DNA of 64,000 nucleotides, taken from Streptantibioticus cattleyicolor NRRL 8057 = DSM 46488. Lineage in GTDB: Bacteria; Actinomycetota; Actinomycetes; Streptomycetales; Streptomycetaceae. Positions 1-64,000 of this stretch are shown piece by piece. The position numbers and the translations under genes are program-made. The stretch lies in the NCBI RefSeq assembly GCF_000240165.1, contig NC_017585.1, positions 1,116,001-1,180,000 on the forward strand, in the 5' to 3' direction. The first letter of the stretch is position 1. Each line of letters opens with the position of its first letter. The notes under the pieces are model-generated. The model was not told the origin of the DNA. It saw nothing but the letters and a program-made list of their open reading frames with translations, and did not search any database.

Positions 1-160
1 GCCGGGGATGCTGGCGGCGCTGACCGGCCCGCTGGCGGCGGCCGGGGTGCCGGTGTTCGTGGTCTCCACCTACCACGCCGACCTGGTGCTGGTGCCCGGC
101 GACCGGCTGGCCGTGGCGTGCGCCGCGCTGCGGGCCGCCGGACACACCGTCCGTACCTGA
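1..160 (+). CDS. ACT-domain protein, C-terminal fragment (cut by window edge)
   Basis: An open frame enters from the left edge and ends at TGA 158-160, giving about 52 residues. The stretch AAAGVPVFVVSTYHADLVLV is typical of the last ACT subdomain in small amino-acid-sensing ACT proteins, where an 'I-x-V-S-T-x-x-x-D-x-x-L-V' strand-loop-strand closes the fold. The 5' part lies outside the window, so length and start are unknown. It converges on the type II thioesterase gene with a 7-bp gap, so it marks the end of the NRPS operon rather than being part of it. No catalytic role is inferred. Confidence 0.6.
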   Translation, partial: PGMLAALTGPLAAAGVPVFVVSTYHADLVLVPGDRLAVACAALRAAGHTVRT

Positions 161-167
161 TGTCGTC

Positions 168-890
168 TCAGGTGACCTTCATGTCCTCCACGAAGGCCGC
201 CAGCAACTCCTCGGGGGCGTCCAGGAATCCGTAGTGCGGGCCGTCCAGGAGGCGCTTGGTGACCTCGCCGCACTCCGCCCAGCCGTCCATCAGCCGGTGG
301 TCCACCTCGTGGTCCTCGGTCCACCCCAACGTGGTCACCGGGCACGGCAGCCGGCGCGGACGGGGCGGCCGGTAGCGCTTGTTGGCCTCCACGTCGGCCC
401 GCAGCACCGTCAGGCTCAGCTCGATCAGATCCGGCCGCGGCGAACCGCCGAGCCGCACCACCAGGTCGCGCAGCTCCACCGCCAGCTCCTCGTCGCTCAT
501 CCGCAGGAACCGCCCGTGCGGCCCCTGGTGCGGTGCCACCTGCGAGGAGACGAAGAGCCGCACCGGCACCGGATGGCCCCGCTCGGCCAGCCGCAACGCC
601 GTCTCGTACCCCGGCAGCGCCGAGGCACAGTGGCCGAAGAAGGCGAACGGCCGGTCCAGGTAGGGCAGCAGCGCCTCGGCCAGATCGTCGGCCATCGCCT
701 CGTACGTCGGGTACGGCTCCTCCCGGAACCGGTTCTCCCGGCCCGGCGGCTGGACGGCGCACACCTCCACCCCGCCCACCCGGCGCGGCCAGCGCCGGTA
801 CATCGAGGCACCGCAGCCGGAGTAGGGGAGGCAGAACAACCGCGCCGCCGCCTCCGCGGACGGCTCGTGCAACAGCCACTTGGTGGTCAA
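168..890 (-). CDS. Type II thioesterase with Cys nucleophile (NRPS editing or release)
   Basis: The 240-aa alpha/beta-hydrolase has the layout of stand-alone NRPS/PKS type II thioesterases, which normally strip wrongly primed carrier proteins. The N-terminal LFCLPYSGCGAS resembles the family's oxyanion-loop strand. The nucleophile elbow reads FFGHCASA instead of the usual GHSMGA, so the expected serine is Cys88 (TGT codon). Asp193 (WTEDHEV) and His219 (DGPHYGFL) complete a triad. It is the last gene of the minus-strand NRPS operon, 30 bp after the P450 gene. No NRPS protein here carries an integrated TE, so this enzyme may release product as well as proofread. That role is an inference; the family call is firm. 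Confidence 0.88.
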   Translation of the reverse strand: MTTKWLLHEPSAEAAARLFCLPYSGCGASMYRRWPRRVGGVEVCAVQPPGRENRFREEPYPTYEAMADDLAEALLPYLDRPFAFFGHCASALPGYETALRLAERGHPVPVRLFVSSQVAPHQGPHGRFLRMSDEELAVELRDLVVRLGGSPRPDLIELSLTVLRADVEANKRYRPPRPRRLPCPVTTLGWTEDHEVDHRLMDGWAECGEVTKRLLDGPHYGFLDAPEELLAAFVEDMKVT

Positions 891-920
891 CGCGACAGCT
901 CCTCGGAACGTCGGATGGGG

Positions 921-2201
921 TCAGGACGCGGCGGCCACGGCGAACACCCGCTCCTGCCCGGCCCGCACCCGGGCGGTGACCGGCAGGTGTTTGATCCCGG
1001 CCACGAAGTTGGAACACAGATGCTCCGCGGGGCCGGCCTGCTCGAACCCCTCGAACCGGCCGATCAGTTCCTCGAACAGCACCCGCAGACTGACCCGGGC
1101 CACGGTGTGCCCCACGCAGTAGTGCGGGCCGGCGCCGAACGCGATGTGCCGGTTGGGGCGGCGCCGGATGTCGAAGCGGAACGGGTCGGCGAAGGCCCGT
1201 TCGTCCCGGTTGGCCGACCCCAGCCACACCACCACCGCGTCCCCGGCCGGGATCTCCACCCCGTGCACGGTGACGTCCTTGACGGCGTAGCGCATGAAGT
1301 GGTTGGCCGGCGAGGACCAGCGCAGAGCCTCCTCGACCCCGGACTGCACCAGTTCGGGGTGGCCCAGCCAGTCCGCGGCGAGCGCCGGGTCGGCCACCAT
1401 GCGTTCCATCGCCGCGCTGGGCACGTACGGGGTGGTGACGTTGGCGCCGAGCAGCAGGCTGTAGCAGTTGGAGAGCACCTCGCCGGCGCCGAGCGGCCGG
1501 CCGTCGATCTCCATGGTGAGCAGGGTGCTCAGCAGGTCGTCGCCGAGGTCGCGGCGGCGTTCGCCGACCACGTCCTGGAAGTAGGCGAACAGCCCCCGGT
1601 GGGCCGCCTCCAGGGTCGCCCGGGGGCCGCCGTCGGTCATGTACTCCGGGTCGTCCGGCGCGATCGACATCAGGGTCAGCCGGGTCAGCTCGGCCCAGTC
1701 CCGTTGCGGCAGCCCCATGATGGTGCCGGTGACCGCCATCGGCAGCGCGGTCATCTCCCCGGCGAAGTCGTACGGTTCACCGGTGACCGCCGGGGCGAGG
1801 ATGCGCCGTACCTCGTGGCGGATGCGTTCCCGGTAGCGTTCGACCGCCTTGTTGGTGAGCGAGCGTTGCAGCGGTTCGCGCATCCGGGTGTGCTTGGGCG
1901 GGTCGGTGGCCGCCATCTGCCGTCCGCCCGCCGGGTCGTCGGTGCCCAGCAGGTTGAGCAGGGTGCCGCGTTGCGAGGTGAAGCAGGTGTGGTCGCGCAT
2001 CACGAAGTCACCGTCGTCGTAGCAGGTGACCGACCAGAACCCCAGCCGTTCGCCCACCGGGTGCCAGCGCACCGGGTCGTGCCGCCGCATCGCGTGCCAC
2101 ACGCTGTGCGGATCGCCGTCGCTGTAGAGGAAGGGGTCGACCAGGTCCACGCCGCCGATGTCCTCGGGGCGCACGTGCGCGGGGCGGTCGGGGAGCATCA
2201 T
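921..2201 (-). CDS. Cytochrome P450, probably acting on a carrier-bound amino acid
   Basis: A 426-aa bacterial P450. The haem-binding loop FGAGPHYCVG places the thiolate at Cys362; the ExxR motif is in VEEALRWSS. The I-helix reads LLLGANVTTPYV, so the acidic residue usually before the conserved Thr is replaced by Val. Deviations there occur in P450s that hydroxylate PCP-tethered amino acids, as I recall from the family. The ATG at 2201 overlaps the TGA of the A-PCP gene by 4 bp (ATGA), so the two are translationally coupled. This suggests oxidation, plausibly beta-hydroxylation, of the amino acid loaded by that protein. The substrate is inferred from position only. Confidence 0.87.
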   Translation of the reverse strand: MMLPDRPAHVRPEDIGGVDLVDPFLYSDGDPHSVWHAMRRHDPVRWHPVGERLGFWSVTCYDDGDFVMRDHTCFTSQRGTLLNLLGTDDPAGGRQMAATDPPKHTRMREPLQRSLTNKAVERYRERIRHEVRRILAPAVTGEPYDFAGEMTALPMAVTGTIMGLPQRDWAELTRLTLMSIAPDDPEYMTDGGPRATLEAAHRGLFAYFQDVVGERRRDLGDDLLSTLLTMEIDGRPLGAGEVLSNCYSLLLGANVTTPYVPSAAMERMVADPALAADWLGHPELVQSGVEEALRWSSPANHFMRYAVKDVTVHGVEIPAGDAVVVWLGSANRDERAFADPFRFDIRRRPNRHIAFGAGPHYCVGHTVARVSLRVLFEELIGRFEGFEQAGPAEHLCSNFVAGIKHLPVTARVRAGQERVFAVAAAS

Positions 2202-4543
2202 GACGAGGCGTGGCCTTTCGTGGAAGCGGACGGGAGGGGAGCGGCGGACGGCGGCGCCGGGGGCCCGGCGTCCAGCTCCGCGGCGAGTTCGGCGATCACC
2301 GGCCGCAGGTAGAGCGTGCGGGCCGGCACCTCCACCCCGAACTCGGTGTGCAGCCGGTTGAGGAGTTCCGCGGCGATCAGCGAATGGCCGCCCAGCTCGA
2401 AGAAGTCGTCCTCCACCCCGACCGGTTCGACCCCCAGCAGCGTCCCCCACAACTCGGCGAGCCACCGCTCGGAGCGGGTACACGGCGGTACGTAACCGGT
2501 GGCCAGCGCCCGCGGTGAGCGCCGCGCGGCGGGCAGCGCGGCCCGGTCCACCTTGCCGTTGGCGGTCAGCGGCAACTCCGGGACGACCAGCACCGCCCAC
2601 GGCACGAGGTAGGGGGCGAGGGTGGCGCGCAGCCGCTCGCGCAGCACCACCGGGAGCCGGTCGCGCTCGGCCGGGTCGCAGCCCGGGGCGGTGACGTAGG
2701 CGAGCAGCCGCCGCCCGCCGGCGCCGTCCGGCTGGGCCACCACCACCGCCTGGCCCACCTCGGGGCGGGCGGTGAGCGCGGCCTCCACCTCGCCGGGCTC
2801 CACCCGGTAGCCGCGCACCTTGACCTGGCGGTCGGCCCGGCCGTGGAAGGCCAGGGTGCCGTCCGGCCGCCAGCCGGCCAGGTCCCCGGTGCGGTACATC
2901 CGCGCGCCGGGCCCGGCCGGGGACGGGTCGGGCACGAACACCTCGGCGGTGCGCCCCGGCATGCCCAGGTAGCCCCGGGCCAGCCCGTCGCCGGCGGCCC
3001 ACAGCTCACCGGGTACGCCCACCGGCACCGGGCGCAGGGCGGCGTCGAGCACGGCGACCCGGGTGCCGCGGATCGGGCGGCCGATCGGCAGCGGCCCGTC
3101 GGCCGGTGGCCGCCGGGTGGTCCAGCAGCAGGTGAACGTGGTGTTCTCGGTGGGCCCGTAGCCGTTGGTGAACACCAGGTGCGGGTGGGCCGCCAGCAGC
3201 CGCGCCACCGCGTCGGGGGAGACCACGTCACCACCGGCCAGGACGTGGCGCACCCCGGCGAAGGCGTCGAGGTGGGAGGTGGTCATCCGGTCGAAGAGGC
3301 CGGCGGTGAGCCACACCACGGTGACCTGCTCGGCCCGCAGCACCTCGGCGAGCCGGCCGGCGTCCACCGGGCCGGGCGGCAGCACGGCCAGCCGGGCACC
3401 GTTGCCCAGCGCGCCCCAGATCTCCCAGGTCGAGGCGTCGAAGGCGGCCGGGGACAGGTGCAGGAAGACGTCCTCGGGGCCGATGCACGCCCAGTCGGGG
3501 CCGTCGACCAGCCGGGCGACGGCACGGTGCGGTACGCACACACCCTTGGGCTCACCGGTGGAACCGGAGGTGTAGCTGACGTAGGCGAGCCCGTCCGGCC
3601 CGGCGTGCGGCGCGGGGACCGGGTCCGGGGCCGGGGCGTCGGGGTCGTGCAGCGGCAGTACGAGGGGGCCGGGCGGCACCGCGCCGGCCAGGTCGTCCTG
3701 CGCGAGCACCACCCGTACCCCGGCGCCGGCCAGCAGCCGGGCCAGCCGTTCCCGCGGGGCGTCGGGTTCCAGCGCCAGGTATCCGGCGCCGGCGGTGAGC
3801 ACCCCGAGGAGCGCCACGACGAGCCGGGTGGAGCGTTCGGCCAGCACCGCCACCACGTCGTCCGGGCCGGTGCCGGCCGCCCGCAGCCGGGCCGCCACCT
3901 CGCCCGCGTCCCGTACCAGCGCGGCGTAGCTCAGCTCGTCCCCGGCGCAGCCGACGGCGATCGCGTCCGGGGTGGCGCGGGCACGGGCGGCGACCAGGTC
4001 CTCGATCCGGCGCGCGGGGCCGGCCGGGGCGCCGGTGCCCCAGGCGGTGACCTGGGCGCGGTCCTCGTCGGTGGCCAACTCCAGGGCGGCGACGGGGCGT
4101 CGGGGGTGACGCAGGCCGTCGGCGAGCGCGGTGGCGAGCTGTCCGGCCAGGCGTGCCGCCTCCGCGGGCGGCAGCAGCGCCGGGTCGTGGTGGAGCAGCG
4201 CGGCCGGGGTGCCCCGGACGGTGGTCGGAGCCAGGCCGAGCGCCGCCCCGGGGCCGAGGTCCGGCGTCCCGAACCAGGCGTCCGGCGCCTCGTCGGCCTC
4301 CTCGGCGGGACGCTCGCCGCACGTACCGGTGAGCGCCTGCCGGGCCCACTCGGTGAGCGTGGCGAAACCGGTGCCGGGGCCGAACCGGGCGCGCAGCTCG
4401 CCGCCCGCGCACCCCACCCGGACCGTCTCGCGCAGGGTGCGGCGGTGCAGCACGGCGGCGAGGGCGGCCAGCACCGCCTCCGGCGCCGCGTCGGGCAGGC
4501 CGAAGGCGTGGACGCCGTCGACGGCCGGGGCGGGGATGGTCAC
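2198..4543 (-). CDS. NRPS adenylation-PCP protein, predicted Val-like substrate
   Basis: A 781-aa protein from GTG 4543, whose start overlaps the previous stop as GTGA. Residues 1-170 look like a worn C-terminal piece of a condensation domain and lack HHxxxDG. Residues about 175-680 are a complete A domain: YTSGSTGEPKG (A3), YGPTE (A5), YRTGD (A7), NGKVD (A10). By alignment to GrsA in my head, the ten specificity positions read D-A-W-W-L-G-G-T-F-K, close to published valine codes. The PCP has DDFFELGGHSL with the pantetheine Ser721. It follows a free-standing C domain and precedes a P450, fitting an oxidised valine building block. The specificity call is an inference. Confidence 0.88.
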   Translation of the reverse strand: MTIPAPAVDGVHAFGLPDAAPEAVLAALAAVLHRRTLRETVRVGCAGGELRARFGPGTGFATLTEWARQALTGTCGERPAEEADEAPDAWFGTPDLGPGAALGLAPTTVRGTPAALLHHDPALLPPAEAARLAGQLATALADGLRHPRRPVAALELATDEDRAQVTAWGTGAPAGPARRIEDLVAARARATPDAIAVGCAGDELSYAALVRDAGEVAARLRAAGTGPDDVVAVLAERSTRLVVALLGVLTAGAGYLALEPDAPRERLARLLAGAGVRVVLAQDDLAGAVPPGPLVLPLHDPDAPAPDPVPAPHAGPDGLAYVSYTSGSTGEPKGVCVPHRAVARLVDGPDWACIGPEDVFLHLSPAAFDASTWEIWGALGNGARLAVLPPGPVDAGRLAEVLRAEQVTVVWLTAGLFDRMTTSHLDAFAGVRHVLAGGDVVSPDAVARLLAAHPHLVFTNGYGPTENTTFTCCWTTRRPPADGPLPIGRPIRGTRVAVLDAALRPVPVGVPGELWAAGDGLARGYLGMPGRTAEVFVPDPSPAGPGARMYRTGDLAGWRPDGTLAFHGRADRQVKVRGYRVEPGEVEAALTARPEVGQAVVVAQPDGAGGRRLLAYVTAPGCDPAERDRLPVVLRERLRATLAPYLVPWAVLVVPELPLTANGKVDRAALPAARRSPRALATGYVPPCTRSERWLAELWGTLLGVEPVGVEDDFFELGGHSLIAAELLNRLHTEFGVEVPARTLYLRPVIAELAAELDAGPPAPPSAAPLPSASTKGHASS

Positions 4544-5971
4544 ACGGGCTCCTTCACGGTGCCAAGGACCGGCTGCCCGGGGTGGGTCACCAACTGCTCC
4601 AGGAGGCCGGTGTATTCGGTGAGCAGGGCCTGCGCGCGCCCGGGGGAGAAGACCTGGGTGCGGAAGGAGAGCACGCAGTAGCCGGGTCGGCCGCGGATCA
4701 CCCGCAGGGTCAGATCGCGCAGCGCCGGCGGGCGGGGCGCCAGCACCGGTTCGATCCGGGGCCCGGCCGCGGCGGGCGGGACGGCGATCTCGTCCTCCAG
4801 GATGAACAGCGTCTGCCCGTAGGAACGGTGGGCCTCCTCCGGCGGGAGCCCCAGCGGTTCGCCGAGGTCCTGGTAGGGCCACTCGTGGTGCTCGAAGTCG
4901 GCCACCACCCCGGCCGTCACCCGGCGCAGCGCCTCGGTGAACGACGGATCACCGGACAGGTCGCCGCGCAGCAGCAGGAGGTTGGCGAAGGCCCCCACCA
5001 ACTGCTCGGTGCCCGGGGTGGTCCGGCCGCCGACCGCGGTGAGCACCGCCAGGTCCCGGTGGCCGGTGCGGCGGGCCAGCAAGACCTGATACGCCGCCAG
5101 ACACACCAGGAACGCGGTGCTGTTCTCCCGGTCGGCCAGCCGGTCGACCTCGGCGAGCAGGCCGTCGGGGAGGTCGGCGAGGAACGTCCGCCCGGCGCAG
5201 TCACGCCGGGCCGGCGGCGGCAGGTCGGCGGGGAGCGGCAGCGGGGGCAGCCCGGCCAGCCGCCGCCGCCAGTACCCCAGCAGCCGCTCGCGCCGCTCGT
5301 CGGTGCGCCGCCGCAGCCACACCGCCGCGTCCGCCGTCCTCGGGCCGCCCGCCGGCGGCGGGACCGGCGGACCGCCCAGCGCCTCGGCCGCGTACAGCCC
5401 GACCAGGTCGTCCAGGAGCACCGACAGCGTCACCGCGTCGCTGACCACGTGGTGCGGGACGAGCACCAGGATGTGGTCCTCCGCCGACACCCGCAGCAGC
5501 CGGGCACGGACCGGCAGCCGGCCGCCGAGGTCGTCGAAGGGGACGTCCAGCTCGCGCTGGACCGCCTCCACCGCGTCGTCCGCCGCCACCTCGGTGACCG
5601 GCACCTCCAACCGCGCCTCGGCGAGCACGTACTGCCACAACTGCCCGTCCTCTTCCCGGAACAGGGTGCGCAGCCCCTCGTGCCGGTCGACCAGCGCGGC
5701 GACCGAACGGCACACCGCGTCCTCGTCCAGCGGGCCGAGCAGCCGCATCACCACCGGCGTGGTGTACGTCGCCCCGCCCGGCTCCATGTGGTGCAGGAAC
5801 CACAGCATGCCCTGGCCGGGCCCGGTCGGCAGCCGGGTGACCGGCGGGGTGCGGGGCAGTACGGGGACCGGGCCGCCCGGCCGCCGCGGCAGGTCGCGCA
5901 GCAGCTCCTCCTCCAGTTCGGCCCGTGCCCGCAGCTCCGCGTCGTCCGCCGGCTTTGGCCGTCCGCCGCCC

Positions 5972-5982
<11 letters not shown>
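4540..5982 (-). CDS. Stand-alone NRPS condensation domain
   Basis: 480 aa, a single condensation domain with a roughly 45-residue N-terminal extension. The active-site motif reads HHVVSDA (His177-His178...Asp182-Ala183), so the second His is kept but the usual closing Gly of HHxxxDG is Ala. C-domain landmarks YWRRRLAG and a degenerate VGAFANLLLLR (usually VGxFVNTL) are visible. The start overlaps the C-A-PCP gene by 11 bp, and the stop overlaps the next GTG by 4 bp. Splitting a C domain from its A-PCP partner is unusual. The two proteins probably work together in trans, joining the chain from the upstream PCP to the A-PCP substrate. Confidence 0.85.
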
Positions 5983-9165
<3,183 letters not shown>

Positions 9166-9169
<4 letters not shown>

Positions 9170-12100
9170 GTACGTGTCCTCCGCCGGTAGCGGTCTCGGT
9201 CGATGCGCGGGATCGGGGCCCGCGCGGACGCGGGGGAGGGGCCCGCCGCCGTGGCGCCGTTCGCGCGTTCGGCGTCGATGTACCGGGCGACGGCGGCCAC
9301 CGTCGGCGACTCGAAGAGCCGGGCCAGCGGGAGGTCGGCGTCGAGCACGTCCCGCAGCCGGTCGGCGATCTCGGCGGCGAGCAGCGAGTGGCCGCCGAGG
9401 GCGAAGAAGTCCTCGTCCACCCCGACCCGGTCGATGCCCAGCGCGTCCGCCCACACCCGGGCCACCGCCCGCTCGGTCTCGGTACGCGGCGCCACCGGGC
9501 CGTCGCCGGTGCGCCCGGCGTCCGTGCCGGGCAGCGGCAGCAGCTCCGGTGCCACGGTGCCGTCCGGGCCCAGCGGCCAGCGGCCCACCGCGATCAGCTC
9601 GACGCGGTCCGCCGCCTCCGGCAGCCGCTCCCGCAACCGGGCCCGCAGCCGTGGCAGCAGCGCCTCGGCCCGGGCCGGTGCCGCCGGGTCGTTGACCAGG
9701 GGCCCGGTGGGCGGCGCGTCGACGGTGAGCCGCAGCGCCTCGGGCGGGCCGCCACGCCGGCGGTCCTCGCCGGTGCGGCGGCGCAACGCGTAGTCCAGCA
9801 CCCCGGGCCGCGCGGTGGCCACCGCGTCGGTGTCGTAACCCGCCTCGGCGGCGAGGACGGCCAGCGCCTCGGGGTCGGCCCCGGGCACCCCGGGCGGCGC
9901 GTCGGCGGTCAGCTCGGCGACGGTGCCCGGGGCGTCCGGCGGCCATCCGGACAGCCGCCGCCACAGTGCGGCATCGGCGGCCACCCTGGCGTCCGGCACG
10001 TCACGCAGCACCAGCCGCTCCGGGCGCGCGGCGAGCCGCCGCCCCACCGCCGCCAGGTCCAGCCCCTCGGCGCCCCAGTCCGCCTCCGGCCACGGTTGAC
10101 CGTCCGGCGGCCCGTCGCCCACCCGCAGCAGCACGTCGTACCGGTACGCCGTCAACTCCCGGGCCGCCCCCGCGGTACGCGCCCACGCCGTCACCGCGGC
10201 CACCCCGGGCAGCCGGCCGGCCAACGCGGCGAACAGCCGTGGATCGGCGGCCAGTTCACGCCGTTCGTCCACCCGGGCCGCGACCCCCGCGGCCAGCGCC
10301 GCCACCGTCGTCCCCGGCGGCGCCTGCGCGAGCGCGCCCGCCGTCTCCCGTACCGGCAGCAGCGCCAGGTGGGCGACGTCGGTCAGCAGCACGTGGCCGC
10401 CGGGCCGCACCGCCCGCACGGCTGCCGCGAGGACGCGTTCGAGGTAGCCGGGGCCGGGGAAGTACCCGGCGAGCACGGGCAGGACGACGACGTCGAAGGC
10501 GCCCTGCGGCAGCCCGGAGAAGTCATGGGGCGCGCGCTGGAGCAGCCGCACCCGGTCGGCGTGGCCGGCCAGCCGGTCGCGGTCCTCGCGGATGTGGCCG
10601 AGGCTGCGCGCGGACGGGTCGGTGGCCCAGTACTCGGCGCAGCGCGGCGCCACCCGGAACAGCAGCGCGCCGGTACGGCAGCCGACCTCCAGCACCCGCC
10701 GCGGGGCGAACCCCAGCACCCGCGCCGCCGTCGCCTCCAGCCAGGCCCGCATCTCGCCCGCCGCCACCGGCTCCGCGCCCCGGCCGGGGGACCACCCGGC
10801 CAGCCCCAGCATCGGGTCCTCCTCCGGGGCCCGCCCGGCGAACGCGGCGGCGAACGCCGCCTCCTGCTCCTCGGCGCCGCCTGGCGGCACGGCACGCGGT
10901 GCCACGTACGCCCGGCAGCCGCCGTCGCCGTCGGCGGTCACCTCCGCCCGCGCCACCTCCGCCCGCTCCAGCAACACCGCCCGCACCCGCCCCGCCGTCG
11001 CGTCGGAGTCGGCGGGACCGAGCAGCCGCAACTCCCCGCCAGGCGTCAGCACCGCCCGCTCCCCGGTACGCCACAGCCGCCGCCCGGGCCGGAACGGATC
11101 GGCCACGCCGGTCCCGTCCCCGGCCAGGTGGAGCAGCCCGGGCACGCCGAAGGGCACCGGCATCCCGTGGTCGTCCAGGAGTTGCCAGCGGGTCCGCGAA
11201 CGGACGCGGTGGGCGGGGGTCGGCGAGGTCGGCTCGGCCGGGGAGGGGACGCGTTCCACCAGGAGTTCCCCGGCGGCGCCGGCCGGTCGGCGTACCACGT
11301 ACAACTCGGCGGCGGGCAGCGTGCGGTGGCAGCGTTCGATCAGCCGCGGCCACAACTCCTCGCCGGAGCAGACCACATGGCGGACCCGGTCGGCCCACCG
11401 GTCGTCGTCGGGGGCGTCGGTCAGCGTGGCCAGCAGTGACGGCGTGGTGTGGAGCACGCCGGCGCCGGAGGCGGCCACCAGTTCCCGGGTCCGCCGCGCC
11501 CATTCCGGCGAGCCGGGGGGCGCCGTCCGCTCCGGCAGCACCACCGTGCGTCCGGCGGCCACCGGCCACAGCAGGAAGGGCCGGGCCGACTCCAGCAGCG
11601 CCGGGCCGACGACCGCGACGGCGCCGCCGGACGGATCGTCCAGCGTCCGCGCCAGCCAGCGCGCCACCGCGTCCCGCACCTTCGGCGGTCGCGCGCCGGG
11701 CACACCGTCGTCCGGCCGCACCAGGCGGGTGTCCGGCGGCAGCAGGACCCCCGGGTCGCCCGGCCGGTCGCCGACCGCGATCCGGGCGCCGCACCGCCGT
11801 GCGACGGACCGGATCTCCTCGTCGGGGCGGCCCGGGTCCACCGCGACGGCCACCGCCCCGCAGTCGTCCACCGCGAGCAGCGTGGCCACCGCCGACGGCG
11901 ACGTCCGCTGGAGCACCAGCACCGGGTCGCCGGGTGCCACCCCGAGCGCGCGCAGCCGCGCGGCGAGCGCGCCCGCGCGCTCCCGCAACCCCCGGTGGCT
12001 CCACCGGACGCCGTCCGCCAGCACCGCGGGGGCGTCGTCGGCCGGCTCCGGGGCGGCGGGCTCCCGTGCCCCGGGGCGGTCGGCGGTGCCCCGGGAGAGC

Positions 12101-13557
12101 GCGTCGAGCGCGGCCCGTTCCCTCGGCCCGACCGCGGGCAGCCGGCGCACCGGGGTGTCGGGGGCGGCCACCGCCGCGTCGAGCACGGCCCCGAGGGCGT
12201 CGGTGATCCGGTCCACGTCGGCCTTGTCGAACAGGTCCACCGCGTACCACACCAGGCCGTCGATCCCGCCGTCCGGCGCCGGGGAGAGCTCCAGCTCCAG
12301 GTCGAACCGGGCCTTGCCGGTGCCGACGCCGACCAGTTCGATGCCGACGCCGGGCAGGTCGAGCGAGGGCCGGGGCATGTTGTGCAGCCCCAGCATGTGG
12401 CGGATCAGCGGGGTCCGGCCGCTGGCGTCGCGCTCCGGGTTGACCTCCTCGACGATCTTCTCGAACGGCACCTCCTGGTGGGCGTACCCGCCCAGGCAGA
12501 CCTCGCGGGCCTGCCGCAGCACCTCGCGGAAGGCCGGATCACCCGAGACGTCCATGCGCAGCGGCAGGGTGTTGACGAAGCAGCCGACGATGCCCTCGGT
12601 CTCCGAACGCCCCCGGTTGGCCACCGGCGCCCCGATCACCAGGTCGTCCTGGCCGCTGCGCCGGGCGAGCACCAGCGCGTACGCGGCCAGCAGCACCATG
12701 TACGGGGTGGCGCGCTCGGCGTCGGCCAGCGCCGAGATCCGGCGCATCGTCTCCGGTGGGATCCGGAACGAGGAGGAGCCGCCGTCCCAACCGCGCGCGG
12801 CGGTCGGCGGACGCGCCGACGGCAGCTGCAACAGCCGTGCCCCGGTGAGCCGTTCACGCCAGTAGGCGAGCTGCCGCTCCAGCGTCTCCCCGGTGAGCCA
12901 TTCGCGCTGCCAGTCCGCGTAGTCGGCGTACTGCACGGGGAGTTCGGGCAGGCGTGGCTCCCGGCCGCGCACGGCGGCCTCGTAGAGCGTGCCGACCTCG
13001 CGCAGCAGGATGTTGAGCGACCAGCCGTCGGTGGCGATGTGGTGCTGGACGAGGAGGAGCAGGTGCTCGTGGTCGGCCAGGCGCAGCAGTACCGGGCGCA
13101 GCATGGGCCCGTTCTCCAGGTCGAACGGGCGGGCCACCTCCTCCTCGCACCGCCGCGTGACGGCGGCGTCCCGCTCGGCGGGCGGCAGGCCCCGCAGGTC
13201 GTGCACCGGGACGGCGAGCGGACGCGGCGGCTCCACCCGCTGCACCGGGCGCCCCTGATGGAGGTGGAAGGTGGTGCGCAGCGCCTCGTGGCGGCGGACC
13301 ACCTCGTCCAGGCAGTGCCGCAGCACGCCCTCGTCCAGCGGCCCGCGCATCCGGGCGGCCCCGGCCACGTTGTAGACCGCCGAGGTCGGCGCCAGCCGGT
13401 GGAAGAACCAGATCCGCTGCTGCGCGAAGGACAACGGCAGGGCGGAACGGTCGCGTGGCGAGCGGGGGATGCCCGGCACCCGGGGGGCGACCCCGCGTTG
13501 GTCGAGCAGGCGGGCGAGCAACCGCTGCCGCTCCGCGGTCGGTGTGGCGTTCGGCAT
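9166..13557 (-). CDS. NRPS C-A*-MT-PCP protein with a degenerate adenylation domain
   Basis: 1463 aa from ATG 13557, chosen because GGAGGTG lies about 9 nt upstream; longer in-frame starts to 13782 exist but add low-complexity sequence. The C domain (about 30-480) has an intact HHIATDG. The following A-like region (about 490-900) lacks the A3 P-loop (no YTSGSTG), has no YGPTE, reads WRTGE for YRTGD, and lacks the A10 lysine (LGPDGTVAP). It is interrupted by an NRPS-type methyltransferase (about 900-1180) with motif I VLEVGCRTG, whose middle Gly is Arg. The PCP Ser is 1391 (ALGGHSLL). The PCP must therefore be loaded by another A domain, and the MT may also be weakened. It is the first gene of the operon. 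Confidence 0.88.
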
Positions 13558-13880
13558 GCTCTGGCAGCACCTCCGCGACGTCGGGCGGGCTCGGCCCACG
13601 GCCCCTCGCGGCCCCGGTGCCCGACCGCGCGGCATGGCCTCGTCCCGCACGACCAGTCTGCCGATGGCGTCCGGCGCCGGTAGTCGGGAGACTCCCGGAC
13701 TGGTCCGGGGACCGGCGGTTCCGCATCGCGCCGCCAACTCGCCCTCGCGCACGGCCCCGTGTTCACAAGTCAAAGGAATCACAGCATGGGGGGCGTGTTG
13801 ACGCGTAAGGTCTTGACGTTGTCATGCTCGCGGCGCATTGTTCCTGCGGTCCCACTCCACCAGTGACCGGAGGAACCCCC
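13558..13880. other. Divergent intergenic region, NRPS operon versus GH16 gene
   Basis: About 320 bp between the supported NRPS start and the glucanase start. In-frame upstream codons of the NRPS run through part of it but look non-coding in composition. It must hold the NRPS operon promoter on the minus strand, where TTGACT appears near 13770 without a convincing -10. Two TTGACG words sit on the plus strand near 13798 and 13813. Confidence 0.5.
13813..13841 (+). promoter_or_regulatory. Candidate promoter for the GH16 gene
   Basis: TTGACG (13813-13818), a 17-bp spacer and CATTGT (13836-13841) match a housekeeping-sigma promoter reasonably well. The putative start of transcription would lie about 35 bp before the ATG at 13881, upstream of its GGAGGA ribosome site. 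Confidence 0.35.
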
Positions 13881-15269
13881 ATGCCTCCCGCAACCACGCC
13901 TTTCCCGCCACCCCGGACCGTCCGGCGCCGGGTGCGGCGGGGTGCCGTGCTCGGCGCCCTGGCCGCCGCCGCGGCACTCGTCGGTTCGTGTTTCGCCGCT
14001 CCCGGCGCCGCCCGCGCCTCCGTCCCGCCGCCGCCCTCCGGGTGGACGCAGGTGTGGTCGGACGACTTCGACGGCCCGGCCGGCACCCCGCCCTCGGGCG
14101 CCAACTGGAAGTACGACCTCGGCACCGGCTTCGGCACCGGCGAGATCGAGACGATGACCAACAGCACCGCCAACGTCGCCCTCGACGGCAACGGCGACCT
14201 GCGGATCACCGCGCTGCGCGACGCAGGCGGCAACTGGACCTCGGGCCGCATCGAATCGCTGCGGGACGACTTCCAGCCCCCGGCCGGCGGCAAACTGCGC
14301 ATCGAGAGCCGCATCCAGATGCCCGGCCTCACCGGCGCCGCGGCGGCCGGCTACTGGCCCGCGTTCTGGACACTCGGCCAGCCGCTGCGCACCGGCGGCA
14401 CCTGGCCGAGCGTCGGCGAGTTCGACATCCTGGAGGACGTCAACGGGCAGAACCTGGCGTACGGCACCCTGCACTGCGGGGTCGACCCCGGCGGCCCCTG
14501 CAACGAGAGCTCCGGCCTCGGCGGCCGTACCGCCTGCCCCGGCAGCCCCTGCCCCGGCAACTGGCACACCTACGCGCTGGAATGGGACCGCAGCGTCTCA
14601 CCCGAGCAACTGCGCTGGTACGTCGACGGCCAGCAGTACTGGTCGGTCAACTCCTCCCAGGTCGACGCCACCACCTGGGCCAACGCCACCAACCACGGGG
14701 TCTTCGTCATCTACGACCTGGCGATGGGCGGCGGCTTCCCCAACGGCGTGGCCGGCACCACCACCCCGACCGGCGCCACCCAGTCCGGCGGCTCCATGCT
14801 GATCGACTACGTCTCCGTGCTCAGCAGCGGCGGCGGCTTCACCCCGCCGCCGAGCGGCCAGAGCGCCTACGGCACCATCCAGGCCGAGTCCTACTCCGCC
14901 CAGTCCGGCACGCAGACCGAGAACTGCTCGGACTCCGGCGGCGGCCAGGACGTCGGCTGGATCGCCAACGGAGACTGGCTGGAGTACAACGGCCTGGACT
15001 TCGGCTCCAGCGGCGCCACCCAGTTCAGAGCGCGGGTGGCCTCCGGGGCCGCGGCCGGGGTCAGCGGACTGGTGCAGGTGCGCCTGGACAGCCCGACGGC
15101 CACCCCGGTCGGTGACTTCGCGGTCGCCAACACCGGCGGCTGGCAGAGCTGGACGACGGTCCCGGCCAACATCTCCCGGGTCACCGGGGTCCACGACGTC
15201 TATCTGACGTTCGCCAGCGGCCAGCCCGCCGACTTCGTCAACGTCAACTGGTTCACCTTCGGTTCCTGA
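13881..15269 (+). CDS. Secreted GH16 beta-1,3-glucanase with C-terminal CBM6-like domain
   Basis: 462 aa from ATG 13881, preceded by GGAGGA six bases upstream. An Arg-rich n-region, a hydrophobic core (VLGALAAAAALVG) and an AAPGAARA cleavage region form a clear signal peptide. The catalytic domain (about 45-315) carries the GH16 signature GEFDILE, with nucleophile Glu180, Asp182 and acid/base Glu185. A linker of Gly/Pro leads to a beta-sandwich resembling CBM6 (IQAESYSAQSG near its start, VNVNWFTF at its end). It probably hydrolyses beta-1,3-glucans such as laminarin or fungal wall glucan outside the cell. It stands alone, divergent from the NRPS operon. Confidence 0.9.
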   Translation: MPPATTPFPPPRTVRRRVRRGAVLGALAAAAALVGSCFAAPGAARASVPPPPSGWTQVWSDDFDGPAGTPPSGANWKYDLGTGFGTGEIETMTNSTANVALDGNGDLRITALRDAGGNWTSGRIESLRDDFQPPAGGKLRIESRIQMPGLTGAAAAGYWPAFWTLGQPLRTGGTWPSVGEFDILEDVNGQNLAYGTLHCGVDPGGPCNESSGLGGRTACPGSPCPGNWHTYALEWDRSVSPEQLRWYVDGQQYWSVNSSQVDATTWANATNHGVFVIYDLAMGGGFPNGVAGTTTPTGATQSGGSMLIDYVSVLSSGGGFTPPPSGQSAYGTIQAESYSAQSGTQTENCSDSGGGQDVGWIANGDWLEYNGLDFGSSGATQFRARVASGAAAGVSGLVQVRLDSPTATPVGDFAVANTGGWQSWTTVPANISRVTGVHDVYLTFASGQPADFVNVNWFTFGS

Positions 15270-15324
15270 ACCCGGCCGGCGGCGTCGGTGACGACACCGG
15301 CGTCCGCCGTCCGGCAGGCCGTGT

Positions 15325-15341
15325 CCCGCGCCCGGCGCGGG
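15325..15341. terminator. GC-rich hairpin between convergent genes
   Basis: CCCGCG, loop CCCGG, CGCGGG forms a perfect 6-bp stem between the GH16 stop and the convergent hypothetical gene. It has no T-run, as is usual for actinomycete terminators. Confidence 0.35.
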
Positions 15342-15353
15342 GCACGGCCGTCC

Positions 15354-16022
15354 TCACGCGGCGAGGGCGGCCAGCGGCGAGCGGCGGTCGCGCTCGACGG
15401 AACGCAGCGCCGTCCAGTCGATCTCCGGATGGGTGGCCGGCAGCGCGTCGATGTCGGCGGTGCGGAACAACGGCAGGTCGGCCACCCCGCGTCCGGCGCC
15501 GAACCGCACGGCCCGCCACTCCACGGGGTGCACCCAGCCCAGCCGGACCATGTGGTCGAAGTCGGTGCGGCGCACCCCGATCCGGTCGGACGCCTGGGCC
15601 GGGGTGAGCGGCGACTCCTCGGCCACCAGGCGGGCCAGATCGGGGCGGGCGCACACGGCGTCCACCTGGTCGGGGTTGAGCAGCTCGGCGGCGGAGGCCA
15701 CGGCGAGGTCGGTGAGCAGCCGGCGCTCGATGAGCCGGCGGACCACGAAGGCGGTGACGGCGCCCTTGTCGCCGCCCCGGTCGCGCAGGTCCAGGGCGGC
15801 GGCGACGCGGTCGGCGGCGGCCTCGGCGGAGATCGCCTCGCGGGGCATGGCCGCCTTCACCGCCTCGGCGTCCATCGCCTCGACCGCCTCCGGCGACCAC
15901 TGCCAGGAGGACGCGTCCGGAGCCGGGACGACACCGGTGTGCCAGGCCCACCGGAACGCGGCGGCCGGCACACACAGCTGTCCGGCGACCTCGTCGGCAT
16001 CGTATCCGGAGCGTCGTGCCAT
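15354..16022 (-). CDS. Hypothetical protein with HTH-like segments
   Basis: 222 aa from ATG 16022, with a GGAAGGAAG ribosome site just upstream; an in-frame extension to 16340 looks non-coding. The product is acidic, helical and has no signal peptide or membrane segment. Two segments, DADEVAGQLCVPAAAFRWAW near the start and LTPAQASDRIGVRRTDFDHM around residue 145, each resemble a small helix-turn-helix followed by a Trp-rich wing. The C-terminal part reads like a second, weaker copy. A DNA-binding role is possible but not shown. I do not recognise the family. Confidence 0.6.
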   Translation of the reverse strand: MARRSGYDADEVAGQLCVPAAAFRWAWHTGVVPAPDASSWQWSPEAVEAMDAEAVKAAMPREAISAEAAADRVAAALDLRDRGGDKGAVTAFVVRRLIERRLLTDLAVASAAELLNPDQVDAVCARPDLARLVAEESPLTPAQASDRIGVRRTDFDHMVRLGWVHPVEWRAVRFGAGRGVADLPLFRTADIDALPATHPEIDWTALRSVERDRRSPLAALAA

Positions 16023-16204
16023 CGCGGATCTTCCTTCCTCGGTCGGCCGGGGGCGAGCGAACAGACGGTGACAGAACACGTGAAAGGCTGTCAACAAGCG
16101 ACCCCGGCGGCGGGCGGCCGGTACGGGCCGGAAAACCACCCCTTCCACCCCTGTGTCCGAGGCGGATACCGGTTTCAGCGCGCCAGTGCGGTTACCCGTA
16201 CCGT

Positions 16205-16558
16205 ATGGGAGAGCCTTGCTCGCAGTTGCCGCAGCCCTGGATCGGTGGCCGGTCCCGGCACGCGGTGGAACATGCGTACGAAGAGTTGACCGATCAGGTG
16301 ACGCGGACGGACGCCCGCACCCCGTACGCCGACGGCGCACTCGCCGCCTACCGGTGGGCGCTGGGGGCCGGCGGCAGCGGTCCGATCACCGGCACCCCGG
16401 GCGCGGCCCCGCCGGACGTGGAACGGCTCACCGCCGAGGTGGACGCCTCCGTGGTGCAGACCGAGGACCGCACCCAGTCGGCGGCCGGCCACGCCTTCGC
16501 CGAGGGCGTGCACGACGTGCTGACCTGGGTCTGCGGGCTGCGGGACGGGGCGCCCTGA
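16205..16558 (+). CDS. Small hypothetical protein
   Basis: 117 aa from ATG 16205. There is no strong ribosome site, and a much longer in-frame extension to 16016 looks artefactual. Codon third positions are strongly G/C, supporting a real gene. The sequence is soluble, slightly acidic and alanine-rich, with two amphipathic helices (HAVEHAYEELTDQV and GHAFAEGVHDVLTWV). I recognise no family. It is divergent from the preceding hypothetical gene (183-bp gap) and converges on the GlsB-like gene with a 14-bp gap. Confidence 0.55.
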   Translation: MGEPCSQLPQPWIGGRSRHAVEHAYEELTDQVTRTDARTPYADGALAAYRWALGAGGSGPITGTPGAAPPDVERLTAEVDASVVQTEDRTQSAAGHAFAEGVHDVLTWVCGLRDGAP

Positions 16559-16572
16559 GGCCGGGCACCGGG

Positions 16573-16842
16573 TCACGGCTGCCGGTTCCTGCCCAGCGTG
16601 AGCCGGTACAGCAGCAGCACGATGACCGAGCCGACGATCGCGGCGATCCAGGTCGACAGATGGAAGAACCCGTTGATCGAGTGGACCCCGAAGATCACCT
16701 TGCCGAGCCACCCGCCGAGCAGCCCTCCGGCGATGCCGATCAACATGGTGACCAGGCAGCCGCCCGGGTCCTTCCCTGGCATGAGAGCTTTGGCGATGAG
16801 GCCGGCCAGCAGGCCGAGCACCGCCCAGGCAATGATTCCCAC
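16573..16842 (-). CDS. GlsB/YeaQ/YmgE-family stress membrane protein
   Basis: 89 aa from GTG 16842, placed by a GGAGG site six bases upstream; the longer start at 16878 would put that site inside the gene. It has three hydrophobic segments: IIAWAVLGLLAGLIAKALMP, LVTMLIGIAGGLLGGWLG and WIAAIVGSVIVLLLYRL. The first carries the family's glycine-rich 'GLIAGxLAxxxxPG' pattern. These small transglycosylase-associated-type inner-membrane proteins are linked to general stress in many bacteria. Their biochemical activity is unknown. Confidence 0.85.
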   Translation of the reverse strand: MGIIAWAVLGLLAGLIAKALMPGKDPGGCLVTMLIGIAGGLLGGWLGKVIFGVHSINGFFHLSTWIAAIVGSVIVLLLYRLTLGRNRQP

Positions 16843-16944
16843 GGCAGTCCTCCGATCGTCGGGGTACGTTCCGACCACCGGTTGCCCCGTGTCGGACGGG
16901 GGAAACGCACGCCGTACGGGTGATCGCCGAAGGCAGCCGCCGGA

Positions 16945-18543
16945 TCAGCCGGAACCGGCCAGCGACGCGTACTCCTCGCGCAGCCGCCGCTTGAGGATCT
17001 TGCCGCTGGGGTTCTTCGGCAGCGTGCCGGTGACCACCACGTACTTGGGGACCTTGAACCCGGCCAGGTGCGCGCGGCAGTGGGCGATCAGCTCCTCGGG
17101 GGTGGGCCGCACGCCGTCGCGGGGGACCACCGCGGCGGTCACCGCCTCGACCCAGTAGGGGTGGGCGATCCCGAAGACCGCGGCCTCGGCCACCCCGGGG
17201 TGGCGGTGCAGCACCTCCTCGACCTCGCGGCCGGAGACGTTCTCGCCGCCGGTCTTGATCATGTCCTTCTTGCGGTCCACCACGTACAAGAACCCCTCGT
17301 CGTCGAGGAAGCCCAGGTCACCGCTGTGGAACCAGCCGCCCCGGAACGCCTCGGCGGTGCGCCGCGGATCGTTCCAGTAGCCGAGCATCGCCTGCGGAGA
17401 GCGGTGGACGATCTCCCCGGTCACCCCGGGCGCCACCGGCCGCCCCGCGTCGTCCACCACCCGCGTCTCGACGTTGAGCACCGGCCGCCCGGCCGAACCG
17501 GGACGCGCCGCGTGCTCCCCGGGGCGCAGCACGGTGGCCACCGGGGACATCTCCGTCTGGCCGTAGAAGTTGGTCAGCCCCATCTCCGGCAGCCGCCGCC
17601 GCAGCTCCGCCAGCACCTCACGCGGCATCGCGCTCGCCCCGTAGTACCCCTTGCGCAGCGACGACAGGTCGTGGCGGTCGAACTCGGGGCTGCGCAGCAA
17701 CGCCACCCACACCGTCGGCGGGCAGAACAGCTTGGTGGCCCGCTCCCGCTCCACCGCGCGCAGGATCGCCACCGGGTCGGGACCGGGCAGCACGACGCTG
17801 GTGGCGCCGAGGTAGACGTCCGGGGTGAGGAAGCCGTGCAACTGGGCGCAGTGGTACAGGGGGAGCGCGTGCACCTCGATGTCGTCACCGGTCATGGCGC
17901 CGCCCTCGATCGCGCTCACGTAGTTGGCGATCAGCGACCGGCTGGAGAGGACCGCGCCCTTGGGCCGCGACTCGGTGCCGGAGGTGTACATCAGCTGCAC
18001 CGGTTCGTCCTCGCCGAGCAGCACCCCCGGAACGCCGGTGTGCTGGTGGGCCTCCCACGCCGCGACGTCCTCCCAGCCGTCCGGGGCCGCCCCGGCCGGC
18101 CCGCCGATCCGGCCGCGCAGCCGCACCCGCCCCGGTGCCAGGGCGGCGAGCGCGGCGGTCGCCGGGGCGAGCAGGGCGTCCTGCGCGACCAGCCCGGTCG
18201 CGCCGCTGTGGTCGAGCACGTAGGCCAACTCCTCGGCGCCGAGCATGAAGTTGACCGGCACCGAGATCGCGCCCAGCCGGGCCAGCGCGAAGTAGACCAC
18301 CACGAACTCGCGGCAGTTGCGGGAGAAGAGCGCGACCCGGTCGCCCTTGGCCACCCCGCGCGCGGCGAGCGCCCCTGCGGTGCGGCCGACCGCCGCGTCC
18401 AGCTCGGCGAAGGTCTCCCGGCGCTCCCCCCACACCAGCGCGGTCTTCGCCGGCAGCCTCGCCGCGGTTCGCCGCAGCAGATCCGCGATGGTCTGCCCAC
18501 GGGTCGCGCCCACGGCCGCCCCCGCGTCCGGTTCGTCGCCCAC
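16945..18543 (-). CDS. Acyl-CoA synthetase (AMP-binding, FadD-like)
   Basis: 532 aa from GTG 18543, with GGAGGGAGG five bases upstream; an ATG at 18573 is a weaker alternative. The ANL-superfamily order is intact: MYTSGTESRPKG (P-loop), YGQTEMSP (A5), the HSGDLGFLDDEGF hinge region, DRKKDMIKTGGENVS, and a C-terminal PKNPSGKILKRRLR with the catalytic Lys. This is the pattern of medium/long-chain or aromatic acyl-CoA ligases rather than NRPS A domains. No beta-oxidation genes lie alongside, so the substrate cannot be set. It is monocistronic as far as can be seen. Confidence 0.88.
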   Translation of the reverse strand: MGDEPDAGAAVGATRGQTIADLLRRTAARLPAKTALVWGERRETFAELDAAVGRTAGALAARGVAKGDRVALFSRNCREFVVVYFALARLGAISVPVNFMLGAEELAYVLDHSGATGLVAQDALLAPATAALAALAPGRVRLRGRIGGPAGAAPDGWEDVAAWEAHQHTGVPGVLLGEDEPVQLMYTSGTESRPKGAVLSSRSLIANYVSAIEGGAMTGDDIEVHALPLYHCAQLHGFLTPDVYLGATSVVLPGPDPVAILRAVERERATKLFCPPTVWVALLRSPEFDRHDLSSLRKGYYGASAMPREVLAELRRRLPEMGLTNFYGQTEMSPVATVLRPGEHAARPGSAGRPVLNVETRVVDDAGRPVAPGVTGEIVHRSPQAMLGYWNDPRRTAEAFRGGWFHSGDLGFLDDEGFLYVVDRKKDMIKTGGENVSGREVEEVLHRHPGVAEAAVFGIAHPYWVEAVTAAVVPRDGVRPTPEELIAHCRAHLAGFKVPKYVVVTGTLPKNPSGKILKRRLREEYASLAGSG

Positions 18544-18604
18544 ACCGGCCTCCCTCCAGATGCGCCGCCGCACCGCACGCGACGCCGGGGGCGGCCCTCC
18601 TGGG

Positions 18605-18949
18605 TCAGATGCCGTCGACCGCCGCCACCGAGAACGGTACCGGGGTCCCCGGGCCCATCGGGCCGCCCTTGTCGAACTGGGAGCGTACGACGAGCAGACG
18701 GCCGTGGACGCGGACGGCGGTGGTGGGGATCTGGAGCGCCGGGTTGGTGACGCTCCGCTCCAGCCGGGCCGAGGCGCCGTCCGGCGAGACGTGCCAGCGG
18801 CTGGCGGTGTCGGTCACGTTCCGAACGACCCACAGCGTCCGGCCGCGCATCTCCAGCCCGTCGCCGTGGCGCATGTCGCCGCCGCGCAGGGCGACTTGGC
18901 GCACCGCGCCCGACGCGGTGTCGATCCGGAACAGGGTGGAGGAACGCGC
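18605..18949 (-). pseudogene. Remnant of an SMP-30-like beta-propeller protein (C-terminal part only)
   Basis: The minus-strand frame ending at TGA 18605-18607 encodes about 110 residues that match the last blades of secreted SMP-30/NHL-type propellers. TLFRIDTASGAVRQV, GDGLEMRGRTLWVV and QIPTTAVRVHGRLLVV follow the usual 'nGDGL-x-x-G-x-TLyVV ... vPTT-a-x-x-g-x-LyV' spacing. Full members exceed 300 aa and have a signal peptide. Here homology stops abruptly near 18940 and the 5' two-thirds are missing. The remaining codon bias is still good, so the loss looks fairly recent. Confidence 0.55.
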
Positions 18950-19007
18950 CGCCCTCGTCGGCCTCCTGAACCGCTGCGCCGCCTTCCTCGACTCCGTCCG
19001 TCCCTAG
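18935..19007 (+). pseudogene. 3' tail of an unidentified plus-strand gene
   Basis: From about 18935 to TAG 19005-19007 the plus strand encodes ERAALVGLLNRCAAFLDSVRP, with every codon ending in G or C apart from one CGT. Upstream of 18935 the frame has no gene-like composition. It reads like a severed helical C-terminus, perhaps of a regulator, starting where the opposing SMP-30 remnant stops. No family can be assigned. Confidence 0.3.
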
Positions 19008-19169
19008 GGCCGCGTCAGTCAGGGTTCGCCCCGTCGCGGCGCCTCGCGGCGTTGCCGGACCGACCGAGGGGCAGGGGGAACGCGGCCGATCCGGCGCCTT
19101 GCGACGCACCGCACCGGACGCCGCTCCTCACCGGGCGAACCCCGGCTGGCGCGGCCCTAAACTCCCCCC

Positions 19170-19916
19170 ATGACCGAGTCGACGGCGGACAGGGCACGGC
19201 GGGTCGCGGCGCTGGGGCCGTTCTTCGCTTTCGAGGCGCACGACGTGGGGGCGGCGGCCATGGGGCCCTGGCGACCGCTGGACCAACTGGTGCGGGAACC
19301 GGGGGCGTTGGCGGAGCGGGTGGCCTCGGTGCGGGGCCGGCTCGCGGCGGGCAACGGGCGGCGGCCGGAGGAGGTCGCGGCGCGGGTCGCGGCCTCGGTG
19401 ACCCATCTCGGCGTCGTCGCCCGCCTGGTGTCGCCGTTGCTGGCAGTGGCCGCGGCGTACGGGTTGCCGTCGGCCCCCGGTCTGGCCGAGATGTGGTGGC
19501 GGCCCGGGTCCGGCGGGGCGTTCCCGCTGTCGCTGCCGTTCGGCGCGCCGGCGGACGAGGGGCGGCCGGGGCGCGGGTTGTCCGAGCCGGTGGCGGCCGG
19601 GCTGGTCGACGGGGCGCTCGGCCAACTCGTCGGTGTCTTCGCCGAGTTGTCGGTCTCCCGGCGCGTGCTGTGGGGGAACGTCGCCTCCGCGGTCAACGGC
19701 GCTGTGGCCGCCGCGGCCTACTCGGCGCCCGGCGCGGCGGGGCCGATACGCCAGGCCGCCGATGTCCTGCTGGCGCAGCCGGCTCTGCGGGCCGCTCACG
19801 TCCGCACGGGCGCCGCCGGGGCGTTCCGGCGCCGCAGCTGCTGCCTGATCTACCGCGCGGCGCCGGGCGGGACGGGCGCGGTCTGCGGTGACTGCGTGCT
19901 GGCGTCGCGCCGCTGA
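19170..19916 (+). CDS. FhuF-like (2Fe-2S) ferric-siderophore reductase
   Basis: 248 aa. The C-terminus carries the FhuF-type cysteine cluster RRSCCLIYR...VCGDC, spaced C-C-x13-C-x2-C. Classical FhuF has about ten residues in the long gap, so there is a small Gly/Pro insertion. The rest is the helical FhuF domain with MWWRPGSGGAFPLSLP in the middle. Such proteins reduce ferric siderophores in the cytoplasm to release iron. No obvious ribosome site precedes the ATG, so it may be leaderless. There is no siderophore gene or IdeR-like box next to it. Confidence 0.8.
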   Translation: MTESTADRARRVAALGPFFAFEAHDVGAAAMGPWRPLDQLVREPGALAERVASVRGRLAAGNGRRPEEVAARVAASVTHLGVVARLVSPLLAVAAAYGLPSAPGLAEMWWRPGSGGAFPLSLPFGAPADEGRPGRGLSEPVAAGLVDGALGQLVGVFAELSVSRRVLWGNVASAVNGAVAAAAYSAPGAAGPIRQAADVLLAQPALRAAHVRTGAAGAFRRRSCCLIYRAAPGGTGAVCGDCVLASRR

Positions 19917-19961
19917 CGCCGCCGCACCGCCGAGGCCGTCGCGCTGTCGCGTCGTGCCACT

Positions 19962-20042
19962 GTATCGCGTTTCCCTGATACCGCGCCCAAACCCGCTCCG
20001 ACCAGCGGCACTTGACGTCACGCTAACGCGATATAACGTGTT
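19962..20042 (+). promoter_or_regulatory. Palindromic operator candidates and promoter for the FAD monooxygenase
   Basis: Two inverted repeats lie 60-140 bp before the ATG at 20103. One is GTATC-N10-GATAC (19962-19981). The other is AACGCG-ATATAA-CGTGTT (20025-20042), with one mismatch between arms. TATCGCGTT at 19963-19971 is also the exact complement of AACGCGATA at 20025-20033. A TTGACG (20012-20017) sits just before the second repeat. This looks like a TetR- or MarR-type operator over a promoter, but no regulator gene adjoins it. Confidence 0.45.
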
Positions 20043-20102
20043 GCTCGACGGCGGTCGACCGCTGCCGTCATACGGATGCGTGACCATGGGGAGGGGATCG
20101 GT

Positions 20103-21707
20103 ATGTCCGAAACACGGGTTCCGGTGCTGGTGGTGGGCGCCGGGTACGCGGGGTTGAGCGCGGCGGCCGGGCTGGCCTGGCGCGGGGTGCCGACGCTGCT
20201 GGTGGAACGGCGCGCGTCGACGTCCGTGCAGCCCAAGGCGTTCGGGCTGATGCCCAGGACGATGGAGATGCTGCGTCCGCTGCCGGGCGTGGCGGACGCG
20301 CTGATGGCGCAGTCGCGCTTCGACTTCATGGCCGAGGCCAGGATCGTCGTCGGCCGTTCCCTCACCGACCCCGACCCCAAGGTGGTGCTCGGCGGCCCCG
20401 GACGCGACATGACGCCCTACCGCAACCTCAGCCCGGCCGGCTTCGCCGCGGTCAGCCAGGCCGTCGGCGAACGCGTCCTGCGCGAGGCCGCCGAACGCCT
20501 CGGCGCCGAACTGCGCTTCTCCACCGCCCTGCGCCACCTGCGGGTGGACCCCGACGGGGTGACCGCCGAGCTGTCCGACGGCACCACGGTGCGCGCCGAC
20601 CACCTCGTCGCGGCCGACGGCCACCGCAGCCCGGTCCGCGAGGCCCTCGGCATCCCCGTCCACGGCAAGGGCGTCCTCGGCCACACCCACGTCATCGTCT
20701 TCGCCGCCGACCTCGACGGGATCGTCGACCGCACCTCCTTCCTGCTGCACTACCTCCAGAACGAGGTCTTCGACGGCGCCTTCATCGTCATCGACCAGGG
20801 ACACTACGGACTCGCCGTCAACTACGACCCCGGGCGCGGCCAGTCCGCCGCCGACTTCACCGACGAACGCTGCGCCGAACTGGCCCGCGTCGCCACCGGC
20901 GTACCCGACCTGGCGATCGAGGTCGTCGACCACGCCGACTTCACCATGGCGCACCAGGTGGCCGCGCGCTTCACCGACCCGCACCGCAGGGTGCTGCTGG
21001 CCGGCGACGCGGCGCACACCATGCCGCCCACCGGCGGCCAGGGCGGCAACCTCGCCGTGCAGGACGGCGCCGACGCGGCCTGGCGGCTCGCCCTGGCCGT
21101 CGGCGGCGCCACCGGCCCGGAGTTCCTGGACACCTACGACGCCGAACGACGCCCCGTCGGCGAACTCGTCGCCGGCCAGCAACTCGCCAACTACGCCGAG
21201 CGGATGGCCCCGCACCTGCGCGGCGGCGACGACCTCCCCGACCTCGTCGACCCCATGGCCGCGGCCTTCGGGGCCGGTGTGGTGGACGGCGCGGTGGAAC
21301 TGGAGGACCCGCTGCGCCCCAGCGCCCGCGTCGGTTTCCGGGCACCCAACGCCACCATCCGCCACGACGGCCGCGAGATCTCCGTGATCGACCTCTTCGG
21401 GGCCGGCTTCACCCTCCTCACCGGGGCGGACGGCCACGCCTGGCGCACCGCCGCCGGAGCCGTCGGCGCCCGGCTCGGCGTCCCCGTACGCGCCCACCTG
21501 GCCGACTCCGCCGAGTGCGCCGACCGCTACCGGCTGACCGGCCGCGGCGCGGTGCTGGTGCGCCCGGACGGGATCATCGCCTGGCGGCACGACGACACCG
21601 CCCACGACGACGCCACGCGCGACGCCGACCGCCCCGCCGGCCGTCCGCTCGACGAGGAACGGCTGCTCGCCGACGCCTTCGCCGGCGTTCTGCGGCTGCC
21701 CCGGTGA
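20103..21707 (+). CDS. FAD-dependent aromatic monooxygenase (class A flavoprotein)
   Basis: 534 aa from ATG 20103, behind a GGGGAGGGG site. The N-terminal dinucleotide fold is VGAGYAGLSAAAG, followed by a Glu at the end of the second strand (LLVERR). The second FAD motif is LLAGDAAHTMPPTGGQGGN. The C-terminal 110 residues form the thioredoxin-like tail seen in phenol-hydroxylase/MhpA-type enzymes. These hydroxylate phenolic or polyketide rings with NAD(P)H and O2. It is monocistronic, with its own palindromic promoter region, suggesting induction by a small aromatic ligand. The substrate is unknown; catabolism or antibiotic inactivation are both possible. Confidence 0.88.
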   Translation: MSETRVPVLVVGAGYAGLSAAAGLAWRGVPTLLVERRASTSVQPKAFGLMPRTMEMLRPLPGVADALMAQSRFDFMAEARIVVGRSLTDPDPKVVLGGPGRDMTPYRNLSPAGFAAVSQAVGERVLREAAERLGAELRFSTALRHLRVDPDGVTAELSDGTTVRADHLVAADGHRSPVREALGIPVHGKGVLGHTHVIVFAADLDGIVDRTSFLLHYLQNEVFDGAFIVIDQGHYGLAVNYDPGRGQSAADFTDERCAELARVATGVPDLAIEVVDHADFTMAHQVAARFTDPHRRVLLAGDAAHTMPPTGGQGGNLAVQDGADAAWRLALAVGGATGPEFLDTYDAERRPVGELVAGQQLANYAERMAPHLRGGDDLPDLVDPMAAAFGAGVVDGAVELEDPLRPSARVGFRAPNATIRHDGREISVIDLFGAGFTLLTGADGHAWRTAAGAVGARLGVPVRAHLADSAECADRYRLTGRGAVLVRPDGIIAWRHDDTAHDDATRDADRPAGRPLDEERLLADAFAGVLRLPR

Positions 21708-21728
21708 CCCGGGGATCCGTGGTGTGCC

Positions 21729-22901
21729 TCAGCCGCTCAGCCGACGCTCCAGGGGCGTGCGGAACCGCGGGGTGACCCGTACCCCGTCCAGCCAGCCGGC
21801 GAGGCGTCCGGCCTCGGCCTCGATCAGGGCGACCGCCTCGGGGCCGGGGTCGGACAGCAGCTCCCGGACGACCTCCCCGTCGGCGCGCTGGGCCCAGCCG
21901 CCGACGATCCGCCCGTTTCACCACACGGTGGGGCCGATGTTGCCCGCCCGGTCGAAGAGGTGGGGTATGTGACCGGGGTCGAGGTACCAGTCGCGCTCGC
22001 GCCAGCCCATCGCCGTCGGGTCGAGCCCGGGGAGCAGCGCGGCCCACGCCTCGCCGGCCTCCTCCGGACCCTCGTCGCCGGGCAGGACGTACCCGGTGCC
22101 GCCGGTCAGCTCCACCTCCACCGCCGCGACGTCCGCGAGCGCCGCCCGGACGTCCCGCAGCGACCACCCCGTCCACCACTTCACGTCCGCCTCGCTCCCC
22201 GGGCCGAACGCGCCCAGCCAGCGGCGCACCACCTCCGCCCTGGCCTCCCGCACGGGTACGTCGGGGAGCTGCGGTATCGGGGCCCAGGGGTACAGGCTGC
22301 TGGTCCACGAGCCACGCGGCCGGCCCCGGCGCACGTGCCCGTCCGAGGCGAGCAGCCGCAGCAGCCGGCTCCCCACGCTCTGCCGGGCCTCGTAGGGCTT
22401 GCCGGGCGACCTCAGGATCGTCTCGCGCAGCGCGGGGACGTGCTCGGACAGCTCGGCGGTGGTGGCCTCACCGTGCCGGGCGAGCGCCTGGAGCACCTCG
22501 CGCTCGGCCTCCACCAGCCGCCGCTCGTCCCAGCCGGTCGCGCCCTCGCGCAAGTGCTTGAGGAGCTGGGCGCGTTCACGTGCCGCGACGGCGCGGGCGG
22601 TGGAGGAGGCGACGTACGGCGCGAAGCCCGCGGTGACCGCGAACAGCGTGCGCCGCATCGACAACAGCTTGACCAGTGACACCTCCTCGTACAGCGCCCG
22701 GTCGACCTCGGCGGCGTCCGGCCGGGCGAGCCGGGCGCAGGCCGACAGGTAGACCGTCGCCGGATCCGTCGCGTGCAGCGCCACCACCGCGTCCGCGACC
22801 GACCCGACGTCCGGCGCCCGCCACGAGGGCGCCAGCAGATGACGCCGCGCGAGCCGGGCGCGGCGCTGCTCGTGGTCGAGCCGAGGAAGGTGAACGGTCA
22901 T
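21729..22901 (-). pseudogene. Winged-helix DNA-binding domain protein (HTH_42 type) with in-frame TGA
   Basis: From ATG 22901 the frame encodes a typical HTH_42-family protein: a basic N-terminus, RHLLAPSW, VVALHATDPATVYLSACAR, then VKWWTGWS and IPHLFDRAGNIGPTVW. It stops at TGA 21918-21920, exactly where relatives read W-W-x-G-R-x-V-G-G-W. Continuing in the same frame gives NGRIVGGWAQRADGEVV and more family sequence to TGA 21729, about 390 codons in all. A single TGG-to-TGA change explains it. The shortened 327-aa product may or may not work. These proteins are linked to DNA-repair or crosslink resistance in some species. Confidence 0.75.
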
Positions 22902-22938
22902 GACGGCGACGATACGGCAGGGGTACGACAACCCCCGC

Positions 22939-23913
22939 TCACCTGCGGCCGGTCGCCCCGAGGCGCTCGATCGCAGTGCAGTACCCCGGCGTCCGCGCGA
23001 GGTCGTCGGTGAAGAAACGGCGCAGCAGATCGGTGCACTCGGCGCGGCGCTCCAGCAGGGCCAGGTGCCAGCTGTCGCGGACCGTGGTGAACGTCGCGTC
23101 GGCGAAGGCGGCGGTGAAGGCGCGGACGCGTTCCGGGGTGGCCAGCGTGTCGCCGGCCCCGGTGAACAGCAGGGTGGGCACGGCCAGGGGGGCGCCGTCC
23201 GCCGGGCCGGTGATCCATGAACCACGGTGCTCGTAGGCGTACTTGAGGCGTTCGAGGTTGGCGAGGTACTGCCGCGTCCTGTCCGCGGACAAGGTGGTGA
23301 ACTGGCGGTGCACGAGCAACTGGACGGCGGCGGACGCGTCGGTGCGCGTGATGCCGGTGGTGCGGGTGAGGACGTCGGCGGCCCGGCGGGCGAAGGCGTC
23401 CCAGGCGCCGTCCTGGAGGAGCCGCGCCATCTCCCGTATCTCGGCGGCGTCCTCGGCCTGTTCCGGTTCCGGCTCGCCCATCCCGGCCAGGGCGAGCCGT
23501 GCCACGCGGCCGGGGAAGGCGCACGCCAACTGGTAGGCGATCAGGGCCCCGTAGGAGTAACCGAGCACGTTCACCGAGGGCATCGCCAGGCGGTCGAGCG
23601 CGTGCCGCAGCGCGTCGGCGTGGAAGTCGAGGCCGTGGTGGACCGGGAGTGGATCGGCGTCGCCGAGCCCGGGGACGTCGATGGCGACCGTGGTGGCCCA
23701 GGTGGCGAAGTCCATCTCGTGGAGGCGCCAGGCGTCCTTGCTCTGCAGCGCCCCGCCGAGGACGAGCAACGGTTCGGTCCGCGCCTCCGCACACGGGCTC
23801 ACCCGGGCCGCGTAGCGGTATCCCCGGTACCCGAACTCCACCACGTGGGGCTCGGCGGGCGCCGGACGGGGCGGGGCGCCGGGGCCCGGGGCGGCGGCGT
23901 CAGGCGGAGGCAT
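22939..23913 (-). CDS. Alpha/beta hydrolase of the acyl-ACP cassette
   Basis: 324 aa. The GYSYGA elbow gives nucleophile Ser120. A strand-loop VLGGALQSKDAW precedes it, and DSWHLALLERR supplies the candidate His. VPTLLFTGAGDTL holds the Asp-bearing strand. The first 20 residues are Pro/Ala-rich. The ATG (23913) lies inside the ACP gene (14-bp overlap), so the two are co-translated. In this setting it may offload or edit an acyl chain from the ACP, like a thioesterase. That role is an inference from position. Confidence 0.8.
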   Translation of the reverse strand: MPPPDAAAPGPGAPPRPAPAEPHVVEFGYRGYRYAARVSPCAEARTEPLLVLGGALQSKDAWRLHEMDFATWATTVAIDVPGLGDADPLPVHHGLDFHADALRHALDRLAMPSVNVLGYSYGALIAYQLACAFPGRVARLALAGMGEPEPEQAEDAAEIREMARLLQDGAWDAFARRAADVLTRTTGITRTDASAAVQLLVHRQFTTLSADRTRQYLANLERLKYAYEHRGSWITGPADGAPLAVPTLLFTGAGDTLATPERVRAFTAAFADATFTTVRDSWHLALLERRAECTDLLRRFFTDDLARTPGYCTAIERLGATGRR

Positions 23914-24133
23914 GGTGCTTGCGCTCGATGGCCCGCGCCAGTTCGGCGAGCGTGTCCGCCCCGAGCAGGTCGCCGACCTCCACGTGGACCCCCGGGTCCT
24001 TCCGCAGGACGAGGGAGAGCTCCACCATGAACAGCGAGTCCAGGCCCAGCGCCCGCACCGGGGCGTCCGGCCGGATCAGCTCCGGCTTGACCCGGAACCG
24101 GCTGGTGAGGATGGACGTGAGGATGTCGTACAT
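23900..24133 (-). CDS. Acyl carrier protein
   Basis: 77 aa from ATG 24133. The phosphopantetheine site reads ALGLDSLFMVEL, with Ser in the DSL motif at about residue 34. Helix I (YDILTSILTSRF) and the acidic helix II are as in FAS/PKS carrier proteins. It lies 26 bp after the KASIII-like gene and overlaps the hydrolase by 14 bp. It is probably dedicated to this cassette rather than to primary fatty acid synthesis, because no fabD or fabF lies alongside. Confidence 0.88.
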   Translation of the reverse strand: MYDILTSILTSRFRVKPELIRPDAPVRALGLDSLFMVELSLVLRKDPGVHVEVGDLLGADTLAELARAIERKHHASA

Positions 24134-24159
24134 GACGCCTCCCGGTGTGCCGGTGGTGG

Positions 24160-25167
24160 TCAGGTGGGACGATCCAGGCGGGGCCAGACCAAGGTGGTGG
24201 CACCCCAGGCGAGCCCGCCGCCGAACGCGGTGAGCAGGACGCGCTGCCCCGGCGCGAGGCCGCCGTCCCGGTGGGCGTGGTCGAGCAGCAACGGGACGGA
24301 CGCCGCCGAGGTGTTGCCCACGTCTTCGATGTTGGTGAGGATCCGGTCCGCCGCGATGCCGAGCTGCTCCCCGAGCATGGTGATGATCCGCGCGTTGGCC
24401 TGGTGCGGCACCACGCGGTCCACCTCGTCCGCCTTCCAGCCGGCCGCGTCGAGGGCCTGGCGGGAGGCGGCCTCCATGCACTCCACCGCCCGGGCGAACA
24501 CCTCACGTCCCCGCATCCGCAGATACCGCTCGGACGTCGCCCCGGTGGCGCCGACGGCCTCCTCGCACCCGCCGCCGGGCACGGTGATCAGGTCCCGGCC
24601 CCGGCCGTCGGCGCCGAGCACCGTGGGCCCCAGCGCCCCGGGCTCGCCCTCCCGTCCCGCCCGCAGGACGACGGCGCCGGCCCCGTCACCGAAGAGCGGG
24701 AAGACACCGGGGTCGGAGGGGTCCCGCAACGGCGACATCACATCGGCCCCGATCACCAGCACGCTGTCCGCGGTACCGGCCGCGATCAGCCCCTGCGCGG
24801 TGCCCAGCGCGTAGACGAAGCCCGCGCACACCGCCTGCACGTCCAGCGCCGCGGCCCCCGCCAGCCCCAGCCGGGCCGCGACCGCCGGCGCGGTGCCCGG
24901 GCACGGGCGGTCCGGTGACGTGGTGGCCACCACCACCGCCGAGACGGAGTCGGCGCGCGCCGACGCCAGCGCCGCGCGGCCGGCCGCCACGGCGAGGTCG
25001 CCGGTGGTGACCCCGGGGTCCACCACGTGCCGGGAGCGGATGCCGGTACGGGTGTGGATCCACCGCGCGGTCCCGCCGATGTGAGCCGCGACCTCCTCGC
25101 TGGTCACCTCGCGTGCCGGAAGCCGTGAACCGACGCCCGCCAGTACCGATGTCCGCACGGCGATCAC
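24160..25167 (-). CDS. Beta-ketoacyl-ACP synthase III-like enzyme
   Basis: 335 aa. The KASIII triad is complete: Cys114 in QAVCAGFVYAL, His in VVPHQANARI, Asn in NIEDVGNTSAAS. The C-terminal GGGLAWGATTLVW is the usual FabH ending. FabH enzymes condense acyl-CoA with malonyl-ACP, and divergent members form esters or amides. It is the first gene of a three-gene run with ACP and hydrolase. An SDR gene lies 177 bp upstream on the same strand. This points to a short acyl chain made on a private ACP; the product is unknown. Confidence 0.88.
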   Translation of the reverse strand: MIAVRTSVLAGVGSRLPAREVTSEEVAAHIGGTARWIHTRTGIRSRHVVDPGVTTGDLAVAAGRAALASARADSVSAVVVATTSPDRPCPGTAPAVAARLGLAGAAALDVQAVCAGFVYALGTAQGLIAAGTADSVLVIGADVMSPLRDPSDPGVFPLFGDGAGAVVLRAGREGEPGALGPTVLGADGRGRDLITVPGGGCEEAVGATGATSERYLRMRGREVFARAVECMEAASRQALDAAGWKADEVDRVVPHQANARIITMLGEQLGIAADRILTNIEDVGNTSAASVPLLLDHAHRDGGLAPGQRVLLTAFGGGLAWGATTLVWPRLDRPT

Positions 25168-25344
25168 GTCCCTTCCGCGGTGGGGTCACCGGCCTGCCAG
25201 GGGCCGCCGACGTGCCGTGGTCCCTGCCGACGCTACCGCCCCGCGTTCCCGGGCGCGGCAGGCCACCGGCCATCCGGGTGCCGCCGCGCCCGCCCGTACC
25301 GTCCACGGCCCGGGCACCGCCACCCGGTGGACTCCTGCGGCGGG

Positions 25345-26088
25345 TCAGGCGGCGAAACCGCCGTCCACGGCGATCTCGGCACCGGTGACGTACCGGCCGC
25401 CCTCCCCGGCGAGGTGGGCCACCATGGCGGCGACGTCCCACGGCAGGCCGTAGCGGCCCAGGGCGGTGAGCGCGCGCTGCGGGTCGGCCGCGGGGCCGTC
25501 CGCCGGGTTGAGGTCGGTGTCGATCGGCCCGGGGGTGATCAGGTTGACGGTGACGCCACGGGGACCCAGTTCGCGGGCGAGGGAACGGGTCAGCCCGGTC
25601 AACGCCGCCTTGCTGGTGCCGTAGAGCACGCTGCCGGGGAAGGCCGCCCGCTCCGCGACACAGCTGCCGATGGTGACGATCCGTCCGCCCTCCGCCATGT
25701 GCGCCGCCGCCTCCTGGCACGCGACGAACGGCGCCCGGACGTTGACGTGCAGCACGCGGTCGATGTCCTGCGGCGTCATCTCGGCCAGCGGGCCGAGCAC
25801 GCCGATGCCGGCGTTGTTGACCAGGACGTCGAGGCGCCCGGCGTCACCAACCGTGCGGCGCACCGCGTCCCGTACCGCCTCCGGGTCCGCCGCGTCGGCC
25901 CGTACGGCCCAGCCGCGGCGGCCCAGCGCCTTGACGCGGTCGACCACCTCGGCCGCGCGGTCTCCGGAGTCGCGGTAGGTCACCGCCACGTCGGCGCCGT
26001 CCTCGGCGAGGCGCAGCGCGACGCCCTCGCCGATCCCCCGGCTGCCGCCGGTCACCAGTGCCACCTTGCCGTACAACTGCCCGGTCAT
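25345..26088 (-). CDS. SDR oxidoreductase, FabG-like
   Basis: 247 aa classical short-chain dehydrogenase. It has TGGSRGIG cofactor motif, NNAG, catalytic Ser in TIGSCV, YGTSK with Tyr and Lys, and the ITPGPIDTDLN and VDGG ends typical of 3-oxoacyl-ACP reductases. Arg/Asp context after the second strand (TYRDSGD) suggests NADPH. It sits upstream of the KASIII-ACP-hydrolase genes on the same strand and could reduce the beta-keto product, but the 177-bp gap leaves co-transcription uncertain. Confidence 0.87.
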   Translation of the reverse strand: MTGQLYGKVALVTGGSRGIGEGVALRLAEDGADVAVTYRDSGDRAAEVVDRVKALGRRGWAVRADAADPEAVRDAVRRTVGDAGRLDVLVNNAGIGVLGPLAEMTPQDIDRVLHVNVRAPFVACQEAAAHMAEGGRIVTIGSCVAERAAFPGSVLYGTSKAALTGLTRSLARELGPRGVTVNLITPGPIDTDLNPADGPAADPQRALTALGRYGLPWDVAAMVAHLAGEGGRYVTGAEIAVDGGFAA

Positions 26089-26201
26089 GTCGTTCTCCGT
26101 CTCACGTTCCCGGATGGGTTGACGACTCGATCATGGTCGGGCCGGGGCGTGGGGTCCGGCGGCATTCGGACGCCGCGTTCGAGGGCGCCGTCGGCCCGGT
26201 G

Positions 26202-26723
26202 TCAGCCGGCGTTCCGGCGGCGGTGGCGGCGGACGGCGTCGCGGTTGGCGCAGGCGCGGGAGCAGTAGCGCTGCCGGCCGCCACGGCTGAAGTCGACGAA
26301 GGCCAGGCGGCATTCGTCCAGCGCGCAGCGGCCGAGCCGGTCCATGCCGAGCTGGGTGAGGTGTTGTGCGGCGGCCACGCCGGTCACGGCACGCAGCACG
26401 GCGGCGAGGCCGACGCCGTCGTCGCGGTAGTGCAGATGCCAGCCGCAGCCGTCGTGGGTGGTGATCCGGGGGTAGGCGGCGGCCTCGGCGAGCAGTGCGT
26501 TGAGCAGCGCGACCCGGCGTTCCTCGGTGTCCGCGTCGACGATCTCGGCCCAGCGGTCGCCGAGACGGCGGATCTCCGCGAGGTCGGCGGGGCCCGCCGG
26601 GATGCCGGGGCCCAGGCCGGCTGTCACGCAGCGGTGGCGCAGATCGTCCAGTCCGGTCGGCGGGCGGTTGGTGATGTCGGTCACCAGACGCAGGATCGCG
26701 GGGTAGTAATGGCTCTCAGGCAC
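26202..26723 (-). CDS. CGNR zinc-finger (ABATE-domain) regulator
   Basis: 173 aa from GTG 26723. The C-terminal treble-clef motif reads CALDECRLAFVDFS...RYCSRACANRDAVRRHR, where the namesake CGNR is CANR. The four zinc cysteines are present as C-x4-C and C-x3-C. The N-terminal half is the helical ligand-sensing ABATE region. It is divergent from the MFS transporter gene, with only about 20 bp between starts, so it very likely controls that transporter and itself. The exact start is uncertain because the two 5' ends nearly touch. Confidence 0.8.
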   Translation of the reverse strand: MPESHYYPAILRLVTDITNRPPTGLDDLRHRCVTAGLGPGIPAGPADLAEIRRLGDRWAEIVDADTEERRVALLNALLAEAAAYPRITTHDGCGWHLHYRDDGVGLAAVLRAVTGVAAAQHLTQLGMDRLGRCALDECRLAFVDFSRGGRQRYCSRACANRDAVRRHRRRNAG

Positions 26724-26734
26724 AAGGGCATTAC
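26706..26734. promoter_or_regulatory. Inverted repeat at the divergent CGNR/MFS starts
   Basis: GTAATG (26706-26711) and CATTAC (26729-26734) are exact complements 17 bp apart, spanning the GTG of the CGNR gene. With almost no spacer between the two starts, this is a plausible autoregulatory operator. Confidence 0.3.
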
Positions 26735-26740
26735 AGCATC

Positions 26741-28120
26741 GTGCGGTGCATGGCCGACGCCTCGTACCCCGACCGTCCCGACACCACCGCCGCGACGAAC
26801 GGTTCCGGCCCCGCCGCCGAACCCCCGCCCGTCTCCTGGCGTCCGCTGACCGCCGCCTGCGTGGGCACCTTCCTGCTGCTGCTCAACACCACGATCGTCA
26901 CCGTGGCCCTGCCCGCGATCGGCGCCGACCTCGGCGGCGGGACCGGTGCCCGGCAGAGGATCGTGGACGTGTTCACCGTCGCCCTCGCCGGACTGCTGCT
27001 CGGCATGGGCTCGATCAGCGACAACCTGGGCCGCAAACGCGTCCACCTGGCCGGGCTGACCGTCTTCAGCCTGGCCACCCTCGCCTGCGGGCTCACCGGT
27101 TCGGTGGGCACGCTGATCACCGCGCGCCGTGCAGGGGGCGGCGGGTGCCGCGATGTTCGCCACCATCCTGCCGCTGGTCGGACTCACCTACCACGGCCGG
27201 GCCCGGGCGCGCGCGTTCGCCGTCTGGGGAACGGTGGCCGGCGCCTCCGGGGCCGTGGGCACCCTCTCCGGCGGCCTCCTCGCCCAACTCCTCGGCTGGC
27301 GCTGGATCTTCCTCGCGCCGCTGCCGGTCTGCGTGGCCGCCGTCGTCCTCGCCGTCACCTCACTGACCGACGGCGCCCGCACCGGCACCCGCGTCGACCC
27401 CGCCGGGATCGGCACCTTCACACTCGCCGCCACCGCGCTCACCTACGCCGTGATCAACGGGGCGACCGCGGCTGGACCGCGCCCGGAACGCTCGTCGCCG
27501 CCCTGGTCGCCGTCCTCGCCGTCGCCGGGTTCGTGGCCGCCGAACGGCTCGGCCCGCAGCCGATGATGCCGCCACGGCTCTTCGCCCGGCGCGGTCTCGT
27601 CGGCGTGCTGGTCGTCGCCTTCGGCTACTACTTCGCGTCGTTCGGCGCGTTACCGGTGCTGTCGCTGTGGTTGCAGGGCACAACGGGGCTAGGACCGTTG
27701 GGCACCTCACTGGTGCTGACCGTCCAGGTGGTGTCGTTCTTCGTGGCGTCGGCGCTGGTCAGCGAAGGGCTGCACGGCGCGGCCCCGGCCCGGGTGCTCG
27801 GCGGGGCGACCGTCGTGATCGGTTCGGGCTGCGCGGCCGGTCTGCTGCTCCCCGCCTGGCCCGGGTGGCCGGCGCTCCTGCCGGCGCTGGTGATCACCGG
27901 CTTCGGCGCCGGCATCGTCTCCCCGGTGCTCCCCGCCGTGGCCATCGCCGCCGTCCCGCCCGAGTACGGCACCGCCGGCGCCGCCGCCAACAGCTCCCGC
28001 CAACTCGGCCTCGCCCTCGGCATCGCAGCCTGCGGCACCCTCTACGGCGCCCAATCCCCAGGCTCCACCGGCAGGTTGGTGACCGCGCTGCTGTGCTGCG
28101 CCGTGGTGGCGGTGGGGTGA
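26741..28120 (+). pseudogene. DHA2-type MFS drug exporter gene with two frameshifts
   Basis: The protein is an H+ antiporter of the 14-helix DHA2 family: NTTIVTVALPAIGADL (motif C/D1 region), GSISDNLGRKRV (motif A), then LGWRWIFLAPLPV. Reading in frame from GTG 26741 is broken near 27128, where a GC dinucleotide seems missing from ACCGCGCGCCGTG; homology continues in another frame from 27129 (MFATILPLVGLTYHGRA). Near 27470 a one-base loss returns it to the first frame (WTAPGTLVAALVAVL) up to TGA 28118. The net change is three bases. It is either a recent pseudogene or two sequencing errors in GC runs. Restored, it would be about 460 aa. Confidence 0.7.
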
Positions 28121-28279
28121 GGGGTGGCGGCGGTGGCGTTGTCGCGGCGCGAGGGGGTGTGATCCGCGCCGGGGGCGCGGGTGGGTGGCGCGGCCCGTAC
28201 GGCGCCGCCGGCGGGGGCTCGGTGCCGCGGCGGGTGCGGTGTCGCCGGGTGCTTCGGGCCGGGCCGCCGGGGGCTGCGG

Positions 28280-28843
28280 TCAGGCGCTGAGGAGGCGGTT
28301 GAAGAAGGTCCGGTAGCGTTGGAGGGCGACGCGGAGGTCTTCGGTCGGGACCTGGGCGCCGCTGTGCCACTGGTGTTCCAGTTGTTGTTTGTGTTCGGCG
28401 AAGGACGCGGCGAGAGCTTGCATCACTTCGGCGACGAGTGCGTCGGCTTGGTGGACGGAGTCCTCGGGGCGGTCGACGAATCCGCTCTGGATCTCCTGCC
28501 AGCGGTTGCGGAAGTCCTCGCCGGCGTCGCCGAGCAGGGACTCCTCCGTCGTCCCGGGGCGGTCGGTGTCGGTGTCCTTGTCCGCGTCGCTGACCGTGGT
28601 GCCGCCGACAGGTTCGGCTGCCGTGGGTCCCTCCTCGGCGCCGGCCTGGGGTTCGGCCTCGGGTTCCGGTTCCGGCTCGGGTTCCGTCTCCGTCTCCGTC
28701 TCCGTCTTCGTACCGGTGTCGATCGCCTCGCCGGGGAACTGCGGGGCGTCGGGCGGGGTGGGCGGTTCGCCCGCGGTGGTGCCGGCCAGGTCCTCCGTGG
28801 AGAGGTCGCCCGTGCCGGGCTGGTCGGGTCGCGTGTTGCGCAT
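28280..28843 (-). CDS. Hypothetical acidic protein, soluble paralogue of the next gene upstream
   Basis: 187 aa from ATG 28843, with GGAGGTG eight bases upstream. Residues 40-70 are low complexity (alternating Thr-Glu then Pro-Glu pairs), predicted disordered and very acidic. The C-terminal half, from FRNRWQEIQSGFVDRPEDSV to LQRYRTFFNRLL, aligns with the C-terminal half of the gene at 28915-29475. Shared words are FVDRPE-[DE]-[ST]-V, -ADALV and a final YR-x-[FL]-F-x-x-LL. There is no signal peptide. Function is unknown; the pair may interact. Confidence 0.7.
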   Translation of the reverse strand: MRNTRPDQPGTGDLSTEDLAGTTAGEPPTPPDAPQFPGEAIDTGTKTETETETEPEPEPEPEAEPQAGAEEGPTAAEPVGGTTVSDADKDTDTDRPGTTEESLLGDAGEDFRNRWQEIQSGFVDRPEDSVHQADALVAEVMQALAASFAEHKQQLEHQWHSGAQVPTEDLRVALQRYRTFFNRLLSA

Positions 28844-28914
28844 CGGTGTTCACCTCCGTGCGGCGGGGCGGCTGGTGGCGTCCCGCCGGATGGCCTGGCT
28901 CGGGACCGGCCCGT

Positions 28915-29475
28915 TCAGGACCGGTCGCCGGAGGGGCGCTCCTGTCCGTCCTCCAGGAGGTCGTCGAAGAGGGCGCGGTAGTGCACCATGGCGCCGCGCA
29001 GTTCCTCGGTGGTCGCCTGGTGGCGGACGGCTCGTTCGTCGACCGCGTGGGCGGCCCGGTAGTGCTCCAGGGTGCGGGCGTGCCGCACCGACAGGTCGCG
29101 GGCCTGCTGCTGGAACCCGCCGGTGGGGTAGCCGCGCTCGCCCATCAGCGAGGTGACCAGCCGGTCGGCCTCCCGCACGGTCTCCTCGGGCCGGTCGACG
29201 AAGTGCTCCTGCACCCGCGTCCAGTCCTCGGCGTAACGCTGCCGGGTGCTCGGCGGCAGCGGCTTGATCTCCATTTCCTCGTGGCGCGTCTCGCGTTCCC
29301 GTAGCTCGCGCTCGGCCGCCAGACGGCTGCCGTCCTCGGCGACCGCGCGGTCGTACTCCGGGCCGAAACGTTCCCGCAGCCGGCGCCGTCTGGCCAGCAT
29401 CCAGACCACCACCGCCAGCGCGGCCAGGACGACCACGACCGGCACGATGATGGCGACAAGGGTCCCTGCCGACAT
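28915..29475 (-). CDS. Membrane-anchored hypothetical protein, paralogue of the next gene
   Basis: 186 aa from ATG 29475. One N-terminal transmembrane segment (LVAIIVPVVVVLAALAVVVW) is followed by Arg-rich RRRRLRER, so the body is cytoplasmic. Then comes a charged helix and the shared domain YAEDWTRVQEHFVDRPEETV...MVHYRALFDDLLED. It lies 71 bp upstream of its shorter paralogue on the same strand. I recall similar Streptomyces proteins of unknown function. A scaffolding or stress role would be a guess. Confidence 0.72.
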   Translation of the reverse strand: MSAGTLVAIIVPVVVVLAALAVVVWMLARRRRLRERFGPEYDRAVAEDGSRLAAERELRERETRHEEMEIKPLPPSTRQRYAEDWTRVQEHFVDRPEETVREADRLVTSLMGERGYPTGGFQQQARDLSVRHARTLEHYRAAHAVDERAVRHQATTEELRGAMVHYRALFDDLLEDGQERPSGDRS

Positions 29476-29588
29476 CGGGTCCACCACCTCGGCTGTTCGG
29501 CCCCCGCGAGCGCTGCTACCCCCGCGCCCCTCCGTCAAACCACCTTGAATCCGGCATTTCGTTCCGAGTTCCGGAGAGGGCGGGAGGA

Positions 29589-30620
29589 TCAGGTCAACCG
29601 GGTGACGGCGGCGGGCGGCGCCCAGAGCGGACGCAGCAGACCGTGGGCGTAGGCGGCGCCGGTGCGGGCGGTGGCCAGCGCGGCCCGGCCGGTCGCCAGG
29701 GCCGGGGACGCCGGGCGCGGCACCTCGTATCCGCCGCGCACCAGGTCGTGGAGGGCGTCGCGGGCCAGCGCGTGGTAGCGGTGGGCGAACTGCCGCGAGG
29801 CGGGGTGCAGCAGCCGCCACCAGCCGTCGGAGGCGGCCAGCAGTTGGTGGACGCGGACGGCCTGGTGGCGGATGAGCAGCCGCACCGGCTCGCTCGGGCG
29901 CCCGGTGCTGGCGGCCGTCGCCAGCGCGCTGCGGGTGACGCCGTACCGGCCGAGGTCCTCCTGCGGCAGGTAGACCCGGCCCAGCCGCAGGTCTTCGCCG
30001 ATGTCGCCGATGAAGTGCAGCAGGTAGATCCCGTGGCTGAGGGCGACCACCATGCGGCGGGAGTGCTCGGCCGGGGCGGCCGGCTGCAACAGGGTGTTGA
30101 TCCACACCGCCGGTTCCCCGCTGACGTCCCGCATGTAGGCGTGCAGATCCTGGTACGTCGGGTAGGCCGTCACCCGCAGATCGCCGCGGATCGTGCGCAG
30201 GAACCGGGAGACCGACTCGGCCGGGATCCGCCAGACGCGGGTGAAGTGCGCGAACGCCACGGCGATCAGGGCACCCGGCGGCTCCTCGCCGTCGCCCGGG
30301 GACGGGGACGGGGACGGCACGTACGGGGGCGCCGTCCCGTCGGGCGCGGCCTCCATCAACCCCGTCAGGTACGCCGCGAACGCGTCGAACCGGCGCTCCC
30401 GCTCCGCCACCTCCACCGTCGGGTCGTCGAGCAGGTCGTCGGTGTGCCGGCAGAAGGCGAGGAGGGCGTCGTAGTAGGGGCGTTTGCCGGGCGGCAGCAG
30501 GCACCGGGTGGTGGGGAAGGCGGCGGGGTTGCGCCCGCGCAGCCGGTCGGCGCACGCCTGGTAGGCGCGGGCCAGCCGTGGGTCGGTGAGGCCGGCCGCG
30601 CCGAGTTCGTGACGCTTCAC
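29589..30620 (-). CDS. Squalene/phytoene synthase-family enzyme
   Basis: 343 aa from GTG 30620, which overlaps the methyltransferase stop as GTGA. Both prenyl-diphosphate metal-binding motifs are present: HTDDLLDD (Asp61, Asp62, Asp65, Asp66) and FIGDIGEDLRLGRVYLPQED. This is the head-to-head (1-1') synthase fold that joins two farnesyl or geranylgeranyl diphosphates. A Pro-Ser repeat (PSPSPSPGDG) is inserted in a loop near residue 105, encoded by a GGGGAC triplet-like repeat. No carotenoid or hopanoid genes lie nearby. Pairing with a methyltransferase suggests a modified terpenoid. Confidence 0.85.
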   Translation of the reverse strand: MKRHELGAAGLTDPRLARAYQACADRLRGRNPAAFPTTRCLLPPGKRPYYDALLAFCRHTDDLLDDPTVEVAERERRFDAFAAYLTGLMEAAPDGTAPPYVPSPSPSPGDGEEPPGALIAVAFAHFTRVWRIPAESVSRFLRTIRGDLRVTAYPTYQDLHAYMRDVSGEPAVWINTLLQPAAPAEHSRRMVVALSHGIYLLHFIGDIGEDLRLGRVYLPQEDLGRYGVTRSALATAASTGRPSEPVRLLIRHQAVRVHQLLAASDGWWRLLHPASRQFAHRYHALARDALHDLVRGGYEVPRPASPALATGRAALATARTGAAYAHGLLRPLWAPPAAVTRLT

Positions 30621-31432
30621 CCGTGCTCCCCCGCGGCGGGTGCGGCGGGGAGGGCCAGCGTCCAGGTCTCGTAGAGGGTTTCCGGGCCGGCCCGGTGCGG
30701 CCCGTAGTTGTCGTGGACGGCGACGTCCGTGAAGCCGGCCCGGTCGGCCGCGCGGCGGACGGCCTCCTGGGGCACCGGATACATGCGGTGCACCTCGCGC
30801 GTCTTGACGTACGTCTGGCCCGGGGCGTCCGGCCGGCGCAGGAACTGCACGTAGGTGAGGTCGAAGTGGGCCCTGGAGGGCGGGGTCTCGAAGGTCCACA
30901 GATAGGAGACGTCCTCCAGCTCGGCGCCCTGCACCCGGGGCGCGGCCGGGTCGAAGGAGCGCTCCAGGAGGGTGGTGCTCAGCAGGTCGAAGACGAAGGT
31001 GCCGCCGGGGGCGAGGACGCGTGCCACGGCGGCCAGCGTCTCGGTCAGCGCCGTCTCGTCGGGCAGGTAGTTGAGGCCGGCCGCCGCGCTGATCACGGCG
31101 TCGAACCCGGGGCGCAGCGGGATGCTCGGCAACTGCGCCTGCACCAGCGGGACGTCGGGCCCGAGGCGCCGGGCGGCCTGCTCCAGCATGGCCGCCGAGC
31201 GGTCGAGCCCGGTGACGGCGTAGCCGCGCCCGGCCAGCTCGGCGAGGGTCAGCCCGGTGCCGCAGCAGACCTCCAGCACCGTGCGGACCGGGCGCGGCCG
31301 TCCGCCCCAGTATTCCGCCAGGAAGTCGGCGATCCTGCCGCGCGGGCACTCACCGCGCTCGGTGACCACCCAGTCGACCAGCCGGTCGTAGGCGGGTGCG
31401 AGATGGGCGTAGGGCTCGGTGGTGGTGGTCAT
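30617..31432 (-). CDS. Class I SAM-dependent methyltransferase
   Basis: 271 aa. Motif I reads VLEVCCGTGLTLAEL (the first Gly of the usual GxGxG is Cys), motif II VTGLDRSAAML and the post-I acidic Asp follow, and VLAPGGTFVFDLLS is motif III. It is the first gene of a two-gene operon with the squalene/phytoene-synthase-like enzyme, coupled by a 4-bp overlap. It could methylate the prenyl substrate or the finished terpene; the sequence alone cannot decide. A near-perfect 20-bp palindrome lies 18 bp before its ATG. Confidence 0.85.
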   Translation of the reverse strand: MTTTTEPYAHLAPAYDRLVDWVVTERGECPRGRIADFLAEYWGGRPRPVRTVLEVCCGTGLTLAELAGRGYAVTGLDRSAAMLEQAARRLGPDVPLVQAQLPSIPLRPGFDAVISAAAGLNYLPDETALTETLAAVARVLAPGGTFVFDLLSTTLLERSFDPAAPRVQGAELEDVSYLWTFETPPSRAHFDLTYVQFLRRPDAPGQTYVKTREVHRMYPVPQEAVRRAADRAGFTDVAVHDNYGPHRAGPETLYETWTLALPAAPAAGEHG

Positions 31433-31450
31433 CGGTACGGCTCCCCCGTC

Positions 31451-31470
31451 GTGTGTTGATCAACTCACGC
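31451..31470. promoter_or_regulatory. 20-bp palindrome before the methyltransferase-terpene operon
   Basis: CGTG-T-GTTGATCAAC-T-CACG is symmetric at all positions except one central-flank pair. It sits 19-38 bp upstream of the ATG at 31432, where a repressor would block initiation or early elongation. The size and symmetry suit a TetR- or GntR-type dimer. No regulator gene adjoins the operon. Confidence 0.5.
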
Positions 31471-31563
31471 CGGTCATCCCCCGCCCGTCGTCCCGTCAGA
31501 CCCGTCCCACCGCACCTGCACTCGAAAGAAGTAACGGATGCGAGCCGGCGCCGGAAGTCCCGG

Positions 31564-32430
31564 TCAGCCGCCGGTCACCGGGGCGGGCGGGGCCGCGGGG
31601 CAGCGGCCGGAGCCGGGGCCGCCCAGGCGGAAGGAGGTCGCGGTGGCCCGGCCGTAACCGTAGGCGTCCGGGCTGGACGCGCTCACCGTGAACGCGGGCC
31701 GGTCGGCGGACCCGAAGAGCCGGTAGCCGGCGATCCAGGAGGCACCGGGGGAGGCGCCGGGGACGCCGTTGCCCATGTCGGTGCAGGACGGCAGGTCGTC
31801 GGCGTCCGCGGCCACCTCGCCGAAGGCGGTGACGACCTGGGCCCTGGGGTAGCCGCCGTTCCACAGGGCGCCGGGGAAGTAGCCGACCGCGTGGTGGTCG
31901 TAGAAGATCCACCAGTCGCCGCCGAGGTTGCGGATGGCGAACCGCGCGGCGTGGCCGGCCCGCAGCGGCATGCCCGCCGTGACCGTCCGGGAGACCGGGA
32001 CGAAGCCGCAGCCGTTGTAGCAGGAGGTCTGCCCGTCGACCCAGTGGTAGACGAAGAGGTGGGGGCGGTCGTCGCCGTTGAGCCCGCGGTCCACCGTCCA
32101 GCCGACCTCGACGGTGGACTTGCGGGCGGTGTCCTGGAGGGAGAGTTCCTGGAGCGAGTGCTCGTCGTCCCTGGCCGGGTCGACCTCGGGGGCGGCGATG
32201 GCCATGCGTATCTCGGCGCCCGTGGTGTCGGTGGTCTGGCGGCCGTAGACGTAGTCGTAGCAGGCTCCGTACCAGCAGGTGGGCCCGGTCGCGGCGGCGG
32301 TACGGGCGGCGGGCGGCACGGTGGGCGCCACGGCGGACGGCGTGGCGGCTCCGGCGGCCGGGGCGCACAGCGACGCGAGCGCGGAGGTGAGGACGGCGGC
32401 GAGGGCGAGGCGTTTGCGCAAGGGTGCCAT
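31564..32430 (-). CDS. Secreted neprosin-domain protein
   Basis: 288 aa from ATG 32430, with GGAG six bases upstream; longer in-frame starts lie in non-coding sequence. The signal peptide is RKRLALAAVLTSALASLCAPAAGAA. The mature part matches the neprosin (DUF239) fold: EHSLQELSLQD, VEVGWTVD, HLFVYHWVDG, CYNGCGFV, WWIFYDHHAVGYFP and LWNGG. Plant neprosin is a glutamic prolyl endopeptidase. The conserved Glu in EVGWTV and a second acidic residue would be the candidate catalytic pair, though I did not confirm both. It is likely an exported peptidase or wall-active protein. Confidence 0.8.
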   Translation of the reverse strand: MAPLRKRLALAAVLTSALASLCAPAAGAATPSAVAPTVPPAARTAAATGPTCWYGACYDYVYGRQTTDTTGAEIRMAIAAPEVDPARDDEHSLQELSLQDTARKSTVEVGWTVDRGLNGDDRPHLFVYHWVDGQTSCYNGCGFVPVSRTVTAGMPLRAGHAARFAIRNLGGDWWIFYDHHAVGYFPGALWNGGYPRAQVVTAFGEVAADADDLPSCTDMGNGVPGASPGASWIAGYRLFGSADRPAFTVSASSPDAYGYGRATATSFRLGGPGSGRCPAAPPAPVTGG

Positions 32431-32559
32431 GGATGCTCCGGGAGGTGGCGGACGGCGGGGCGCGGTGACGGCCGGGGACGCGGGGGCCGGCGACTTAAGT
32501 CGGCGAATAAGAACGGTTACGCGATCAGTTAAGTTAGGGGCCCGGGTCCGCCCCCGCAA

Positions 32560-32586
32560 GGGTCCGGTACGGATCCGTACGGACCC
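32560..32586. promoter_or_regulatory. Long palindrome upstream of the XRE-TPR regulator
   Basis: A perfect 12-bp core TACGGATCCGTA (32568-32579) is flanked by GGGTCCG and CGGACCC arms with one extra G on the left. It lies between the divergent neprosin and XRE-TPR genes, about 60 bp before the latter. AT-rich sequence with two TTAAGT words (32494-32535) next to it probably holds the promoters. It is a likely regulator binding site. Confidence 0.4.
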
Positions 32587-32647
32587 GCAGGGCAAGCACG
32601 CAACGGGCACGCGGCCGTCAGCGCCGCTCCGGGACGGGAAGGTGCCG

Positions 32648-34006
32648 ATGTCGAACGCCGGTCACGGTGCGGACCTCCAGGTCGGCGACGCCAAGGAGGT
32701 CGGCGAGCGGATCCAACGGCTGCGTAACGCCAGGAAGTTGACGCAACGTCAGCTCGCCGAGCCGAAGTACACCGCCGCCTACGTCTCCACCCTGGAGGCT
32801 GGCAAGGCACGCGCCTCCGAGACCGCGCTGCGCTACTTCGCCGAGAAGCTGGACACCACCTACGAGCAACTGGCCAGCGGCGTCCCCGCCACCCTCCGCA
32901 CCGAACTGCGCGAGGGGCTCGCCGAGGCCGGACGCCTGATGGACGCGGGCGAGGAGACCGGACCGCTGCTCACCGCCCTTATCGCCCGCGCCCGGCGGCA
33001 CGGTGTGGCCGACCTGGAGTCCGAACTGCGGGTCGCCCTCGGCAACGGGCTGGTGCGGCGCGGCGCCCTGGCCGAGGCGCAGGAGGAGTTCGAGCGGGCA
33101 CAGCGTCTGCTCGCCGACGCACCGCTGCCCGAGCGGGTACGGGCGGTACGCGGTCTCGCCACCGTCCACCAACTGCGCGGTGACGTGCGGTACGCGTGCT
33201 ATCTGCTGGAGAAGACCATCGACGAACTCAACGCCGAGGGGCTGCCCGACCCCGCGGCGTTGCTGCTGCTGTACGCCACCGTCATCACCCCGTACATGGA
33301 CCTGGGCGCCTACGAGCGCGCCGCGAAGGCCGCCTCGCTCGCCCTCGGGCTGGCGCCCTCGGTGCCCGATCCGGTGGCGGTGGCCGGGCTGCACCGTTCG
33401 GTGGCGCGCACCCTGGCCGCGCGCGGCCGGTACGCCGAGGCCGAAACGCACCTGGTCAAGGCGGAGGAGCTGTACCAGCGCCGGGAGATCCGCACCGAGC
33501 TGGCCCAGTGCCACTGGATGCGCGGCTATCTGCACACCCAGCACGGGCGGCTCGCCGAGGCCGAGGACGAGTTGCGTACCGCCCGGGAGATGCTGCGCGC
33601 GGTCGGCGCGGAGTTCTACGCCGTCCAGGTCGAGGTGGAGCTCGCCGACGTCCGCCGGCGCCGCGGTCGCCCCGCCGAGGCCGAGGAGGTGCTGCGCGGA
33701 CTGCTGGCCGGACTCGGCCCCGGCAACGGTGCCGTCCACGCCGCCGCCGCGCACCGGCTGCTCGGCCTGATCCACGAGGAACGCGGCGAGGACGCCGCCG
33801 CCGAGGCGCACTACCGGGCCGCCATCCCGCTCCAGGAGGAGGCCGAGGTCACCGGCGACCTGGCGGACACCGCACGCCTCCTGGGCGACCTGCTGCACCG
33901 GCACGGCCGCACCGAGGAGGCGGTCGTCGTCTACCGCCGCGGCCTGACCCGGCTGGCCCGCCCCGGCACCACCACGCTGGGCCCGCCGCTGCCCGACCGC
34001 GCGTGA
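32648..34006 (+). CDS. XRE-family regulator with TPR sensor domain
   Basis: 452 aa from ATG 32648, with GGGAAGG upstream. The N-terminal helix-turn-helix is IQRLRNARKLTQRQLAE and YVSTLEAGKARAS (residues about 15-75). The rest is a string of at least eight TPR helices (for example ALAEAQEEFERAQRLL, AEAETHLVKAEELY, EEAVVVYRRGLTRL). This is the architecture of RRNPP-like peptide-responsive or SARP-associated TPR regulators. No signal-peptide pheromone gene is visible nearby. It is divergent from the neprosin-domain gene and may control it. Confidence 0.85.
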   Translation: MSNAGHGADLQVGDAKEVGERIQRLRNARKLTQRQLAEPKYTAAYVSTLEAGKARASETALRYFAEKLDTTYEQLASGVPATLRTELREGLAEAGRLMDAGEETGPLLTALIARARRHGVADLESELRVALGNGLVRRGALAEAQEEFERAQRLLADAPLPERVRAVRGLATVHQLRGDVRYACYLLEKTIDELNAEGLPDPAALLLLYATVITPYMDLGAYERAAKAASLALGLAPSVPDPVAVAGLHRSVARTLAARGRYAEAETHLVKAEELYQRREIRTELAQCHWMRGYLHTQHGRLAEAEDELRTAREMLRAVGAEFYAVQVEVELADVRRRRGRPAEAEEVLRGLLAGLGPGNGAVHAAAAHRLLGLIHEERGEDAAAEAHYRAAIPLQEEAEVTGDLADTARLLGDLLHRHGRTEEAVVVYRRGLTRLARPGTTTLGPPLPDRA

Positions 34007-34007
34007 C

Positions 34008-34029
34008 GCGCCCCCGGGCTGCCGGGCGC
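34008..34029. terminator. Hairpin between convergent XRE-TPR and queD genes
   Basis: GCGCCC (34008-34013) pairs with GGGCGC (34024-34029) across a 10-nt loop, in the 31-bp gap between the two convergent stops. It could end transcription from both sides. Confidence 0.35.
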
Positions 34030-34037
34030 AGCCGCGT

Positions 34038-34595
34038 TCACCCGGTGCGCCACCGGTGGTCGGGGAGGAAGCGCACGTCGTAACGGCCGGGCACGGTACG
34101 GAACTTCTCCGGGGCGGGGACGACGGGTTCGGACGGCAGGCCGAGTTCACCGGTGGGGGCGCCGAGGTTCTCGAAGAAGCGCTCGAAGGTCCCGCCGGGT
34201 CCGGCGGCGACGCCGACGACCTGGGTGTGGTGGCGTTCCATGCGGTAGGCGTGCGGGCAGTTCTTCGGCACGAAGCCGAAGTCACCGGCGGTGAGCAGCT
34301 TTTCCCGCTGTTCGCCCGCGGTGTCCTCGACGAACAGCCGGACCGCGCCCTGGGTGACGTAGAACACCTCGTAGGTCTCCGGGTGCAGATGGGCCGGGAT
34401 GATGTCGCCCTTGGGGCCTTCGCAGGTGAAGAAGTTGAAGGTGTTCTCGGTCTGCTCGCCGCCCGCGTAGATGGTGATCAGGTCGCCGAAGAGGTGGGCG
34501 CGGTCGCCCTCGCCCTTCTCGACGAAGTAGGGCCTGCCCGGCTCGGCGGGGATGCGCGAGGCGCTGCGGTAACGGGTGGCGTACTCGAAGGTCAT
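34038..34595 (-). CDS. queD: Quercetin 2,3-dioxygenase, monocupin QueD type
   Basis: 185 aa single-cupin dioxygenase that opens the flavonol ring of quercetin, releasing CO. Metal ligands fall at His69, His71, Glu76 (HLHPETYEV) and His115 (NCPHAY). These are the numbers I recall for the nickel-preferring quercetinase of Streptomyces sp. FLA, and length also agrees. The protein has no signal peptide. It is divergent from a MarR gene, with a perfect palindrome 25 bp before its ATG, so it is probably induced by flavonols through that regulator. Confidence 0.88.
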   Translation of the reverse strand: MTFEYATRYRSASRIPAEPGRPYFVEKGEGDRAHLFGDLITIYAGGEQTENTFNFFTCEGPKGDIIPAHLHPETYEVFYVTQGAVRLFVEDTAGEQREKLLTAGDFGFVPKNCPHAYRMERHHTQVVGVAAGPGGTFERFFENLGAPTGELGLPSEPVVPAPEKFRTVPGRYDVRFLPDHRWRTG

Positions 34596-34619
34596 GGCAC
34601 TCCCAGCGGAACGGAGGTA

Positions 34620-34646
34620 TGTTATGTCAGGCAGCCTGACATAACA
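34620..34646. promoter_or_regulatory. Perfect 27-bp palindrome, operator for queD/MarR
   Basis: Two exact 13-bp arms, TGTTATGTCAGGC and GCCTGACATAACA, flank a single central A. It lies between the divergent queD (25 bp away) and MarR (82 bp away) genes. Length and symmetry fit a MarR dimer site controlling queD and probably the regulator itself. Confidence 0.75.
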
Positions 34647-34728
34647 GTGCGGCGGACGGCAAGACGGCGCGCGTACCCGTAGGCTGACCGGCGTACGTCC
34701 GCCGTACCCCGTCCCTCGTGAGGAGCCC

Positions 34729-35172
34729 ATGCACACCGGCCGCAACCTTCCGCAACTGCTCGGCGAGGCCCGCAGGTGGTTCGAGGACGCGCTGGTGGCG
34801 GCCATGGAGCGGGCGGGCACCCCGCCGGTCTCCCCGACCCAGCTCCAGCTCTTCGCGGAGCTGGACGAGGCCGGCACCACCGTCTCCGAGCTGGCCCGGC
34901 GGATGGCGGTCACCCGGCAGACCGCCCACCAGGCCGTGCACAGCCTGGTCGCCGCCGGGCTGCTGGAACAGGTGGCGCACCCCGCCTCGGCCCGGCAACG
35001 GCTCATCCGCCGCACCGAGCGCGGCGCGGACGCGCACCGGCAGGCGCTCGCCGTCCTGCGGCGGCTGGAGGACGAACTCGCCGCCCGCATCGGCCGCCGG
35101 ACGCTCGACGCGCTGCGCACCGCGCTGGAGACCCCGTGGGGCGACCCGCCCGTGGTGGCGCCCCCGGCGTGA
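34729..35172 (+). CDS. MarR-family regulator, probable repressor of queD
   Basis: 147 aa from ATG 34729, with GAGGAG six bases upstream. The winged helix covers TTVSELARRMAVTRQTAHQA (recognition helix) and ARQRLIRRTERGADAHRQ (wing). Helices at both ends would form the dimer interface, as in MarR. It is divergent from quercetinase, with one strong palindrome between. Flavonoid-responsive control is inferred from this layout. It could instead respond to other phenols. Confidence 0.88.
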   Translation: MHTGRNLPQLLGEARRWFEDALVAAMERAGTPPVSPTQLQLFAELDEAGTTVSELARRMAVTRQTAHQAVHSLVAAGLLEQVAHPASARQRLIRRTERGADAHRQALAVLRRLEDELAARIGRRTLDALRTALETPWGDPPVVAPPA

Positions 35173-35271
35173 CCCCGCGCGGCGCCGATGCCCCCTGGTC
35201 ACCGGCCCGATCCCGGCGTACGGTGACGATCACCGCGCCCGGCGCGCGGCAGAGCACCCTTGGAGCGTGGC

Positions 35272-36096
35272 GTGAAAATCTTCCTCTCGTCCGACATGGA
35301 GGGCACCGCGGGGGTCGTCGACTGGTCGCAGTGCAGGCCCTCGGAGCCCGAATACGCCTACTACCGCGGCCTGTTGCAGGAGGAGGTCAACGCCGCGATC
35401 GAGGGCGCCATGGCCGGCGGGGCCTCCGCCTTCCTGGTCAACGACTCCCACTCGACCATGGCCAACCTGCGCCCCGACGCCCTGGCCGGCCGGGCCCGTT
35501 ACCTCTCCGGACGCCACAAGCCGCTGTACATGATGGAGGGGCTGGACGCCTCGTTCGACGGTGTCTTCTTCGTCTCGTACCACGGCTCGATGTCGGGCGC
35601 TCCGGCCACGCTCTCGCACACCTACAACCCGCTGGCCATCGCCGAGGTGCGGCTCAACGGGGTGACGGCGGGGGAGAGCGGCATCAACGCGCTGGTGGCG
35701 CTGGGGCACGGGGTGCCGGTGGTGCTCATCACCGGTGACGACACCACGGCCGCCGAGATCGAGCCGTTCTGCCCCGGGATCCACCGCGCCGTGGTCAAGA
35801 CGTCCATCTCCCGGTTCGCCGCCGACAGCCTCCACCCCGAGCAGGCCCGCGAACTGATCCGGGACGCCGCCCGCGAGGCGGTGCGTGCCCTGCCGGACGC
35901 CGCCCCGCCGCGCATCACGCTCCCCGCCACGCTCACCGTACGGTTCCGCAACCCCGACCTCGCCGACATGGCGACGTGGATCACCGGGGTGACCCGGATC
36001 GACCCGGTGACCGTGGAGCTCACCGACGCCGACCCGGTCCGCCTCTACCGGCGGTTCGTCACCGTGGTCGTGCTCACCCGGGGCATCGCGGAGTGA
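35272..36096 (+). CDS. dppA: M55-family D-aminopeptidase (DppA-like)
   Basis: 274 aa from GTG 35272, which has GGAG eight bases upstream. With this start, the zinc ligands fall at the DppA positions: Asp8 and Glu10 (SSDMEGTAG), His60 (NDSHSTM), His104 (YHGSMSG), and Glu135 (TAGESG) close to the expected 133. DppA from Bacillus releases D-Ala from short peptides and may recycle cell-wall peptides. No Dpp transporter lies alongside. It follows the MarR gene by about 100 bp and converges on the GH3 gene, so both neighbours could belong to wall-fragment use. Confidence 0.87.
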   Translation: MKIFLSSDMEGTAGVVDWSQCRPSEPEYAYYRGLLQEEVNAAIEGAMAGGASAFLVNDSHSTMANLRPDALAGRARYLSGRHKPLYMMEGLDASFDGVFFVSYHGSMSGAPATLSHTYNPLAIAEVRLNGVTAGESGINALVALGHGVPVVLITGDDTTAAEIEPFCPGIHRAVVKTSISRFAADSLHPEQARELIRDAAREAVRALPDAAPPRITLPATLTVRFRNPDLADMATWITGVTRIDPVTVELTDADPVRLYRRFVTVVVLTRGIAE

Positions 36097-36133
36097 CCGC
36101 GAGGTAGCCCGGCACCGGGCGCCCGGCCGGCGG

Positions 36134-37678
36134 TCACACGGGCTCGGCGGTCCGCGCCGGCACCGTGTGTCCCGCGCCCGCCAGGATCTCCGCGGCGGCC
36201 ACCCCGGACGCCGCGGTGGCACCGCAGGTGTCGATGCGCACCGCGCCCGGGTGCGGTGCGCCGGGCAGGCCCATCTCCACCACGATGGCGTCGGGGCGGG
36301 CGGTGGCCAGGGTGCCCAGGGCGCGCTCCATCCACGCGTGCCGGGAGGCGTCCCGCACCACGACGACCAGCGGGCGTCCCGAGGCGGGCGCCAGCGCGTG
36401 CGCGTCCAGGAACCCGGCGTCGGCCGCCAGCTGCCGCTGGTGCACCCGGACGAAGGTGGTTCCGGGGAGCCGTTCGCGCAGCGGGACGGCCACGCCCCAC
36501 GGGGTCTCCTTGCCGATGGCGAGGTTGGTGGCGGGCACCAGTTCCACCACGTGCGGCGCGGTGGTCAGCGGCAGGACGTCGTGGACGGGGCCGGTCAGCC
36601 GCACGGCGCGGCGGGCCGCGGTGAAACCGATGTCGCCGCCGACCGGGTCCACGGGTACGGACCGGCCCAGCCCCGTCGACCAGGCGGCGAAGGCACGCAG
36701 GCGTCCGGCCGCCTCGGCGAGGCGTTCCTCGGCCAGGTCGCCGCGGACCACGGCAGCCGCCAGCGCCTCGGCGAGGAGTTCGGTGGTGCCCTGGTCGGCG
36801 CTCTCGCCGCCCACGCAGATGGCGTCGGCGCCGGCCGCGATGGCGCGGACCGTGGCCCCGTCGATGCCGTAGCGGTCGGCGACCGCGCCCATCTCGATGC
36901 CGTCGGTGACGATCAGGCCGTCGAAGCCCAGTTCCTTGCGGAGCAGTTCTTCCAGGACGCTGCTGCTCAAGGTGGCCGGCAGGTCGCGGTCGTAGGCGGG
37001 CACCAGGAGGTGGGCGCTCATCACCGCGCGCACCCCCGCCTGGAGCGCGGCGCGGAACGGGGGCAGCGCCCGCGCGGCGATCTCCTCGGCGTCGGCCTCG
37101 TACCGCGGCAGTCCGTGGTGGGAGTCGACGGCGGTGTCACCGTGGCCGGGGAAGTGCTTGGCGCAGGCGGCCACGCCGGCCGACTGGAGGCCGCGGATCC
37201 AGGCGGCGGCGTGCCGGGAGACCAGTTCCGTGCCGGTGCCGAACGACCGCACGCCGATGACCGGGTTGTCGGGGTTGGAGTTGACGTCGACACTGGGCGC
37301 GTAGTCCAGGCTGACCCCGGCGGCGTGGAGTTCGCGGCCGAGGTCGCGGGCGACGGACTCGGTGAGTTCGACGTCGTCCACGGCGCCGAGGGCGAAGTTG
37401 CCGGGGCGGGTGGAGCCGGTCCAGGACTCGATGCGGGTGACGTCGCCGGCCTCCTCGTCGATCGCGATGACCAACTCGGGGTTCTCGGCGCGCAGTCGGG
37501 CGGTGAGCCGGGCCACCTGCTCGGGGGTGGCGATGTTGCGGGCGAAGAGGACGACCGAGCCGAGGCCCTCACCGATCGCGCGCAGCACCCAGTCCGGCGC
37601 CTCGGTGCCCTCGAAGCCCGGCTGGAGGACGGAGAGCGCCAGGCGCCGCAACTCGCTGCTGTGGTTACTGGAGGACAT
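36134..37678 (-). CDS. GH3 beta-N-acetylglucosaminidase (NagZ/DasD-like)
   Basis: 514 aa from ATG 37678, with GGAAGG upstream; the in-frame extension to 37771 is rejected. The GH3 core has AIDEEAGDVTR, KHFPGHGDTAVDSHHGLP (the His-Asp acid/base loop of the NagZ group) and the nucleophile Asp in IVTDGIEMGAV. A second, C-terminal Rossmann-like domain (from residue about 345) is present, as in two-domain actinomycete members. There is no signal peptide, so it acts on imported N-acetylglucosamine oligomers or muropeptides. Two candidate DasR operators upstream support control by aminosugars. Confidence 0.87.
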   Translation of the reverse strand: MSSSNHSSELRRLALSVLQPGFEGTEAPDWVLRAIGEGLGSVVLFARNIATPEQVARLTARLRAENPELVIAIDEEAGDVTRIESWTGSTRPGNFALGAVDDVELTESVARDLGRELHAAGVSLDYAPSVDVNSNPDNPVIGVRSFGTGTELVSRHAAAWIRGLQSAGVAACAKHFPGHGDTAVDSHHGLPRYEADAEEIAARALPPFRAALQAGVRAVMSAHLLVPAYDRDLPATLSSSVLEELLRKELGFDGLIVTDGIEMGAVADRYGIDGATVRAIAAGADAICVGGESADQGTTELLAEALAAAVVRGDLAEERLAEAAGRLRAFAAWSTGLGRSVPVDPVGGDIGFTAARRAVRLTGPVHDVLPLTTAPHVVELVPATNLAIGKETPWGVAVPLRERLPGTTFVRVHQRQLAADAGFLDAHALAPASGRPLVVVVRDASRHAWMERALGTLATARPDAIVVEMGLPGAPHPGAVRIDTCGATAASGVAAAEILAGAGHTVPARTAEPV

Positions 37679-37729
37679 CGACTGGGCCTTCCGCGATGGT
37701 GCCGACACGCCGATCGCACCGGGGGCAAT

Positions 37730-37741
37730 TGGTATGGACCA
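37730..37741. promoter_or_regulatory. DasR-responsive element (dre)-like site 1
   Basis: TGGTATGGACCA matches the core TGGTCTAGACCA, which I recall as the dre consensus, at 10 of 12 positions. The flanks extend it to TTGGT-N4-ACCAA. It lies 52 bp before the GH3 start, the usual place for a repressor site. Confidence 0.55.
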
Positions 37742-37900
37742 ACGGTGGCCCACCCCGATCTGACGTGTCAAGGGGAGCGTCCGCCTTCCGGACGGCGCGC
37801 AGTCGTTGTCGTAACCATGCCAATCACTCGAAGTGCCGTATCCGTCACCGCGTCGCGACGTCCCGGGTTTCTCCCCAAATCAATGGTTGACAGGGCAAGT

Positions 37901-37912
37901 TGGTCTAGTCCA
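37901..37912. promoter_or_regulatory. DasR-responsive element (dre)-like site 2
   Basis: TGGTCTAGTCCA matches the recalled dre core at 11 of 12 positions. It is about 220 bp before the GH3 start and 240 bp before the oxygenase operon, eight bases after a TTGACA. It could serve either direction. Confidence 0.55.
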
Positions 37913-38151
37913 CCTTAGTGGCGAGAGTTGAGCGGGGGATGGTTGTGGCGAATCCCCTTGGCGGATGCGTGAGTCGGCCGCCGTGCGCCTTGAGTTCACC
38001 GCGGCGGTGACGACCCCGTGACGATCCCGAGCGGCGCGGCGCGCGCCGAAGGCAGCCCGGTGCGGACCGCACCGGTGTACCCGACACCCACCGCCGCCGG
38101 AGAACGGTCCGTCCGGACAGCCACGGTAATCGCGAGCCTTGGAGCGTTTTC

Positions 38152-39219
38152 ATGCCGACATCGGACCGCTACCTGTACCGAGCCCCATCTGACATTCCGT
38201 ATTTCAGCGCGGACGGCGAGAGCTACCTGGCGCAGACACCACTGCGGGACCTGAGGAAAACCCGGCCGCTGCGCGTGCTCTCCGAAGCCGACTTCGACTT
38301 CTGGCAGACCTACGGTTACGTGGTGGTGAAGGAAGCCATCCCGGCCGACGCGGCCCGGCGTCTGCTCGACTTCGCCTGGGACTTCCAGGGCCTCGACCCC
38401 GAGCGCCCGGAGACCTGGTACGAGGAGCGCCCCTACCGCTCCGACCTCGACCGCGAACTGCACATCTACGGCTTCGTGGAGGCCTACCACCACCAGCTGA
38501 TCTGGGACAGCAGGCAGAACCGGCGGGTCTACGACGCCTTCGTCGACGTCTGGGACTGCGAAGAACTCTGGGTCACCCTCGACCGGCTCAACCTCAACCC
38601 GCCCAACATCCGCAACCGCGACCGCGCGCTCATCGCCCCCACCGACAAGGGGTTCGACATCGAACTCCACTGGGACGTCGACACCTCGCTCAGCGTCCCG
38701 CCGCAACGGGTGCAGGGAATCATCGCCCTCAACGACACCACCCCGGAGTGCGGCGGGTTCCAGTGTTCCCCCGAACTCTTCCGCCGGTTCGACCGCTGGC
38801 GGGTGGAACAGCCCGCCGGCCGCGACCCCATCCGCCCCGACGTCGACCGCGCCGAATTCCCCGTCGTCCGCCCCGAACTCGCCGCCGGCGACCTGCTCAT
38901 CTGGAACGGACTGCTCGCCCACGGAGTCGCCCGCAACACCTCACGCGACGGGGTGCGGGCCGTGCAGTACCTGTCCATGATGCCCGCCCTGGAATCCCAC
39001 GGGAAACTGCGGAACTCCCGGGTCGAATCCTGGCGCGACCTCAGCACACCGGACTGGAACGCCACCCTCCTCGGCGACGCCGTCACACCCGAATCACTCC
39101 GCTACGCCACCGCCGAACTCGACGAACTCGGCGCCCGGCTGCTGGGGCTGAAGTCCTGGCACGGCAAGCAGGAATCCGACCAGACCTCCGGGGACCGGGA
39201 ATGCGTAAAGTCTGCCTGA
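38152..39219 (+). CDS. Phytanoyl-CoA dioxygenase-family Fe(II)/2-oxoglutarate oxygenase
   Basis: 355 aa from ATG 38152, with GGAG seven bases upstream. The metal facial triad is HWDVD (His-x-Asp) and, 70 residues on, the distal His in LLAHGVARN. The Arg of ARNTSRDGVRAV would bind 2-oxoglutarate. PhyH enzymes hydroxylate, halogenate or epoxidise small molecules, including free and carrier-bound amino acids. It opens a five-gene operon and overlaps the next gene by 19 bp. The substrate is unknown; an amino acid or its amine is plausible given the decarboxylase downstream. Confidence 0.87.
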   Translation: MPTSDRYLYRAPSDIPYFSADGESYLAQTPLRDLRKTRPLRVLSEADFDFWQTYGYVVVKEAIPADAARRLLDFAWDFQGLDPERPETWYEERPYRSDLDRELHIYGFVEAYHHQLIWDSRQNRRVYDAFVDVWDCEELWVTLDRLNLNPPNIRNRDRALIAPTDKGFDIELHWDVDTSLSVPPQRVQGIIALNDTTPECGGFQCSPELFRRFDRWRVEQPAGRDPIRPDVDRAEFPVVRPELAAGDLLIWNGLLAHGVARNTSRDGVRAVQYLSMMPALESHGKLRNSRVESWRDLSTPDWNATLLGDAVTPESLRYATAELDELGARLLGLKSWHGKQESDQTSGDRECVKSA

Positions 39220-40517
39220 CCCTTCCCACCAACCGCCCCTGCGCCGAGACCATATCCGCGGTGGGCGACGAAGCAGCCTACGCCGCCGGGCACTTCGACG
39301 CCGAGGTGTACCTGCTGATCCTCGACTCCTCCGACCCGGACACCTTCGCCCGGCACGCGGAAGCCGCGCGGCGGGTGCGGGAGACCCGTCCGGTCACCGT
39401 GCACCACCTGGACGAGGCAGCCCAGCGCGGCTTCCTCCAGCGGGTGATCGACCACGCCGGAGCCGTCAAACCCGACCTCGTGCTCGACCTCATGCTCCCG
39501 GCCGGCGTCTCCTACGGTGCCTGCACCAACCGCGCCTTCCTGATCGCCGCCGCCCTCGGCTGCGACTCCGTCCACCGCCGCGACTCCGACAGCCGCTACC
39601 AGTACCTCGACGGGGAGCCCCTCTACCCCGTCCACCACGAGCTGACCTCCCTCGGGCTGCGGGCCGGCGAGGCGGCGACCCGGGTGGACGCCAACACCCT
39701 GGCGGAACGCCACGCCGGCAAGCCGGTGACCATGGTGGGCAGCTCCTTCGTGGGCGAACTCTCCGTCGACATCGGCGAGATCCACGCCATCGACCCCGGC
39801 ATCTACCACGACATCGTCAGCCTCTGGGCCCCCGCCGACTGGTCCGGCGAACGCAAGCGCCGCCTCGTCGAGGAGTCGTTCAAGGGCGCGGGCAGCGAGC
39901 CGTTCACCGCCGACCACGCGGTGCTGACCGTGGTCGACCCCATGCGGGTGGACATGTGCAACATCAGTTTCCACCGGGTGCACGAACAGGTGCCGCTGCC
40001 ACCGGCCACCGACACCATCGGCAGCGACTACTTCCTCATCCACCTCGTCCACGACGCCGCACTCCCCGGCGTCCTGCACAACCGCAACATCGTCAACTTC
40101 CACACCCCGGAACGCAAGACCGGCCAGGGGTTCACCGGCTACCAGCTGCGCCTGGTCAAGTTCTTCCTGTCGATGCTCTACTTCAACGCCGTCTACGCCA
40201 GGATGGCCGAAGCCGGCGAAGCGCTGCTGGACGAGGAGAACCGGATACGGACCCGGCTCGTCGCCGGCTTCGTCCGGGACGCCACCGCGCTCGACACCAC
40301 CGAGAACGTCAAACGCCTGCGCAGCCTGGACCGTTCCTACCGCGCGCTCGGCGGACGGTACGCCGCCTTCGCCGACCTGCTGGCCTCCCGCACCGACCAA
40401 CTGCTGGACGAGGCACAGGCGGACACCGAGGACTTCGCGTTCCTCATCGAGGCGTGGGAACCCCTGGTACGGGCGAGCAGGGCCGTCGGCTTCCCCGTAC
40501 CGCACCGGGACCGCTGA
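39201..40517 (+). CDS. DUF6271-like protein (possible glycosyltransferase-type fold)
   Basis: 438 aa. The N-terminus KVCLTLPTNRPCAETISAVG, followed by VYLLILDSSDP and later HRRDSDSRYQYLDG, resembles the GT-A pattern of a first beta strand, a loop and a D-x-D-like metal site. From memory this is the family named DUF6271, known mostly from actinomycete clusters. A conserved HNRNIVNFHTPERKTGQGFTGY precedes a helical C-terminal region. There is no signal peptide. In this operon it is the only gene with no evident chemistry, so it may perform the assembly step. Confidence 0.6.
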   Translation: MRKVCLTLPTNRPCAETISAVGDEAAYAAGHFDAEVYLLILDSSDPDTFARHAEAARRVRETRPVTVHHLDEAAQRGFLQRVIDHAGAVKPDLVLDLMLPAGVSYGACTNRAFLIAAALGCDSVHRRDSDSRYQYLDGEPLYPVHHELTSLGLRAGEAATRVDANTLAERHAGKPVTMVGSSFVGELSVDIGEIHAIDPGIYHDIVSLWAPADWSGERKRRLVEESFKGAGSEPFTADHAVLTVVDPMRVDMCNISFHRVHEQVPLPPATDTIGSDYFLIHLVHDAALPGVLHNRNIVNFHTPERKTGQGFTGYQLRLVKFFLSMLYFNAVYARMAEAGEALLDEENRIRTRLVAGFVRDATALDTTENVKRLRSLDRSYRALGGRYAAFADLLASRTDQLLDEAQADTEDFAFLIEAWEPLVRASRAVGFPVPHRDR

Positions 40518-40518
40518 C

Positions 40519-41700
40519 ATGGACCGCAACGCACCCGGCGCACCGCTGCGCGCCGCCCTGGCCGAGGCCACCGAGGACCGGCTCGTCCTCGACCTGGCCG
40601 GCATCACCGGGAACCACCGTGCCCTGCGGCGCGAACTGCCCGGGGTCGCCGTCCGGTTCGCCATGAAGGCATGCCCGGTGGACGAGGTCGTGTCCGCCCT
40701 GGCACGCCAGGGCGCCGGGGCCGACGCGGCGAGCCCCAACGAGATCGCCCAGGCGATCGCGGCCGGCGTCCCCGTCGCCGACATCCACTACGGCAACACC
40801 ATCAAGTCCGACCACAACATCGCCGAGGCGTACCGGCTCGGGGTGCGCGACTTCGCCACCGACAGCGTCGAGGACGTGACGGCGGTCGCCGCCCACGCCC
40901 CGGGCGCCCGGGTCTTCTGCCGCCTGGCCACCAGCGGGCACGGCGCGCTGTGGGGGCTCACCAGGAAGTACGGCTGCGCGGTGCCGGAGGCGGTACGCGT
41001 GCTGGACACGGCGCGGGAGGCCGGGCTGACCCCGGCCGGCCTCTCCGTCCACGTCGGCTCCCAGCAGATGACCACCGAAGCGTGGCACGACGCCGTCGAC
41101 CTCCTCGCCGAAGCGATCACCGCGCTGAAGCGGCGGGGGATCCGGCCCGACCACGTCAACCTCGGCGGCGGACTGCCCGCGCTCGGCTACCTCGACCGGC
41201 GCGGCAGACCGCTGGAGCCGCCGCTGGACAAGATGTTCGCCGTGCTCCGCGAGGGCATGCAGCGGCTGCGGGAGGTGGCCGGTCACCCGCTGCGCTTCGT
41301 GCTGGAGCCCGGCCGCCACCTCGTCGCCGACCACGGCGCCATCCGGGCCCACGTCGCCCGGCTCGCCGCCCGGCGGCAGCCCGACGGCGAACGCCGCCAC
41401 TGGCTCTACCTCAGCTGCGGCAAGTTCAACGGGCTCTACGAGATGGACGCCGTGCAGTACCCCCTGGTCTTCCCCACGCACCGGGGCGCGAAGACCGTCC
41501 CCGCCGTCGTCGCCGGACCCACCTGCGACAGCGACGACGCCTACGACGCCGAGTACGGCCTGGTGGCAGTGCCCGAGGACGTCGCCTCCGGCGACCCGGT
41601 GTGGTTGCTGGCCTGCGGCGCCTACGCCACCAGTTACACCACCACGGGGTTCAACGGCTTCGACCCGCTGCCGTACACCGTGATCGGGGGCGAGGGATGA
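40519..41700 (+). CDS. Fold-type III PLP decarboxylase (ornithine/arginine/DAP family)
   Basis: 393 aa, starting one base after the previous stop. The Schiff-base lysine is Lys50 in VRFAMKACP. Other family marks are HVGSQQ, NLGGGLPALGY, EPGRHLVADHGA, the cofactor/substrate loop AGPTCDSDD with its Cys, and GAYATSYTTTGFNGF. The CDSDD and FNGF ends place it nearer ornithine-type decarboxylases than DAP decarboxylase. It would convert a basic or hydroxylated amino acid to an amine for the pathway. Which amino acid is not readable. Confidence 0.87.
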   Translation: MDRNAPGAPLRAALAEATEDRLVLDLAGITGNHRALRRELPGVAVRFAMKACPVDEVVSALARQGAGADAASPNEIAQAIAAGVPVADIHYGNTIKSDHNIAEAYRLGVRDFATDSVEDVTAVAAHAPGARVFCRLATSGHGALWGLTRKYGCAVPEAVRVLDTAREAGLTPAGLSVHVGSQQMTTEAWHDAVDLLAEAITALKRRGIRPDHVNLGGGLPALGYLDRRGRPLEPPLDKMFAVLREGMQRLREVAGHPLRFVLEPGRHLVADHGAIRAHVARLAARRQPDGERRHWLYLSCGKFNGLYEMDAVQYPLVFPTHRGAKTVPAVVAGPTCDSDDAYDAEYGLVAVPEDVASGDPVWLLACGAYATSYTTTGFNGFDPLPYTVIGGEG

Positions 41701-42293
41701 GCGACCGCCCGCGCGTGCGGCACATCCAGGATGCCGACTGGCCGGCCATCGTGGCGCTGGAGGCCGGCGCGTACACCCGGCACGGACTCTCCGAGGGGCG
41801 CGCCGCGCTCCAGTCCAGGGTGCGTGCCTCGCCGCGGACGTGTTTCGTGCTCGACCACCACGACCGGGTGGCCGGCTATCTGCTGGCCCTGCCCTACCCC
41901 CCGTTCCGCGTCCCCGACCTGGCCCGGACCGAAGGCAGCGCCGCCCGCCACCACGGCAACCTGCACCTGCACGACGTCGTCGTCGCCGAACCGCTGCGCG
42001 GCCGGGGACTCGGCGGCCACCTGCTGCGCCACCTGACCACCACCGCGGCGCCGGCCGGCTACCGGCGCCTCTCCCTGGTCGCCGTGGCCGGCAGCGGGAC
42101 CTACTGGGCGGGCCACGGCTTCACCGCCCACCCGGGGGTCGAACTCCCCGACAGCTACGGCACGGACGCCGTCTACATGTCCCGGCCGTGGCGGGCGGTG
42201 GAGCCGCCGGCCCGGTCATCGGCCCGCTCCGCGGAGCCGACGCCACCCGGCGGCCCGGGGCACCGGCCGCCGTCCGAGTACGAAGTGGGCTGA
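41697..42293 (+). CDS. GNAT-family N-acetyltransferase
   Basis: 198 aa. The acetyl-CoA loop reads VAEPLRGRGLGGHLLRHL (R-G-x-G-x-G/A type), with the preceding strand NLHLHDVVV and a later VAGSGTYWAGHGF. The ATG overlaps the decarboxylase stop (ATGA). The last 25 residues are Pro/Ser-rich and probably disordered. It may acetylate the pathway amine, either as a biosynthetic step or for self-protection. Confidence 0.83.
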   Translation: MSDRPRVRHIQDADWPAIVALEAGAYTRHGLSEGRAALQSRVRASPRTCFVLDHHDRVAGYLLALPYPPFRVPDLARTEGSAARHHGNLHLHDVVVAEPLRGRGLGGHLLRHLTTTAAPAGYRRLSLVAVAGSGTYWAGHGFTAHPGVELPDSYGTDAVYMSRPWRAVEPPARSSARSAEPTPPGGPGHRPPSEYEVG

Positions 42294-42298
42294 TCGAC

Positions 42299-43468
42299 GT
42301 GTTCCCCGTTCACGACCCGTTCCGGCGGTCCCTGCTGGCGATCGCGGCGCTCTTCGCCGCGCTCGGCTTCCAGTACGCCACCTGGGCCTCCCGGATCCCC
42401 ACCGTCAAGGCGCACCTGGGGCTGAGCGCCGCCGAGGTCGGGCTGCTGCTGATGGCCTGCGGCGCGGGCGCGGCGGCCTCGTTCCCGCTGGTGGCCGCGT
42501 TGATGAGACGCCTCGGCTCACGGCGGCTGGCGTGTCTTTCCGCGCTCGCCCTGGCGCTGCTGCTCCTCGCGCTCGCCGTGGCGCCCGACTACCCGGTGGC
42601 CATGGTCGTCATGTGCTGCGACGGGGTCGCCGTCGGCTGCCTCAACGTCGCCATGAACGCCCAGGGCGCCGCGCTGGAGGCGGTCCACGGGCGCACCGCC
42701 ATGGCCAAGTTGCACGCCACGTTCAGCGGCGGCTCGCTCTTCGCCGCGCTCCTCGCCTCCGGCGTCAACCTGCTGACCCCGGCGATGACCGCCCACTTCG
42801 CGGTGGCCGCCGTGGTGATCGTGCTGCTGGTCGCGGTCGCCAGGACCGGTCTGCTGACGGAGGATCAGCAGACGGCGGCCCCGGAGAAGAAGAAGCGGCG
42901 GGGCCGGCTCACCCTGCCGTCGCGGGTGACGTTGTGGATGGGGTGTGCCATGGTGTTCGGCACGGTGACCGAGGGCGCCATGAACGACTGGTCGGCGCTG
43001 TACATGCGGGATGTCGTGGGCGCCTCGTCGGAAATGGCGCCGTTGGGGATCGCCGTGGTCTCGGTGATGATGGTGGCGGCCCGCCTCTTCGCCGACGGCT
43101 GGCGCAGCCGCTGGGGGGACGGACGCGTGGTGCGGGTCGGCAGCGTGCTCGCCGCGGCCGGGCTGGCGCTCGCCCTGGTCAGCGGGGGAGTGGTGCCCGC
43201 GCTGCTCGGCTTCGCCTGCGTGGGCCTGGGCATCGCCGCGGTGACCCCGTGCGTCTACGTGGCCGCCGCCGGCCAGGGCTCCGACGCGCTGACCCTGGTC
43301 GCCGCCATGGGGACCGCGGGGCTGCTGGCCGGGCCGCCGGTGATCGGCTTCATCGCCAACGCCAGCAGCCTGGTGTGGGGCATGGCGGCCGTCGCCGTCT
43401 CCGCGGTCCTGGTCTCGTTGTGCACCACCCGGATCCGCTGGCCGCGGCCGGCCGGACAGAACGCCTGA
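42299..43468 (+). CDS. MFS transporter, 12-helix, probable exporter of the pathway
   Basis: 389 aa from GTG 42299, five bases after the GNAT stop; there is no closer ATG. It has about twelve hydrophobic segments, with WASRIPTVKAHLGLS at the first loop and DGWRSRWGDGRVVRVG as the motif A-like loop between helices 8 and 9. It resembles YbjJ-type MFS proteins. A basic KKKRRGR stretch marks the central cytoplasmic loop. As the last gene of the operon, it probably exports the product. Confidence 0.85.
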   Translation: MFPVHDPFRRSLLAIAALFAALGFQYATWASRIPTVKAHLGLSAAEVGLLLMACGAGAAASFPLVAALMRRLGSRRLACLSALALALLLLALAVAPDYPVAMVVMCCDGVAVGCLNVAMNAQGAALEAVHGRTAMAKLHATFSGGSLFAALLASGVNLLTPAMTAHFAVAAVVIVLLVAVARTGLLTEDQQTAAPEKKKRRGRLTLPSRVTLWMGCAMVFGTVTEGAMNDWSALYMRDVVGASSEMAPLGIAVVSVMMVAARLFADGWRSRWGDGRVVRVGSVLAAAGLALALVSGGVVPALLGFACVGLGIAAVTPCVYVAAAGQGSDALTLVAAMGTAGLLAGPPVIGFIANASSLVWGMAAVAVSAVLVSLCTTRIRWPRPAGQNA

Positions 43469-43498
43469 CCGCCCGGGCGCGGCTGCCTTCATGGCGCC

Positions 43499-43860
43499 AT
43501 GAGGGCCGCCGCCCAGCTCACCCGCGCCCCGTGCGACATACCCGGCAACGTACGGCGGCTCGTCGCCCTCGCCGCCGACCCCGGACCGCGGACGGGTCCT
43601 TACGACCCCCGGCTCGACCCGGTCCGGGCGAGCGGCATCGCCGTCGTGCTCAACTGCGCGGTGCCGATGGTCAGTTCGCGTCCCGACATCGGCACCCCGG
43701 TCTTCGGCGCCGACGGCGACCAGGACGACCACTTCCAATTCGGCGGCGTCCGCGTCTCGTTGGCCACCTGCTGAACGCGCCGCCGTGTGGCCCCGGCGGA
43801 GCCCTCCTCGCCGGGGCCGACGACCGTACGCCCGCGGTGGTCACCGCGGACGTCGGCTGA
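43499..43860 (+). pseudogene. Decayed carbon-nitrogen hydrolase (nitrilase superfamily)
   Basis: The start MRAAAQLTRAPCDIPGNVRRL is the usual nitrilase opening ('xxAaaQl-x-x-x-gDi-x-aN-x-r'). DDHFQFGGVRVSLATC then matches the strand before the nucleophilic Cys, but TGA 43772 follows at once. In another frame, GALLAGADDRTPAVVTADVG (to TGA 43858) matches the family's C-terminal strands. Only about 360 of some 800 expected bases remain, with the Glu and Lys regions missing. It lies just after the MFS gene on the same strand. Confidence 0.5.
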
Positions 43861-43879
43861 GCGCGCCGGGCGCGCGGCG

Positions 43880-44824
43880 TCAGCCGGAGAAGTGCAGCCG
43901 CAACGTCAGCCCGGTGGCGCCGGCCCGGACCTCCACCAGGTCGCACAGCTGGTGGATGATCCACAGCCCCCGGCCGCCGTCGGTGCCGGTGATCTCCGGA
44001 CGCCGCCGACCCGCCAGCGGGTTCTTCAGCCGGCCGTTGTCGCGCACCTCGGCGACCACCGTGCCGTCGGCGGTGGTCCACAGCCGCAGCGTGCCCCGGC
44101 CGCCGCCGTGCGCCAGGGAGTTGGCGGTGGCCTCGCCGACCGCCAGCACGAGGTCGGCGCGGCGCCCCGGGGAGAGCGCGGTGCCCCGGGCCCAGGCGTC
44201 GGCGTGCTCACGGACCTCGCCGAGCTGCCCCGCGCCGTACGACAGCGGCGGGGCGTTCGACGGCTCCGGCAGCGGCTCGTCGCAGTCGGCGCAGACCACG
44301 GCCGGGTCGCAGTAGTCGGCGCTGGAATCCGTGCGGCCGTTCTCGATCAGCGTGGGGTGGGTGCGCCGGGCGTCGGCGACCACGGCGTCCGGCAGGCCGG
44401 AGACGTCGTAGGGGCACAGGATGGTCGCCGGGCGTCCGGCGAACGCGGTGTTGATGAGGGCTTCGTGCCGGGTGGCCTCCAGCACCTCCGAACGCGAGCG
44501 GCCGGGCCAGATCGGCTCGCCCACGATCCGCGCCGGGCGCCCCCGGTACCGGTCGGCGAACCCCTGCAACGCGGCGAGGATCCGCCCCGGGTTGCGCCCC
44601 AGCTCCGTCATGTCGGCGAACTCCACGCCGTCCGCGCCCGCCCCCAGCGCCTCGCGCAGCACCGCCGAACGCCCGCCCGGCACCGCCACGAGGACCGGCT
44701 CACCGGCGTCGAGCGCGTCCCGGACGAAGCCGCCGACCCCGGCCGCGTACTCGTCCGGCGTGCGGTAGAAGAGCGCGGGGTGCACGAAGGGGTGGCCCGG
44801 GGAGGTGGTCTCGGTGTCGGTCAT
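43880..44824 (-). CDS. MEDS-HATPase anti-sigma-type regulator (RsbA-like)
   Basis: 314 aa. The N-terminal MEDS domain (about 10-165; HPALFYRTPDEYAAGVGGFV, VPGGRSAVLREALG) is a putative ligand or partner sensor. The C-terminal serine-kinase-type ATPase (about 205-314) has the N box EATANSLAHGGG and the G box TDGGRGLWIIHQ. Such proteins bind and inhibit sigma factors or phosphorylate STAS antagonists. Its ATG overlaps the stop of the MEDS-STAS gene, giving a coupled kinase/antagonist pair. It is part of a partner-switching stress module with the PP2C phosphatase downstream. Confidence 0.85.
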   Translation of the reverse strand: MTDTETTSPGHPFVHPALFYRTPDEYAAGVGGFVRDALDAGEPVLVAVPGGRSAVLREALGAGADGVEFADMTELGRNPGRILAALQGFADRYRGRPARIVGEPIWPGRSRSEVLEATRHEALINTAFAGRPATILCPYDVSGLPDAVVADARRTHPTLIENGRTDSSADYCDPAVVCADCDEPLPEPSNAPPLSYGAGQLGEVREHADAWARGTALSPGRRADLVLAVGEATANSLAHGGGRGTLRLWTTADGTVVAEVRDNGRLKNPLAGRRRPEITGTDGGRGLWIIHQLCDLVEVRAGATGLTLRLHFSG

Positions 44825-45699
44825 GGGGCCGGCTCCAGCACGCTGCACTCCTCGGGGAAGAATCCGGCCGTCCGTCGCAACGTCTCCGGCGGCTCGACCA
44901 GCACCAGCCGACGGCCCTGTTCCCGCAGCGCCCGCGTGGTGCGCACCAGCGCCCCGACCGCCGCCACGTCGAGGTGGCCGACGGCGGACAGGTCGAGGCG
45001 CACCACGGTGCCGCCGATGCGCGCCAGCGCCTCCAGCGCGGCGGTCAGCACCGGCCGGGTGTCCAGATCGGCGTCGCCCAGCAGCCGCAGGCCCGTGTTC
45101 CCGGACAGCGGCGCCACCGCCAACGGCGGCTCGCCGACGGCCCGTCCGGCCGGGCCGCCCTCCGAAAGCCGCCGCGGGTGCGCCGCCGCCAGCAGATCGA
45201 CGGGCGCGGCCCGCCGGTCGTACAGGCACACCCCGGTGAGGGGCAGCTCGGCGTACACCTCCGCCTCCAACCGCAGTTCGTACTCCAACAGCCGCTCGGC
45301 GTCGGGTGGTTGTCGCTCCGCCCAGCCCAGGTCACCGACGAGCCGCAGCCCCGGGCACCCGTCGGCGAGCCCGCGTTCGCAGGCGGCCCGCACCCCGGCG
45401 ACCACGGCGCCCGGGTCGAACGGGCCGGGGGCCGTCCCGGCGGCGGCGCTCGCCACCACGAGCTGCCCCCGGTCCACCGCGGCGGCCACGTCCCCGTCCC
45501 GGACGCGCAGCAGGTCGAGCACCTCCGGCGGATCACCGGTGCCGGTGACGTAGAGCACGCGCTGGCCGCGTGCCAGGCCCTCGTGGACGAAGCCGCTCAC
45601 CGCCTCGGCGTGCTCCCGCTCGTCACCGTAGGCGTGGCACAGGTGCTTGCCCCGGGGCGCGGCGGACGGACCGGGGTGACCGCGGTCGGGTGTGGGCAT
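44821..45699 (-). CDS. MEDS-STAS anti-sigma-factor antagonist
   Basis: 292 aa from ATG 45699, behind GGAGAGGTGG. The MEDS domain (about 15-185; HLCHAYGDEREHAEAVSGFV, VLYVTGTGD) is followed by a STAS domain (about 195-290; VVRLDLSAVGHLDVAAVGAL). The residue usually phosphorylated in STAS antagonists is a Ser or Thr in D-x-S-G; here the motif is DLSAVGHLDVAAV, so the target Ser is not obvious. It pairs with the MEDS-HATPase protein by a 4-bp overlap. It probably senses a signal through MEDS and titrates its partner. Confidence 0.83.
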   Translation of the reverse strand: MPTPDRGHPGPSAAPRGKHLCHAYGDEREHAEAVSGFVHEGLARGQRVLYVTGTGDPPEVLDLLRVRDGDVAAAVDRGQLVVASAAAGTAPGPFDPGAVVAGVRAACERGLADGCPGLRLVGDLGWAERQPPDAERLLEYELRLEAEVYAELPLTGVCLYDRRAAPVDLLAAAHPRRLSEGGPAGRAVGEPPLAVAPLSGNTGLRLLGDADLDTRPVLTAALEALARIGGTVVRLDLSAVGHLDVAAVGALVRTTRALREQGRRLVLVEPPETLRRTAGFFPEECSVLEPAP

Positions 45700-46160
45700 C
45701 CACCTCTCCTCGAAGCGCCGGGAAACGGGCGGGCGTCCCGCCGAGCGTACCTCGTACCCCGGCGACGTGCCGCAGGCCACCGGATCGGTGTGATCCCTAA
45801 CGCACCGCGGGCTCCGGTGAGTTGGCCACGGCGTACCGACGGGCGCGGGGAGGGCCACCGGCCGCGCCGCCCGTGCGGGGTGCTCCACGGCACGTCGGCA
45901 CCGGCGTGGGGGCTGAGCGCGGGCGCGCGGCGGGAGCGCGGACCGCCCGGCCGTGCACCGGCCGCTAAGCGGCCGGGGTCCGCCGTTCTCCCTCCGCGGG
46001 GTCGGGGCGCCCGCATAATGGCAGCACTGCCTCGACCGGTGAGCGGCCGGCCGAGTCGTTGGGGGACACCTGCCCGTCCCACAGGGGACGTCGAGGGCAC
46101 GAGGCAGCGCGTGACCGTGCGGCACGGTGCCGGACGACGAGGCCGTGGACGAGGGTGGGC
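45700..46160. other. 461-bp divergent intergenic region of the signalling island
   Basis: It separates the MEDS-STAS operon (minus) from the hybrid-kinase operon (plus). A perfect hairpin CCGGCCGC-TAA-GCGGCCGG lies at 45958-45976. A CATAAT box at 46014-46019 is the best -10 for the kinase operon, though no clear -35 sits 17 bp upstream. No coding sequence is evident. Confidence 0.5.
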
Positions 46161-49100
46161 ATGACCGGGGCTACCGGGACCGGGGACGTTACGCAGGGCC
46201 CGGCGGCGACGGCCGGGACGGACGGCGGGCACGTCGGTGACGTGGACCTGCGGCAGTTGCTGGTGGGGCTGACCGCGGTGCGCGACGGCGACTTCTCGAC
46301 CCGGCTGCCCGAGGGCGGGGCCGGGCTGCTCGGGGAGATCGGCACCGTCTTCAACGGGATGGTCGACCAACTGTCGCTGTTCAGCTCGGAGGTGACCCGG
46401 GTCGCCCGGGAGGTGGGCAGCGAGGGGCGCCTCGGCGGACAGGCCCAGGTGCCCGCGGTCGGCGGGGCGTGGCGTGATCTGACGGATTCGGTCAACTTCA
46501 TGGCCGAGAACCTCACCACGCAGGTGCGCTCCATCGCCCAGGTGGCCACCGCGGTCGCCCGCGGCGACCTGACCCGCAAGGTCGCGGTCGACGCGCGCGG
46601 GGAGATCCTGGAGCTGAAGGAGACCATCAACACGATGGTCGATCAGCTCTCGTCGTTCGCGGACGAGGTGACCCGGGTGGCCCGTGAGGTGGGTACCGAG
46701 GGGCGGCTCGGCGGGCAGGCGGACGTCAAGGGCGTCTCCGGTACCTGGAAGGCGCTGACCGAGTCGGTCAACGTGATGGCGGACAACCTCACCGCGCAGG
46801 TGCGTTCCATCGCCCAGGTCACCACGGCGGTGGCCCGCGGCGACCTCACCCAGAAGATCCGGGTGGACGCGCGCGGGGAGATCCTGGAGCTGAAGGAGAC
46901 CATCAACACGATGGTGGACCAGCTCTCGTCGTTCGCGGACGAGGTGACCCGGGTGGCCCGTGAGGTGGGTACCGAGGGGCGGCTCGGCGGGCAGGCGGAC
47001 GTCAAGGGCGTCTCCGGCACCTGGAAGGACCTCACCGACAACGTCAACGTGATGGCCGACAACCTCACCGCGCAGGTGCGCTCCATCGCCCAGGTGGCCA
47101 CCGCGGTCGCCCGCGGCGACCTGTCGCAGAAGATCACCGTCGAGGCGAAGGGCGAGGTGGCCGCCCTCGCCGGGGTGATCAACACCATGGTGGACACCCT
47201 CTCCGCCTTCGCCGACGAAGTCACCCGGGTCGCCCGCGAGGTGGGCACCGAAGGCATCCTCGGCGGCCAGGCCAGGGTGCCCAACGTCGCCGGCACCTGG
47301 AAGGACCTCACCGACAACGTCAACTCGATGGCGAACAACCTCACCAACCAGGTGCGCAACATCGCCCAGGTCACCACGGCGGTCGCGCAGGGCGACCTGA
47401 CCCGCAAGATCGACGTGGACGCGCGCGGCGAGATCCTGGCGCTGAAGACCACCATCAACACCATGGTCGACCAGCTCTCCTCGTTCGCCGCCGAGGTCAC
47501 CCGGGTGGCCCGGGAGGTCGGCAGCGAGGGGCGCCTCGGCGGCCAGGCCGAGGTGGAAGGGGTCTCCGGCACCTGGAAGCGGCTGACGGAGAACGTCAAC
47601 GAACTCGCCGGCAACCTGACCCGCCAGGTACGCGCCATCGCCGGCGTCACCAGCGCGGTCGCCGAGGGCGACCTGACCCGCTCCATCACGGTGGACGCCT
47701 CCGGCGAGGTGGCCGACCTCAAGGACAACATCAACGCGATGGTGAAGTCGCTGCGCGAGACCACCCGGGCCAACCAGGAACAGGACTGGCTCAAGACCAA
47801 CCTCGCCCGCATCACCGCGCTGATGCAGGGCCGCCGCGACCTGCCCGCCGTCGCCGAGTCGGTCATGGACGAGCTGACCCCGCTGGTGGACGCGCAGTAC
47901 GGCGTCTTCTTCCTGGCCGAGGAGGACGCGGACGGCACCGTGCTGCGTCCCATCGGCCGCTACGGCCACCCCGGCGGCACCGGGGCGCCCGCCTCCTTCC
48001 GGCTCGGCCAGGGGCTCGTCGGCCAGGCGGCCCGCAGCCGACGCGGCATCGTCGTCGACGACGTCCCGCCCGGCTACGCCACCATCATCTCCGGCCTCGG
48101 CCACACCGACCCCACCGCCCTCGCCGTGCTCCCCATCGTCGCCGAGGACCAGGTGCTCGGCGTCATAGAACTCGCCTCCGTACACGGCTTCACCCCGGTC
48201 CACCACACCTTCCTCGAACAGCTGATGGAGGCCATCGGGGTCAACGTCAACACCATCGTGGCCAACGCGCGCACCGACGAACTGCTGGCCGAGTCGCAGC
48301 GGCTCGCCGGCGAACTCCAGGTGCGCTCCGAGGAACTCCAGGCCAGGCAGGAGGAGTTGCAGCGCTCCAACGCCGAACTGGAGGAGAAGGCGGCGCTGCT
48401 GGTCCGGCAGAACCGTGACATCGAGACCAAGAACCTGGAGATCGAGCAGGCCCGCCAGGAGCTGGAGGCCCGCGCCCAGCAACTCGCCCTCGCCTCCAAG
48501 TACAAGTCGGAATTCCTCGCCAACATGAGCCATGAGCTGCGCACCCCGCTCAACAGCCTGCTCATCCTGGCCCAGTTACTCGCCCAGAACCCGGCACGCA
48601 ACCTCACCCCCAAGCAGGTCGAGTACGCCGGGGTGATCCACTCCGCCGGCTCCGACCTGCTCCAGCTGATCAACGACATCCTCGACCTGTCCAAGGTCGA
48701 GGCGGGCAAGATGGACGTCCACCTCGAACCGGTCTCGCTGGCCCGGCTGCTGGAGTACGTCGAGGCCACCTTCCGCCCGCTGACCTCGCAGAAGGGGCTG
48801 CGGTTCGCCGTCACCACGCAGCCGTCCGTCCCCGACGAGCTGTGCACCGACGACTCCCGGCTGCGCCAGGTGCTGCGCAACCTGCTCTCCAACGCCGTGA
48901 AGTTCACCGAGTCCGGCGAGGTGGAGCTGCGGATCAGCACGGTCGCCGACGACGGACTGCCGCCCGGCTGCCACGGCCACGGCCCGGCGGTCGCCTTCCA
49001 GGTCCGCGACACCGGCATCGGCATCGCCGAACACAACCTGGAGTCCGTCTTCGGCGCCTTCCAGCAGGCCGACGGCACCACCAGCCGCAAGTACGGCGGC

Positions 49101-50123
49101 ACCGGACTCGGCCTGTCCATCAGCCGGGAGATCGCCCAGCTCCTCGGCGGCGCCATCACCGCCGAGAGCACCCTGGGCCGCGGCAGTGTCTTCACCCTCT
49201 ACCTGCCGGTGCGCCACCCCGACGAGCCGCGCCACCGCTCCGCCGTCGCCGTGGCCCGCGACGAACGGCGGCTGCTGGTGGTCGAGGACCGGCCCCGCGG
49301 ACTGCTCTCGCTGGTCGCCGAGAGCGCCGTCGGCGAACTGCCGGGCGCCACCGCGGCCGACGGCACCGTACGGGTGGCCACCGCGGTCGGCGCCGAGGAG
49401 GCCGTCGCCCTCCTGGGCGGCACCCCGCACCATTGCGTGGTGCTCGCCCTCGACATGACCGAGGACGGCGCGTTCCGCTTCCTGGACGCCTGGCACACCG
49501 CGCCCGCGCTGCACACCGTCCCCGTCCTCGCCCACCACAACCACCGGCTCACCCCGTTCCAGGAACGCATGCTCGCCGCCTACGCCGAGCAGGGGCCGCT
49601 GGAACTCCTCGCCAGCCTCGACGAGTTGCGAGAACGCATCACCTTGCACCTGACCGCCGAGGGCCCGGCCGACGTACTGCCGCTGGCCCGCCCCGCCCAC
49701 CGCCCGGTGGCCGGCCCCGCGCCCACGGACGGACGGCTGGCCGGGCGCACCGTCCTCGTCGTCGACGACGACGCCCGCAACCTCTTCGCGATCAGCGGCA
49801 TCCTGGAGACCCAGGGCATGCGCGTGCTCCACGCCGAGGACGGCCGCAAGGGCATCGAGGCGCTGCTGGCCAACAGGGACGTCGACCTGGTGCTGATGGA
49901 CGTGATGATGCCGGAGATGGACGGCTACGCCGCCACCGCCGCCATCCGCGCCATGCCCGAGTACGCCCGGCTGCCCATCATCGCCGTCACCGCCAAGGCG
50001 ATGCCCGGCGACCGGGAGAAGTCGCTGGCCTCCGGCGCCACCGCCTACGTGACCAAGCCGGTGGACGCCCGGGAACTGATCGACCGCATCCACCGCCTCC
50101 TCGTCCCGGCCGACCCCTCGTGA
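46161..50123 (+). CDS. Soluble hybrid histidine kinase with six HAMP repeats
   Basis: 1320 aa from ATG 46161, with GAGGGTGGG upstream. There is no membrane segment. Residues about 20-555 hold six HAMP units of about 92 aa (each with [10 protein letters not shown]-type start and VTRVAREVG linker). A GAF domain (about 557-700), a coiled coil (about 700-780), HisKA with SHELRTPLN (His791), and HATPase (about 900-1015; [19 protein letters not shown]) follow. The first receiver (about 1036-1165) has Ala where the phospho-Asp should be; the second has [13 protein letters not shown] (Asp1247). This is the layout of group III (Nik1-like) osmosensor kinases. It is coupled to the PP2C gene by GTGA. Confidence 0.9.
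46590..47026 (+). repeat. Near-identical HAMP-coding DNA repeats (276-bp period)
   Basis: About 160 bp at 46590-46750 recur at 46866-47026 with only about three to six differences by eye, although the other HAMP units differ freely at silent sites. This points to recent duplication or gene conversion inside the kinase gene. Confidence 0.7.
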
Positions 50124-52438
50124 CCGTTCCCGATCCGGCACCGCCGGACGACGGCCCGCCCCGCGCCACCGACCCCCTGGACCCCGGACCCGCCGACGAG
50201 GCCGCCCGGCTCGCCGCCACCGTCGAACGGCTGCGCGCGCGGCTGGCGGACGCCGAGTACGCCGCCGCCACGCACGCCCTGGCCGGGGTCGCCAAGGGCG
50301 TGCTGATGGAACGCCTGGGGTGCGACCAGGCCGAGGCCACCCGGCAGTTGGAGCGGCTGGCCCGGGAGAGCGGGCTGCCGCCGGCCGAGTTGTGCGCCGA
50401 CATCGTCGGCCACTCCGCCGTACCCCCGCAGGCCCCGGCCCGCGGCGCCGGCGCGCTGCGGACCGCCGAGGCCGGGATGCTCGCCGCCGACGACACCCGG
50501 GCCGCCGCCCGCGTCCTGCTCGACCAGGCGCTGGCGCCGCTGGGCGCGGTGGCCGTCGCGGTGTGGGCCGCCGCCCCGGACGGCACGCTGACCCTCGCCG
50601 GGCAGGCCGGCTTCCCCGGCGCGGAGGAACACCGCTGGTGCCATGTGCCGCCCGGGGTGACCACGCTCGCCCGGCGGGCGCTGGACGAGCGGCGGGACGT
50701 CCGGGTCACCACGGCCACGGCCGAACCCACCATCGGGGCCGGGCAGTTCACCGCGGACGCCTGCCGGGTCGTGGTCCCGGCCGAGTACGCCGGGCGGCTT
50801 CTCGGCGTGCTGGAGGTGTGCTGGCCCGGCCCGGCCGGTCCGTTCCCGCCCGCCGTCCACCGCCAGCTCCGGGCCCTGGCCGAGGTGTGCGCCCACACCC
50901 TGACGACCGTCCCGGCGACGCCGTCCGCCCCGTCCGCCCGACCGGTCCCGGCCGAACTGGCCGCGCTCGCCGAGGCGTTGCCGGACCCCGCGCTGATCCT
51001 GCTGCCGCTGCTCGACGCGGACGGCACCGTCGCCGACTTCCGGATCGCCCACGCCAACGAACGCTTCACCGACCCCGCCGGCCGGCCCCGTACCGCCGTC
51101 ACCGGGCTGCCGCTGCTGGAGGCGTACCCCACGGCGGCGCGGGGCGGCGGCCTCTCCGAGGCGGCGCACCGGGTCTACGCCACCGGTGAGCCGCACCACG
51201 GCACCCGCGTGAGGCCGGCCGCACACGCCCCCACCCTCACCGCGGGCATCGGCCGAGTCGGCGAGGCCCTGCTGCTCACCTGGCGCCCCGAGGACGACAC
51301 CACCGCGCGGACGGCCCTGCTGGAGCACGCCCAACGCCTCGGCCGGATCGGCGGGTTCGAGGAGAATCTGATCACCGGCCGGATACTGTGGAACAGCCAG
51401 CTCCACGAGTTGTTCGGACTGGAGCCGACCGCCCCGCCGATACCGCTGACCCGGCTGCGCGACCACGCCCACCCCGACGACACGGTGGCCCTCTCCCGCT
51501 TCCTGCGCACCGTCCTCCACCACCAGCGGCCCGCCTCCACCGCCTTCCGGCTGCGCCGCGCGGACGGCGTGGTCCGCCACCTGCGGGTGGTCGCCGAACC
51601 GGTGGCCGACGGCGCCGGGCTGCCCACCGCCGTCCGCGGCGTCTGCCAGGACGTCTCCGCGCAGCACTGGACCGAGATCGCGCTCGCCGCCACCCGCGCC
51701 GAACTCGCCGACGCCGAACAGCGCTCCGCCGAGAGCGACCGGCTCGCCCTCCAGCTCCAGCGGGCCATCATGCCCCCCGAACCCGGCCCCAAGGAGGTCG
51801 CCGGCCTGGAGATCGTCGTACGGTACCGGCCCGCCCAGGCGGAACACCTGGTCGGCGGCGACTGGTACGACGCGGTGCGCCTGCCCGACGGCCGGGTGCT
51901 GCTGGCCGTCGGGGACGTCGCCGGCCACGGCATCGGCGCCGTCACCGGCATGGTGGCGCTGCGCAACGCGCTGCGCGGCCTCGCCGCCACCGGGGCCGGC
52001 CCGGCCCGGCTGCTCGGCTGGCTCAACTCCGTCACCCACCACCTCACCGAGCGGGTCACCGCCACCGCCGTCTGCGGTGTGTACCACCCCGGGCGCCAGG
52101 TGCTCACCTGGGCCCGGGCCGGCCATCTGCCGCCGCTGCTGGTACGCGACGGGGTGGCCACCGCGCTGCCCCGCGTCCCCGGCCTGCTGCTCGGCGCGGT
52201 CCCCCGGACCCGCTACCGCGAACACACCCTGGAACTGCGCTCCGGCGACACCCTGCTGATGTACACCGACGGCCTGATCGAACGGCGGGACCGCTCGGTC
52301 GACCACTCGCTGCGCCAACTCCTCGGCGCCGCCCAGCACCCCCGGCCCGGCCTCGCCGACCAGCTCGACCACCTGCTGCTGCACAGCAAGGCCGACACCG
52401 ACGACGACACCTGCCTGGTCGGCGTCCGCCTGCCCTGA
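50120..52438 (+). CDS. ANTAR-GAF-PAS-PAS-PP2C phosphatase (RsbU/SpoIIE type)
   Basis: 772 aa from GTG 50120 (GTGA overlap with the kinase). Residues about 33-96 look like an ANTAR unit: AAATHALAGVAKGVLMERLG and the ATRQLERLARESG helix. A GAF (about 120-265) and two PAS-like regions (about 282-390, 407-517) follow. The catalytic domain (about 546-772) carries QRAIMPPEPG, GGDWYDAV, GDVAGHGI, AGHLPPLL, LMYTDGLIE and a final DDDTCLVGVRL with the metal Asps. These phosphatases dephosphorylate STAS antagonists to free sigma factors. It probably acts on the neighbouring MEDS-STAS protein or a homologue. Confidence 0.88.
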   Translation: MTVPDPAPPDDGPPRATDPLDPGPADEAARLAATVERLRARLADAEYAAATHALAGVAKGVLMERLGCDQAEATRQLERLARESGLPPAELCADIVGHSAVPPQAPARGAGALRTAEAGMLAADDTRAAARVLLDQALAPLGAVAVAVWAAAPDGTLTLAGQAGFPGAEEHRWCHVPPGVTTLARRALDERRDVRVTTATAEPTIGAGQFTADACRVVVPAEYAGRLLGVLEVCWPGPAGPFPPAVHRQLRALAEVCAHTLTTVPATPSAPSARPVPAELAALAEALPDPALILLPLLDADGTVADFRIAHANERFTDPAGRPRTAVTGLPLLEAYPTAARGGGLSEAAHRVYATGEPHHGTRVRPAAHAPTLTAGIGRVGEALLLTWRPEDDTTARTALLEHAQRLGRIGGFEENLITGRILWNSQLHELFGLEPTAPPIPLTRLRDHAHPDDTVALSRFLRTVLHHQRPASTAFRLRRADGVVRHLRVVAEPVADGAGLPTAVRGVCQDVSAQHWTEIALAATRAELADAEQRSAESDRLALQLQRAIMPPEPGPKEVAGLEIVVRYRPAQAEHLVGGDWYDAVRLPDGRVLLAVGDVAGHGIGAVTGMVALRNALRGLAATGAGPARLLGWLNSVTHHLTERVTATAVCGVYHPGRQVLTWARAGHLPPLLVRDGVATALPRVPGLLLGAVPRTRYREHTLELRSGDTLLMYTDGLIERRDRSVDHSLRQLLGAAQHPRPGLADQLDHLLLHSKADTDDDTCLVGVRLP

Positions 52439-52453
52439 CCGCCTCCGCCGCCA

Positions 52454-52468
52454 CCGCCGTTTCGGCGG
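52454..52468 (+). terminator. Short hairpin after the PP2C gene
   Basis: CCGCCG, loop TTT, CGGCGG forms a perfect 6-bp stem 16 bp after the PP2C stop and is followed by a short CGTGTTT. It probably separates this operon from gadB. Confidence 0.45.
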
Positions 52469-52545
52469 CGTGTTTCGACCGTCACCGACGGGTACGTGTG
52501 CACGGTCCGCGCCGCCGCGGACCCGAGCTTAAGGAGTCACCGAGC

Positions 52546-53988
52546 ATGCCGCTGAAGCACCCGCACCACCAAGCGGACCACCCCGGCCACGGCAACCGGG
52601 ACATCGAGGTCAACCCCATCTTCGCCCGCGAGCCGCTGAGCGTCCCGCGCTACGCGCTGCCGTCCGGCGAGATGGAGCCGGAGACCGCCTACCAACTCGT
52701 CCACGACGAGCTGATGCTGGACGGCAACGCCCGCCTCAACCTGGCCACGTTCGTCTCCACCTGGGCCGAGCCGGCCGCGCTGCGGCTGATGTCCGAGTGC
52801 GCCGAGAAGAACATGATCGACAAGGACGAGTACCCGCAGACCGCGGAGCTGGAGAACCGCTGCGTCCACATGCTCGCCCGGCTGTGGCACGCGCCGGACC
52901 CGCGGCACGCGGTCGGCTGCTCGACCACCGGCTCCAGCGAGGCCGCCATGCTCGGCGGCCTGGCGCTCAAGCGCCGCTGGCAGCACCGCCGGCGCGCGGA
53001 GGGCAAGCCGGCCGACCGGCCCAACCTGGTGATGGGCGTCAACGTGCAGATCTGCTGGGAGAAGTTCGCCGACTACTTCGAGGTCGAACCGCGCTACGTC
53101 CCCATGGAGGGCGACCGCTTCCACCTGGACGCCCGCCACGCGGTGGAGCTGTGCGACGAGAACACCATCGGCGTCGTCGCCGTCCTCGGCTCCACCTTCG
53201 ACGGCTCCTACGAACCCGTCGCCGAGATCGCCGCCGCCCTCGACGACCTCCAGCGGCGCACCGGCCTGGACGTCCCCGTCCACGTCGACGGCGCCTCCGG
53301 CGGCATGATCGCCCCGTTCCTCGACCCCGACCTGGAGTGGGACTTCCGGCTGCCCCGGGTCGCCTCGATCAACACCTCCGGCCACAAGTACGGGCTGGTG
53401 ATGCCGGGCGTCGGCTGGGCGCTGTGGCGGGACGCCGACGCCCTCCCGGACGACCTGGTGTTCCATGTGAACTACCTCGGCGGCGACATGCCGACGTTCG
53501 CCCTGAACTTCTCCCGCCCCGGCGCCCAGGTGGTGGCCCAGTACTACAACTTCCTGCGGCTGGGGTTCGACGGCTACCGCCGCGTCCAGCAGACCTGCCG
53601 GGACGTCGCCACCTCCCTGGCCGCCCGGATCGCCGAGCTGGGCCCGTTCGAGCTGATCACCGACGGCAGCGACATCCCGGTCTTCGCCTTCCGGGTCCGC
53701 GACGAGGTCGACAACTTCACCGTCTTCGACGTCTCCGCCGCCCTGCGTGAACGCGGCTGGCTGGTGCCCGCCTACACCTTCCCCAAGAACCGCACCGACC
53801 TCGCCGTGCTGCGCATCGTGGTGCGCAACGGGTTCAGCCACGACCTCGCCGACCTCCTCCTGGCCGACCTGCGCCGGGTGCTGCCCCGGCTGGAGAAGCA
53901 ACCGGGGCCCTACCGCAGCGAGGAGGACGCCGGAGGCTTCGCACACGGCGCCGAGACCAAGAACCCGCGCCACCCCGGCCGCCATTGA
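52546..53988 (+). CDS. gadB: Glutamate decarboxylase
   Basis: 480 aa from ATG 52546, with AAGGAG ten bases upstream. It is a group II PLP decarboxylase: STTGSSEAAMLGGLALKRRW, HVDGASGGMIAPFLDP, and the Schiff-base lysine in NTSGHKYGLVMPGVGW. The C-terminus keeps the GAD-type PYRSEEDAGGFAHGA. Length and motifs match GadA/GadB, which convert glutamate to GABA and consume a proton. No GadC antiporter is nearby, so it may serve GABA metabolism or general stress rather than acid export. It follows the stress island. Confidence 0.93.
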   Translation: MPLKHPHHQADHPGHGNRDIEVNPIFAREPLSVPRYALPSGEMEPETAYQLVHDELMLDGNARLNLATFVSTWAEPAALRLMSECAEKNMIDKDEYPQTAELENRCVHMLARLWHAPDPRHAVGCSTTGSSEAAMLGGLALKRRWQHRRRAEGKPADRPNLVMGVNVQICWEKFADYFEVEPRYVPMEGDRFHLDARHAVELCDENTIGVVAVLGSTFDGSYEPVAEIAAALDDLQRRTGLDVPVHVDGASGGMIAPFLDPDLEWDFRLPRVASINTSGHKYGLVMPGVGWALWRDADALPDDLVFHVNYLGGDMPTFALNFSRPGAQVVAQYYNFLRLGFDGYRRVQQTCRDVATSLAARIAELGPFELITDGSDIPVFAFRVRDEVDNFTVFDVSAALRERGWLVPAYTFPKNRTDLAVLRIVVRNGFSHDLADLLLADLRRVLPRLEKQPGPYRSEEDAGGFAHGAETKNPRHPGRH

Positions 53989-54002
53989 GCCACCGGCGGC
54001 AC

Positions 54003-54049
54003 GGTCACGCCGCCGCGGCCGGTGTCACGCCGCGGCCGGCGGCGTGACC
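54003..54049. terminator. Bidirectional terminator between gadB and the DUF5133 gene
   Basis: GGTCACGCCGCC (54003-54014) is the exact complement of GGCGGCGTGACC (54038-54049). A competing perfect 10-bp stem, GTCACGCCGC/GCGGCGTGAC with loop GGCCG, lies at 54024-54048. It sits between two convergent stops and overlaps the end of the DUF5133 gene. Confidence 0.6.
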
Positions 54050-54270
54050 GGGCGGGCGGCGCCGGCCGGCGGGTCGGCGAGCAGCCGGCGCGCCACGGCC
54101 TTGGCCGCCCCCGGCTCGGTCGTGGCGGTGGACACGCACAACGTGTAGGCGGTGTCCTCCAGTTCGCGGCGCAGCTGCGGCGAGACCCGTTCGCCGGACC
54201 GGGCCCGGGCCTCCAGGCTCTCGTAACGATCGAGGAGCTTGCGCAGCACGACCGGGTGGGGCTTGAGCAC
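54025..54270 (-). CDS. DUF5133 small protein
   Basis: 81 aa from GTG 54270, with GGAG about ten bases upstream. The core LRKLLDRYESLEARA...RRELEDTAYTLCVSTATTE matches the family I recall as DUF5133, widespread in Streptomyces and of unknown function. It is helical and soluble. A longer ATG start at 54369 would add low-complexity residues and is rejected. Confidence 0.75.
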   Translation of the reverse strand: MLKPHPVVLRKLLDRYESLEARARSGERVSPQLRRELEDTAYTLCVSTATTEPGAAKAVARRLLADPPAGAARPVTPPAAA

Positions 54271-54457
54271 GTGTTCCACTCCTTCTCGTCGGGTGAACGG
54301 ACGGCGGGGCCAGGTCACACGGCGGCCCGGGGCCGTCGGCGGTGAGGGTGGACGCCTTCCGTCCGGCACCGGGTGCGAACGCCCACGGTGCGAACCGCGT
54401 CTACCCGCTCACGGACGTTCAAACCACCCCAGTGGTCAGCGTCACATCGGGTGCGTA

Positions 54458-55573
54458 TCACAGCGTTCCGGACGCGTCCTGGGTCCGCCGGACGCACTCG
54501 GCGACCACCTCGCGCAGGCTGCCGGTGCGCCGCAGGATCTCCCGTTGCACCCGGGCCCCGTTGCCCCGGCGGGCCAGCTCGTCCAGGCCCGCCGTGACGA
54601 ACTCCAGGTCGCCGTCGGCCGCCAGCGCCGCGCGGACGTGGTCGAGCAGGGCGTCCAGCACCTCCCCGGCGGGCGCGGGGCGCCGGGTGACCGGATGCAC
54701 CAGCGTGTCGTCGAGCCCGGAGCGCGCCGCCCGCCACGCCGCCAGCCGCAGCAGCGCCACCGGGTGGTCCGGCGGCGGCGTACCGTCGCGCCACTCCCGC
54801 GCCGCGGTCTCCACCAGACCCCGGGCGAGCGCCGCCACCAGGGCGGTGGTGGACGCGTCCAGCGGCACGTCGGCCACCCTGACCTCCACGGTCGGGTAGT
54901 TGCGGGAGAGCCGGGCGTCGAAGTAGACCATGCCCTCGTCCCGCAGCACCCCGGTGGCCAGCAGATCGTCCACCAGCCGGTGGTATCTCCCGGCGTCACC
55001 GAAGAGCTCCGCGGGCCCCGCCGACGGCCAACGCCCCCACACCCGGCTGCGGTAGCTGTGGTACGAGGTGTCACCGCCCTGCCACAACGGCGAGTTGGCG
55101 CTGAGCGCCAGCAGCACCGCCAGCCACGGCCGGATCCGGTCCAGGACGGCGACCCCCTCCTCGTCGGAGCCGACCGAGACGTGCACATGGCAGCCGCAGG
55201 TGAGCTGTTCCTGTGCGGTGAGGCCGAAGTGCTCCTCGATCCACCGGTAGCGTTCACCGGTGCCGAGCGCCGGGCCGGCCGGCAGCGGACTGGTGGCCAG
55301 CGCCGCCACGGTGGCCTGTGCCTTCTCGGCGTGCCGGGCGGCCTCGGCCCGGCAGCGCACGATCTCGGCGGCCAGTTCCCGCAGGTCCGTGCAGGGGTGG
55401 GTGGCGAACTCCAGTTGCTGTTCCTGGAGTTCGCGCTCGAAGGTGTCGCGCGCCTCGCTGCCGTCCCGGGCGGCGAGGGCGAGCACCGCGGCGGAGACCG
55501 CCCGCGGCTCGCCGGTCGCCGGATCCACCAGCAGCAGTTCCTCTTCCACCCCGACACTGCGCACCACGGTCAC
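54458..55573 (-). CDS. YbdK-type carboxylate-amine ligase (glutamate-cysteine ligase 2 family)
   Basis: 371 aa from GTG 55573; in-frame GTGs at 55567 and 55564 fit the GGGAAGGGG site equally well. Family marks are SVGVEEELLLVDPATGEP at the start, CGCHVHVSVGSDEEG in the middle and RNYPTVEVRVADVPLD. E. coli YbdK has weak gamma-glutamylcysteine synthetase activity; the actinomycete substrates are mostly unknown. It is probably monocistronic. An ergothioneine-type role is possible, but no egt genes adjoin. Confidence 0.87.
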   Translation of the reverse strand: MTVVRSVGVEEELLLVDPATGEPRAVSAAVLALAARDGSEARDTFERELQEQQLEFATHPCTDLRELAAEIVRCRAEAARHAEKAQATVAALATSPLPAGPALGTGERYRWIEEHFGLTAQEQLTCGCHVHVSVGSDEEGVAVLDRIRPWLAVLLALSANSPLWQGGDTSYHSYRSRVWGRWPSAGPAELFGDAGRYHRLVDDLLATGVLRDEGMVYFDARLSRNYPTVEVRVADVPLDASTTALVAALARGLVETAAREWRDGTPPPDHPVALLRLAAWRAARSGLDDTLVHPVTRRPAPAGEVLDALLDHVRAALAADGDLEFVTAGLDELARRGNGARVQREILRRTGSLREVVAECVRRTQDASGTL

Positions 55574-55657
55574 CCCTTCCCGAGCGTCCCCGGCCCGAAC
55601 CGTCCGGGGAACGCACGCCTGCCCGGGAACCCCGTGGGCAACCCCACCACGTACCGG

Positions 55658-56464
55658 TCAGATCCCGGTGGCCGCCATCACGACCAGCACCAGCACCAGC
55701 AGGGCCACGTAGGCCACCGAGTGGACGCGGTCCGGGACGCGGCCCACCACGCGCCGGGCCACCGCGATGGTGGGCAGCGATCCGCACCACAGCGCGGCGC
55801 AGGCCAGCAGGTCGACGTAGCCGAGGCGGCCCGGATGCGCCGGCACGTGCGGGGCGAGCGCGTACACCAGCGTGCCGGCCACCGCCACCGGCACGCTCAA
55901 CGGGTTGGCCATCGCGGTGGCGTCGGCCATCGGCAGCCCCCGGCGGCGCAGCAGCGGAACGGTCATGACACTGCCGCCCACCCCCAGGCACGAGGCGACC
56001 ACCCCGATCCCGACCCCGCCGAACGTGGTGGTGGACCGGCCGAGCGGCCTCGGACCCGAGCGGTCCGCGACCGACAGGAAACCCTTGCGCAGCACGCTGT
56101 CGGCGATGGTCACCAGCAGGTAGAGCGCGAACAGCACCCGCAGCGCGGTGCCGCCGATCGACGTGGCCGCGAACGACCCGGCCACCGCGCCCACCGCGAC
56201 GAACGCCACCAGCGGCCACACGTACTCCCGGCGCAGCCGCCCCTGGCGCCCCTGGGCCACGGTCGCCGTCACCGAGTTCACCAGCATCACCGCGGTCGAC
56301 GTCGCCACCGCCACATGCATCGCGTCCGCGCCGCGACCCGCCGTGACGGTCAGGAAACCGTAGACCACCGGCACCGTCACGAAGCCGCCGCCGAAGCCGA
56401 AGACCACCGTCGTGACACCGGTCAGGCAGCCGAAGAACAACAAGGTGAGGAACGAGATCAGCAC
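55658..56464 (-). CDS. TauE/SafE-family sulfite or anion exporter
   Basis: 268 aa from GTG 56464, without a clear ribosome site. About eight hydrophobic helices include two copies of the family repeat: FFGCLTGVTTVVFGFGGGFV and GVGIGVVASCLGVGGSVMTVP. TauE/SafE proteins move sulfite, sulfoacetate or other small anions across the membrane. It is divergent from an AraC regulator 91 bp away, which probably controls it. Confidence 0.87.
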   Translation of the reverse strand: MLISFLTLLFFGCLTGVTTVVFGFGGGFVTVPVVYGFLTVTAGRGADAMHVAVATSTAVMLVNSVTATVAQGRQGRLRREYVWPLVAFVAVGAVAGSFAATSIGGTALRVLFALYLLVTIADSVLRKGFLSVADRSGPRPLGRSTTTFGGVGIGVVASCLGVGGSVMTVPLLRRRGLPMADATAMANPLSVPVAVAGTLVYALAPHVPAHPGRLGYVDLLACAALWCGSLPTIAVARRVVGRVPDRVHSVAYVALLVLVLVVMAATGI

Positions 56465-56555
56465 CCGGTCGACGCTACGGGCGCCGACCGATGGCGGGCA
56501 ATCGATCCTTCGCCAGCTTCTTACGCGCAGCGGACAGAGCGCGTACGGTGGTGCC

Positions 56556-57350
56556 GTGCGCAACATCCCCCTCGCCGAGGTGGACGACCTCGACCGCGCC
56601 GTGCTGGCCATCGCCACCGACTACCCGCCCGAGCACTTCCTCCCGCGCCACGAGCACCGCCGGGCCCAGGTGCTCTACGCCGCCACCGGCGTCATGCGGG
56701 TGGAGACCACCGACGGCACCTGGACCGTCCCCACCGACCGCGCCGTCCTCATCCCGCCCGGCACCAGACACCAGGTCACCATGACCGGGGTGACCACGTG
56801 CAGCCTGTACATCGAGGCGGGCGCCGTGCCCTGGTTCCCCGCGCGCTGCCGGGTCGTCGAGGTCTCCGCCCTGCTGCGGGAACTGGTCCTCGAAGCGGTC
56901 GACATGGCACCCCGCTACCCCCCGCACGGCCGCGACGCGACCCTGGCCGCCCTCGTCCTCCACGAGCTGAGAAGCCTCGCGCCGCTCCCCCTGGACCTCC
57001 CGCTCCCCGCCGAACCACGGCTGCGCCGGCTGTGCGACGCCTTCCTGCGCGCCCCCGACATCCACGACCCGCCCGCCCGCTGGGCCGGCGCCCTCAACGT
57101 CAGCGAACGCACCCTGGGCCGGCTGTTCCACCGGGGCACCGGCCTGGGGTTCGCCCAGTGGCGGCAACGCGCCTGCGTCCTCCACGCCGTGCAGCGGCTG
57201 GCCGCCGGCGAACCCGTCGGCCGGCTGGCGGCCACCCTCGGCTACGAGAACCCCGCCGCCTTCACCGCCGCCTTCAAGACCGTCCTCGGCCGCCCGCCCT
57301 CCGCGTACAAGGCCCCCGAGCACCCCGTCGGCCGTGCCGCGCCCGGCTGA
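56556..57350 (+). CDS. AraC-family regulator with cupin sensor domain
   Basis: 264 aa from GTG 56556, possibly leaderless. The N-terminal cupin has FLPRHEHRRAQVLYAATGVM and LIPPGTRHQVTM. The C-terminal double helix-turn-helix (about 165-255) includes ALNVSERTLGRLFHRGTGLG, and the second HTH VGRLAATLGYENPAAFTAAF leads to LGRPPSAYK. It is divergent from the TauE exporter and likely regulates it. Confidence 0.88.
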   Translation: MRNIPLAEVDDLDRAVLAIATDYPPEHFLPRHEHRRAQVLYAATGVMRVETTDGTWTVPTDRAVLIPPGTRHQVTMTGVTTCSLYIEAGAVPWFPARCRVVEVSALLRELVLEAVDMAPRYPPHGRDATLAALVLHELRSLAPLPLDLPLPAEPRLRRLCDAFLRAPDIHDPPARWAGALNVSERTLGRLFHRGTGLGFAQWRQRACVLHAVQRLAAGEPVGRLAATLGYENPAAFTAAFKTVLGRPPSAYKAPEHPVGRAAPG

Positions 57351-57520
57351 CCCGGCACCAGGCCCGAACGTCCCCTCCGCACGGGCCCGTCGGCCCTGTG
57401 CCCGGCCCGCTCCCGTCCGCCATGGTGGGGCCACGGCACGACACCACCACCGAAGCGACCCGTTACCGTGACCCACCGGCGGCGCGGCAACGGGAACGAC
57501 CACCAGGAGGTGCACGTCGG

Positions 57521-58087
57521 ATGCGTAACCGCGGACCCCGGCCCGGCCGGGACGGCAACCCGCTGCGGCGCCCCGTCGACCGGGCCCGCGCCCGGCTCGC
57601 GCCGGCCACCGCGGCGGGCGGTGTGCTCGCCGCGGTCACCGCCGCCGTGGTCGCCGTCGCCGCCCACCGCGCCGGGACCGACGCCGCCCGCCGCACCGCC
57701 GCCCACCGCCACCAGGTCACCGCCATCACCCTCCCGGTGCCCGGGGCACCCCTCGCCGGCCACGTCCCCGTACCGGCCCGCTGGAGCTACCCCGCGGGAC
57801 ACCCGCACACCGGCCACGTCCGGGCCCTGGCCACCACCGCCGTCGGCACCCGGATCCCGCTGTGGGTCGACGACTCCGGCGACCCCGCCCCGCCCCCGCC
57901 GACCCCCGGCCGGATCACCGGGGAGGCCGTCGACGCCGCCCTGGCCGCCCTCACCGTCGCCGCGCTCGTCGGCACCTGTGTCCAGGCCGCCGTACGCCGC
58001 CACCTCGACGCCCGGGCCGCCGCCGGGTGGGCCCGCGACTGGGAACGCGTCGAGCCGCACTGGTCCGGCCGCTCCCGTTCGGCGTGA
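57521..58087 (+). CDS. Rv1733c-family membrane protein
   Basis: 188 aa from ATG 57521, with AGGAGGTG eight bases upstream. Two transmembrane helices (PATAAGGVLAAVTAAVVAVA and AALAALTVAALVGTCVQAAV) flank an external part with VRALATTAVGTRIPLWVDDSG. The end WARDWERVEPHWSGR matches the usual 'W-x-x-E-W-x-x-V-x-P-x-W' tail of this family. These proteins are common in actinomycetes, and their function is unknown. Confidence 0.75.
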   Translation: MRNRGPRPGRDGNPLRRPVDRARARLAPATAAGGVLAAVTAAVVAVAAHRAGTDAARRTAAHRHQVTAITLPVPGAPLAGHVPVPARWSYPAGHPHTGHVRALATTAVGTRIPLWVDDSGDPAPPPPTPGRITGEAVDAALAALTVAALVGTCVQAAVRRHLDARAAAGWARDWERVEPHWSGRSRSA

Positions 58088-58255
58088 CCGCGCCGACGCC
58101 CGCACGGCCCACCCCGACGGGGCCACCGGGGCGAAACACCGCGCCCGGCCCTTCCGCCTCCCGCCGGGCACCCGCACCGGACGCATAGCGTGAGCCGCCG
58201 TGCACCCAACCCCGCCACACGTGAGCCGCCGTACCGCGCCGTACCCCCGCACCGC

Positions 58256-60637
58256 ATGACCGCCGGGCTTCCCGAACGGGCGGACGCCTGCCGCCGCCGG
58301 GTCAGCGTCCACGGCACCGTGCAGGGCGTCGGATTCCGGCCGTTCGTCCACCGGCTCGCCGGGGAACTGCGCCTCGCCGGCTTCGTCCGCAACGGCGGCG
58401 GACGCGTGGTCGCCGAGGTCGAGGGGGACCCCGGCGCCGTCGCCGAGTTCTGCCGCCGCGTCCGCGAGGAGCCGCCACCGCTGGCCGAGGTGCGGCAGGT
58501 CGCGATCGAGCCACTGGAACCGCTCGGCGCCCGCGGCTTCTCCATCCAGCACTCACAGGCCGCCGCCGGCCCCTCCGCACCCCTCCCGCCGGACACCGCC
58601 ACCTGCGACGACTGCCTCGCCGAACTGACCGACCCGGCCGACCGCCGCCACCGCCACCCCTTCATCACCTGCACCCACTGCGGCCCGCGCTTCACCATCG
58701 CCGCCCGGCTGCCCTACGACCGGGCCACCACCACCATGGCCCGCTTCCCGATGTGCGCCGACTGCGCCCGGGAGTACGCCGACCCGCGCGACCGCCGCTT
58801 CCACGCCCAGCCCATCGCCTGCCACGCCTGCGGCCCGGTGCTGCGTTTCACCCCGGCCGACGGGACCCGGGCCGAGCCGGCCGAGGCGGCGAAGGCGCTC
58901 ACCGCCGCCCGCCGATGGCTGGCCCGCGGGGCGATCCTCGCCGTCAAGGGCGTCGGCGGCTACCACCTGGCCTGCGACGCGGCCGACGAGGCGGCCGTGA
59001 CGCGGCTGCGCGCCACCAAGGAACGCGGCGGCAAACCCTTCGCCGTGATGTGCGCCGACCTGACCGCCGTGGCCGCCCTCGCCCACCCGACCCCGGCCGA
59101 ACGCGCCGCCCTCACCGGCCCCGGCCGGCCCGTGGTACTGCTGCGCCGCGCCGCCGGGGCCGCCACCGGCCTCGCTCCCGCCGTCTGCCCCGGCAGCCCG
59201 GACATCGGCGTCATGCTGCCGTACAGCCCGCTGCACCACCTGCTGTTCGGTCTGCCGCCCGACCCGCCCGGGCCCCGGACCCTCGTCATGACCAGCGGCA
59301 ACCGTTCCGGCGAACCCATCGCCACCGACGACGCCGACGCCCGCGCGCGGCTGACCGGGATCGCCGACGCCTTCCTGTGGCACGACCGCCCCATCGAGAC
59401 ACCCTGCGACGACTCGGTGGTACGGGTCCGCGCCGACGGTGAGGAGGTCGTGCTGCGCCGCTCCCGCGGCTACGCGCCCGCCCCGGTCGACCTGCCGTTC
59501 CCGGTGCCGCCCGCCCTCGCCTTCGGCGCCGACCTGAAGAACACCCTGTGCCTCGCCGACGGCCGCCAGGCGTGGCTCTCCGCGCACCTCGGCGACCTCG
59601 GCGACTACGCCACGCTGCGCGCCGCCGAACACGCCCAACGCCATCTCACGGCGCTCACCGGCGTCCGCCCCCGGCTGCTCGCCGCCGACCCGCACCCCGG
59701 CTACCACTCGACCCGCCGGGCCCGCCGCCACGCGGCCGGCGCCGGACTGCCGCTCCTGCTCGTCCAGCACCACCACGCCCACGTCGCCTCCCTCATGGCC
59801 GAGGCGCGACTGGCCGGCACCGCGCCCGTCATCGGGGTCGCCTTCGACGGCACCGGCTACGGCGACGACCACGCCGTATGGGGCGGTGAGGTGCTCCTCG
59901 CCGACTACACCGGCTACCGCCGCCTGGCCCACCTGACCTACGTACCGCTGCCCGGCGGCGACTCCGGCGTGGCCCACACCCGCCGCATGGCCCTGGCCCA
60001 CCTGCGGGCCGCCGACGTCCCCTGGGACCCCGCACTGCCCTCCGTCGCCGCCTGCGATCCCGGCGAACTGCGCCTGCTGGAACGGCAGTTGGAGCGCGGC
60101 GTGGGATGCGTGGCCACCTCCAGCATGGGCCGCCTGTTCGACGCGGTCTCCTCGCTCGCCGGGATCTGCCACGAGGCCGGCTACGAGGCGCAGGCCGCCG
60201 TCGAACTGGAGGCCGCCGCGATCACCGCGTGGCCGGCGGAGACCGGAAGCTACACCTTCGCCGCCCGGCGCGAGGCCACCTCGGCGGCGATCGGCCTCGA
60301 TGCGGCCCCCGTGGTCCGCGCCGTCGTCGCCGACCTGCGCGCCGGCGTCCCGGCGCCGGTGATCGCCGCCCGCTTCCACCGCGCCGTCGCCGCCGCCGTC
60401 GAGACGGTGGCGGTACGCGCCCGGGAGGAGACCGGCGCCGCCGTGGTGGCCCTCACCGGCGGTGTCTTCGCCAACGCGCTCCTCGACGAGGAGTGCGCCC
60501 GCCGGCTGACGGCGGCCGGCTTCCCGGTGCTGCGCCACCGGCGGGTGCCGCCGACCGACGGCGGCATCGCCCTGGGCCAACTCGTCGTCGCCGCCCGCCG
60601 GTCCGGCGACGCCACCACGGGGGCCGGCCACCGGTGA
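58256..60637 (+). CDS. hypF: Hydrogenase maturation carbamoyltransferase HypF
   Basis: 793 aa from ATG 58256; a GTG at 58190 would add 22 residues and neither has a clear ribosome site. The acylphosphatase domain has VHGTVQGVGFRPFVHRLA, then two zinc-finger pairs (CDDCLAEL, CTHCGPRF, CADCAREY, CHACGPVL), a YrdC-like domain (TKERGGKPFAVMC) and a Kae1-like domain (VQHHHAHVASLMAE, GVAFDGTGYG). HypF makes thiocarbamate on HypE for the CN ligands of NiFe hydrogenase. It leads a hypF-C-D-E run. Confidence 0.92.
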   Translation: MTAGLPERADACRRRVSVHGTVQGVGFRPFVHRLAGELRLAGFVRNGGGRVVAEVEGDPGAVAEFCRRVREEPPPLAEVRQVAIEPLEPLGARGFSIQHSQAAAGPSAPLPPDTATCDDCLAELTDPADRRHRHPFITCTHCGPRFTIAARLPYDRATTTMARFPMCADCAREYADPRDRRFHAQPIACHACGPVLRFTPADGTRAEPAEAAKALTAARRWLARGAILAVKGVGGYHLACDAADEAAVTRLRATKERGGKPFAVMCADLTAVAALAHPTPAERAALTGPGRPVVLLRRAAGAATGLAPAVCPGSPDIGVMLPYSPLHHLLFGLPPDPPGPRTLVMTSGNRSGEPIATDDADARARLTGIADAFLWHDRPIETPCDDSVVRVRADGEEVVLRRSRGYAPAPVDLPFPVPPALAFGADLKNTLCLADGRQAWLSAHLGDLGDYATLRAAEHAQRHLTALTGVRPRLLAADPHPGYHSTRRARRHAAGAGLPLLLVQHHHAHVASLMAEARLAGTAPVIGVAFDGTGYGDDHAVWGGEVLLADYTGYRRLAHLTYVPLPGGDSGVAHTRRMALAHLRAADVPWDPALPSVAACDPGELRLLERQLERGVGCVATSSMGRLFDAVSSLAGICHEAGYEAQAAVELEAAAITAWPAETGSYTFAARREATSAAIGLDAAPVVRAVVADLRAGVPAPVIAARFHRAVAAAVETVAVRAREETGAAVVALTGGVFANALLDEECARRLTAAGFPVLRHRRVPPTDGGIALGQLVVAARRSGDATTGAGHR

Positions 60638-60657
60638 CAGACGAATCGGAGGACTCC

Positions 60658-60984
60658 ATGTGCCTGGCGGTACCCGGAAAAGTGGTCGACGTCGGCGAAC
60701 GGGACGGCGTCCGCACGGCTCGCGTCGACTTCGGCGGAGTGGTCAAGGACGTGTGCCTGGCCTACCTGCCCGACGTCGAGGCCGGTGAATACGTCATCGT
60801 CCACGTCGGCTTCGCGCTGCAACGGCTGGACGAGGAGTCCGCCCTCGCCTCGCTGCGCCTCTTCGCCGAACTCGGGCTGCTGGACGAGGAGTTCGGCGAC
60901 CCCTGGCAGCGGGCGGCGGCGGAGGCGGGGGTGGCCGGGTCGGCACCGGCAGCCACCACGACGTCCCGGGAAGGCACGCGATGA
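60658..60984 (+). CDS. hypC: Hydrogenase assembly chaperone HypC
   Basis: 108 aa from ATG 60658, with GGAGGA upstream. It begins [10 protein letters not shown], where Cys2 holds the Fe(CN)2CO unit, and has [17 protein letters not shown]. The C-terminal 30 residues form a variable Ala/Gly tail. HypC passes iron from the HypCD complex to the hydrogenase large subunit. It overlaps hypD by 4 bp. Confidence 0.93.
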
Positions 60985-62111
60985 GATACATCGACGAGTT
61001 CAACGACCCCGCCCTGGCCCGCGCGCTGCTGGCGGACATCCGCGCCACCGTCACCCGGCCGTGGACGATGATGGAGGTCTGCGGCGGCCAGACGCACTCC
61101 ATCATCCGGCACGGCATCGACCAGCTCCTCCCCGACGAGGTCGAACTCGTCCACGGCCCCGGCTGCCCGGTGTGCGTCACCCCGCTGGAGATGATTGACA
61201 AGGCGCTGGCGATCGCCGCCCGCCCCGAGGTGACCTTCTGCTCCTTCGGCGACATGCTGCGCGTCCCCGGCACCGACGGCGACCTGTTCCGGGTGCGCGG
61301 CGCAGGCGGTGACGTCCGCGTCGTCTACTCCCCGATGGACGCGCTCGGCCTGGCCCGCCGCCACCCCGACCGGCAGGTCGTCTTCTTCGCCATCGGCTTC
61401 GAGACCACCGCCCCCGCCAACGCCATGGCGGTGCACGAGGCCAGACGGCTCGGGGTGCGCAACTTCAGCCTGCTCGTCTCCCACGTCCGCGTCCCGCCCG
61501 CCATCGAGGCCATCATGACGGCACCCCGCTGCCGCGTACAGGCGTTCCTCGCCGCCGGCCACGTGTGCAGCGTGATGGGCACCGGCGAATACCCCTCCCT
61601 CGCCGAACGGTTCGCGGTGCCCCTCGTCGTCACCGGCTTCGAACCGCTCGACATCCTGGAGGGCGTCCGCCGTACGGTGCGCCAACTGGAGCGCGGCGAG
61701 CACCGGGTGGAGAACGCCTACGCCCGCGCGGTGCGCCCCGAGGGCAACCCGGCCGCGCTGCGCATGGTGCGGGAGGTCTTCGAGGTCACCGACCGGGCCT
61801 GGCGCGGCATCGGCACCATCCCGGACAGCGGCTGGCGGCTGCGGGACGCGCTGCGCGATTACGACGCCGAGCACCGCTTCGACGTCGGCGCGGTACGCAC
61901 CCGTGAGCCCGCCGTGTGCCGCAGCGGCGAAGTCCTCCAGGGACTGATCAAACCGCACGAGTGCGAGGCGTTCGGCACCACCTGCACCCCGCGCACCCCG
62001 CTGGGCGCCACCATGGTCTCCAGCGAGGGCGCCTGCGCCGCCTACCACCTCTACCGGCGCCTGGCCCCCCAGGAACGCCCGGCCGCCGAGGAGGGCGTCA
62101 CCATTGGCTGA
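60981..62111 (+). CDS. hypD: Hydrogenase maturation protein HypD
   Basis: 376 aa. It has the characteristic [34 protein letters not shown] and [12 protein letters not shown] motifs, with the thioredox Cys pair and the 4Fe-4S cysteines near the C-terminus. HypD is the scaffold on which the Fe(CN)2CO group is built. ATG overlaps the hypC stop, and its end overlaps hypE by 8 bp. Confidence 0.94.
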
Positions 62112-63180
62112 CACAACATCACATACCGTCCCGGTCGACCCCACCGCGTGGTCGTGCCCGGTGCCATTGCGGGATCACCCGGTGGTGGTGACCGGACACG
62201 GCGGTGGCGGCGCGCTCTCCGCCGAACTCACCGAACACCTCTTCCTGCCGGCGTACGGCAACACCGTGCTGGCCGCCATGGCGGACTCGGCGACGGTCAC
62301 GCTCGGCGGGGCACGGCTCGCCTTCTCCACCGACTCCTACGTGGTGCGCCCGCTGTTCTTCCCCGGCGGGAGCATCGGCGACCTGGCGGTCAACGGAACC
62401 GTCAACGACCTGGCGATGAGCGGGGCCCGGCCGGCCTTCCTGTCCTGCGGGTTCATCCTGGAGGAAGGCGTCGAGCTGTCCGTGGTCCGGCGGGTGGCCG
62501 AGGCCGTCGGAACGGCCGCCGCCGCGGCCGGGGTCCAGGTCGTCACCGGTGACACCAAGGTGGTCGAGGCCGGCCACGGGGACGGCGTCTACCTCAACAC
62601 CTCCGGCATCGGACTCGTCCCCGAGGGCGTGGCCCCGTGCCCCCAACGGGCGGTCCCCGGCGATGTGGTGATCGTCAGCGGCCCGGTCGGGGCGCACGGC
62701 ATCGCCATCATGAGCGTGCGCGAGGGGCTGGAGTTCGGCGCGGACGTCGTCAGCGACACCGCACCGCTCGGCGGACTGGTCGAGGCGATGCTCGCGGTCG
62801 CCCCCGATCTGCACGCCCTGCGGGACCCGACCCGGGGCGGACTGGCCACCTCGCTGCACGAGATCGCCACCGCCTCCGGCACCGGCGTGGAGATCGTGGA
62901 ACGCGACGTCCCGGTGCCCGACGCCGTCTCGGCCGCCTGCGGGTTCCTCGGCCTCGATCCGCTCTACGTGGCCAACGAGGGGCGGCTGGTCGCCTTCGTC
63001 CCCCGCGACCGGGCCGACGCCGTGCTGGCCGCCATGCGCGCCTACCCCCACGGATCCGGCGCCGCCGTCATCGGCGAGTGCGTGGCCGACCACCCGGGTC
63101 TGGTGGTCGCCCGCACCTCACTCGGCGGCACCCGGGTCGTCGACCTCCCGCTCGGCGAGCAACTCCCGCGCATCTGCTGA
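62104..63180 (+). CDS. hypE: Hydrogenase maturation protein HypE
   Basis: 358 aa from a TTG at 62104, overlapping hypD by 8 bp; no better start is seen. The PurM-like fold has [32 protein letters not shown] and [11 protein letters not shown]. The final LPRIC ends in the Cys that carries the thiocarbamate made by HypF and dehydrated to thiocyanate. No hydrogenase structural genes are in the window; they may lie outside it. Confidence 0.93.
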
Positions 63181-63375
63181 CCCCCGAGATCGCGTCAACG
63201 TCACCGCCCCGGCCATGGTGGTCGCCCTGGAGGCCGGGCGGGGTCGCGGGCTGACGTCCCGTCACCGAAGACGGCCGGTTCCGCACTCCACCGGGTGCTT
63301 CCGGCACCGCCGCAGGACTGGTCGCGATCCGGCCTGGGCACACTGACCGGACACCCCGCCCTCAAGGAGGAGGAC

Positions 63376-63870
63376 GTGACGGAGTTCGACGTGATCGTGG
63401 AGATCCCCCAGGGGTCCCGCAACAAGTACGAGATGGATCACCGACTGCACCGGATCCGCCTCGACCGCATGCTGTTCACCTCGACCAAGTACCCGGCGGA
63501 CTACGGGTACGTCGACGGCACCCTCGGCCGCGACGGCGACCCGCTGGACGCCCTCGTCACGGTGGGGGAGCCGACCTTTCCCGGCTGCGTGATCCGGTGC
63601 CGGGCGATCGGGATGTTCGTCATGACCGACGAGAAGGGACCCGACGAGAAATTGCTGTGCGTACCCGCCCGTGACCCGCGGTACGCGCACGTCAAGGAGA
63701 TCACCGACGTACCCGACTTCGACCGGCTGGAGATCACCCACTTCTTCGAGGTCTACAAGGACCTGGAACCCGGCAAGTCGGTGGAGGGCTCGCACTGGGA
63801 GGGTCGCGAGAAGGCGTACGCGGAGATCGAGGCGTCCCGGCTGCGGGCCGCCTCGGGTACCGAACGGTAG
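63376..63870 (+). CDS. ppa: Inorganic pyrophosphatase, family I
   Basis: 164 aa from GTG 63376, with AAGGAGGAGGAC directly upstream; the in-frame extension to 63295 is rejected. Motifs EIPQGSRNKYEMDH, DYGYVDGTLGRDGDPLDAL and GPDEKLLCVPARDPRY include the catalytic Asp cluster. It hydrolyses PPi to phosphate in the cytoplasm and is essential in most bacteria. It is probably transcribed alone. Confidence 0.94.
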   Translation: MTEFDVIVEIPQGSRNKYEMDHRLHRIRLDRMLFTSTKYPADYGYVDGTLGRDGDPLDALVTVGEPTFPGCVIRCRAIGMFVMTDEKGPDEKLLCVPARDPRYAHVKEITDVPDFDRLEITHFFEVYKDLEPGKSVEGSHWEGREKAYAEIEASRLRAASGTER

Positions 63871-63885
63871 CCGCGCGTCCGGCCG

Positions 63886-64000
63886 TTACCCGTCCACCCC
63901 GTAGAACGCCATCGCGTTGCCGTACAGCGCCTTGCCGGCCCACTCCTCGCCCAGCGCCTCACGCACCACGTCCACGTCCGCGTCGGCGAAGGGGCGCGGG
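63886..64000 (-). CDS. Amidohydrolase C-terminus (cut by window edge)
   Basis: The last 37 codons of a minus-strand gene end at TAA 63886-63888. The peptide FADADVDVVREALGEEWAGK and the ending YGNAMAFYGVDG match the close of TIM-barrel amidohydrolase-2 proteins ('GNA-x-r-F-Y-g-l'). The metal-binding parts lie outside the window, so the substrate is unknown. It converges on ppa with a 15-bp gap. Confidence 0.6.
   Translation of the reverse strand, partial: PRPFADADVDVVREALGEEWAGKALYGNAMAFYGVDG

What the first reader, a model, noticed from the sequence alone, without database searches (positions are those of the whole stretch)
38152..43468. Candidate undescribed pathway: PhyH oxygenase, DUF6271-like, PLP decarboxylase, GNAT, MFS
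Five genes with gaps of -19, +1, -4 and +5 bp form one translation-coupled unit. It has an oxidation step, a decarboxylation step, an acyl transfer, an exporter and one protein of unknown chemistry. There is no NRPS, PKS, terpene synthase or RiPP precursor, so rule-based cluster finders would miss it. A small hydroxylated and acylated amine is the simplest guess for the product.
Basis: inference. Interest (0 to 1): 0.8.

Follow-up and report, generated by a model that had tools for sequence, protein, structure and literature searches.

The report
Chitin-regulated five-gene metabolite operon
A set of five genes that many soil Streptomyces keep together, and appear to switch on with their chitin-digesting genes, probably builds and exports a small sugar-containing amine for which I found no description.

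Summary
In detail: PhyH, DUF6271, a lysine/ornithine-decarboxylase-like enzyme, GNAT and MFS genes lie at 38152-43468 with the stated gaps. They are co-conserved: 76 of 80 related loci match all five; in 297 Streptomycetaceae genomes DUF6271 and PhyH occur together in 125, DUF6271 alone in 6, PhyH alone in 3; two genomes have the set split in two operons. (1) DUF6271 need not be 'unknown chemistry': its confident model (pLDDT 94) best matches GT-A sugar-nucleotide enzymes of family GT75 (MtdL, Z 24.8), though without significant sequence similarity. (2) A DasR-type operator core, TGGTCTAGTCCA, precedes the operon; it occurs six times in this genome: upstream of three GH18 genes and one secreted CBM4/9 protein, beside the das operon, and here. 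In 14 of 121 loci the five genes follow a dasR-dasABC-GH3-type operon. Best reading: a chitin/GlcNAc-controlled pathway for an exported, N-acetylated glyco-amine. Regulation, donor sugar and product are untested. The paper searches made (listings of an open-access library) showed no description.

The parts
38152..39219 (+). PhyH-family Fe(II)/2-oxoglutarate oxygenase, 355 aa
   Evidence: PF05721 41.4 bits; H173, D175, H257 and R269 invariant in 36 sequences (roles assigned from the recalled family motif). AF2 model poor (pLDDT 53.8), not used.
39201..40517 (+). DUF6271 protein, 438 aa: predicted metal-dependent GT-A sugar-nucleotide enzyme
   Evidence: PF19787 775.5 bits; AF2 pLDDT 94.1, pTM 0.93; best fold match MtdL 7xps Z 24.8, rice UAM2 8cid Z 21.4; D130, D276, H293 in 55 of 55
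40519..41700 (+). fold-III PLP decarboxylase of the lysine/ornithine decarboxylase type, 393 aa
   Evidence: Orn_Arg_deC_N 136.1 bits; nearest solved structure V. vulnificus lysine/ornithine decarboxylase 2plj, E 1.8e-38; K50, H178, E263-R266, D310, C336, D337 invariant in the 29 sequences of A6 (roles recalled)
41697..42293 (+). GNAT acyltransferase, 198 aa
   Evidence: PF00583 44.9 bits; no close solved relative (best E 3.4e-4)
42299..43468 (+). MFS transporter, 389 aa, GTG start
   Evidence: PF07690 82.2 bits
37901..37912 (+). DasR-type operator core TGGTCTAGTCCA, 251 bp upstream of PhyH
   Evidence: the same 12-mer is reported as the core of a DasR-bound dre upstream of scr5239 (PMC4398421, passage seen)
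37729..37742 (.). second operator-like palindrome TTGGTATGGACCAA beside the GH3 start
   Evidence: similar words recur in the GH3-PhyH gap of other loci
36134..37678 (-). divergent GH3 beta-N-acetylglucosaminidase-type gene (associated; membership in the pathway not shown)
   Evidence: PF00933 243.9 bits; nearest solved structure 6k5j GH3 beta-N-acetylglucosaminidase, E 1.3e-80; a GH3 gene of this cluster is the direct upstream neighbour in 63 of 121 loci

Best explanation
The five genes are one biosynthesis-and-export operon belonging to the chitin/N-acetylglucosamine (DasR) regulon. Most likely mechanism: when chitin-derived sugar relieves a DasR-type repressor at the 37901 operator, the operon is expressed. 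The decarboxylase turns a basic amino acid (ornithine- or lysine-like), free or already modified, into an amine; PhyH hydroxylates the substrate; DUF6271, a metal-dependent GT-A enzyme, handles a nucleotide-activated sugar and most likely transfers it to the hydroxylated or amino substrate; GNAT caps the amine with an acetyl group; MFS exports the product. Shown here: gene content, co-conservation, predicted fold of DUF6271, intact active-site motifs, operator sequence. Inferred: DasR control, order of steps, donor sugar, acceptor, product. Rough sub-estimates: one pathway 0.95; in the DasR regulon 0.8; DUF6271 acts on a sugar nucleotide 0.85; transferase rather than mutase 0.5; product an acetylated glyco-amine 0.4.
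For: Co-conservation: 76 of 80 loci match all five proteins; in 297 genomes DUF6271 with PhyH 125 (6 and 3 alone), DUF6271 with decarboxylase 112, all three 108, none of the three 160. Two genomes have the set split into PhyH-decarboxylase and DUF6271-GNAT-MFS, each half with its own copy of the operator; in one of them (L186) DUF6271 and GNAT are one open frame of 605 aa. Conserved overlaps. Fold: MtdL Z 24.8 over 311 residues, UAM2 21.4, next family 17.7. Operator: exact 12-mer within 500 bp upstream of the first gene in 69 of 121 loci, within one mismatch of it or of the dre core in 85; none for 200 letter-shuffled words. In 19 of the 21 loci with a co-directional GH3 directly upstream the 12-mer lies on the fetched stretch; in L065 it lies between the GntR gene and the binding-protein gene that head the run. 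Its six exact copies in this genome: upstream of three GH18 genes, upstream of a CBM4/9 secreted protein, between the das-type operon and a histidine kinase gene, and here. 14 of 121 loci have the five genes (PhyH first) directly behind a GntR / SBP-permease-permease-GH3 operon; in L065 those proteins are 64-73% identical to this genome's own das-type locus. Decarboxylase plus GNAT also occur as a pair beside a gamma-glutamylputrescine-synthetase-like gene (L178, 278 bits, model cut-off 650), a hint of amine chemistry.
Against: No product, transcript or binding data. The operator is 251 bp from PhyH and could serve the divergent GH3 gene; 36 of 121 loci lack it within one mismatch in the 500 bp tested (14 of these have the co-directional GH3 upstream); exact copies stand in only 2 of 12 PhyH-DUF6271 loci without decarboxylase. 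The perfect consensus core TGGTCTAGACCA occurs nowhere in this genome, and the 12-mer is also found in 19 of 20 relatives, whose sites I did not examine. DUF6271 has no significant sequence match to GT75 (hhalign probability 0.4%; no PDB sequence match beyond chance), so the link rests on fold. In L136 a second, GT2/GT7-type glycosyltransferase gene follows PhyH-DUF6271, which fits a donor-making role of DUF6271 as well as a transfer role. Relatives work without the full set (DUF6271+GNAT; PhyH+DUF6271 with a condensation domain), and decarboxylase-GNAT pairs exist without DUF6271, so no single product follows. Genomes in the co-occurrence count are related and not independent.
Confidence: 0.5

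Rival explanations
1. DUF6271 is a pyranose-furanose mutase (GT75-like) that supplies an NDP-furanose, and the sugar is attached by another enzyme encoded elsewhere.
For: Best fold matches are the GT75 mutases MtdL and UAM2; the metal-binding Asp and His and the proposed base Asp of MtdL have invariant counterparts D130, H293, D276 (by my reading of motif and secondary structure; MtdL roles from passages of PMC9937993). In L136 a glycosyltransferase gene follows PhyH-DUF6271.
Against: No other glycosyltransferase gene among the five. By the same reading MtdL Arg257 falls on I273 (Ile in 53 of 55) and I see no conserved Arg at the place of the glycosylated Arg159. No residue-level superposition was computed.
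Confidence: 0.22
2. One reading: no sugar step; the product is a simple hydroxylated, acylated diamine.
For: The decarboxylase keeps the ornithine/lysine-type pocket residues; decarboxylase-GNAT pairs occur alone.
Against: DUF6271 has a sugar-nucleotide fold; operator and neighbours are those of aminosugar use.
Confidence: 0.15
3. A catabolic or self-protection operon: it modifies (acetylates, oxidises) and exports an aminosugar or an antibiotic met during growth on chitin.
For: GNAT plus MFS is a common resistance pair (recalled); GH3 and das-type importer alongside.
Against: A lysine/ornithine-type decarboxylase and an Fe/2OG oxygenase would be unusual in such operons (recalled); sister clusters carry a ligase and condensation domain, which are biosynthetic.
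Confidence: 0.1

Closest known systems
GT75 NDP-pyranose mutases (MtdL, Hyg20, plant UAM/RGP)
   Same: Same overall fold incl. C-terminal helices (Z 24.8 and 21.4, model residues 1-430); DXD-type motif, metal His and base Asp have counterparts by my reading
   Different: No detectable sequence relation; Arg159 and Arg257 of MtdL apparently not kept; separate Pfam family
Small-molecule GT-A synthases (mannosyl-3-phosphoglycerate, glucosyl-3-phosphoglycerate and mannosylglycerate synthases)
   Same: GT-A fold, Z 17.7, 15.7 and 15.5; they glycosylate small acids (recalled)
   Different: Lower fold similarity; I recall none that acts with a decarboxylase or PhyH
Vibrio vulnificus lysine/ornithine decarboxylase (2plj)
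   Same: Closest solved relative of the decarboxylase; GPTCDS loop shared
   Different: The query is below the NCBIfam equivalog cut-offs listed, e.g. lysA 125.8 of 297.9; substrate unknown
DasR regulon of Streptomyces coelicolor (dasABC, chitinases)
   Same: Same operator core; das-type operon directly upstream in 14 of 121 loci
   Different: I recall no such five-gene operon among DasR targets; I saw only three passages of one ChIP paper and a find for six gene terms, all absent from its main text
PhyH-DUF6271-condensation-MFS clusters with amino acid:CP ligase (S. xanthophaeus L081, S. clavuligerus plasmid L192)
   Same: Share PhyH and DUF6271, and have an MFS gene
   Different: Decarboxylase and GNAT replaced by carrier-protein aminoacylation and a condensation domain; product unknown to me

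Membership tests
DUF6271 (PF19787) | whole-length match over the curated cut-off | tested here: met
   775.5 bits, cut-off 25, residues 2-430
GT75 NDP-pyranose mutase | fold of MtdL/UAM | tested here: met
   Z 24.8 (7xps), 21.4 (8cid) on a model of pLDDT 94.1
GT75 NDP-pyranose mutase | sequence membership (RGP family PF03214 or detectable homology) | tested here: not met
   only PF19787 matched at E 0.1; hhalign with four bacterial GT75-like proteins 0.4% probability, E 0.16
GT75 NDP-pyranose mutase | autoglycosylated Arg (Arg159) and Arg257 | tested here: inconclusive
   motif reading suggests they are absent, but no residue-level superposition was possible
GT75 NDP-pyranose mutase | pyranose/furanose mutase activity | not testable with these tools
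   needs assay
Fe(II)/2OG oxygenase, PhyH | HxD...H iron triad and 2OG-binding Arg | tested here: met
   H173, D175, H257, R269 invariant in 36 sequences; PhyH 41.4 bits over cut-off 22
Fold-III lysine/ornithine decarboxylase | PLP Lys, HVGSQ-type His, EPGR, Cys-Asp of the GPTCD loop, distal-amine Asp (motifs recalled) | tested here: met
   K50, H178, E263-R266, C336, D337, D310 invariant in 29 sequences; alignment with 2plj
Diaminopimelate decarboxylase LysA | NCBIfam lysA equivalog cut-off | tested here: not met
   125.8 bits against 297.9
DasR regulon | dre-type sequence at the promoter | tested here: met
   12-mer identical with the reported core of the DasR-bound scr5239 site; exact upstream in 69 of 121 loci. 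It is one base off the palindromic consensus core.
DasR regulon | DasR binding and GlcNAc-dependent expression | not testable with these tools
   needs EMSA, ChIP or RNA data
NRPS, PKS or terpene cluster | core enzyme among the five proteins | tested here: not met
   Pfam and NCBIfam scans of the five proteins show none
RiPP cluster | precursor peptide gene | not tested
   no precursor search was made

The most novel reading that the evidence does not exclude
DUF6271 founds a new family of metal-dependent small-molecule glycosyltransferases related in fold to furanose mutases, and drives a chitin-triggered pathway in over two fifths of Streptomycetaceae. It makes an exported glyco-amine with exchangeable caps: acetyl by GNAT in one lineage, a carrier-borne amino acid by a condensation domain in another. 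The product is a signal or an inhibitor released during growth on chitin, for example towards hexosaminidases, fungi or neighbours.
Probability: 0.3. Interest if true: 0.82.

Novelty: new variant of a known kind. Interest (0 to 1): 0.62.

Why it matters
DUF6271 is in 131 of 297 Streptomycetaceae genomes sampled, yet the held PMC library has no paper that names it. The operator suggests an induction condition (chitin or GlcNAc), which is what often blocks work on silent clusters. If true, it links chitin sensing to a small molecule through a sugar-nucleotide enzyme of an unstudied family, and the natural swap of acetylation for aminoacylation offers a built-in comparison for finding the shared scaffold.

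Tried and rejected
AF2 model of PhyH: pLDDT 53.8, so no fold search was made with it. Searches of PhyH against PDB sequences gave only chance-level hits, so its substrate class stays open. DUF6271 profile against PDB sequences: only TRAF6 at E 0.1, taken as chance. In-frame stops: six DUF6271 matches were listed with one TGA inside; in the fetched loci (L142-L147) the called gene is 429 aa without a stop in all six, so I dropped the idea of recoding; a seventh (G114, TAG; L148) matches in two pieces and may be frameshifted. Stops listed inside some PhyH matches were not followed up. GT75 family PF03214 in 61 family genomes: 0; the MtdL fragment matched 4 of 396 genomes across the phylum. A first gene caller based on GC3 picked the antisense frame of DUF6271 and was replaced by one trained on codon use. 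Considered and set aside from memory: thienamycin, bes and fluorometabolite genes of S. cattleya, allosamidin, nagstatin; no call connects them. Diaminopimelate decarboxylation was set aside on the NCBIfam cut-off and the GPTCDS loop. In genomes such as G139 the DUF6271-GNAT pair lies some 22 kb from a decarboxylase copy in a KAS/ACP cluster; whether that is one pathway I could not tell. S. clavuligerus has a second locus, PhyH-DUF6271 without decarboxylase, not pursued. Literature: all 10 searches used (others returned nothing). I saw listings only, plus passages and outline of PMC9937993 and passages of PMC4398421, PMC6167110 and PMC13118837 (which names none of these genes in the passages found). 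Supplements were not searched.
Full report
OBSERVATION. Pfam names them PhyH, DUF6271, Orn_Arg_deC_N, Acetyltransf_1 and MFS_1. A tblastn of the window's DUF6271 protein against PLSDB finds a 100% match on the 1.8 Mb plasmid of Streptantibioticus cattleyicolor NRRL 8057 (recalled as Streptomyces cattleya), NC_016113.1, so that strain or a near one is the likely source; the contig of G000 is a little longer than that record.

CO-CONSERVATION. With the DUF6271 protein, 150 loci were confirmed in genome contigs and the best 80 kept. Of these 80, 76 have matches to all five proteins, three lack the MFS match (one at a contig end), one has PhyH and DUF6271 only. They come from Streptomyces, Streptacidiphilus, Kitasatospora, Streptantibioticus, Actinacidiphila and also Actinokineospora, Amycolatopsis and Actinocrispum. 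Gene calls find all five on one strand in 72 of 80; the 19-base PhyH-DUF6271 overlap is exact in 55 of 80. In 297 sampled genomes of the family, DUF6271 is in 131; in 396 genomes drawn across the phylum it is in 5, all of this family. PhyH (E 1e-60) is in 128 and the decarboxylase (E 1e-80) in 115 of the same 297. Cross-tabulated: DUF6271 and PhyH together 125, DUF6271 only 6 (two of these, G190 and G222, are weak matches), PhyH only 3 (two at 45-48% identity, one partial); DUF6271 and decarboxylase 112; all three 108; none 160. The Fisher values ignore kinship and are not quoted as probabilities. GNAT and MFS were not counted genome-wide.

VARIANTS. Neighbourhoods fall into: A, the five genes; B, PhyH-DUF6271-condensation domain-MFS with a divergent amino acid:carrier-protein ligase, a small protein that I read as a carrier (no Pfam or NCBIfam match) and often a phosphopantetheinyl transferase (family names were run for L081 only; L122, L139, L151, L152, L154 and L160 have genes of the same BLAST clusters; in L128 DUF6271 sits in one 996-aa frame; an S. 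clavuligerus plasmid is annotated alike); C, DUF6271-GNAT without PhyH or decarboxylase next to it (14 loci). Other PhyH-DUF6271 loci have different neighbours; in L136 a GT2/GT7-type glycosyltransferase follows. In genomes such as G139 a decarboxylase copy lies about 22 kb from the C-type pair inside a cluster with KAS and ACP genes (named by eye), and PhyH lies elsewhere. In G040 and G122 the set is split: PhyH-decarboxylase in one place, DUF6271-GNAT-MFS in another, each half with the operator; in G122 DUF6271 and GNAT share one 605-aa frame. Decarboxylase-GNAT pairs without DUF6271 occur beside a gamma-glutamylputrescine-synthetase-like gene (scanned in L178 only).

DUF6271. The AF2 model from 60 sequences has pLDDT 94.1 and pTM 0.93. 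Foldseek puts MtdL first (E 3.2e-8); VIA-align gives MtdL Z 24.8 (311 aligned, 3.3 A, 14% identity), rice UAM2 21.4, then mannosyl-3-phosphoglycerate synthase 17.7. In MtdL, Asp111 and His287 bind Mn, Arg159 corresponds to the glycosylated arginine, and Arg257 and Asp260 are needed (passages of PMC9937993). In 55 DUF6271 sequences D130, D276 and H293 never vary; the DXD is DSD in 46 and NDD in 9, all nine from DUF6271-GNAT loci. By motif and secondary structure I read D130, H293 and D276 as Asp111, His287 and Asp260, and find Ile at the place of Arg257. That reading is inference: hhalign aligned only the DXD region, without significance. So the enzyme probably binds a nucleotide sugar with a metal; whether it transfers or isomerises the sugar is open, and I lean slightly to transfer.

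OTHER ENZYMES. PhyH keeps H173, D175, H257 and R269 in 36 of 36. The decarboxylase is nearest to the V. vulnificus lysine/ornithine decarboxylase, shares its GPTCDS loop and is far below the LysA cut-off. GNAT and MFS give no substrate hint.

REGULATION. 251 bp upstream of PhyH lies TGGTCTAGTCCA (37901-37912). The DasR consensus is A(G/C)TGGTCTAGACCA(G/C)T, and a dre with the very core TGGTCTAGTCCA upstream of scr5239 bound DasR in vitro (PMC4398421, passages). A search for TGGTCTAGWCCA finds six places in the whole genome, all TGGTCTAGTCCA; the perfect core TGGTCTAGACCA is absent, and the backwards control gives two. The six: this operon; three upstream of GH18 genes; one upstream of a secreted CBM4/9 protein; one between the genome's das-type operon (GntR, SBP, two permeases, GH3, SIS protein) and a histidine kinase gene. 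In 21 genomes (this one and 20 relatives) the word occurs in 20, one to nine times each; those other sites were not examined. Upstream of the operon the exact word stands in 69 of 121 loci, within one mismatch in 85; 200 shuffled words gave none. Of 21 loci where GH3 lies directly upstream in the same direction, 19 have the word on the fetched stretch; in L065 it is at the head of the run, between the GntR gene and the binding-protein gene. In 14 of 121 loci the order is GntR (divergent), SBP, permease, permease, GH3, PhyH, DUF6271; in L065 those proteins are 64-73% identical to this genome's das-type proteins. Against this: 36 of 121 loci have no such word within 500 bp of the first gene, only 2 of 12 PhyH-DUF6271 loci without decarboxylase have it exactly (10 within one mismatch), and in the window the site might serve GH3. 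Where GH3 is not the upstream neighbour the exact word still stands in 13 of 24 co-directional and 2 of 4 divergent A-type loci, and in 9 of 14 C-type loci, which speaks for a role in this operon.

VERDICT. A real, widespread pathway for which my searches showed no description, best read as chitin/GlcNAc-controlled synthesis and export of an N-acetylated glyco-amine. That the genes form a pathway is well supported; the sugar-nucleotide role of DUF6271 rests on fold; DasR control is likely but untested; the product is a guess.

Noticed in passing
window 36134-37678 and L191 7499-9025: This genome has two GH3 beta-N-acetylglucosaminidase-type genes, 58% identical: one beside the operon, one in the das-type operon.
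   Followed up: partly
window 37729-37742: A second palindrome, TTGGTATGGACCAA, beside the GH3 start; similar TTGGTATAGACCAAG words recur in the GH3-PhyH gap of other loci and may be the operator of GH3 itself.
   Followed up: no
L081, L122, L128, L139, L151, L152, L154, L160, L192: Sister clusters join PhyH and DUF6271 to a condensation domain, with an aaRS-like amino acid:carrier-protein ligase and a small carrier-like protein (family names run for L081 only): a small aminoacylation pathway that also looks undescribed to me.
   Followed up: partly
L186, L128, and L075, L089, L146: Single open frames that look like fusions: DUF6271-GNAT (L186, 605 aa), DUF6271 in 996 aa (L128), long decarboxylase frames with no separate GNAT called (L075, L089, L146). 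Real fusions or sequencing errors, not decided.
   Followed up: partly
L177 with L132 (genome G139): A region of about 25 kb with DUF6271-GNAT, SARP-type regulator, KAS/ACP-like genes, an E1-beta-like and another PhyH-like protein and a decarboxylase copy (several names by eye); may be a larger cluster using the same decarboxylase.
   Followed up: partly
L178, L179, L180, L189: Decarboxylase-GNAT pairs without DUF6271 or PhyH beside a glutamine-synthetase-like gene (scanned in L178: gamma-glutamylputrescine-synthetase-like; the others by eye).
   Followed up: no
L187, L188: A more distant PhyH (43-46% identical) in two genomes with similar neighbours that look like an MFS, a thioredoxin-reductase-like and carbamoyltransferase-like proteins (names by eye).
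   Followed up: no
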